This document shows, one piece after another, positions 1 through 34,506 of a stretch of DNA of 34,506 nt (position 1 is its first letter; each line of letters starts with the position of its first letter). Both the position numbers and the translations under genes were made by a program. The stretch comes from Fusobacterium sp. GTDB lineage: Bacteria; Fusobacteriota; Fusobacteriia; Fusobacteriales; Fusobacteriaceae. The notes under the pieces were generated by a model. That model searched no databases. It saw nothing but the letters and a program-made list of their open reading frames with translations, and was not told the DNA's origin. The stretch is taken from contig NZ_JAUMYY010000017.1 of NCBI RefSeq assembly GCF_030528405.1, forward strand, positions 1 through 34,506. Direction: 5' to 3'.

Positions 1-57
1 ACTTTTTCTAAGAAGATAAATTCATCTTTTGGTTTTTACTTAAAGCTTGACGAATAA
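1..57 (+). CDS. C-terminal end of an upstream ORF (partial)
   Basis: Reading frame 1 is open from the first base to a TAA at 55-57 and encodes 18 residues ending in FYLKLDE. The other two forward frames hit stops almost at once. This could be the tail of a gene whose body lies left of the window. It is too short to assign a family, and chance openness over 18 codons is possible. Confidence 0.3.
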   Translation, partial: TFSKKINSSFGFYLKLDE

Positions 58-114
58 AAATTAAAAAAAGTGAGGGATTTTAAATATTAGTATATAAATT
101 TTTTTATTTAATTA

Positions 115-123
115 TGCTAAAAT
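115..123 (+). promoter_or_regulatory. Extended -10 promoter element for the YedF-like gene
   Basis: TG-C-TAAAAT at 115-123 matches an extended -10 (TGnTATAAT) about 37 bases before the ATG at 160. No convincing -35 hexamer stands 17 bases upstream, which extended -10 promoters can tolerate. The same TGn-TATAAT arrangement occurs before aroK and lepB in this window. Confidence 0.4.
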
Positions 124-159
124 ATAGATAGAAAATTCTAGCTTTATTTGGAGGTAATT

Positions 160-567
160 ATGAGATGTGGAAAGGATAATTTTATACAAGAGTTAGAAGG
201 TATCTTTAATGTAAAAAATTTAGAAGAGAATAATAATATTGTCTTTACCTTTTCTTCAATGAATTTAGGAGGAGTAGAGAAAGAACTAGGTTATTTACTT
301 ATGGAAACTTATCTTCATACTCTAGCAGATTTAGATTTTCTTCCCAAAACTATTATCTTATACAATGAAGCAGTTTTATTTGCTATTAGTTCTTCGAAAC
401 TAAATATTTATTTTAGAAAACTACAGAGTAGGGGAGTTGAAATACTATTATGTAGTACGTCAACTAGATATTATCAAATTGATTCAAAAATAAATATTGG
501 ACAACTAACTAGTATGAAAACTATTCTGGAGAAAAAAATGTCTGCTACAAAGTTAATTGTACTTTAA
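160..567 (+). CDS. YedF-like DsrE-family protein (C-terminal domain only)
   Basis: 135 residues. The region from about residue 26 (VFTFSS, then LG..EKELGYLLM, a TL.DLDFLPKTIILYN stretch, RGVEILLCSTSTRYY, and a terminal GQLTSMKTI.EKM) matches the DsrE-like C-terminal domain of the sulfurtransferase-like selenium-metabolism protein YedF. The N-terminal TusA-like domain with its CPxP motif is absent, and the second cysteine of the usual CGTC-type loop is serine here (CSTS), so persulfide or selenium chemistry may be altered. The start is set at ATG 160 because GGAGG at 150-154 lies correctly before it; an in-frame TTG at 148 overlaps that ribosome site. No selenium genes are visible nearby. The family call is fairly secure and the function is inferred. 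Confidence 0.65.
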   Translation: MRCGKDNFIQELEGIFNVKNLEENNNIVFTFSSMNLGGVEKELGYLLMETYLHTLADLDFLPKTIILYNEAVLFAISSSKLNIYFRKLQSRGVEILLCSTSTRYYQIDSKINIGQLTSMKTILEKKMSATKLIVL

Positions 568-594
568 ATTATATTTGAAATAAAAGTTTTTTTC

Positions 595-623
595 TTGACT
601 TTTAAAGTCTAATATATTATTAT
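595..623 (+). promoter_or_regulatory. Sigma-70-type promoter for the 74-residue protein
   Basis: TTGACT at 595-600, a 17-base spacer and TATTAT at 618-623 form a near-consensus promoter about 33 bases before the ATG at 656. It gives the small gene its own transcription start just behind the YedF-like gene. Confidence 0.7.
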
Positions 624-655
624 TGAAATAACTAAGATTAACAGGAGGTATTGTT

Positions 656-880
656 ATGAATTTAGATAAGGTTCTTATGAATTTTAGTGAAGAGCATGAA
701 TTAAATAGTTTTCTTAATAAAATAGGGAAAAGGCAGACCGCTGAAAATAGAGAAAAACTAAAAGAATTAGGTAAAAAATGTAAATTGGAATTAGGAAAAA
801 GAGTTTTAAAGCATGATGATTTTGAAGAATTTTTAAAGAAAAATAAAGATTTAACAAAAAAATTAGAAGATAAAAAATAA
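656..880 (+). CDS. Small charged helical protein of unknown function
   Basis: 74 residues, rich in Lys, Glu and Leu, with no signal peptide and no membrane segment. The composition and heptad-like spacing suggest a mostly helical cytoplasmic protein. I do not recognise a family. It is probably real: an AGGAGG at 643-648 sits 7 bases before the ATG, a near-consensus promoter precedes it, and a strong intrinsic terminator follows within 15 bases, so it forms a single-gene transcription unit. One cysteine (about residue 41) sits in a Lys-rich helix. A nucleic-acid or protein-binding role would be a guess. Confidence 0.6.
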   Translation: MNLDKVLMNFSEEHELNSFLNKIGKRQTAENREKLKELGKKCKLELGKRVLKHDDFEEFLKKNKDLTKKLEDKK

Positions 881-890
881 AAAAAGTTTA

Positions 891-938
891 TACACTGACT
901 ACTTAAATTTTCAAATTGTAGTTCAGTGTATTTTTTTA
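891..938 (+). terminator. Intrinsic terminator
   Basis: TACACTGA-CTAC (891-902) pairs with GTAG-(bulged T)-TCAGTGTA (918-930), making a 12-bp stem with one bulge and a 15-base loop. A T7 run follows at 931-937. It closes the small charged-protein gene. Confidence 0.85.
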
Positions 939-949
939 TAAAAAATCTA

Positions 950-958
950 TGTTATAAT
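950..958 (+). promoter_or_regulatory. Extended -10 promoter for the aroK operon
   Basis: TG-T-TATAAT at 950-958 is a perfect extended -10, 24 bases before the aroK ATG. The -35 region would overlap the T-run of the preceding terminator, so no good -35 is visible. Confidence 0.6.
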
Positions 959-982
959 AAAGAAAAAACTTAAGGGAAAAGT

Positions 983-1501
983 ATGAAGGATAACATTGCA
1001 TTAATAGGATTTATGGGAAGTGGAAAGACAACTGTTGGAAGGGCACTTTCAAAACTTATGGATATGAAATTTGTGGATATTGACAAGATAATTTCAGCCA
1101 GAGAAAAAAAATCTATAAATGAAATTTTTGAAGAAAAAGGTAATATTTATTTCAGAGATTTAGAAAGAGAAATTATAGCTCAAGAATCTCTGAAGAATAA
1201 CTGTGTTATCTCAACAGGTGGAGGTTCTATTTTAGATAATGAAAATATAAAAAGACTTCGAGAAACTTCTTTTGTTGTCTATCTAGATTGTACTATAGAA
1301 TGTCTTTATCAAAGGTTAAAGAACTCAACAACAAGACCTATTTTAAATGTAAGTGAAGATAAAAGAAAAACTATAGAAGAACTTTATGAAAAAAGAAGGT
1401 TTCTATACGAAATTTCAGCTGACTATACTATAAAAATAAATGAAAATACAAATATTTTTGATACTGTAAATATTATAAAAGAAGCCTATATCTCTTCATA
1501 G
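983..1501 (+). CDS. aroK: Shikimate kinase
   Basis: 172 residues, the usual length for AroK. It phosphorylates shikimate to shikimate-3-phosphate with ATP in the chorismate pathway (cytoplasm). A Walker A motif GFMGSGKTT lies at residues 9-17. A shikimate-binding D-x-D style segment follows (FVDIDKII), then FRDLEREI, the invariant STGGGS loop near residue 77, and a lid region with Arg (TTRPIL). The ATG at 983 is preceded by AAGGGAAAAGT, a modest ribosome site. hflX begins 14 bases after the stop, so the two are probably co-transcribed from the TGTTATAAT promoter. Confidence 0.93.
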
Positions 1502-1515
1502 GCTTTGGAGGAAAA

Positions 1516-3286
1516 ATGATAAGTGGAAATATAGAAGGATTAAAAGAAGATAGAAAAGGGTAAATTAATTGATGAAGAAATAGTAAACTATATTGCTGAG
1601 TTAAGTCATAAAATTAATAGAGAAATTAATTTAGTTATAGATAGAAGTGGAAACATATTAGAAATTTCAATAGGAGATAGTAGTTCGGTTAGCCTTCCCC
1701 CTATAACTGTCTATGAAAAAAGACTTTCAGCTGTTAGAATTATTCATACTCATCCAGGAGGGAATCCTCATTTATCTTCAGTGGATATATCTGCACTTTT
1801 AAAACTAAAACTTGATTGTATTGTTTCAATTGGTGTCAGTGAGAATGGAGTTACTGGTTGTGAGTTAGCTTTTTGTAAAATAGTACAGGAAGAATTGAGT
1901 TATGAAAAAATATTTTTAAAGAATTTAAATGATTATCCGTATTTAGAAAAAGTTAAGGAAGTAGAAGAGCATTTAAAGAAAAGAAATATTGTGGAAGATG
2001 ATAGTGAGTATGCTATTTTAATTGGAATTGAAAGTGAAGAAGCCTTGGAAGAGTTAGAGGAGCTTGCCTATGCCTGCAATTTAAAAGTTGTAGATAAATT
2101 TTTTCAAAAGAAAAAAAAGATAGATCCTTTATTTTTAATTGGTTCTGGAAAAATAAGAGAACTTGCATTAAAAATTCAAATTAAAAAAGCTAATTTACTA
2201 ATTTTTGATGAAGAATTAAGTGGGTTGCAATTAAAATGTATAGAGGAAGCAACAGCTTGTAAGGTAATTGATAGAACAACCCTAATTCTTGAAATTTTTG
2301 CAAGAAGAGCAAAAACAAGGGAGGCAAAATTACAGGTAGAGTTAGCTCAATTAAAGTATAGAAGTAATAGACTGATAGGTTTTGGTGTGATGATGTCAAG
2401 ACTTGGAGGTGGAGTAGGAACAAAGGGACCTGGAGAAAAGAAACTTGAAATAGATAGAAGACTGATAAGAAAAAATATAAATTCTTTAAAAGAAGATTTG
2501 GAAGCCATAAGAAAAATTCGAAGTACTCAAAGAGAAAAGAGAGAAGAGTCTGGAATCCCAAGAGTATCTTTAGTTGGCTATACCAATGTTGGTAAATCAA
2601 CACTTAGAAATGTTTTAGTTGACTTATATCCCAGTGATAAGAGTTTAAAAAAGGAGGAGGTTTTATCAAAGGATATGCTCTTTGCAACTCTTGATACGAC
2701 GACAAGAACTTTGGCTTTAAGTGATAAGAGAATTATTTCCTTAACAGATACTGTAGGTTTTATTAAAAAACTTCCTCATGATTTAGTTGAATCTTTTAAG
2801 TCAACATTGGAAGAAGTAATATTTTCTGATTTAATATTGCATGTAGCAGATATTTCAGCTTCTGATGTTATAGAACAAATAGAGGCAGTGGAGAAAGTTC
2901 TTGATGAATTAAATTGCTTAGACAAGGCGAAAATTTTGGTTTTAAATAAAATTGATAAGGCAGTGGAAAAATACTCTTCCCTAGTAGTCGATAAAAAAAT
3001 TGAGGAAATAAAGGAAAAATATTCTCAGTATACTGTTATGAGCACAAGTGCTGTAAGTCGAGAAAATATAAGAGAGCTAATGGATTTAGTGAAGGATAGT
3101 TTAGTAAGTAAAAGCCATAATTGTGTACTTTTGATTCCTTATTCTAATACGGATATTTCAGCTATGCTTCATAGAAAATCTATAATAAAATCTGAGGATT
3201 ACACTGATGAAGGAATTAAAATTGAGGCTATATTAAATGAGAAAGAATATAATTTGTGTAAAGCTTATATTTTAAACGAAGCTTAA
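1516..3286 (+). pseudogene. hflX: GTPase HflX, frameshifted near its 5' end
   Basis: HflX is a ribosome-associated GTPase that rescues or splits stalled ribosomes. The G domain is intact: G1 GYTNVGKST, a G2/G3 region with DTTTRT and DTVGFI, and G4 LNKID, preceded by the glycine-rich RLGGGVGTKGPGE linker typical of the family. A good ribosome site (GGAGG, 1507-1511) and ATG 1516 start a product that reads MISGNIEG and then stops at TAA 1561. The rest of the N-terminal domain (REINLVIDRSGN, RIIHTHPGGNP) continues in the next frame without a stop down to 3286. The first usable start in that frame is GTG 1781, which has no well-placed ribosome site and would lose about 88 residues. A real mutation, an assembly error or recoding are all possible. 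Confidence 0.8.
1538..1563 (+). other. Frame-change junction inside hflX
   Basis: Frame 1 (from ATG 1516) stops at 1561-1563. Frame 2, which carries the remainder of HflX, opens after a TAA at 1541-1543 and reads KKIEKGKLIDEE. The two frames overlap only between these stops, so the junction lies here. Removing one base would restore an ORF of 589 codons. From memory of the family the N terminus would still be about a dozen residues shorter than usual, so an out-of-frame deletion (length 3n+2) fits at least as well. Confidence 0.7.
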
Positions 3287-3310
3287 TAAGATATTTAAAA
3301 GGAAGAAGTT

Positions 3311-4165
3311 ATGAAAAAAATAAAGGTTACTGTATCTAAGAATATCTATGATATAGTGAGAAATGATTTGAATGATTTTGGTCTATCCAATAATCACTTT
3401 ATGAACTATCTTTTCTCTAATTTAAAAGATAATTATGAAGAATACGATATTAAAAGAATTGATAAGCTAACAATGAACAAAGTAAAAAAATTCATACAAT
3501 TTAATTTAAATAAGGAAAATAGCTCAATTTACTATGATGTACTTAGGGATAAGAAAGTTTTAAACGAATCTGAATTTATGAGAAACTTACTTATAAAGTA
3601 TACTAGCCAACAGAAAAATGTGAGAGAATTATTTATTTTTAAAGAAATTATAGAGAGAATTAAGTTAGCTATAAAAGATAAAAAAAATATTGTAATAACT
3701 TTTAATGATGAAAGAAAAGTAGTTGTGACACCGTATCATATAGCCAGTTCAGATTTAGAGATAGCAAATTATATTTTTTGCTATGATATGGAAGAAAAAA
3801 AATATAAAAATTATAAGTTGAGTAATTTAAAGCAGGTTTATACTTTATCTGAACTTGGAAAATGGGATGAAGAGGAATATATAAAGAATATTGTAGCAAA
3901 TTTTGATCCTTTTTTATCACAGGGGCGAAGAATAAAACTTAGGTTAACAGATGAAGGTATAAGGCTTTTAAAGGTTTCAAAATTAAATCGACCTAAGATA
4001 ATTTCTAGAGAAGCAAATGTATTTGAATTTGAATGTTCTGAAGAACAAGCTAAAAAATACTTTTCATATTTTTTAGATGAAGCTCTTATATTGGAACCTT
4101 TAGAATTAAGGAAATGGTTTGAAAAGAAATTTGAAAATGCTTTAAAAAAAATAAAGGAAATTTAA
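3311..4165 (+). CDS. WYL-domain transcriptional regulator with RHH-like N terminus
   Basis: 284 residues. Residues 1-40 (IKVTVSKNIYDIV, then LSNNHFMNYLF) have the beta-strand/two-helix pattern of a ribbon-helix-helix DNA-binding domain. A WYL ligand-sensing domain spans about 125-185 (VTPYHIA...IFCYDMEEKKYKNYKLSNLKQ), and a WCX-like C-terminal domain about 205-280 (IKLRLTDEGIRLL, FEFECSEEQAKKYFSYFLDEALILEPLELRKWF). Most WYL regulators carry a winged-helix domain, so an RHH fusion is less common. It starts 24 bases after hflX and ends 15 bases before the TolC-like gene, so it probably regulates the efflux operon or itself. The WYL call is good; the target is inferred. Confidence 0.75.
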   Translation: MKKIKVTVSKNIYDIVRNDLNDFGLSNNHFMNYLFSNLKDNYEEYDIKRIDKLTMNKVKKFIQFNLNKENSSIYYDVLRDKKVLNESEFMRNLLIKYTSQQKNVRELFIFKEIIERIKLAIKDKKNIVITFNDERKVVVTPYHIASSDLEIANYIFCYDMEEKKYKNYKLSNLKQVYTLSELGKWDEEEYIKNIVANFDPFLSQGRRIKLRLTDEGIRLLKVSKLNRPKIISREANVFEFECSEEQAKKYFSYFLDEALILEPLELRKWFEKKFENALKKIKEI

Positions 4166-4180
4166 GTTTGGAAGGAAATT

Positions 4181-5506
4181 ATGAAAAACAAAATATTTTT
4201 AGTAATATTTATAACTAATTTGAGTATATTTTTTTCTAGTTTAGGAAATGAAATATCAATTGATGATATTTTTTTCCAAATCGAAAATGATTTAAATAGC
4301 TATGAACTCAATATATATAGAAATAATGAGGAAAGAATAAATAATTTAATAAAAGATAATAAACTGGGAGATTTTAATGGCTTAGAATTTTCCAGTAATT
4401 TTAATGCTGTAGAAAATTCTATGGAGGAAAGACTTAGAAAGTATGATAAAACATTGCAAAATAAGCTTGCTTATGGACCTTTATTTTTAAACTATAACTA
4501 TGTAGAAAATAAAAAAAGCTATATAAGTTATGGAATAGAAAAAAATATTAAGGATTTATTTTATTCAAAATATAAAAGTGAATTTGAAATAAATAGTCTA
4601 AATAAAAAACTTAATAAAATTGAATTTTTAAAAAATATAGAAAAGAAAAAAATTGAATTTTTAGATTTGTATCAAAATATATTGGATATAAAAAATGAAC
4701 TTGTCTATTTGAAAGAAGCAAAAAAATATTATGAAAATGAGGTCGGAAATGTAAAAGAAAAGTTTAGTTTGGGAATGGAAGCTAAGATAAGCTTGGAGGC
4801 TGCTGAAGTCGAATTGGAAGATATCGAACTGAAGATAGTAGTTTTAATTAAAAAATTAGAATCACTTTATCAAATAGGAAGAAATAACTATAAAATCAAC
4901 TTTCAGGCTTATACTTTAAAAGATATAAACTATAGAAAATTTAACATTAATAGGCTAATTGAAAAGTATAAAGTACTTGATTTGAATGAGTTGGAGCTAA
5001 ATTTAAAAATTTTAAATGAAAGAACAAAGTATAATAAATATGACAGTTTTATGCCTGATATAATTTTAGGCTTTGAAAGAATAGACAGAAGAGAAAACTA
5101 TGGAAGGCTTTATAAGGGGGAAAATGTTTTTTCAATAAAATTCTCAAAAAGGCTATTTTCAAATGATACGATTTATAAAAATTCTAAAATTGAAGAGGAA
5201 AAATTAAAAGAAACTTTAGAAGAAAAGAAAAAAGAGATATTAAATGAAAAAATAAATTTAATTACAACTTATGAAGAGTTAGAAAAAAGTTTGGAAATAA
5301 ACAAAAAAAAGCTTGACATAGTTAAGAAAAGATATGAAATAAAAAAGAAGGAAAATGAACTGAACAGAGCTAGTTATTTAGATGTAATAGATGCTTATAA
5401 AATTTATCTGGCTCAAGAAATTGAAACAAAAAAAATAAAAAACAATTTACATGCTTTTATGTATAAGATAGATATAAAAGCTGGTTATGAGGTGAAAAGT
5501 GATTAA
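4181..5506 (+). CDS. TolC-family outer-membrane efflux protein
   Basis: 441 residues, the normal length for TolC/OEP proteins. It starts with a hydrophobic signal peptide (residues about 1-22, LVIFITNLSIFFSSLG). Long Lys/Glu-rich helices follow in two repeats, and each ends in the family's characteristic pattern of a coiled coil leading to a short strand: KEKFSLGMEAKISLEAAEVELE in the first half, KKKENELNRASYLDVIDAYKIYLAQEIE in the second. It would form the trimeric outer-membrane duct of the tripartite pump encoded by the next three genes, whose adaptor start overlaps this stop by 8 bases. Substrate unknown. Confidence 0.85.
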   Translation: MKNKIFLVIFITNLSIFFSSLGNEISIDDIFFQIENDLNSYELNIYRNNEERINNLIKDNKLGDFNGLEFSSNFNAVENSMEERLRKYDKTLQNKLAYGPLFLNYNYVENKKSYISYGIEKNIKDLFYSKYKSEFEINSLNKKLNKIEFLKNIEKKKIEFLDLYQNILDIKNELVYLKEAKKYYENEVGNVKEKFSLGMEAKISLEAAEVELEDIELKIVVLIKKLESLYQIGRNNYKINFQAYTLKDINYRKFNINRLIEKYKVLDLNELELNLKILNERTKYNKYDSFMPDIILGFERIDRRENYGRLYKGENVFSIKFSKRLFSNDTIYKNSKIEEEKLKETLEEKKKEILNEKINLITTYEELEKSLEINKKKLDIVKKRYEIKKKENELNRASYLDVIDAYKIYLAQEIETKKIKNNLHAFMYKIDIKAGYEVKSD

Positions 5507-6596
5507 ACTGATTAATAAAAAAATAATTATTGGAATAGTGTTTTTAGTATTAATATATATTTTATATATTTTTCTGAGACCAAATCCAAATGAGAAAGTA
5601 TACTTAGAAGATTACAACTATATTAATGCTCAAAAGACAAATATAATTGGTACTATTACCCTAAATGGACAAATAAGTGCAAATAATCCCATAGGAATAT
5701 TTGTTGATAAGAAATTAAAAGTTAAAGAAGTAACAGTAAAAAATGGAGATTTTGTAGAAAAGGACGAAGTTTTAGTAAGCTTTGATGATGATGAAAAAAA
5801 TAAAATTGAAAGAAGCATTGAGAAGGAAAATATAAATTTAAATAAAATCAGTAGAAATTTAAAAACACTTAGGGAACTTTATGCCATTGGTGGAGTGAGT
5901 TTGGAAGAAGTTAAAACATTGGAAGGGGACTATAGAATTGTGCAATTAAATTTGGAGGAACTAAAGGAAACCTTAAGTAAAACTGCAAAAGAAATAAAAA
6001 GTCCTGTTGCAGGAGTTATTTCAAATTTAAAAGCTCAAAAAAATTATCTGGTTGATACTGACAGCTCACTTATGGAGATAATTGATTCAAATGATTTAAA
6101 AATTGTAGTAGAGATACCAGAATATAATTCAACAATGATAAATCTTGGAGATGAAGTAAAAATAAAACTTGAATCAACAGAAGACGAAAAAATTTATAGT
6201 GGTGTTATAAGCAAAATTTCAAAACTTTCTATGATTTCATCCTTAACTTCAGAAAATGTTTTGGAGGCCGAAGTTAAAGCTAGTGAGGATATTCCGAATC
6301 TAATTCCAGGTTTTAAAATTAAAGCTACAGCTAATTTAAAAGATAAGCTAGAAAATATAGTTATTCCTAAAATTTCTCTTGTTTATGAAGAGGGCAAATA
6401 TTTTGTTTTTATTTTGAAAAATGAAAATGAAATTGTAAAAAAAGAAATAGAAGTTAAGAATGTGACAGGGGAAAATGTAGTAGTTTTATCTGGTTTAAAT
6501 GTTGATGAAAAAATAGTGAAAGCTCCTGATAATAGACTTAAAGATGGCTTAAAACTTTTAAAAGGAGAAAAGAGTGATAAAAGTAGAGAAAATTAA
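5499..6596 (+). CDS. Periplasmic adaptor subunit of a MacAB-type efflux pump (MFP/HlyD family)
   Basis: 365 residues. An N-terminal membrane anchor (residues about 9-27, IIIGIVFLVLIYILYIFL) is followed by a split lipoyl domain (LTLNGQI-type strand, VKNGDFVEKDEVLVSFDD, then KSPVAGVISNLKAQKNYLVD after the hairpin). A short coiled-coil hairpin (about 105-165) comes between the halves, and beta-barrel and membrane-proximal domains follow (VVEIPEYNSTMINLGDEVKIKLES). It starts with GTG 5499, with GAGGTG just upstream inside the tolC-like gene. It links the inner-membrane ABC subunits to the outer-membrane channel and overlaps the ATPase gene by 23 bases, indicating translational coupling. Confidence 0.85.
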   Translation: MIKLINKKIIIGIVFLVLIYILYIFLRPNPNEKVYLEDYNYINAQKTNIIGTITLNGQISANNPIGIFVDKKLKVKEVTVKNGDFVEKDEVLVSFDDDEKNKIERSIEKENINLNKISRNLKTLRELYAIGGVSLEEVKTLEGDYRIVQLNLEELKETLSKTAKEIKSPVAGVISNLKAQKNYLVDTDSSLMEIIDSNDLKIVVEIPEYNSTMINLGDEVKIKLESTEDEKIYSGVISKISKLSMISSLTSENVLEAEVKASEDIPNLIPGFKIKATANLKDKLENIVIPKISLVYEEGKYFVFILKNENEIVKKEIEVKNVTGENVVVLSGLNVDEKIVKAPDNRLKDGLKLLKGEKSDKSREN

Positions 6597-7233
6597 CAAA
6601 ACTTATATCAATGGTAACACAGAGCTTAGAGTCTTAAAAGATGTTTCCTTCAATGTGGAAGAAGGAGAATTTTTAGCAATTATGGGTAGCAGTGGAAGTG
6701 GAAAATCGACTATGATGAATATCTTAGGTTGTCTTGATAGTGAATATAAGGGAAAATATTTTTTAGATGGAATAGATATATCTAAAATGAGCCAAGATGA
6801 ACTCAGTGAAATACGAAATAAGAAAATTGGTTTTATATTTCAGTCATTTAATTTATTACCTAAATTAAATGCTGTAGAGAATGTAGAGCTACCACTTATA
6901 TATTCAGGTGTAAAAAAATCAGAGAGATTTGAAAGGGCTATGAAACTTTTAGAGCTTGTAGGTTTAAAAGATAGAGCGGATCATAAGCCAAATGAACTTT
7001 CTGGTGGGCAACGACAAAGGGTAGCAATAGCTAGAGCATTGATAAATGAGCCCAGTATAATTTTAGCTGATGAACCAACAGGAAATTTAGATAGTAAATC
7101 TGAAGAAGAAATTATAAAAATTTTAAAAAATTTAAATGAAATGGGAAAAACTATAATTATTGTAACTCATGAGCCCAGTATAGGGGAGAGTGCAAATAGA
7201 AAAATAATTTTTAAAGATGGAGAAATAATATGA
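6574..7233 (+). CDS. ABC transporter ATP-binding protein, MacB/LolD type
   Basis: 219 residues, a single nucleotide-binding domain. Walker [10 protein letters not shown] lies at about 38-46, a Q-loop at IFQSFNLLP, the ABC signature [15 protein letters not shown], Walker [14 protein letters not shown] and an H-loop VTHEP. This set is typical of the MacB/LolD/FtsE group. The start is GTG 6574, inside the adaptor gene. The stop overlaps the permease ATG in an ATGA arrangement (7230-7233). It energises the pump; the ATPase and permease are separate genes here, unlike E. coli MacB. Confidence 0.92.
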
Positions 7234-8453
7234 ATTTCTTAGAAATATTTAAGGGGACCATAAGTACTTTAAAGTCAAATAAATTGAGAACGATTTTAAC
7301 TATGCTTGGTATTATAATTGGCATAGCATCTGTTATAACAATGTGGTCAATAGGTGTTGGAGGAAGAGAAAATGTCCTTGGCGATTTAAAAAAAATAGGT
7401 TATGGAAAATTTACTGTATCCATTGATTATAAATCTGAAAAATTTAAATACAAAGATTACTTTTCTAATGCAACTCTTAACTTATTAAAAGAAAGTGGTA
7501 AATTTAAAAATATTGCAATTGGCATAGAAGAACGATTTAGAACGAAAAAAGGAAATATAAGAAAATTTTCTTATGCAGATATAAGCACAGCTGACTTTGA
7601 AAAAATTTCTCCAGTTGAAATATTAGTCGGGAGAAATTTTTTACCTTTTGAATATGAAAAAAATGAAAGAGTTATAACTTTGGACAATTCATCAGCAAAG
7701 AAATTATTTGGAAGTGAAAAAAAAGCTATAGGTGAAATATTAGAAATTTCAAGATTTAGAACAAATCAAACTTATAATTATAAAATAATTGGAGTTTTCA
7801 GAAGCCCTTATGAAGCTTTTGATAAACTTTTTGCTGATGAAGATATGCCTGTTATATTAAGAATGCCATATAAAACATATAATCAAACATTTAACTCTAA
7901 TCTTGAAACTTTTGATTCTATAATAATAGAGGCTAAGGATCCGAATAAATTAGCAGAAAGTATGAATGAAGCAAAAAGAATTTTAGAATTTTATAAAAAT
8001 ACAAACGAAGTTTATATAACAAGGGCAATTTCAAATGATATAGAATCTTTTGATAAAATTTTATCAACTTTAAGTATTTTTATAACACTTGCTGCAAGTA
8101 TTTCTCTTTTTGTAGGAGGGATAGGTGTTATGAATATAATGCTTGTTACAGTTGTTGAAAGAACTAAGGAGATAGGTATAAGGAAAGCTCTAGGAGCAAA
8201 GAATAGAGATATATTAAAACAGTTTTTGTTTGAGTCTGTTATTCTCACTCTTCTGGGAGGGCTTATCGGAATAGTTCTAGGCTTTATTTTAGGTCTTTTG
8301 GCTGGAAAAATAGTTGGAATAAAGCCAGTATTCTCAATCTTCTCTATAATTTTATCCATGAGTATATCGGTTATAGTAGGAGTAGTCTTTGGAGTAAGCC
8401 CCGCAAGAAAGGCAGCAAAATTAAATCCAATAGATGCTCTTAGAACTGAATAA
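7230..8453 (+). CDS. ABC transporter permease, MacB type
   Basis: 407 residues with the MacB topology. A first membrane helix lies at about 20-42 (LRTILTMLGIIIGIASVITM) and a large extracytoplasmic MacB_PCD domain of about 230 residues follows. Three C-terminal helices come next, with the conserved FtsX signature VGGIGVMNIMLVTVVERTKEIGIRKALGA and a terminal SPARKAAKLNPIDALRTE. Together with the preceding ATPase, adaptor and TolC-like protein it forms a mechanotransmitting tripartite exporter. Substrates of such pumps range from macrolides to peptides and siderophores; nothing here fixes which. Confidence 0.92.
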   Translation: MNFLEIFKGTISTLKSNKLRTILTMLGIIIGIASVITMWSIGVGGRENVLGDLKKIGYGKFTVSIDYKSEKFKYKDYFSNATLNLLKESGKFKNIAIGIEERFRTKKGNIRKFSYADISTADFEKISPVEILVGRNFLPFEYEKNERVITLDNSSAKKLFGSEKKAIGEILEISRFRTNQTYNYKIIGVFRSPYEAFDKLFADEDMPVILRMPYKTYNQTFNSNLETFDSIIIEAKDPNKLAESMNEAKRILEFYKNTNEVYITRAISNDIESFDKILSTLSIFITLAASISLFVGGIGVMNIMLVTVVERTKEIGIRKALGAKNRDILKQFLFESVILTLLGGLIGIVLGFILGLLAGKIVGIKPVFSIFSIILSMSISVIVGVVFGVSPARKAAKLNPIDALRTE

Positions 8454-8489
8454 AAAGGTTTGTAAATTAATAAAAATTTTAATAAATTA

Positions 8490-8537
8490 AAAACTGTAGC
8501 TTGAATTTTTTTATAAAATTTTGGCTACAGTTTTTAT
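8490..8537 (+). terminator. Intrinsic terminator after the efflux operon
   Basis: AAAACTGTAGC (8490-8500) pairs perfectly with GCTACAGTTTT (8524-8534), leaving a 23-base AT-rich loop and ending in a T5 run. It marks the end of the aroK-to-permease transcription unit. Confidence 0.85.
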
Positions 8538-8611
8538 ATTTTCAATATATCTATTTTTCTGATATTTTATTTATATTATTTTAAACTATAAAAAAATATT
8601 GTACAAATATA

Positions 8612-8636
8612 TTGCGTTTTTTTTTTTTGCTACAAT
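8612..8636 (+). promoter_or_regulatory. Autotransporter promoter with a homopolymer in its spacer
   Basis: An extended -10 TG-C-TACAAT lies at 8628-8636, 40 bases before the ATG. Possible -35 elements, TTGCGT at 8612-8617 (13-base spacer) or less good hexamers a few bases earlier, lie on the far side of a T tract. Changes in tract length would change the spacing. Confidence 0.5.
8617..8628 (+). repeat. T12 mononucleotide tract in promoter spacer
   Basis: Twelve consecutive T bases at 8617-8628 sit between the -35 region and the -10 of a surface-protein gene, an arrangement well known for slipped-strand phase variation in other bacteria. Confidence 0.8.
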
Positions 8637-8675
8637 AAAGTTAGATTAAAACTAAAAATAAGAGGAGGTAGTCTT

Positions 8676-9677
8676 ATGAAAAAAATGTTATTTATTATGG
8701 CTTTAATAGTATCGGCAAACAGTTATTCAGCAATATCTATTAGTGGTGGAGCAATTTCTGGAAATTATAGTTTTTCTAATAACAGCTCTGGTGGAAAAGA
8801 TTTGTCTGGAGTTCTTTCTTTTACAGGAAATAATCCAATCATAGATCTTACCACAGTAAATGACACTATAAAGGCTGGAACTAAATTTATTTTAGTACCT
8901 AACCAGACAGTTAGAGTTAAGACACTTTATGGATGGAAAAATATCATTAATAATTCAAATGTTAATGGTTACTATCAGTTTAATTATGATCTTCAAGGAG
9001 GTCATCAGGGTCCACAAGATGCCTTTACTAATAGTTGTTTTGATCCAACAGGTGCAGATGTTTGCCAAGCTTTTCTTCCAAATCAGCCAGTACCACCAGC
9101 AAACAATCCACCTAAAAGACCTGATAAAGTGGAAGTAGATTTTTCTGAACAAACTGGTATTCCTCATACTGAGCTCCCTGATGGTGGATTTTATGATGAA
9201 AAAGAAACAGGAGAAGTTGTTTTATATATTCCTAGATCAAGAGTTAATTTAGACTTAGTGAGAAATATAAAGGCAACAACATTAAAAAATTTAGAAAAAT
9301 CTAAAGAAAATGGCTATACTATTGATGCCGAATATATAGGTGGATTGGGAGGCTTGTATAAAGATAAGAGTGAAAAAATAAAATATAGTTCTAACAGTAA
9401 TGGAATGTCTTTAACAGGAACTAGAAACTTTGGTCCATTAACTCTGGGAGCAACTTTTGGCTATCAAGAATCAGAAGTAAAATATAAAAACCATTTGAAC
9501 AATGTAAGAGAAGATATAGATACATATCAACTAGGTCTAAGCTTTAGACATAATTTCACAAAAGAAATAGATCTTACTTTATCAGCAACATATGGAAAAG
9601 GAAAACATAAATTTAAAACATTAAATGGTTTAGGTACAATAAATGGTGCAGAATATAAAGGGTGTATACCTTTTTGA
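8676..9677 (+). pseudogene. Autotransporter-like surface protein, truncated in its beta-barrel
   Basis: 333 residues. A signal peptide (residues 1-19, LFIMALIVSANSYSA) is followed by a short Ser/Asn/Gly-rich passenger. That region holds one cysteine pair about 11 residues apart and a proline-rich stretch. From about residue 215 the sequence shows the start of a C-terminal autotransporter barrel: alternating amphipathic strands such as GMSLTGTRNFGPLTLGATFGYQ and DTYQLGLSFRHN. Only about 110 residues of a roughly 270-residue barrel are present, and no terminal aromatic strand. The frame runs into the palindrome at 9660 and stops at once (GCIPF*). The remaining barrel is nowhere in the window. 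The 5' part has a strong AGAGGAGG ribosome site and promoter, so it may still be transcribed, but it should not insert in the outer membrane. Confidence 0.7.
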
Positions 9678-9723
9678 TATTGAAATAATAAAATTAGTTT
9701 TTCAATATCAGGAGTATACACCC
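9660..9723. repeat. 64-bp palindromic element (MITE-like or fused IS ends)
   Basis: GGGTGTATAC (9660-9669) and GATATTGAAA (9676-9685) are mirrored as TTTCAATATC (9700-9709) and GTATACACCC (9714-9723), with a small asymmetric internal loop and a 14-base centre. There is no T run after either arm, so it is not an ordinary terminator. Both flanks contain AAA, a possible 3-base duplication. It lies exactly where the autotransporter frame is lost. Confidence 0.7.
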
Positions 9724-9749
9724 AAATTTAATTAAATAAACTTGTTATT

Positions 9750-10034
9750 TTATTCAGCCGTGATTACTATTTCTTCATTTTCTTTTGCATATTCAGTTGC
9801 TGATTTTTCAGCGATTAAATCTTCAATATGCTCTTTCATTTCTGTTAAAGTTTCTATATCCATACCATCAAAATTAGAACAAGTAGAAGGTTTTATATTG
9901 ATTCCTTGTTTTCTTAAAAATTCATCAACCTTACCTTGATTTTTTTTGTATAGATAGAATGCAACCGCTGCTGCACCAATTCCAACTACAGCACCCACTA
10001 AATGACATTTTGTTATTCCATTTCCTCTTAACAT
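9750..10034 (-). CDS. Small membrane-anchored protein of the metal-ATPase cluster
   Basis: 94 residues. One N-terminal membrane helix (about 12-29, Gly/Ala-rich, VGAVVGIGAAAVAFYLY) follows a short positively charged, Cys-His-containing start (KCH). A Lys-rich segment, one further cysteine and an acidic helical tail come after. I do not recognise a family. AGGAGG sits 6 bases before the ATG, and the gene lies 30 bases downstream of the preceding HMA-like gene on the same strand, so it is the last gene of the cluster. A single-pass protein with a cytoplasmic acidic tail could be an organelle-coat or metal-handling accessory factor, but that is inference. Confidence 0.65.
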   Translation of the reverse strand: MLRGNGITKCHLVGAVVGIGAAAVAFYLYKKNQGKVDEFLRKQGINIKPSTCSNFDGMDIETLTEMKEHIEDLIAEKSATEYAKENEEIVITAE

Positions 10035-10064
10035 TTTTTACCTCCTGATAATTAATTTTTATAT

Positions 10065-10817
10065 TTAAATTTTACTTAAAGTAATGTAACGCTCATTAAA
10101 GCTCATGTATGTATTAGCTTTCTTAAAAAATATATGATTTACCATATCTGAAAAATTTTCAATACTATGGTCATCTAAAATAGTAGCTGTATATTGATAA
10201 GAATGAGAAGTTTTTGTTCTAAAAACTTTTAAAATTTTTGTAGTTTGTTTTGGTACTGTTAAGTGTCTTCCAAAAGTTGTTAACCACATTATAAGTACTG
10301 TACTTAATTTAGATTCTTCTATAAAAGATTTAAGTAAGTAGAGTGCAGGTAAAATTTCTATATCAAACATTCCCCGCCTTCTTACCTCACTATAAGCATG
10401 TTCAAGTACGGAACCCACAGTTATGCCCATTGCAAAGGTATTCATAGAATTTTGAAGTTTAGTGTTATCTATATTAATAAATTTATTAAAACCAGCAGCT
10501 GTTATAGCTGCAAAGGCATAGATAGCTATAGGTGAAATAGATTTATATTCATAGCCCTCAAGAAGCCTAACTTGAACAAGCCCATTTTCTATTGAAAATG
10601 CTATACCCACCCTATATATGATTTCTTGTAAAAGAATTTCACTGGGTTCAAATTCTAAGGTTAAACATTGGTTTCTAGGACTATATTTAAAATTTAGCAT
10701 GGATAGATTGTTTTTAATTGTTTTATAAAAATTTTTTGGCTCTTTCATTGGAAGAGAAAGTTTTATTCTGACCCTGTTAGGTAACCTGTGTACGACAGTA
10801 ATAGAAAGTTTTTTCAT
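10065..10817 (-). CDS. HMA-like accessory protein with membrane segments (metal-ATPase cluster)
   Basis: 250 residues. The N terminus has the degenerate HMA-like signature VVHRLPNRVRIKLSL and a predicted beta-alpha-beta fold to about residue 85. Hydrophobic segments follow at about 93-112 (SPIAIYAFAAITAAGF) and about 128-145, then 155-195. The layout resembles the N-terminal HMA plus first-helix part of a P1B ATPase without any catalytic domain: there is no DKTGT. It starts 10 bases after the ATPase stop, so it is co-transcribed. In ferrosome-type loci, accessory membrane proteins accompany the P1B ATPase; this and the 169-residue protein are the candidates here. The C-terminal about 50 residues are unassigned. 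Confidence 0.65.
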   Translation of the reverse strand: MKKLSITVVHRLPNRVRIKLSLPMKEPKNFYKTIKNNLSMLNFKYSPRNQCLTLEFEPSEILLQEIIYRVGIAFSIENGLVQVRLLEGYEYKSISPIAIYAFAAITAAGFNKFINIDNTKLQNSMNTFAMGITVGSVLEHAYSEVRRRGMFDIEILPALYLLKSFIEESKLSTVLIMWLTTFGRHLTVPKQTTKILKVFRTKTSHSYQYTATILDDHSIENFSDMVNHIFFKKANTYMSFNERYITLSKI

Positions 10818-10826
10818 ACTCTTCTC

Positions 10827-13037
10827 CTATTTGTTATTTAAGTTGTATTTTAAAAGTTTTAATGAATTGCCAACAACAAAAATAGTTGTCGAATTGTGTA
10901 AAACAGAAGCATAGACTGGAGGTAATATACCAGTAGCACCTAAAACTAATGCAAAGGTATTAAGACCTATAACCATAGCAAAATTCTCTTTTATCGTTTT
11001 TATAGCTTTTTTTGAAAGACCTATAACTCCAGGGACTAAAAGAGGATCATCTTGAGTAATCGTTATGTCAGCTGCTTCCATTGCAACATCAGTACGAGTA
11101 CTCCCTAAAGCAACTCCAACATTTGCATAAGATAGAGCGGGAGCATCATTTATACCATCGCCTATCATTATAACATTTGAGCCAGAAGATTGAAACTTTA
11201 ATATATTTTTTGCCTTATCTTCAGGTAAAAGTTCAGATTCATATCTATCAAGTGACATTCTAGAGGCTATTGTTTCAGCCTGTTGTCTTAAATCTCCAGT
11301 CAATAGAACTATATCATCGACTCCATGATTTCTCAAACGATTTATAGCTTTTTTAATGTTTTCTCTAGGAGGATCTGAAACTCCTATAAGCCCTATTAAT
11401 TTATCGTTTTTAGCAACATAAATTCCTATTTCGCCTCTAGATATAATACCTCTTTCAGCTTCAGAAACAGAATCTAAATTAATAGAATTTTCCAGCATAA
11501 ATTTTTTACTGCCAACTCTAATAAGAGAAGCATCTTTTCCCTTTCCAATTTTTGTTTCAACACCACGACTGACGATGGTTTTTATTTTACTATGTTTTGG
11601 AATTTCAAGACCTCTATCTTTTATCTCATTCATAATAGCAACAGCTAGAGGATGAGAAGATTGCTCTTCAGCGGCAGCGGCAAGACAAAGCATTTCACTT
11701 TCATTTACTCCTTTTTTAAAAACTTCAATACTTTGTACTTTAGGTTTACCTTCTGTGATTGTACCAGTCTTATCAAAAATTACTGTTTCTGCCTTGGATA
11801 ATTCTTCTATAAAATTACTTCCCTTTATTAAAATACCATTTTTTGCTGCAGTATTTATGGCTGCGGAAAAAGCTACAGCAGTAGAAAGTCTTATACCACA
11901 AGAATAATCAATAACAAGCATACTCATAGCCTTAGTAATGTTTTTTGTAGTGACATAGACAATTCCAGCTAGTATAAAATTTAAAGGTATTAGCTGTGCT
12001 GAAAACGTATCAGCATAATTTTGTATATCAGCTTTATTTGAATTTGCATCTTCAACTAACTTTATAATTCTGGAAACAGTTCTATCATCTCCCACTTTTT
12101 CTGCTAATATGCTTATATTACCATTTTTTATGATAGTACCAGCAAATACATTTTCTCCAATAACTTTTTTAACTGGCATATATTCACCAGTAATGGAAGA
12201 TTGATCTATAAGTGCCTCTCCTTTTATTATTTTTCCATCGACACTTATTTTTTCACCTGTTTGTACAACTATAACATCATCTTTTTTTATTTCTTCAATA
12301 GGGACTCTTTTAACATTGTCATCTTCCATTTCCTTCCAAACATAGCTTTCTCCAACACTTAGCATATCTTTTATAGCACCACGAGTTTTTTGCATTGTGT
12401 ATGCTGTTAAAAGCTCGGCAATTTCTTCCAGCATCATAATAGTTAAAGCAGTATATTCTTTGCCAAGTAGTATGCTACTTATTATTGCGGTAGAACTTAA
12501 AGTATCAGCATTTGGTCTTTTATTTTTGAATAAAGACATAAAACCATTTTTTATAACTGGCATAGCAAGACTTATCGTTGAAAGAGTATTATAGTTGAAA
12601 AATTTTTTTAAACCGATAGTTGCAATATCAGATTTTTTTCTAAAAAAGAGATTATATACAAGTAAACCTCCTGTCATAGCAATCTTTTTTAAAATTTCAT
12701 TTGGAGATTCCTCTTGTAATTTTCTTTCAATTATGTACTTGGAAGCATTTATTTTTTTTTCATTAGAACAAATTTCAAATATATGAGAATTTAAAGTGTT
12801 TTGTATTAAATTTATCAAGTTTTGTTCGCTTAGTGAAATATCTTCAAAATAGATTAAAATAGTACCAGTTATAAGGTTGATTTCAACAGACTGTATATAT
12901 TTTACTTGTAGTAATTGCTTTTCAATTTCTGCTTTAAGAGAAGGAGTGATATATTTTAAAGCCTTAGATTTTATACGAATTCTTCCCCTTAATCTATGTA
13001 TTATATAGCAAGAAAGCAAATTTTCATTTTTTTTCAT
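10827..13037 (-). CDS. P1B-type metal-transporting ATPase with SCG membrane motif (FezB-like candidate)
   Basis: 736 residues from ATG 13037. That start is chosen over GTG 13046 because AAGGGTG lies about 6 bases before it and would abut the GTG. An HMA-like N terminus (IIHRLRGRIRI, no CxxC) spans about residues 10-90. The actuator TGEYMPV lies near 284, the phosphorylation site DKTGT near 422, the P1B HP motif SSHPLA near 462 and the hinge GDGINDAP near 626. The pre-DKTGT helix, which carries CPC in Cu and Cd/Zn pumps, reads DYSCGIRLST, and the last helix has HNSTT. These fit the SC-x class of P1B pumps (P1B-6, as I recall), found with ferrosome iron organelles. Substrate and subgroup are inferred. 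Confidence 0.88.
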   Translation of the reverse strand: MKKNENLLSCYIIHRLRGRIRIKSKALKYITPSLKAEIEKQLLQVKYIQSVEINLITGTILIYFEDISLSEQNLINLIQNTLNSHIFEICSNEKKINASKYIIERKLQEESPNEILKKIAMTGGLLVYNLFFRKKSDIATIGLKKFFNYNTLSTISLAMPVIKNGFMSLFKNKRPNADTLSSTAIISSILLGKEYTALTIMMLEEIAELLTAYTMQKTRGAIKDMLSVGESYVWKEMEDDNVKRVPIEEIKKDDVIVVQTGEKISVDGKIIKGEALIDQSSITGEYMPVKKVIGENVFAGTIIKNGNISILAEKVGDDRTVSRIIKLVEDANSNKADIQNYADTFSAQLIPLNFILAGIVYVTTKNITKAMSMLVIDYSCGIRLSTAVAFSAAINTAAKNGILIKGSNFIEELSKAETVIFDKTGTITEGKPKVQSIEVFKKGVNESEMLCLAAAAEEQSSHPLAVAIMNEIKDRGLEIPKHSKIKTIVSRGVETKIGKGKDASLIRVGSKKFMLENSINLDSVSEAERGIISRGEIGIYVAKNDKLIGLIGVSDPPRENIKKAINRLRNHGVDDIVLLTGDLRQQAETIASRMSLDRYESELLPEDKAKNILKFQSSGSNVIMIGDGINDAPALSYANVGVALGSTRTDVAMEAADITITQDDPLLVPGVIGLSKKAIKTIKENFAMVIGLNTFALVLGATGILPPVYASVLHNSTTIFVVGNSLKLLKYNLNNK

Positions 13038-13038
13038 T

Positions 13039-13434
13039 TTATTCACCCTTCTCTAATTTTTCTTTGAGCATTGAATAGAATTTTTTTACATTATTTTCAA
13101 TTTCAGAAATAGAAAGACCATGATAAATATACTCATTGTCCACTAAAATTTTCCAAATTTTATTTAACCAGTCAACAATGTCTTTTTCTGTTAATTTTTT
13201 TTTGTCGTATTCAATTAAAATTTTGCTGGTTAAATAAGAATAGGAAATTTTATTTATTCCCTGTTTCATTTTTAATATAGAACTTACATAGTCTTCATAT
13301 TTTTTCATTTCTTCTGGTACTTTATCAAGAGAAGGAATAAACAATCTTACTCTTCCTGGAATACTATGAATAATTTTTACTTTATTGAACATTAAATAAG
13401 TTTTCTTTAATACATCTTTAATTACGACATTCAT
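13039..13434 (-). CDS. HMA-like soluble accessory protein (metal-ATPase cluster)
   Basis: 131 residues with no membrane segment. Residues about 17-95 repeat the degenerate HMA signature seen in its neighbours (IIHSIPGRVRLFIPSLD) and the later strand KISYSYLTSKILIEYD, a ferredoxin-like beta-alpha-beta-beta-alpha-beta pattern. The metal-binding CxxC of classical HMA domains is missing. GGGAG precedes the ATG, which directly abuts the stop of the 169-residue gene. The stop is 1 base before the ATPase ATG, so translation is tightly coupled. A docking or regulatory partner of the ATPase is a reasonable inference. Confidence 0.65.
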   Translation of the reverse strand: MNVVIKDVLKKTYLMFNKVKIIHSIPGRVRLFIPSLDKVPEEMKKYEDYVSSILKMKQGINKISYSYLTSKILIEYDKKKLTEKDIVDWLNKIWKILVDNEYIYHGLSISEIENNVKKFYSMLKEKLEKGE

Positions 13435-13944
13435 TTATTGCTCCCTTCTTTCTTTTATTTCCTTTGTAAACAGACTATATGCCCACCAAATTAAAGTAGC
13501 ACCAGCAGGCATAACAGGGTTAGTTCGAATTTTTTTTAAGCCATATAACAATAGAAGTGTAGCAGCCAAGGTTCTTGAGTCTAAAAGCCCTCTAGTCTTA
13601 TTATATATTGCTATATCGGAAAAGTTTAAAAAATTTATAAAAAGAGATTTTAAACTTCCATCTCGATTTTTAAATATTTCGTTTTCTAAATTTAAAAGTC
13701 TTAAAATAATTCCTATTATAAAGTTAGCGTCTGTTCTCTTATCATCAAAATCAATAGTTAAACTGCCTAAACAAGAAACTATTTTAAAATTCTTTATTAA
13801 GCTAATTTTACTAAGATTCTGCTTTAAATTTTCAATTTCTTCTGTATTATTTTTTAGTTTATTAATTTCCATTCTGATTCTATTTTTTGTTAGAGATTTT
13901 ATTTCAAAAATACCATAAAAATCTGGAAGAAGATTATTTTTCAT
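13435..13944 (-). CDS. First gene of the metal-ATPase cluster: degenerate HMA-like protein with one membrane segment
   Basis: 169 residues. The N-terminal half (GIFEIKSLTKNRIRMEINKL, then KNFKIVSCLGSLTIDFDD) keeps the strand-helix-strand pattern of the neighbouring HMA-like domains, with KNRIRM in place of PGRVR. The C-terminal part (about 120-160) holds two hydrophobic stretches (DSRTLAATLLLLYGL, NPVMPAGATLIWWAYSLF) that could be a membrane hairpin. AGGAG lies 10 bases before the ATG, behind a good minus-strand promoter. Its place before the ATPase and its resemblance to HMA-plus-membrane proteins suggest a membrane partner of the pump. No family is recognised with certainty. Confidence 0.6.
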   Translation of the reverse strand: MKNNLLPDFYGIFEIKSLTKNRIRMEINKLKNNTEEIENLKQNLSKISLIKNFKIVSCLGSLTIDFDDKRTDANFIIGIILRLLNLENEIFKNRDGSLKSLFINFLNFSDIAIYNKTRGLLDSRTLAATLLLLYGLKKIRTNPVMPAGATLIWWAYSLFTKEIKERREQ

Positions 13945-14028
13945 AAGACAGCAACTCCTATCAAAATATATTTTAATTTACAAAATATTTTAATATTTTA
14001 AGATATTCTATAAAATTTTATTACTTTG

Positions 14029-14057
14029 ATTATATACTTGTTTTGATAAATATGCAA
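14029..14057 (-). promoter_or_regulatory. Promoter of the metal-ATPase cluster
   Basis: On the minus strand TTGCAT (14057-14052), a 17-base spacer and TATAAT (14034-14029) form a near-consensus promoter, leaving a leader of about 80 AT-rich bases before the ATG at 13944. Confidence 0.65.
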
Positions 14058-14117
14058 GAAATTTTTATTAAATTTTTTGTTAATTGCTAAGAAAAGATGA
14101 ATTTTTTTCTATTAGAA

Positions 14118-14131
14118 GAGTAAAAAATTTT
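14118..14131 (+). repeat. 14-base direct repeat, copy 1
   Basis: GAGTAAAAAATTTT occurs here, 11 bases upstream of the -35 of the Nfn-type gene, and again at 14223-14236. It is a possible operator pair, though the AT richness raises the chance of coincidence. Confidence 0.45.
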
Positions 14132-14142
14132 TTTTGTTTCTA

Positions 14143-14171
14143 TTGTCTCACAAAAAAAATTAATATATAAT
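14143..14171 (+). promoter_or_regulatory. Promoter of the Nfn-type fusion gene
   Basis: TTGTCT at 14143-14148, a 17-base spacer and TATAAT at 14166-14171 make a near-consensus promoter, followed by a leader of about 70 bases. Confidence 0.7.
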
Positions 14172-14222
14172 AACAAAAATAAATAATTAAATTGGAAATA
14201 AAACTATGAAAAATTTTTGACT

Positions 14223-14236
14223 GAGTAAAAAATTTT
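14223..14236 (+). repeat. 14-base direct repeat, copy 2
   Basis: The second exact copy of GAGTAAAAAATTTT ends just before the GGAGG ribosome site of the Nfn-type gene, so a bound factor or RNA structure here could affect expression. Confidence 0.45.
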
Positions 14237-14246
14237 GGAGGAAAGT

Positions 14247-16523
14247 ATGTATAAAGTTATAGAAAAAAAATGGCTTACACCTATAATTTGCTATATGGAT
14301 ATTGAAGCTAAAGACTTAGCTAACTCTGCAAAGCCTGGACAATTTTTAATAGTAAAAGTGGATGAAAAAGCTGAAAGAATACCGCTTACTATATGCGATT
14401 ATGACAGTGAAAAAGGAAGTGTTGCTATAGTTTTTCAACTTGTGGGAAAAAGTACTCAAAAAATTTCAAAACTTGAAATAGGAGATTTCTTTTTAGATGT
14501 TGTAGGCCCCTTAGGTAAAGCTAGCGAATTAGTAGAGATGACTAAAGAAGAGCTTATAGGGAAAAAGTATATTTTTATAGCTGGCGGTGTTGGAACAGCC
14601 CCCATATATCCTCAGGTAAAATGGATGAAAAGGCAGGGGTATAGTTTTGATGTAATAATAGGAACCAGAAATAAAGAGAGCTTAATTTTTGAAAGTGAAA
14701 TAAGGGATCTAGCAGAAAATTTATACATTTGTACAGATGATGGTACGTATGGGTTTAAAGGTCTAGTAACGAATATGCTAGAAAAATTAATTTCAGAAGG
14801 AAAAAATTACGATCATGCAGTAATTATTGGTCCTATGATAATGATGAAATTCACTTCTAAAAAATGTAAAGAATTTGGAATAAGAAATACTGTAAGTTTA
14901 AATCCCTTAATGGTTGATGGAACAGGAATGTGTGGAGCTTGTAGAATAAGTATGGGGGACAGTGTAAAATTTGCCTGTGTTGATGGACCAGAATTTGATG
15001 GAGATTTAGTTAATTTTGACGAGGCTTTAAAAAGACAAAATATGTATAAAACAGAAGAGGGAAGAAATATTTTAGAAATAGAAGAAGGAGAAACACATCA
15101 TAGCCCTCTCTGTCAAAATCATGAAAAAATTTTTGATAGAAAAAAAAGGGTGGAAGCAAGAGTACAAAAGGCTGAAATTAGAAATAAAAATTTCGATGAA
15201 GTATGTTATGGCTATAATTTTGAAGAAGCTAAAGTTGAAGCTGAGCGTTGTTTAAATTGTAGAATTCCATTTTGCGTGGAAGGTTGTCCTGTTTCAATAG
15301 ATATACCTGCATTTATCCAAAAAATAAAACTCAATGATATAAAAGGAGCAGGAAAAATAATTTCAAAGTATTCTAATCTTCCAGCTATTTGTGGTAGAGT
15401 TTGCCCGCAAGAAACACAATGTGAAGCAAAATGTATATTAAATAGAGGAAAAAACCCACAGCCAGTTTCTATAGGGAAATTAGAAAGATATGTTGGAGAT
15501 TGGATAATAAAAAATGGTATTGAAATAGATAAAGAAGAAGCAAAAGGGAAAAAAGTAGCTGTTATTGGAGGTGGACCAGCAGGACTTACAGTGGCTGGAG
15601 ATTTAGCAAAAAAAGGTTATGATGTAACTATATATGAAGCTTTGCATGAGCTTGGAGGTGTACTTACTTATGGTATTCCTGAGTTCAGATTACCAAAAGA
15701 AAAAATTGTAAATAAGGAAATAGAAAATTTATATAAATTGGGAGTAAAGGTGGAAACAAATTCTGTTGTAGGAAAAACTTTTACTATAGATGATTTACTA
15801 AACAAAAAAAATTTTTCTGCTGTATTTATAGGAAGTGGAGCAGGACTTCCTAAGTTTATGAATATTCCTGGAGAAAATTATAATGGAGTAATTTCTGCCA
15901 ATGAATTTTTAACAAGGGTTAATCTTATGAGAGCTAATAGAGCAGATTATGATACACCAATAAAAATAGGAAAAAGAGTTATAGTTGTTGGTGGTGGAAA
16001 TGTTGCAATGGATGCAGCAAGAACAGCTAAAAGATTAGGAGCAGATGTGACTATAGTATATAGAAGAGGAGAGGCTGAGCTTCCTGCTAGAAGAGAAGAA
16101 ATAGAACACGCAAAAGAAGAAGGAATAAAATTTAATTTTTTGACTAATCCAGTTGAAATTATAGCAGATGAAAAGGCATGGGTGAAAGAGGTAAAATGCA
16201 TTAGAATGGAGTTAGGAGAACTAGATGAGAGTGGAAGAGCAACATTTTCTAAAATACCTAATAGCGAATTTAATATAGAAGCTGAAACTGTTATAATGTC
16301 TTTGGGAACTTCTCCCAATCCTTTGATTGCAAACACAACTGAAAATTTAAATTTAAATAAATGGAAGGGCATAGAAGTGGATGAGACTACTGGGAAAACT
16401 TCAAGAGAAGGAGTTTTTGCAGGTGGAGATGCAGTTACTGGGTCTGCAACTGTTATTTTAGCTATGGAGGCTGGGAAGAAAGCAGCAGTTGAAATCGATA
16501 AATATTTAAAAAATAAAAAATAA
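14247..16523 (+). CDS. Fused NfnA-NfnB-type oxidoreductase (NADH/ferredoxin:NADP+ or sulfide dehydrogenase type)
   Basis: 758 residues. ATG 14247 follows GGAGG; the in-frame TTG 14235 overlaps that site. Residues about 1-280 match the small subunit (NfnA/SudB, ferredoxin-NADP reductase-like): RIPLTICDYD, VGPLGKASE, IAGGVGTAPIYPQ, then a [2Fe-2S] segment MCGACRISMGDSVKFACVDGP. Residues about 281-758 match NfnB/SudA/GltD-like: CLNCRIPFC....C and CGRVC....C....C clusters for two [4Fe-4S], FAD site VIGGGPAGLTVAG, NADP site VVGGGNVAMDAA, and a C-terminal FAD motif GVFAGGDAVTGSATVILAMEAGK. The two subunits are separate genes in Thermotoga and many clostridia. It likely balances NADH, NADPH and ferredoxin by flavin-based bifurcation, although databases often name it glutamate synthase small chain. 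No large glutamate synthase subunit lies nearby. Confidence 0.85.
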   Translation: MYKVIEKKWLTPIICYMDIEAKDLANSAKPGQFLIVKVDEKAERIPLTICDYDSEKGSVAIVFQLVGKSTQKISKLEIGDFFLDVVGPLGKASELVEMTKEELIGKKYIFIAGGVGTAPIYPQVKWMKRQGYSFDVIIGTRNKESLIFESEIRDLAENLYICTDDGTYGFKGLVTNMLEKLISEGKNYDHAVIIGPMIMMKFTSKKCKEFGIRNTVSLNPLMVDGTGMCGACRISMGDSVKFACVDGPEFDGDLVNFDEALKRQNMYKTEEGRNILEIEEGETHHSPLCQNHEKIFDRKKRVEARVQKAEIRNKNFDEVCYGYNFEEAKVEAERCLNCRIPFCVEGCPVSIDIPAFIQKIKLNDIKGAGKIISKYSNLPAICGRVCPQETQCEAKCILNRGKNPQPVSIGKLERYVGDWIIKNGIEIDKEEAKGKKVAVIGGGPAGLTVAGDLAKKGYDVTIYEALHELGGVLTYGIPEFRLPKEKIVNKEIENLYKLGVKVETNSVVGKTFTIDDLLNKKNFSAVFIGSGAGLPKFMNIPGENYNGVISANEFLTRVNLMRANRADYDTPIKIGKRVIVVGGGNVAMDAARTAKRLGADVTIVYRRGEAELPARREEIEHAKEEGIKFNFLTNPVEIIADEKAWVKEVKCIRMELGELDESGRATFSKIPNSEFNIEAETVIMSLGTSPNPLIANTTENLNLNKWKGIEVDETTGKTSREGVFAGGDAVTGSATVILAMEAGKKAAVEIDKYLKNKK

Positions 16524-16528
16524 AATTT

Positions 16529-16561
16529 AAAATAGTTCCAAAAAATTTGGAGCTATTTTTT
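16529..16561 (+). terminator. Intrinsic terminator after the Nfn-type gene
   Basis: AAAATAGTTCC (16529-16539) pairs with GGAGCTATTTT (16549-16559), an 11-bp stem with one G-U pair and a 9-base loop, running into a T tract. Confidence 0.85.
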
Positions 16562-16650
16562 ATTAAAATATTTCAACTACAAAAACATAAAAGCATTGAT
16601 GAAATTTATAATGGACTATATAAAATATAATTAAAAAAAATATTAAAGTA

Positions 16651-16659
16651 TGCTATAAT
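16651..16659 (+). promoter_or_regulatory. Extended -10 promoter of the lepB-to-atpC run
   Basis: TG-C-TATAAT at 16651-16659 is a perfect extended -10, 38 bases before the lepB ATG. It is the only strong promoter I see ahead of the 12-kb gene run that ends at 28516. Confidence 0.65.
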
Positions 16660-16697
16660 ATTTAACATGATTAATAAAAATGATAGAAGGAGTGAAA

Positions 16698-17627
16698 ATG
16701 AATAGTAAAATTATTTTATATGGAGTATTTTATTTTATTTTAACTTCTTTTTTTCTTTATTTACTTATTAAAGAAAAGAAAATAGCTGAAAAATTTTCTA
16801 TTTATAGAGAAAAATATTCCAATAAATTAGTAGGTATTTTCAAGATTAAAAATGAAAATATAAGAAAAAAAATTAAGAAAGTGATAAATGTTATAGAAAG
16901 TATAGTTGTAGCAATAGGTTTAGTTTTAATTATTCAAAGATTTTATATAGGTAATTTTGTTATTCCAACAGGTTCTATGATACCTACAATAGAAATAGGT
17001 GATAGGCTTTTTGCAGATATGGTATCTTATAAATTTAGATTACCAAAAAGAGAAGAAATAATAGTGTTTAAAGAACCAATTCAAGATAAATTTTTATACA
17101 CAAAAAGAGCTATGGGATTGCCTGGAGAAAAAGTTGCTATAAAAAATAATAGACTTTATATAAATGATTTGGTCATAGAAACTAGAGAGTATTCTAATTT
17201 AGACTTGGGAGATATAGAGTGGATAGTCCCTAAAAAAGGAGATAGATTAGAAATAATACCTACTGAAAATTTTCCTATAATCTATGAAGCTTTTAAAGAA
17301 TATGATTGGTCGGTATATAAAGTTCAAAGAGATATGTATAAAGCAAGTGCATTTACAAACTATGTTATGAAAGAATTAAAATTTTTACTAAATGATGTAG
17401 AAACAGGAATGATTCTAGACTATATTCACGACAAAAAAAATATTGAAAAATTACTTAAAGGAGAAAAAATAGAAGTAATTTTAGATGATGATTATTTTCT
17501 TGCTTTAGGAGATAACACTTATAACAGTTCAGATTCAAGAATATGGGGTTTTGTAGCTAGTAAAAGAATTAGGGGTAGAGGTCTTGTAAGATTTTGGCCT
17601 TTAACTAGAATAGGTATTTTAAAATGA
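16698..17627 (+). CDS. lepB: Signal peptidase I
   Basis: 309 residues from ATG 16698, which follows AAGGAG; an upstream in-frame ATG at 16680 has no ribosome site. It removes signal peptides from exported proteins at the outer face of the inner membrane. Two N-terminal membrane helices lie at about 5-23 and 64-83. The catalytic serine is in PTGSMIPT and the general-base lysine in YTKRAMGLPGE. The C-terminal box is LALGDNTYNSSDSRIWGFV. An insert of roughly 75 residues between the lysine box and the C-terminal box gives the longer, two-helix form typical of Gram-negatives. It overlaps rimI by 4 bases. Confidence 0.93.
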   Translation: MNSKIILYGVFYFILTSFFLYLLIKEKKIAEKFSIYREKYSNKLVGIFKIKNENIRKKIKKVINVIESIVVAIGLVLIIQRFYIGNFVIPTGSMIPTIEIGDRLFADMVSYKFRLPKREEIIVFKEPIQDKFLYTKRAMGLPGEKVAIKNNRLYINDLVIETREYSNLDLGDIEWIVPKKGDRLEIIPTENFPIIYEAFKEYDWSVYKVQRDMYKASAFTNYVMKELKFLLNDVETGMILDYIHDKKNIEKLLKGEKIEVILDDDYFLALGDNTYNSSDSRIWGFVASKRIRGRGLVRFWPLTRIGILK

Positions 17628-18061
17628 AATTTAAAATAAAAAAAAATTCTATTGAAACTCAAGATGACTTAGAAAAATTAGAGAAACTTGAACAATCAAT
17701 TTTTAAAGAAAGCTCTTATTCACGTAGTACGTTATTAGAAATTATAAAAAATTATGATAACTATACTATTTTTTCTTGTTATTCTAATAAAGAAATAATA
17801 GCTTATATTATAGTTTTGAATAATATAGATTATTTTGAAATAATAAAAATTGCTGTGCTGGAAAATTATAGAAATATGGGAGTAGGACAGAGCTTAATTG
17901 AGATGATAAAGGAAAAAGATACATTTTTAGAAGTTAGACAAAGTAATGAAGTGGCTATAAAATTTTACTTAAAAAATGGTTTTAAAAAAATATCACTAAG
18001 AAAAAATTATTATAAGGACAATAATGAAGATGCCATTATAATGAAGTTGGAGGTTAATTAA
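17624..18061 (+). CDS. rimI: GNAT-family N-acetyltransferase, RimI-like
   Basis: 145 residues, the RimI size. The acetyl-CoA loop reads NYRNMGVGQSLIEMI (Q/RxxGxG/A), and the C-terminal RimI-type segment is LEVRQSNEVAIKFYLKNGFKKI followed by RKNYY. RimI acetylates the N terminus of ribosomal protein S18, and related enzymes act on other substrates; the exact target here is inferred from similarity only. The ATG overlaps the lepB stop (ATGA), and purB starts 2 bases after the stop, so it is embedded in the operon. Confidence 0.75.
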   Translation: MKFKIKKNSIETQDDLEKLEKLEQSIFKESSYSRSTLLEIIKNYDNYTIFSCYSNKEIIAYIIVLNNIDYFEIIKIAVLENYRNMGVGQSLIEMIKEKDTFLEVRQSNEVAIKFYLKNGFKKISLRKNYYKDNNEDAIIMKLEVN

Positions 18062-18063
18062 GA

Positions 18064-19497
18064 ATGAATAATGAAATCTATTCAAACCCTTTATGTGAGA
18101 GATATAGTTCAAAAGAAATGATGTATAATTTTTCACCTGATAAGAAGTTTTCAACTTGGAGAAAATTATGGATAGCTCTTGCAGAGGCAGAAAAAGAGCT
18201 TGGTTTAGATATAAAAGATGAACAGATAGAGGAAATGAAGAAAAATATTTTTAATATTGATTATGAACTGGCTGCTAAAAAGGAAAAAGAGTTTAGACAT
18301 GACGTAATGGCACATGTTCATACATTTGGTACACAGGTACCAATTGCTATGCCAATAATTCATTTAGGAGCAACATCTGCTTATGTGGGGGATAATACAG
18401 ATTTAATACAAATAAAAGATGGTTTATATCTATTAAAAGTAAAGCTTATAAATATAATGAATAGCTTAGCAAAATTTGCATTAGAGAATAAAAATATACC
18501 TACTTTGGGTTTCACACATTTTCAAGCAGCACAGCTAACAACGGTTGGTAAAAGAGCGACACTGTGGCTACAATCTTTAGTTTTAGATTTAGAAGAGCTT
18601 GAATTTAGAGAAAAAACTTTAAGATTTAGAGGAGTTAAGGGAACAACAGGAACTCAAGCAAGTTTTAAGGATTTATTTAATGGTAATTTTGAAAAAGTAG
18701 AAAAGCTTGATGAGATGGTTTCAAAAAAAATGGGTTTTGATAAAAAATTTGATGTAACAGGTCAAACTTATGATAGAAAGATAGACTCTGAGATAATGAA
18801 TCTTCTTGCTAACATTGCTCAATCAGCTCATAAGTTTACAAATGATTTAAGACTTTTACAACATTTAAAAGAAATTGAAGAACCATTTGAAAAGAATCAA
18901 ATAGGTTCATCGGCTATGGCATATAAAAGAAATCCGATGAGAAGTGAAAGAATATCTTCACTTGCAAAATTTGTTATTTCCTTACAACAAAGTACAGCTA
19001 TGACAGCTTCTACTCAATGGTTTGAAAGAACTCTTGATGATTCTGCAAACAAAAGACTTGCATTACCACAAGCTTTTCTGGCTGTAGATGCAATACTTAT
19101 TATTTGGAATAATATAATGGAAGGTTTGGTGGTATATGAAAAAATAATTAATAAGCATATTATGGCTGAACTTCCATTTATGACAACTGAATATATAATA
19201 ATGGAGTGTGTAAAAGCTGGTGGAGATAGACAAGAGTTACATGAAAGAATAAGGCAACACTCTATTGAAGCATCAAAACAAGTTAAGGTAGAGGGAAAAG
19301 ATAATGACTTAATAGATAGAATAATTGAAGACGACTATTTTAAATTAGACAAAGATAAACTTTTAAATTTATTAAATCCTAAGAACTTTATTGGTTTTGC
19401 AGTAGAGCAGACAGAAAAGTTTGTAAAAGATCAAATAGAACCTATACTTGAAAAATATAAAGATTTATTGGGAATAGATTCAGATTTGAGAGTATAG
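18064..19497 (+). CDS. purB: Adenylosuccinate lyase
   Basis: 477 residues, the standard PurB length. It cleaves adenylosuccinate to AMP and fumarate, and SAICAR to AICAR plus fumarate, in purine synthesis. Visible motifs are the fumarase/aspartase-superfamily signature GSSAMAYKRNPMRSERI near residue 280 and the substrate-binding HLGATSAYVGDNTD near residue 100. The first catalytic histidine lies in TLGFTHFQAAQ and the region KGTTGTQASF follows. The start is ATG 18064, 2 bases after rimI, with GGAGG inside the rimI tail. Confidence 0.95.
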   Translation: MNNEIYSNPLCERYSSKEMMYNFSPDKKFSTWRKLWIALAEAEKELGLDIKDEQIEEMKKNIFNIDYELAAKKEKEFRHDVMAHVHTFGTQVPIAMPIIHLGATSAYVGDNTDLIQIKDGLYLLKVKLINIMNSLAKFALENKNIPTLGFTHFQAAQLTTVGKRATLWLQSLVLDLEELEFREKTLRFRGVKGTTGTQASFKDLFNGNFEKVEKLDEMVSKKMGFDKKFDVTGQTYDRKIDSEIMNLLANIAQSAHKFTNDLRLLQHLKEIEEPFEKNQIGSSAMAYKRNPMRSERISSLAKFVISLQQSTAMTASTQWFERTLDDSANKRLALPQAFLAVDAILIIWNNIMEGLVVYEKIINKHIMAELPFMTTEYIIMECVKAGGDRQELHERIRQHSIEASKQVKVEGKDNDLIDRIIEDDYFKLDKDKLLNLLNPKNFIGFAVEQTEKFVKDQIEPILEKYKDLLGIDSDLRV

Positions 19498-19520
19498 AAA
19501 ATTCTTATGAAAGGGAAAGT

Positions 19521-20048
19521 ATGATAAAGGATAAAAACCGAGAAGATATTTATCTCATAGTTTTAGTTTTATTAGGGCTTTATTTATCACTTATTGAAAA
19601 CTTAATACCCAAACCTTTTCCTTGGATGAAAATAGGTCTATCAAATGTAGCTATATTAATTGCTCTTGAAAAATTTAATTCTAAAATGGCTATTAAAGCT
19701 ATAATTTTAAGAGTTTTCATTCAAGCTTTGATGTTAGGAACACTTTTTACTCCAGGTTTTATAATCAGCATAAGCGCAGGAACAGTGAGCACATTTTTTA
19801 TGATATTTTTATACAAATTTAGAAAATACTTGTCACTTTTGAGTATAAGTTGTGCTTCAGCATTTTTACATAATCTTTTACAATTACTAGTAGTTTACTT
19901 TTTACTTTTTAGAAATATGTCTTTAAATAGTAAATCTATAGTAATTTTTATAGGAATATTTCTGTTTTTAGGGCTTGTGACTGGTTTAATAACAGGTGTA
20001 ATTGCAGAAAAACTAAATTTAAGAAAATTGAAAAAATTTATTGAATAA
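19521..20048 (+). CDS. Gx transporter family protein (heptaprenyl diphosphate synthase component I-like)
   Basis: 175 residues with five or so hydrophobic segments and the family hallmark near residue 35, PKPFPWMKIGLSNVAILIALEKF, followed by LMLGTLFTPGFIISISAGTVS. Such proteins are annotated as heptaprenyl diphosphate synthase component I but are membrane proteins resembling ECF-type substrate-binding subunits. A role in uptake or in isoprenoid/quinone precursor handling is proposed rather than shown. It lies 23 bases after purB and 28 before glmM, so it is co-transcribed with both. Confidence 0.8.
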   Translation: MIKDKNREDIYLIVLVLLGLYLSLIENLIPKPFPWMKIGLSNVAILIALEKFNSKMAIKAIILRVFIQALMLGTLFTPGFIISISAGTVSTFFMIFLYKFRKYLSLLSISCASAFLHNLLQLLVVYFLLFRNMSLNSKSIVIFIGIFLFLGLVTGLITGVIAEKLNLRKLKKFIE

Positions 20049-20076
20049 GGCTTTTCTATAGAGAAAGGAGATTGGC

Positions 20077-21435
20077 ATGAAAAAATATTTTGGAACTGAT
20101 GGAATCAGAGGAGAAGCAAATAAGGAACTTACAGTTGATATTGCATTGAGATTGGGCTATGCATTGGGATATTATCTGAAAAATAATCGTCACTCTGATG
20201 AAAAGATAAAAGTTATAATGGGAAGTGACACTAGAATATCAGGGTATATGTTAAGATCTGCACTAACTGCAGGGTTAAATTCAATGGGAATCTATGTAGA
20301 TTTTATTGGGGTTATTCCAACACCAGCAGTGGCATATATAACCAAGGCTAAAAATGCAGCTGCAGGAATTATGATTTCAGCATCTCATAATCCTGCAAAA
20401 GATAACGGATTAAAACTTTTTAATTCAGATGGATATAAATTTTCAGATGATATAGAAGATTTAATTGAAAACTATATGGATATGGTAGATGAACTTATAG
20501 CAGAGCCTATAGCTGGAGATAAAGTTGGAAAATTTAAGTATGCAGAAGATGACTATTTTCTATACAGAGATTATTTAATAAAGACAGTAAAAGGAAATTT
20601 TAAAGGGATTAAAATAGTATTAGATACAGCAAATGGTTCTGCATATAGAGTTGCAAAAGATGTATTTCTTGAACTTGGGGCAGAACTTGTTGTTATAAAT
20701 GATGCTCCTAATGGACGTAATATAAATGTTAAATGTGGTTCAACTCATCCTGAAATTCTTTCAAAGGTCGTAGTTGGTTATGAAGCAGATCTAGGTCTTG
20801 CTTATGATGGGGATGCAGATAGATTAATAGCTGTTGATAAATTTGGAAATATTATAGATGGTGATAAAATAATAGCTATTTTAAGTTTGGAATTAAAAAA
20901 GAAAAATTTATTGAGAAATAATAAAGTTGTGACTACTGTTATGAGCAATATGGGCTTTGAAAAGTTTTTAAATTCTAACAAGATAGATTTGCTAAGAGCT
21001 AATGTTGGAGATAGAAATGTTTTAGAGATGATGATAGAAGAGGATGCTGTAATTGGAGGAGAGCAATCAGGGCATATAATTTTAACTGATTATGCTACGA
21101 CTGGAGATGGTGTTTTATCATCACTAAAACTTGTTGAGGCTATTAGAGACTTAAAAAGTACTTTAGATCAATTGATAAAAGAGATAAAAGATTGGCCTCA
21201 ATTTCTTATAAATGTTAGAGTCGATAATAAAAAGAAAGATACTTGGAATAAAAATGAAAATATAGTTAAGTTTATTTCTGAAATAGAAGAAAAGTATAAG
21301 GGGAATGTAAAGATACTAGTTAGGAAATCAGGAACAGAACCTCTTATAAGAGTAATGACTGAAGGAGAAGAAAAGTCTTTGGTAAAAAAATTGGCAGAGG
21401 ATATAGCTAGTGTTATAGAAAAAGAGCTAGCTTAA
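20077..21435 (+). CDS. glmM: Phosphoglucosamine mutase
   Basis: 452 residues. It converts glucosamine-6-phosphate to glucosamine-1-phosphate for UDP-GlcNAc, feeding peptidoglycan and lipopolysaccharide synthesis. All four family motifs are visible: N-terminal YFGTDGIRGEAN, the phosphoserine loop ISASHNPAKDNGLK, the Mg2+ loop YDGDADRLIAVD and the phosphate-binding RKSGTEPLIRVM near the C terminus. AAAGGAG precedes the ATG. The next gene starts 1 base after its stop. Confidence 0.96.
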   Translation: MKKYFGTDGIRGEANKELTVDIALRLGYALGYYLKNNRHSDEKIKVIMGSDTRISGYMLRSALTAGLNSMGIYVDFIGVIPTPAVAYITKAKNAAAGIMISASHNPAKDNGLKLFNSDGYKFSDDIEDLIENYMDMVDELIAEPIAGDKVGKFKYAEDDYFLYRDYLIKTVKGNFKGIKIVLDTANGSAYRVAKDVFLELGAELVVINDAPNGRNINVKCGSTHPEILSKVVVGYEADLGLAYDGDADRLIAVDKFGNIIDGDKIIAILSLELKKKNLLRNNKVVTTVMSNMGFEKFLNSNKIDLLRANVGDRNVLEMMIEEDAVIGGEQSGHIILTDYATTGDGVLSSLKLVEAIRDLKSTLDQLIKEIKDWPQFLINVRVDNKKKDTWNKNENIVKFISEIEEKYKGNVKILVRKSGTEPLIRVMTEGEEKSLVKKLAEDIASVIEKELA

Positions 21436-21436
21436 A

Positions 21437-21658
21437 ATGAAACTAAATAATTTTTTTAATAGTGATGCAATAAGATATCTTACATTACTAGGAAATATAG
21501 GTTTTACAATTTTTATAAATATATTTATAAGTATATATCTTTATAAATTTTTTGAAAAATATTTCTTTCAGAGCCTAATAGTTTTCATATTGTTTCTATT
21601 TTTAGGAATAGCAAATGCTTTTTATAGTATATATAAAACTATTATGGGGAAAAAATAG
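21437..21658 (+). CDS. AtpZ/AtpI-family small membrane protein
   Basis: 73 residues with two membrane helices (about 13-35 and 42-63, the second FFQSLIVFILFLFLGIANAFYSIY). This matches the small AtpZ-type proteins (ATPase gene 1 family) that precede many Na+- or H+-ATP synthase operons. There, with AtpI, they help c-ring assembly or ion handling. The position directly before the AtpI-like gene and atpB supports the call. The ribosome site lies in the glmM tail and is weak, so coupling to glmM translation is likely. Confidence 0.7.
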   Translation: MKLNNFFNSDAIRYLTLLGNIGFTIFINIFISIYLYKFFEKYFFQSLIVFILFLFLGIANAFYSIYKTIMGKK

Positions 21659-21671
21659 TGGTGATAAGATT

Positions 21672-22043
21672 ATGGATGAAATAAAAAAGCTCTTTAAAAG
21701 AATGTTTTTAACTAGTTTAATATTTTTAATTGTAGGCTTACTTACTAAAAGTACACATATTTTAGTAGGTTTGTTGAGTGGAAGTATAATCTCAATATTG
21801 AGTTTATATATACTGAGTATGGATGTGAAGAGCATAGCTTATTGTAAAGATCATAAGCTTGCAAGAAAAATAGCTATTTTGGGTTATTTAAAAAGATATG
21901 TTCTTTATTTAATATACTTGGGATTAATTTTACATTTTTTAGATTTTAAATATTTTTTGTCGGCAATAATTGGACTTTTAAGTGTAAGACTTAACATATA
22001 TTTAATTTTGTTGGAAGAAAAATTGAAAAAATTTAAAAAGTAA
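21672..22043 (+). CDS. atpI: ATP synthase subunit I-like protein
   Basis: 124 residues from ATG 21672; an upstream in-frame ATG at 21615 lies inside the preceding gene and lacks a ribosome site. Four hydrophobic segments (about 9-25, 29-48, 66-87 and 90-112) match the ATP-synt_I layout. AtpI acts as a chaperone for c-ring assembly in several bacteria. It sits 13 bases after the AtpZ-like gene and 34 before atpB. The sequence itself is poorly conserved, so the call leans on topology and context. Confidence 0.75.
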   Translation: MDEIKKLFKRMFLTSLIFLIVGLLTKSTHILVGLLSGSIISILSLYILSMDVKSIAYCKDHKLARKIAILGYLKRYVLYLIYLGLILHFLDFKYFLSAIIGLLSVRLNIYLILLEEKLKKFKK

Positions 22044-22077
22044 AATTGTAAGAGAATATATAGAAAGGAGGAAAGCA

Positions 22078-22827
22078 GTGATATTTGGACCAATAGAATT
22101 TACAAAAGCGCCATTAGTATCAGGCCCAGATATAATTTTACACATATTTGGTCTGCCCATTAGTTCAACTATTGTAACAACTTGGGTTATAATTGCAGGT
22201 TTCTTTATTCTTTTTAAGTTAGGAACTAAAAATTTAAAAATCAATCCTGGAAAATTTCAAATTTTTCTTGAAACCATGTATGAGTTTTTAGAAACTATGA
22301 TAGCTCAGATTTTAGGAATATGGAAAAATAAATATTTTGCTTATTTTTCAACTTTATTTTTATTTATTTTTGTTTCTAATATAATATCATTTTTCCCAAT
22401 TCCTTGGGCATCAATGCAAAATGGAATGATAAGAATCTACCCTGCATTTAGATCTCCGACAGCAGATTTAAATACAACAGTATGTTTAGCCTTTTTAACA
22501 ACATGTTTATTTGTATCAACTGCAATAAAATATAATGGTATAGGAGGGTATTTAAAAGGATTTACCTCTCCTACTATAGTAATGTTACCCATGAATATAG
22601 TTGGTGAAATGGCAAAACCTTTAAATATATCCATGCGTTTGTTCGGAAATATGTTTGCAGGAACTGTAATAATGGGACTTTTATATATGGCTGTTCCCTG
22701 GGGAATACCTGCACCATTACATTTGTATTTTGATTTATTTGCAGGAGCAGTACAAAGTTTTGTTTTTGTAACTTTATCAATGGTTTATGTACAAGGTGCA
22801 TTGGGAGATGCGGAGTATAATGGTTAA
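22078..22827 (+). CDS. atpB: F0F1 ATP synthase subunit a
   Basis: 249 residues. It starts at GTG 22078 behind AAAGGAGG. This is the membrane stator subunit that carries ions to and from the c-ring. The essential arginine lies in NISMRLFGNMFAGTVIMGLL (about residue 185), and the last helix ends in FVFVTLSMVYVQGALGDAE. Multiple hydrophobic helices agree with the family. With the Na+-type c subunit encoded next, the complex is expected to translocate Na+. Confidence 0.95.
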   Translation: MIFGPIEFTKAPLVSGPDIILHIFGLPISSTIVTTWVIIAGFFILFKLGTKNLKINPGKFQIFLETMYEFLETMIAQILGIWKNKYFAYFSTLFLFIFVSNIISFFPIPWASMQNGMIRIYPAFRSPTADLNTTVCLAFLTTCLFVSTAIKYNGIGGYLKGFTSPTIVMLPMNIVGEMAKPLNISMRLFGNMFAGTVIMGLLYMAVPWGIPAPLHLYFDLFAGAVQSFVFVTLSMVYVQGALGDAEYNG

Positions 22828-22886
22828 TTTTATATAAAAATGAACTTGGTTTAAAAATAAATTGAGAATAGAATTAGGAGGAATAA

Positions 22887-23162
<276 letters not shown>

Positions 23163-23201
23163 TAAAATATTTTATATCACTTTGAGAAAGGAGGTAAAAT
23201 A

Positions 23202-23705
23202 TTGTCTAATACTATGCCAGTAATTTCAATAGATACAACTTTTTTTTGGCAAATAATAAACTTTTTTATTTTACTTTTTATAATAAATAAATATTTTAGA
23301 AAACCTATAGCGAGAATAATAGCAGAAAGAAAAGAAAAAATAGAAAGGGATATGGAAGAAGCTAAAAAAAATAAGAAGAATGCAGAGGAATTATTTAAAA
23401 ATGCAGAACTTGCAATGAATAGCTCTAAAAAAGAGGCTTTAGAAATAATAAAAAAAGCTGAAAGAAAGGCCTTTGAAGAAGGAGATTTAATAATTCAAGA
23501 AGCAAAAACAAACAGAGAGAAAATAATAAGAACAACAGAAGCAGAAGTAGCTAAAATGAAAGATGATGCTAAGGAAGCATTAAATGATGAAGTCAAAAAA
23601 CTAGCTGCTGACCTAGCTGAAAAAATAATAAAAGAAAAAATTGACAATGTTCAAGAAACTTCACTTATTGATGAATTCATAGCAGAGGTAGGCGAGGATA
23701 AATGA
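23202..23705 (+). CDS. atpF: F0F1 ATP synthase subunit b
   Basis: 167 residues. One N-terminal membrane helix (about 12-29, [19 protein letters not shown]) is followed by a long charged coiled coil (about 35-150), the peripheral stalk that holds F1 to subunit a. The TTG at 23202 is taken as the start because AAAGGAGG lies 7 bases before it; an internal ATG at 23214 is too far from that site. The stop overlaps atpH by 4 bases. Confidence 0.93.
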
Positions 23706-24232
23706 TAGATATCCAAGTTGGAAAAAGATATGCTGAGGCAATTTATGAGATTTCTGAGGAAAGAAATCAAATAAAAGAGATATATGAATTATTAAATATG
23801 GTTATGGAGCTTTATAAAAGAGATAATGACTTTAAAAACTTTATAACAAGTCCTCTTATATCATTTGAAGAAAAGGTAATAACTTTAAAAGAAATTTTTA
23901 ATAATGTCAAAGATAAAAATTTAGAAATCTTATTTTATATTATGAAAAAAAATAGGATAGAAGCTATAAGAGAGATAGTTGCAGAATTTTTAAAAATACA
24001 CTATAAGAAAAATAAAATATTGGATGTAAAAGCTATATTTACAAGAGAATTGAGTGCTGAGCAAAGAGAAAAGCTTATTACAAAACTTTCACAAAAAACA
24101 GGAAAAGAAATTAATTTAGAAGTTGTTGTGGATAAAAATATACTAGGTGGTGGAATTTTAAAAATAGGTGACAAGGTTATAGATGGATCTATACGTAAAG
24201 ATTTGGAAAACTGGAAGAGTACTAAATCTTAA
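23702..24232 (+). CDS. atpH: F0F1 ATP synthase subunit delta
   Basis: 176 residues, the family length. It joins the b stalk to the top of the alpha3beta3 head. The N terminus [13 protein letters not shown] and the C-terminal pattern [26 protein letters not shown] are characteristic of the OSCP/delta family. It starts with an ATGA overlap on atpF and ends 18 bases before atpA. Confidence 0.94.
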
Positions 24233-24250
24233 ATTAGGAGGTGCAATAAC

Positions 24251-25753
24251 TTGAAAATTAGACCTGAAGAGGTAAGTTCTATAATAAAGAAAGAAATAGA
24301 AAATTACAAAAAGAGTTTAGAGATAAAAACTTCTGGGTCTGTTCTTGAAGTTGGAGATGGTATCGCAAGAATATATGGATTGAGCGATGTAATGTCAGGA
24401 GAACTTTTAGAATTTCCTCATAATGTTATGGGAATGGCCCTAAACTTAGAAGAAAATAATGTTGGAGCAGTTATACTTGGGAATGCTTCTCTTATTAAAG
24501 AAGGAGATGAAGTAAAAGCAACAGGAAGAGTTGTATCAGTTCCAGCAGGGGATAAAATGCTAGGTAGAGTTATAAACTCACTTGGAGAACCAATAGATGG
24601 AAAAGGAGAAATTGAATTTGAAAAATATATGCCTATAGAAAGAAAGGCATCGGGAATTATATCAAGACAGCCAGTCTTTGAACCTTTACAAACAGGAATT
24701 AAGTCAATTGATGGAATGGTACCGATTGGTAGAGGGCAAAGAGAACTTATAATAGGTGACAGGCAGACAGGTAAAACAGCTATAGCAGTAGATGCAATAA
24801 TTAATCAAAAAGGAACAGGAGTAAAATGTATCTATGTAGCTATAGGGCAAAAGAGATCTACAGTAGCTCAAATCTATAAAAAATTGGAAGATTTAGGTTG
24901 TATGGAATATACTATTATAGTTGCAGCAACAGCTTCTGAATCAGCTCCACTTCAATATATGGCACCATATTCAGGAGTATCTATTGGAGAATATTTTATG
25001 GATAAGGGAGAGCATGTGCTTATAGTTTACGATGATCTATCTAAACATGCTGTAGCTTATAGAGAGATGTCTTTATTACTTAGAAGACCACCTGGTAGAG
25101 AGGCTTATCCAGGGGATGTGTTTTATTTACATTCAAGGTTATTAGAGAGAGCGGCTAAACTTTCAGATGAATTAGGAGGAGGCTCAATTACAGCTTTACC
25201 TATAATAGAAACTCAGGCAGGAGATGTATCAGCATATATACCTACAAATGTAATATCTATAACAGATGGACAGATATTTTTAGAATCTCAACTTTTTAAC
25301 TCAGGATTTAGACCAGCTATAAATGCAGGTATATCAGTATCAAGAGTTGGAGGAGCAGCACAAATAAAAGCTATGAAACAAGTAGCATCTAAAGTAAAAT
25401 TGGAACTTGCTCAATATTCAGAACTTTTAACTTTTTCGCAATTTGGTTCAGATTTAGATAAGGCAACGCTTGCTCAATTGGAAAGAGGTCATAGAATAAT
25501 GGAGATTTTAAAGCAGCCTCAATACAATCCTTATAAAGTTGAAGAACAAGTAGTTTCTTTCTATGCAGCTATACATGGATACTTAGAAAGTATAGAAGTT
25601 GAAAATGTTAAAAGATTTGAAAAAGAATTACTTGAATATTTAAAAGGTACAACGAATATATTAAAACAAATAGCTGATAAAAAAGCTTTAGACAAGGATT
25701 TAGAAAAAGCACTTAAAGAAGCTATAGTAAATTTCAAAAAAACATTTAATTAA
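24251..25753 (+). CDS. atpA: F0F1 ATP synthase subunit alpha
   Basis: 500 residues. This is the non-catalytic nucleotide-binding subunit of F1. Walker [10 protein letters not shown] lies near residue 170, the alpha/beta signature [14 protein letters not shown] near 360, and the N-terminal [22 protein letters not shown] is standard. It begins with TTG 24251, 7 bases after a strong AGGAGGTG; no ATG is available at the expected position. Confidence 0.97.
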
Positions 25754-25763
25754 GGAGTAGGTT

Positions 25764-26612
25764 ATGGCTGGAACTAAAGAAATAAAAAATAGAATAAAGA
25801 GTATTCAGTCAACTCGTCAAATTACTAAGGCAATGGAAATTGTATCTACAACAAAATTTAAAAAGTTTTCTAAACTTGTTGCAGAGTCAAGACCTTATGA
25901 AGAGAGTATGAAAAAGATATTGGCAAATATTTCAAGTGCTTTGAAATATGATAGACATCCTCTGTTTGATGGGAAAGAAATAGTTAAAAATATAGCAGTT
26001 ATAGTTATAACAGCAGATAGAGGTCTATGTGGAAGTTTTAGTTCGGCAACTTTAAAAGAATTAGAAAAACTTAGAAAAGCCAATAGTGATAAAAAAATAT
26101 CCATTATAACTTTAGGAAGAAAAGGAAAAGATTACTCTACTAAAAGAAAATATGAGGTGAAAAATTCATATATAAAAATAAATCCTGAAGAGATGGGAGA
26201 AATTTCTAAAGAAATATCTTCTGAAGTAGTAAAGAGATATGAGATGAGTGAATATGATGAAGTTTATTTAATCTATAATAAGTTTATTTCAGCTTTAAGA
26301 TATGATTTAATAAGCGAAAGAATTATTCCTATAAAAAAGATAGAAGGGCAAAAAAATGAAGAGTATATATTTGAACCAAGTAAAGAATATATTTTATCTT
26401 CTCTTTTACCAAGATTTTTGAATGTTCAAATTTATCAAGCTATATTGAATAATGCTGCGAGTGAACATTCAGCTAGAAAAAATGCAATGAATAATGCTAC
26501 AGAGAATGCAGATGAAATGTTAAGAACATTGAATTTAAAATATAATAGAAATAGACAATCAGCTATAACTCAGGAAATAACTGAGATAGTTGGAGGAGCA
26601 TCTGCTCTTTAA
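25764..26612 (+). CDS. atpG: F0F1 ATP synthase subunit gamma
   Basis: 282 residues. This is the rotor shaft. The N-terminal helix starts [28 protein letters not shown] and the C-terminal helix carries [20 protein letters not shown] and [21 protein letters not shown], both diagnostic. [11 protein letters not shown] is in the middle. AAGGAG precedes the ATG. A 97-base spacer, long for this operon, separates it from atpD. It contains a TTGACA without a well-spaced -10 and a weak ATCTTT/AAAGAT hairpin. Confidence 0.96.
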
Positions 26613-26709
26613 TAAGCATAAATTTAAAATATTATAAAATAGTTTTATAAGTTTGACATCTTTAAAAAAGATTGAAAGTCTAATCATAAGAATAAGGAGG
26701 CAATATTAA

Positions 26710-28098
<1,389 letters not shown>

Positions 28099-28108
28099 GG
28101 AGGTAATT

Positions 28109-28516
28109 ATGCCAAATTTTAAAGTTAAGGTTGTTACTCATACAAAGAAAGTTATTGAAAGAGAAGCCGATTATTTAAGAGTAAGAACAACAGAAGGAGA
28201 TTTAGGGATTTTAGCAAACCATGCTCCATTGGTTGCAGAGCTTGCAATGGGACAAATGGAAATAGAATATAAGGATAAGACTAAAAGGGATGCTTACTTT
28301 GTATCTGGAGGTTTTTTAGAAATTTCCAATAATGAAGCTACTGTTATAGCTGATGAACTTATAGCAGTTACTAGTATAAATATAGAAAAAGAAGAAGCGC
28401 AAATAGAAAAAATTAAAAATTTAATAGAAAAAGGTTCAGAGAAATCTTTTATTTTAGAGAAAAAATTAAAAGAAAGTCAGGCTAAGATAGAACTAAAAAA
28501 TTCTTACTCTAAATAA
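28109..28516 (+). CDS. atpC: F0F1 ATP synthase subunit epsilon
   Basis: 135 residues. The N-terminal beta sandwich (VRVRTTEGDLGILANHAPLVAEL-type region, YFVSGGFLEISNNEATVIADE) is followed by two helices that can inhibit ATP hydrolysis. It is the last gene of the run: a perfect terminator follows 4 bases after the stop. GGAGG precedes the ATG. Confidence 0.94.
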   Translation: MPNFKVKVVTHTKKVIEREADYLRVRTTEGDLGILANHAPLVAELAMGQMEIEYKDKTKRDAYFVSGGFLEISNNEATVIADELIAVTSINIEKEEAQIEKIKNLIEKGSEKSFILEKKLKESQAKIELKNSYSK

Positions 28517-28520
28517 AATA

Positions 28521-28558
28521 AAAAACTAGAAATTTATTATAATTTCTAGTTTTTTATT
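28521..28558 (+). terminator. Intrinsic terminator of the ATP synthase operon
   Basis: AAAAACTAGAAATT (28521-28534) and AATTTCTAGTTTTT (28541-28554) form a perfect 14-bp stem with a 6-base loop and a T run. No other strong terminator is visible between 16698 and this point. Confidence 0.92.
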
Positions 28559-28616
28559 TTTAATCAAAAAAGTATGTAATTTGTATGTAATAAGTTTAAA
28601 AACTTATAGAAATTTA

Positions 28617-28693
<77 letters not shown>

Positions 28694-28702
28694 ACATAGA
28701 TA

Positions 28703-28731
28703 AGGATATCATATATTTTTTTGCCTGTCAA
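28703..28731 (-). promoter_or_regulatory. Promoter of the tRNA-Arg gene
   Basis: On the minus strand a perfect -35 TTGACA (28731-28726), 17-base spacer and TATCCT (28708-28703) place transcription start a few bases before the tRNA 5' end. Confidence 0.65.
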
Positions 28732-28876
28732 ATTCATTTAAAGTTTATAGGAAAAAGTTATTTAAAAATAATTAGTAAGAAAAATTAATTTTTAAAAATT
28801 TAATTAAAATATTTTATATACATAACGAATTGAATATAAATATAAAAGTATAAATTAGAACAATAATATTATTTTA

Positions 28877-28905
28877 TTGACTAGATAAAAAATAATAAAT
28901 ATAAT
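28877..28905 (+). promoter_or_regulatory. Promoter of the 5-oxoprolinase operon
   Basis: TTGACT at 28877-28882, a 17-base spacer and a perfect TATAAT at 28900-28905, 33 bases before the pxpA ATG. It is one of the strongest promoter matches in the window. I see no clear operator around it. Confidence 0.8.
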
Positions 28906-28938
28906 AAGTAATATAAAGCTTTAATAAAGGAGGGCACT

Positions 28939-29712
28939 ATGAAGTATTATGTAGATTTAAACAGTGACATTGGAGAAGGATTTGGTAGCTATAAAATGGG
29001 ACTTGATGAAGAGATAATGAAGTGTGTAACCAGTGTTAATATAGCTTGTGGCTGGCATGCAGGAGATCCTCTTATCATGGATAGAACAATTAAATATGCA
29101 AAAGAAAATTCTGTGGAGATAGGAGCTCATCCTGGATATCCTGATTTATTGGGATTTGGTAGAAGAAAAATGGATATAACAGCAGAGGAGGCAAGAGCAT
29201 ATATGTTATATCAATTAGGTGCTCTGGAAGCTTTTGCTAAGGTAAATGGATTGAAGATACAGCATATGAAATTACATGGAGGCTTCTATAATTCAGCTGC
29301 AGTAGACCCTAAGCTAGCATCTGCTGTTTTAGATGGCATAGAACAGTTTAACAGAGAAATAATAGTCATGATATTGAGTGGAAGTTATATGGCAAAAGAA
29401 GCAAAAAGAAGAGGTTTAAAAGTAGCAGAGGAGGTTTTTGCAGATAGAGGTTATAATTCAGATGGCACCTTGGTTAATAGAAAGTTACCTGGGGCTTTTA
29501 TAAAAGACCCAGACGAAGCTATTGAAAGAGTAATAAAAATGGTAAAGACTAAGAAGGTAACAGCGGTAAATGGAGAAGAAATAGATATAGAAGCTGATTC
29601 TATCTGCGTTCATGGTGACAATCCAAAAGCTATTGAATTTGTGGAAAGAATAAGAAAATCTTTATTCGAAAGTGGAGTTGAAGTAAAATCTTTAAATAAA
29701 TTTATAAAATAG
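28939..29712 (+). CDS. pxpA: 5-oxoprolinase subunit A
   Basis: 257 residues, LamB/YcsF family. With PxpB and PxpC it hydrolyses 5-oxo-L-proline (pyroglutamate) to glutamate using ATP, clearing a damage product of glutamine and salvaging glutamate. Family motifs are [13 protein letters not shown] at the start, [50 protein letters not shown] and SICVHGDNP. The usual VKPHGALYN reads MKLHGGFYN here, a mild variation. AAAGGAGG precedes the ATG. Confidence 0.93.
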
Positions 29713-29724
29713 GAGAGTGCTAAG

Positions 29725-30912
29725 ATGAAAAATAAAAATATTTCAGTTCTTTTAGGTGCGGCATTTTTAATGGCAACTTCTGCAATAGGGCCTGGTTTTA
29801 TGACTCAAACAGCAAAATTTACAAAAGATATGGGAGCAACCTTTGCCTTTGTAATAGCTATTTCTGTTATAATGTCTTTTATTGCACAGTTAAATGTATG
29901 GCGAGTTTTAGCGGTTTCTAAAAAAAGAGGTCAAGATTTAGCAAATGATGTCTTCCCTGGCTTAGGTTATTTTATAACATTTTTAGTTTGCTTAGGAGGC
30001 TTGGCATTTAATATTGGAAATGTAGGAGGAGCTGCTTTAGGTTTACAAGTACTCTTTGGTTTTGATTTAAAGTTAGGAGCAACAATAGGTGGAATTATAG
30101 GTCTTATAATATTTATTTCTAAAAATGGTTCAAGGCTTATGGATAAAATGACGCAGATACTTGGAGCCATGATGATACTTCTTATAGGTTATGTAGCTTT
30201 TGTGACTAATCCACCAGTTGGAACTGCCGCAAAAGAAGTGTTTATACCATCAAGTATAAATTTCATAGCTATAATAACTCTTATTGGTGGAACAGTTGGA
30301 GGTTATATAATATTCTCTGGTGGACATAGATTAATTGATGCTGGAATAGTTGGAGAAGAAAATTTAGCTCAGGTGAATAAGTCAGCAATTTTAGGTATAG
30401 GAGTAGCTACTATAGTAAGAATATTTTTATTTTTGGCAGTGTTGGGAGTGGTAGCTTTGGGTTATAACTTAGATCCTGCAAATCCAGCAGCAGATGCTTT
30501 TAAAATAGCAGCTGGTACAGTAGGTTATAAGATATTCGGTTTAGTCTTTTTAGCCGCAGCTTTGACTTCAATAGTGGGAGCAGCCTATACTAGTGTATCA
30601 TTTTTAAAAACTTTATTTAAGATTGTAGAAAAATATGAGAATATTTTTATAATTTTATTTATAGTATCTTCTACTTTGATTTTAATAGTTTTAGGAAGAC
30701 CAGCTAAATTATTGGTTTTAGCAGGTTCATTAAATGGCTTAATACTTCCTATAACTCTAGCTATAGCACTTATAGCTAGTAAGAAAAAAACTATAGTAAA
30801 TGAATATAAACATTCACAAATATTATTTTTTCTAGGATGGGCAGTGGTAATTTTTACAGCTTATATAGGATTTACTTCACTTAAGGGCTTATTAACTCTA
30901 TTTAATAGTTAG
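29725..30912 (+). CDS. NRAMP-related membrane transporter of the pxp operon
   Basis: 395 residues with about 11 hydrophobic helices and an overall NRAMP-family pattern. It opens with AIGPGFMTQTAKF and carries GGHRLIDAG in the sixth-helix region. The metal-binding residues of true NRAMP transporters, the DPGN of helix 1 and the MPH of helix 6, are not present at those places, so Mn2+/Fe2+ transport is doubtful. The gene lies between pxpA and pxpB with 12- and 9-base gaps, like the YcsG-type transporters of Bacillus. Import of 5-oxoproline or a related amino acid is the likely role, inferred from context. Confidence 0.8.
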   Translation: MKNKNISVLLGAAFLMATSAIGPGFMTQTAKFTKDMGATFAFVIAISVIMSFIAQLNVWRVLAVSKKRGQDLANDVFPGLGYFITFLVCLGGLAFNIGNVGGAALGLQVLFGFDLKLGATIGGIIGLIIFISKNGSRLMDKMTQILGAMMILLIGYVAFVTNPPVGTAAKEVFIPSSINFIAIITLIGGTVGGYIIFSGGHRLIDAGIVGEENLAQVNKSAILGIGVATIVRIFLFLAVLGVVALGYNLDPANPAADAFKIAAGTVGYKIFGLVFLAAALTSIVGAAYTSVSFLKTLFKIVEKYENIFIILFIVSSTLILIVLGRPAKLLVLAGSLNGLILPITLAIALIASKKKTIVNEYKHSQILFFLGWAVVIFTAYIGFTSLKGLLTLFNS

Positions 30913-30921
30913 GAGGAATTT

Positions 30922-31668
30922 ATGACTTCAACAAAATTTTTAGCAGCTGGTGACTGTTCCTTTGTAATTGAATTTGGAGCAGAAATCTCCCCTGAAATAA
31001 ATAGGAATATTAAGAGATTAATGCTAGATTTAGAAGAACAAAACATAGATGGACTTATGGAAATAATTCCAACTTATTGTTCCATGCTTATAAATTATAA
31101 TCCATGCAAAATAACTTATAAAGAATTAGAGAAGAAAATAAAAAAACTCTTAAAAAATATTACTAAATCTGAAGAAGAAGATGAGGTTAAATTAATAGAA
31201 ATTCCAACATTATACAGTGATGAATACGGTCCAGATTTAAGTTATGTGGCAGAATATAATGGTTTAACAAAGGAAGAAGTTATAAAAATACATACTTCTA
31301 CAGATTATTTAGTATATATGTTAGGTTTTATGCCAGGCTTTACCTATCTTGGTGGTATGAGCGAGAGAATAGCTACCCCCAGATTAGAGAGTCCTAGACT
31401 ACAAATACTTCCTGGATCTGTTGGCATAGCTGGTAAACAGACAGGAATTTATCCCTCGCTTTCACCAGGAGGATGGAGAATTATAGGTAGAACTCCTTTA
31501 AAATTATATAATGTTGAAAGTGAAAATCCAGTTTTTATAAGTTCTGGGGATTATGTGAGATATATAGCTATAGATGAGGAAGAATATGAAAAAATTCAAG
31601 CAGAGGTTGAAGAGGGAGTATATAAGATAAATATCCGAAAAGTGAAAAGAGGTGAGTTGAATGTCTAG
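30922..31668 (+). CDS. pxpB: 5-oxoprolinase subunit B
   Basis: 248 residues, KipI/PxpB family, the usual length. Diagnostic segments are the HTSTDYLVYMLGFMPGFTYLGG stretch, the PRLESPRLQILPGSVGIAG run and QTGIYPSLSPGGWRIIGRTPLKLYN. It forms a complex with PxpC that activates 5-oxoproline with ATP before PxpA completes hydrolysis. AGGAGG precedes the ATG. The stop overlaps pxpC by 8 bases, consistent with the two making one complex. In Bacillus the orthologue was first described as the KipI kinase inhibitor. Confidence 0.93.
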   Translation: MTSTKFLAAGDCSFVIEFGAEISPEINRNIKRLMLDLEEQNIDGLMEIIPTYCSMLINYNPCKITYKELEKKIKKLLKNITKSEEEDEVKLIEIPTLYSDEYGPDLSYVAEYNGLTKEEVIKIHTSTDYLVYMLGFMPGFTYLGGMSERIATPRLESPRLQILPGSVGIAGKQTGIYPSLSPGGWRIIGRTPLKLYNVESENPVFISSGDYVRYIAIDEEEYEKIQAEVEEGVYKINIRKVKRGELNV

Positions 31669-32677
31669 TATAAAAGTCATTAAACCAGGTCTTTGTACTA
31701 CAATTCAAGATCTTGGAAGAATAGGATATCAACAATATGGCATTCCAGTTTCAGGAGTTATGGATGAATTTGCATTTAGAGTAGGTAATTACTTGGTGGA
31801 AGCTGAAGATAATAACGCAGCTTTAGAAATTCAATATCTTGGACCAACGTTAGATTTTGGTTTTGATATAAGTATAGCTATCACTGGAGCAAATTTAAAT
31901 CCAAAAGTAAATGGTGAAGAAGTACCAATGTGGAAGAGTATAAACATAAAAAAAGGAGATATACTCTCTTTTAGTTCAACAAAATCTGGGGCAAGAGCCT
32001 ATCTTACATTTGCAGGAGAAATAGATGTAGCTCTTGTTAATAAAAGTAAGTCTACACTTTTAAAATCAAAATTAGGTGGTTTTGAGGGAAGACAGTTAAA
32101 AATTGGAGATGAGATAAGAATTAAAAATCCTAAAATCATTAAAAAAAATACTTTGCTTCCAATGTATATTCCTACTTATTTAGATTTTGAAGAAATTAGA
32201 GTTGTATTAGGTCCACAGGATAAACATTTTAAAACAAAGGGAATAAAAACTTTTTTAAATTCAGAATATACAATAACTAAAGATGCAGATAGAATGGGTA
32301 TGAGATTGGAAGGAGAACTTATAGAACATAAAGATGGTGCAGATATAATTTCAGATGCAACGGTATTTGGTTCCATTCAAGTTCCTGGAAATGGAAAACC
32401 TATTATATTACTTGCTGATAGACAAACAACAGGAGGCTATACCAAAATTGCTACAGTTATAAAAGCAGATTTGCCTAAGTTAGCTCAAATGTCACCTGGA
32501 AATAGAATCAGATTTAAGGGTTTAGATATCCAAGAAGCGGAACAAGAGTATAGAAATTTTTATGAAAATCTTGAAAAAATAAGAGAAAGTATAGAAAATG
32601 GAATTAAAAAAGCTTATTCTGAAAAGGACTTAAAAGTTTTGAAGAAACTTTTTGCAAATCGTTTAAGAATTAAATAA
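31661..32677 (+). CDS. pxpC: 5-oxoprolinase subunit C
   Basis: 338 residues, KipA/PxpC (biotin-dependent carboxyltransferase-like) family. Motifs are IKPGLCTTIQDLGRIGYQQYGIPVSGVMDEFA at the N terminus, ALEIQYLGPTL, and the later DADRMGMRLEG, GSIQVPGNGKPIILLADRQTTGGYTKIATV. The start is ATG 31661 within the pxpB tail, preceded by GGTGAG. It ends 8 bases before a large hairpin that separates it from the convergent alarmone synthetase gene. Confidence 0.94.
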   Translation: MSSIKVIKPGLCTTIQDLGRIGYQQYGIPVSGVMDEFAFRVGNYLVEAEDNNAALEIQYLGPTLDFGFDISIAITGANLNPKVNGEEVPMWKSINIKKGDILSFSSTKSGARAYLTFAGEIDVALVNKSKSTLLKSKLGGFEGRQLKIGDEIRIKNPKIIKKNTLLPMYIPTYLDFEEIRVVLGPQDKHFKTKGIKTFLNSEYTITKDADRMGMRLEGELIEHKDGADIISDATVFGSIQVPGNGKPIILLADRQTTGGYTKIATVIKADLPKLAQMSPGNRIRFKGLDIQEAEQEYRNFYENLEKIRESIENGIKKAYSEKDLKVLKKLFANRLRIK

Positions 32678-32684
32678 ATAATTA

Positions 32685-32762
32685 AAAAATAGGGTAGCTC
32701 GCACAGCATCCGCTTTCTTGTATTTAAGATTGAGGATATTCACAGTGCAAGACCCTATTTTT
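32685..32762. terminator. Branched bidirectional terminator between convergent operons
   Basis: AAAAATAGGGT (32685-32695) pairs with ACCCTATTTTT (32752-32762), with T runs beyond both arms, so it can end transcription from either side. The 56 bases inside are not random loop: further nested pairings are CTTGCAC/GTGCGAG (minus-strand reading), ATCC/GGAT and TCTT/AAGA. Confidence 0.75.
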
Positions 32763-32789
32763 ATATGAAAAAAATAAATTTTTTATGTC

Positions 32790-33572
32790 TTATTTGAATT
32801 TCATATCAAGTTCTCTTTCCAAATCAGGAATCTCTTTATTCAGTGAGAAATCTTTTTTTACTTTTTTCAAAAAAGTTCCCATTTCATCAGCAGAACCGAC
32901 AATACGATTAAATATAGCTAGATATTCAGTAATAATTGGATTATCAATATCATATGGATACCTCATGATGTGATCAATTTCACTCCATGCTTCTTCAAAA
33001 ACTGTTCTAACTTGTATTTCAACTAAAATATTTGTAGATTTAGTGATATTTATTTCAATTAGGTAGTGAACAGATCTATAACCATGTTCCCTGACAATAA
33101 CCTCACAGTTTAAATCTTTTATAGATTCTTCAAATTCTTCTATATTATAGTCTCCTCTTCTGACATTTATCTGAGGTATTTCATGTAAATTCCATAAATT
33201 CACGATTTCATTATGTATGCTACGCCAATCATCTTTAAAAAGATGTAAGACTCTTACTCCTATCAAGTCAGTAACAATCTCTTTATAATTTTTAACAGAA
33301 ATATCTTTATCTTTATATTTTTTGCCCTTTCTAATTATTTTTTCAATTAGATGGGTAGGTTTTTTAACCCTCCTTCTTACTGAGTGTACAGAAGGGATAT
33401 CAATTAGTTTTGATACTATGTGACCAGCCTCTTTTTCCAATAAACTTATAAGCTTAGTGTAGTCGTTATATATTTTAACAAGTTCATCCCAATCTAAACC
33501 TGTTGAATTAAAGTATTCTTCATCAATTGAAAATTCTTTAAAGAACATTTTTTTGTCTAAGTTATTAAACAT
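32790..33572 (-). CDS. RelA/SpoT-domain small alarmone synthetase-like protein
   Basis: 260 residues with a single RelA/SpoT synthetase domain and no HD hydrolase or TGS/ACT domains. Motifs are the ATP-contact RRRVKKPTHLIEKI (about 67-80), TDLIGVRVLHLF, HGYRSVHYLIEI and the catalytic/nucleotide-binding VEIQVRTVFEEAWSEIDHIM. These match small alarmone synthetases, which make (p)ppGpp or related nucleotides. The N-terminal 50 and C-terminal 50 residues are helical extensions. AGGAG lies before the ATG. It is 16 bases downstream of an unknown gene on the same strand, so the two are probably co-expressed. Whether it is a housekeeping stress enzyme or a toxSAS-type toxin cannot be told from sequence alone. 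Confidence 0.82.
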   Translation of the reverse strand: MFNNLDKKMFFKEFSIDEEYFNSTGLDWDELVKIYNDYTKLISLLEKEAGHIVSKLIDIPSVHSVRRRVKKPTHLIEKIIRKGKKYKDKDISVKNYKEIVTDLIGVRVLHLFKDDWRSIHNEIVNLWNLHEIPQINVRRGDYNIEEFEESIKDLNCEVIVREHGYRSVHYLIEINITKSTNILVEIQVRTVFEEAWSEIDHIMRYPYDIDNPIITEYLAIFNRIVGSADEMGTFLKKVKKDFSLNKEIPDLERELDMKFK

Positions 33573-33588
33573 CAGTATAGCTCCTTTG

Positions 33589-34506
33589 TTACTTTTTTAC
33601 TTTTTCAAGAGTAATTTTTACAGTTTTTTTATTTAAATCTATTTTGTTATTTAAGAGTTCTCTTTCTGTAAGAGGACTTCTTAAATATATTTTTTCAAGT
33701 ATGTCGAAAGAAAGATTTTTTAAATTAAATTTATGTAGTCTATTTAAAATTAATTTATCTCCAGCTTCTAAGTCAATAGGTTTCTTAATTTTTAAATTTA
33801 TCCAAGTATCAATAAAATCATTGTGAAGCTCAGTATTTAAAAGAGAAAGAGCATAAAAAGAAATCTTAGAACTTGTTAAATCTTTGTTTCTATTTAGAGA
33901 ATAAGTGTTGACTAAAGTTTCATAGGAATTTAAAATTTCTAAAATATTGTTAAATTTAAAGGCTTCTATATGATTTACAAAATCTAAATCACATACTATA
34001 TTAGAGAAATGAAACTTAATAGTGCAACCTGAAAATAGATTGACAAAAAACTCTAAGATATTTCTCAATCTATTATTTTTAATATTATCTGATATTTCAT
34101 ATTCAAATAAGTCATTTGAACGCAATAAAAGAGTTCCTTCAGCATTTACACCCAAGGATAATTTAAAATCTCTTTTTTTAAGTTCAATCATTTTGAATTT
34201 AGGATATTCGACTATTCTAATTTGCATATTGTAAATTTTTGTAAAACCGAAATCCACCTCTGCAAAGCCTACGTTATTTATATTAAGAGCTTGTGTGCTT
34301 TGAGAAAAATTTCTGTATTTTATTGGAAATTTATCTAAGAATAAGGTTTTATATTTTATTTCAGTTGCTGTTTCTATAAAGTCTTCTTCATTTATTGTCA
34401 ATTCAATAATTTTTTCCTTCCTTTTCTGATGAACATTTTCAGATTCAACGAACTTACTTTTCATAAAAGGAAGTTGAGGGAAAATTTCAATTTTTTTGTT
34501 TTCAAT
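33589..34506 (-). CDS. Unknown protein, partial (5' end beyond the window)
   Basis: At least 305 residues are visible. The frame is open from the right edge of the window: 14 codons precede the internal ATG at 34464 without a stop, and that ATG has no ribosome site, so the true start lies outside. There is no signal peptide or clear membrane helix in the visible part. It is mixed alpha/beta in the first 150 residues (strands such as FKLSLGVNAEGTLLL) and mainly helical afterwards. Cysteines are few and no catalytic motif stands out. I do not recognise a family. The close spacing (16 bases) to the alarmone synthetase gene implies a joint function. Confidence 0.65.
   Translation of the reverse strand: MENKKIEIFPQLPFMKSKFVESENVHQKRKEKIIELTINEEDFIETATEIKYKTLFLDKFPIKYRNFSQSTQALNINNVGFAEVDFGFTKIYNMQIRIVEYPKFKMIELKKRDFKLSLGVNAEGTLLLRSNDLFEYEISDNIKNNRLRNILEFFVNLFSGCTIKFHFSNIVCDLDFVNHIEAFKFNNILEILNSYETLVNTYSLNRNKDLTSSKISFYALSLLNTELHNDFIDTWINLKIKKPIDLEAGDKLILNRLHKFNLKNLSFDILEKIYLRSPLTERELLNNKIDLNKKTVKITLEKVKK

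Follow-up and report, generated by a model that had tools for sequence, protein, structure and literature searches.

What do five tightly packed minus-strand genes in a Fusobacterium contig make, when one of them encodes a P-type ATPase with unusual motifs and the others repeat part of that ATPase? An earlier note on this DNA had proposed that the cluster builds a ferrosome, the membrane-bounded iron granule of anaerobes, or a related metal-handling complex, and that it might be a fusobacterial variant. On the evidence of its genes, the operon is with fair probability a variant form of the fez system and would pump Fe(II), the destination being probably a ferrosome-like compartment. The features on which this reading draws are collected in Table 1, with positions in the window (the whole stretch of DNA analysed, 34,506 nucleotides).

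Table 1. Features of the operon and its borders in the window.
Feature	Position	Strand	Description	Basis
p169	13435..13944	-	first operon gene; full-length HMA_2 (PF19991) protein	ORF, Pfam, conservation
p131	13039..13434	-	short HMA_2 protein	Pfam match, alignment
P1B-6 ATPase	10827..13046	-	N-terminal HMA_2, SCG in TM4, HN in TM6	Pfam, motifs, tree
p250	10065..10817	-	HMA-like alpha/beta domain and four-helix bundle	conservation, AlphaFold2 model
p94	9750..10034	-	one TM helix and a long helix; FezA/PacL-like layout	conservation, AlphaFold2 model
promoter-like TTGCAT-17-TATAAT	14029..14057	-		sequence; similar hexamers in closest relatives
palindrome	9660..9723	.	between convergent gene ends; likely two-way terminator	single genomic copy

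All five open reading frames are present and as closely packed as the earlier note had described, with gaps between successive genes, from p169 to p94, of 0, -8 (an overlap), 9 and 30 bases. The ATPase frame as called encodes 739 amino acids from a GTG start; because homologues begin near an in-frame ATG at 13037, this call is probably three codons too long and the ATG is probably the true start. The promoter hexamers were likewise found as described, and they have counterparts upstream of the operon in the closest relatives. No Fur-like box or palindrome upstream of the operon scored above shuffled sequences, either in the window or in its Fusobacteriota relatives, and the genes immediately flanking the window operon are not iron genes. 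Beyond the downstream end, an autotransporter-like reading frame of 333 amino acids (8676-9677) has its stop inside the probable terminator palindrome, and this gene looks truncated.

The ATPase carries SCG in place of CPC (residues 382-384, within the TM4 sequence DYSCGIRLS) and has no CxxC in its first 200 residues, both in agreement with the earlier note, and a further motif, HN, lies in TM6 (residues 717-718, within VLHN at 715-718). HN in TM6 is a feature of P1B-6 pumps (PMC9374683), a class listed as transporting Fe(II) (PMC7558416). A maximum-likelihood tree was built from 59 P-type ATPases (LG+C20+F+G4). In it, a clade of 44 rows with support of 100/100 unites the family of the window ATPase (30 rows, 100/99) with a FezB-like branch (14 rows, 100/97). 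Members of this clade have SCG or SCA where other pumps have CPC, and 43 of the 44 carry the TM6 HN, compared with none of 15 outgroup pumps. CopA-type and ZntA-type pumps fall outside the clade, among them the two CPC pumps that this genome encodes. The window ATPase falls in the sister group of the FezB branch and not inside it, the limits of the latter being uncertain in a tree with no named FezB; a PDB sequence search returned no FezB-named chain. By its motifs and tree position the ATPase is a P1B-6 pump, and its family and genomic context point to Fe(II) as the substrate. To our knowledge, no member of the SCG branch has been studied experimentally.

It is highly improbable that the ATPase is an ordinary exporter of Cu, Zn/Cd/Pb or Co that happens to have odd accessory domains. 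The generic heavy-metal and Cd-family ATPase models of NCBIfam do score above their cut-offs, but the pump lacks CPC and CxxC, has HN in TM6 and is separated at 100/100 from the CPC pump groups, and the genome already has two CPC-type pumps. Identity as a Cu, Zn/Cd or Co pump was rejected on these motifs and on the tree, in which the ATPase groups with the Clostridioides FezB type (100/100), away from Cu and Zn/Cd pumps.

The N-terminal signature that had been noticed in the ATPase and three of its partners is real and follows the pattern H-x3-[GN]-R-x-R, the copies being HRLRGRIR (ATPase), HRLPNRVR (p250), HSIPGRVR (p131) and, in degenerate form, KSLTKNRIR (p169). The Pfam family HMA_2 (PF19991) covers the whole of p169 (model positions 1-154, E=2.6e-48) and matches the N-termini of p131 (E=1e-9) and of the ATPase (residues 15-87, E=3.8e-11). 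Hydrophobic segments occur toward the C-terminus of p169, at about residues 120-135 and 146-160, and the HSIPGR of p131 is invariant among the Fusobacteriota sequences aligned; a PDB sequence search with p169 gave nothing useful. The domains of p169, p131 and p250 are all of HMA_2 type without metal-binding cysteines, and the HMA_2 of these accessory proteins is the same domain that forms the N-terminus of the Clostridioides FezB-type ATPases.

In p250 itself no HMA_2 match was obtained with Pfam, while 14 of 23 relatives have one, and the AlphaFold2 model (pLDDT 86, pTM 0.69) places an HMA-like alpha/beta domain ahead of a four-helix bundle. Across phyla (23 sequences) His140 is invariant and His185 nearly so; both lie in the modelled helical part, and we offer purely as a hypothesis that the pair may be an iron or heme site. 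None of the 23 relatives matches DUF4405, and identification of p250 as a DUF4405 cytochrome was rejected by sequence for this reason. A fold search of the PDB with the model found resemblance to MerP and HMA domains in the HMA-like part only, with no match at E < 0.1, and a PDB sequence search yielded nothing useful.

The smallest protein, p94, has a single TM helix (9-31) with GxxxGxG and a long helix (60-91) that ends in KEHIEDLIAE. Its AlphaFold2 model, of modest confidence (pLDDT 70, pTM 0.31), contains helices at 9-31, 33-42 and 60-91, and relatives from several phyla have in common the GxxxG of the TM helix and, at the end of the protein, a helix resembling KExxEDxIAE. This layout of a glycine-rich TM helix followed by a cytoplasmic helix is shared with FezA (DUF6110), and a profile comparison with Clostridioides DUF6110 proteins weakly suggests homology (hhalign probability 48, E 1.9e-4, a weak match). 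The DUF6110 model, which does detect the Clostridioides protein, found no match in 98 Fusobacteriota genomes and none in the control genomes. Among the p94 relatives, those of loci L012, L014, L023 and L029 have cysteine-rich C-termini (CEACEATACDTTAECK, CDISCEAK, CEACEIAEAK and CCEE). Such tails may be metal-binding ends similar to those of PacL; the window p94 has none.

DUF6110 proteins have been described as PacL-like, as typically encoded with P1B-6 pumps, and as proposed assemblers of membrane platforms (PMC9374683, PMC13043812), and the layout of p94 is the same. A rather unlikely alternative is that p94 clusters the pump into an efflux platform in the plasma membrane. The platform would export Fe(II), or a related ion, from the cell; the HMA_2 proteins would have a regulatory part in it, and no compartment would form. 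However, in C. difficile the membrane protein FezA and the transporter FezB, which appear to be a DUF6110 protein and a P1B-6 pump, are both needed for ferrosomes and are Fur-repressed (PMC12574912). In addition, p94 has no match to DUF1490, the pump has SCG and not CPC, and the flavodoxin and FeoB genes found near related clusters suit iron shortage or uptake better than iron overload. The platform and the ferrosome are not mutually exclusive.

The five-gene arrangement is conserved well beyond the window. A search with PF19991 found a p169-type protein in about 30 of 98 Fusobacteriota genomes, and the order p169-p131-ATPase-p250-p94 was identical in all 20 Fusobacteriota loci extracted, so the arrangement is not due to chance. 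Identity of these homologues to the window proteins is 55-88% for the ATPase and 45-82% for p94, and close relatives include Fusobacterium gastrosuis (ATPase 88% identity), F. mortiferum and Leptotrichia species. F. vincentii has the complete set, with an ATPase of 84% identity; a 2.1-Mb record of this species, NZ_CP084075.1 (L110), is filed as plasmid pSB055A but, judging from its size, is probably the chromosome. When contigs were scanned with the ATPase alignment, full-length relatives of 45-49% identity were found, followed by a sharp gap and then a group at 30-37%. Most of the former are flanked by relatives of p169, p131, p250 and p94, a few of them incompletely, and they come from Desulfobacterota, Planctomycetota, Chloroflexota, Myxococcota, Spirochaetota, Armatimonadetes, KSB1 and alphaproteobacterial bins; several of these names belong to metagenome bins whose taxonomy may be wrong. 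Nearly all of the latter are CPC pumps without these partners. The five-gene set is present, too, in the order to which Clostridioides belongs (Bacillota), and plasmid pBM400 of Priestia megaterium carries a diverged form, three neighbours of which bear the annotation HMA2 domain protein. With these five genes found across many phyla, the suggestion of a fusobacterial variant was not borne out, and the operon is not a fusobacterial invention. Systems of the fez/P1B-6 kind are already known, and the SCG branch with its five genes appears to be one variant of them; no description of it was found in the literature searched, and the founding papers (Grant 2022, Pi 2023), which that search did not cover, may hold one.

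Neighbouring genes at related loci connect the cluster with iron. A Pfam scan of 74 proteins beside non-fusobacterial clusters found Fe-dependent repressor domains in 4 and FeoB in 2 to 3, and a scan of 53 proteins beside fusobacterial clusters found flavodoxin in 4, DUF2023 in 3 and Fe-dependent repressors in 2. Single Pfam checks identified DtxR-type repressors at L037, L042 and L054, FeoB at L151 and L157, and flavodoxin with DUF2023 at L019. Altogether, six non-fusobacterial and two fusobacterial clusters have a DtxR-type repressor nearby, three have FeoB and four have flavodoxin. A search with these proteins was positive at 15 of 52 cluster loci and 1 of 51 control loci (Fisher p 1.8e-4), a comparison that is biased because the queries were drawn from the target loci and in which close relatives are not independent. 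Pfam analysis of 75 control neighbours showed no recurring DtxR or FeoB among the first 25 families listed; FtrD-like domains recur there and one FTR1 is present, so the control set is not free of iron genes. At FezB-branch loci, feoA or feoB adjoins in many cases. In the source genome (an assembly 91% complete), the matches to FeoB look like other GTPases.

These neighbourhoods bear on a further alternative, in which the HMA_2 proteins form a scaffold, with no compartment, for storage or redox handling of another metal or for iron trafficking in the cell envelope. Such a role would fit the membership of p250 and p94 in every operon copy, as families without curated annotation, and the finding that in neighbouring systems HMA_2 domains accompany further P-type ATPases. 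It is nonetheless improbable: across distant phyla, the genes beside the cluster repeatedly include iron repressors, Feo and flavodoxin, whereas no regulator or transporter of Mn, Ni or Co recurs among the neighbours listed, which include a single Mntp and a single ABC-3. Absence of ferritin was considered as a correlate of the operon and rejected, as ferritin-family genes occur in 94 of 98 Fusobacteriota genomes, in operon carriers and non-carriers alike. Most carriers also have such genes, so that a second iron store is not obviously needed.

Other ATPases associated with HMA_2 were met in the course of these searches. ATPases of ~1,000-1,070 amino acids with a Ca-pump-like TM4 (PEGL) lie near HMA_2 matches (L155:1909-5022, L156:3737-6814, L177:1295-4327, L184:4651-7677 and L194:5258-8479), often adjoining a second, odd P-type ATPase or small HMA_2 proteins, and seem to make up a distinct family of systems linked to HMA_2. 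At L152 (G159:C1:3121000-3135000), the five-gene cluster adjoins a second cluster that encodes an odd 619-amino-acid P-type ATPase (CPTA in TM4), a 418-amino-acid protein and further HMA_2 proteins. ATPases with an ACPCATVL-like TM4 and p250- or HMA_2-like N-terminal matches (L185:7737-9932, L186:7597-9972, L188:2759-4963 and L192:4890-7289) come from the same Desulfobacterota neighbourhoods, and the L186 and L192 copies have feo-type genes and a P1B-6-like ATPase as neighbours.

Returning to the variant fez system as the preferred reading, the FezB-like ATPase would move Fe(II) out of the cytosol across a membrane, with p94 acting as a FezA/PacL-like scaffold that clusters the pump. The HMA_2 domains of p169, p131 and p250 may pair with one another or with the N-terminal HMA_2 of the pump, and the three proteins would shape or gate the assembly, while the helical bundle of p250, with its two conserved histidines, could hold iron or heme. 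The product would be a membrane-bounded iron store of the ferrosome type, used on shifts in iron supply. Going beyond this, we tentatively suggest, as a possibility somewhat more doubtful than not, that the operon represents a second widespread ferrosome lineage, built from an SCG P1B-6 pump, three HMA_2 proteins without metal cysteines and p94. In such a lineage the HMA fold would serve as an assembly module and not as a metal carrier, p250, with an iron or heme site formed by its histidines, would stand in for FezC, and the hosts would include Fusobacteriota (F. vincentii and Leptotrichia among them), Desulfobacterota, Planctomycetota, Spirochaetota, Bacillota and others. If this is true, iron organelles are normal in many anaerobes, including Fusobacterium and Leptotrichia of the mouth and gut, and ferrosomes become open to study in species that are genetically more workable. 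The proteins p250 and p94 and the cysteine-less HMA_2 proteins would then be concrete targets for understanding how the compartment is built, and comparison of the SCG and SCA branches would reveal the essential parts of the machinery.

How closely does the operon resemble systems already described? The relation to fez proposed by the earlier note stands in part: the P1B-6 motifs, the grouping with FezB-type pumps, the HMA_2 domains of the accessory proteins and the iron context in relatives all agree with it, while the position of the ATPase outside the FezB branch, the weakness of the match between p94 and FezA and the lack of DUF6110 matches in the 98 Fusobacteriota genomes do not. The founding ferrosome papers are said to describe a fez operon of three genes in D. 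magneticus and one of six genes in both R. palustris and S. putrefaciens. The R. palustris operon is RPA2333-2338 (PMC12016538). The nearest example of the six-gene type encountered here is in Vibrio sp. THAF190c (L113), in which, as in the window, an HMA_2-type ATPase is encoded beside small HMA_2 proteins and a FezA-like TM protein; unlike the window locus, it falls on the SCA branch of the tree and has no p250-type or full-length p169-type protein. The mycobacterial pair PacL and CtpC (DUF1490 and a P1B6-like ATPase) similarly includes a small TM protein, in which a glycine motif is conserved and a helix lies in the cytoplasm (PMC9374683, PMC13043812). CtpC, however, has CPC in TM4 and exports zinc, whereas the window pump has SCG; the C-terminal metal-binding motif of PacL is absent from the window p94, and no HMA_2 partners are described for PacL/CtpC. 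A further ferrosome protein, FezC, is a DUF4405-type heme protein (PMC10979944), and like p250 it combines a helical bundle with conserved histidines, although p250 has an HMA_2 N-terminus, no DUF4405 match and no PDB fold match.

A further close comparison is with the Clostridioides pair. In six genomes of 4.2-4.8 Mb (G160, G219, G204, G214, G252 and G302), a 699-amino-acid ATPase with an HMA_2 N-terminus (HEIRGRIR) and the TM4 sequence DFSCALKLS follows a small membrane protein of 131-138 amino acids, which is DUF6110 in Pfam in the one case tested; no DUF4405-type FezC gene was seen beside this pair either. Five of the six contain DNA that matches the beginning of the C. difficile phage phiCD27 at 79-94% identity, from which we infer that these genomes are Clostridioides, and the DUF6110 and P1B-6 genes are likely fezAB. 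Both systems have a P1B-6 pump with an HMA_2 N-terminus, SC[AG] in TM4, HN in TM6 and no CxxC, and both encode alongside it a small glycine-rich single-TM protein that ends in an E..ED..AE helix. The Clostridioides system has two genes, with DUF6110 upstream and SCA in the pump, whereas that of the window has five, with p94 downstream, SCG in the pump and three extra HMA_2 proteins; p94 lies outside DUF6110, and the two ATPases form sister branches.
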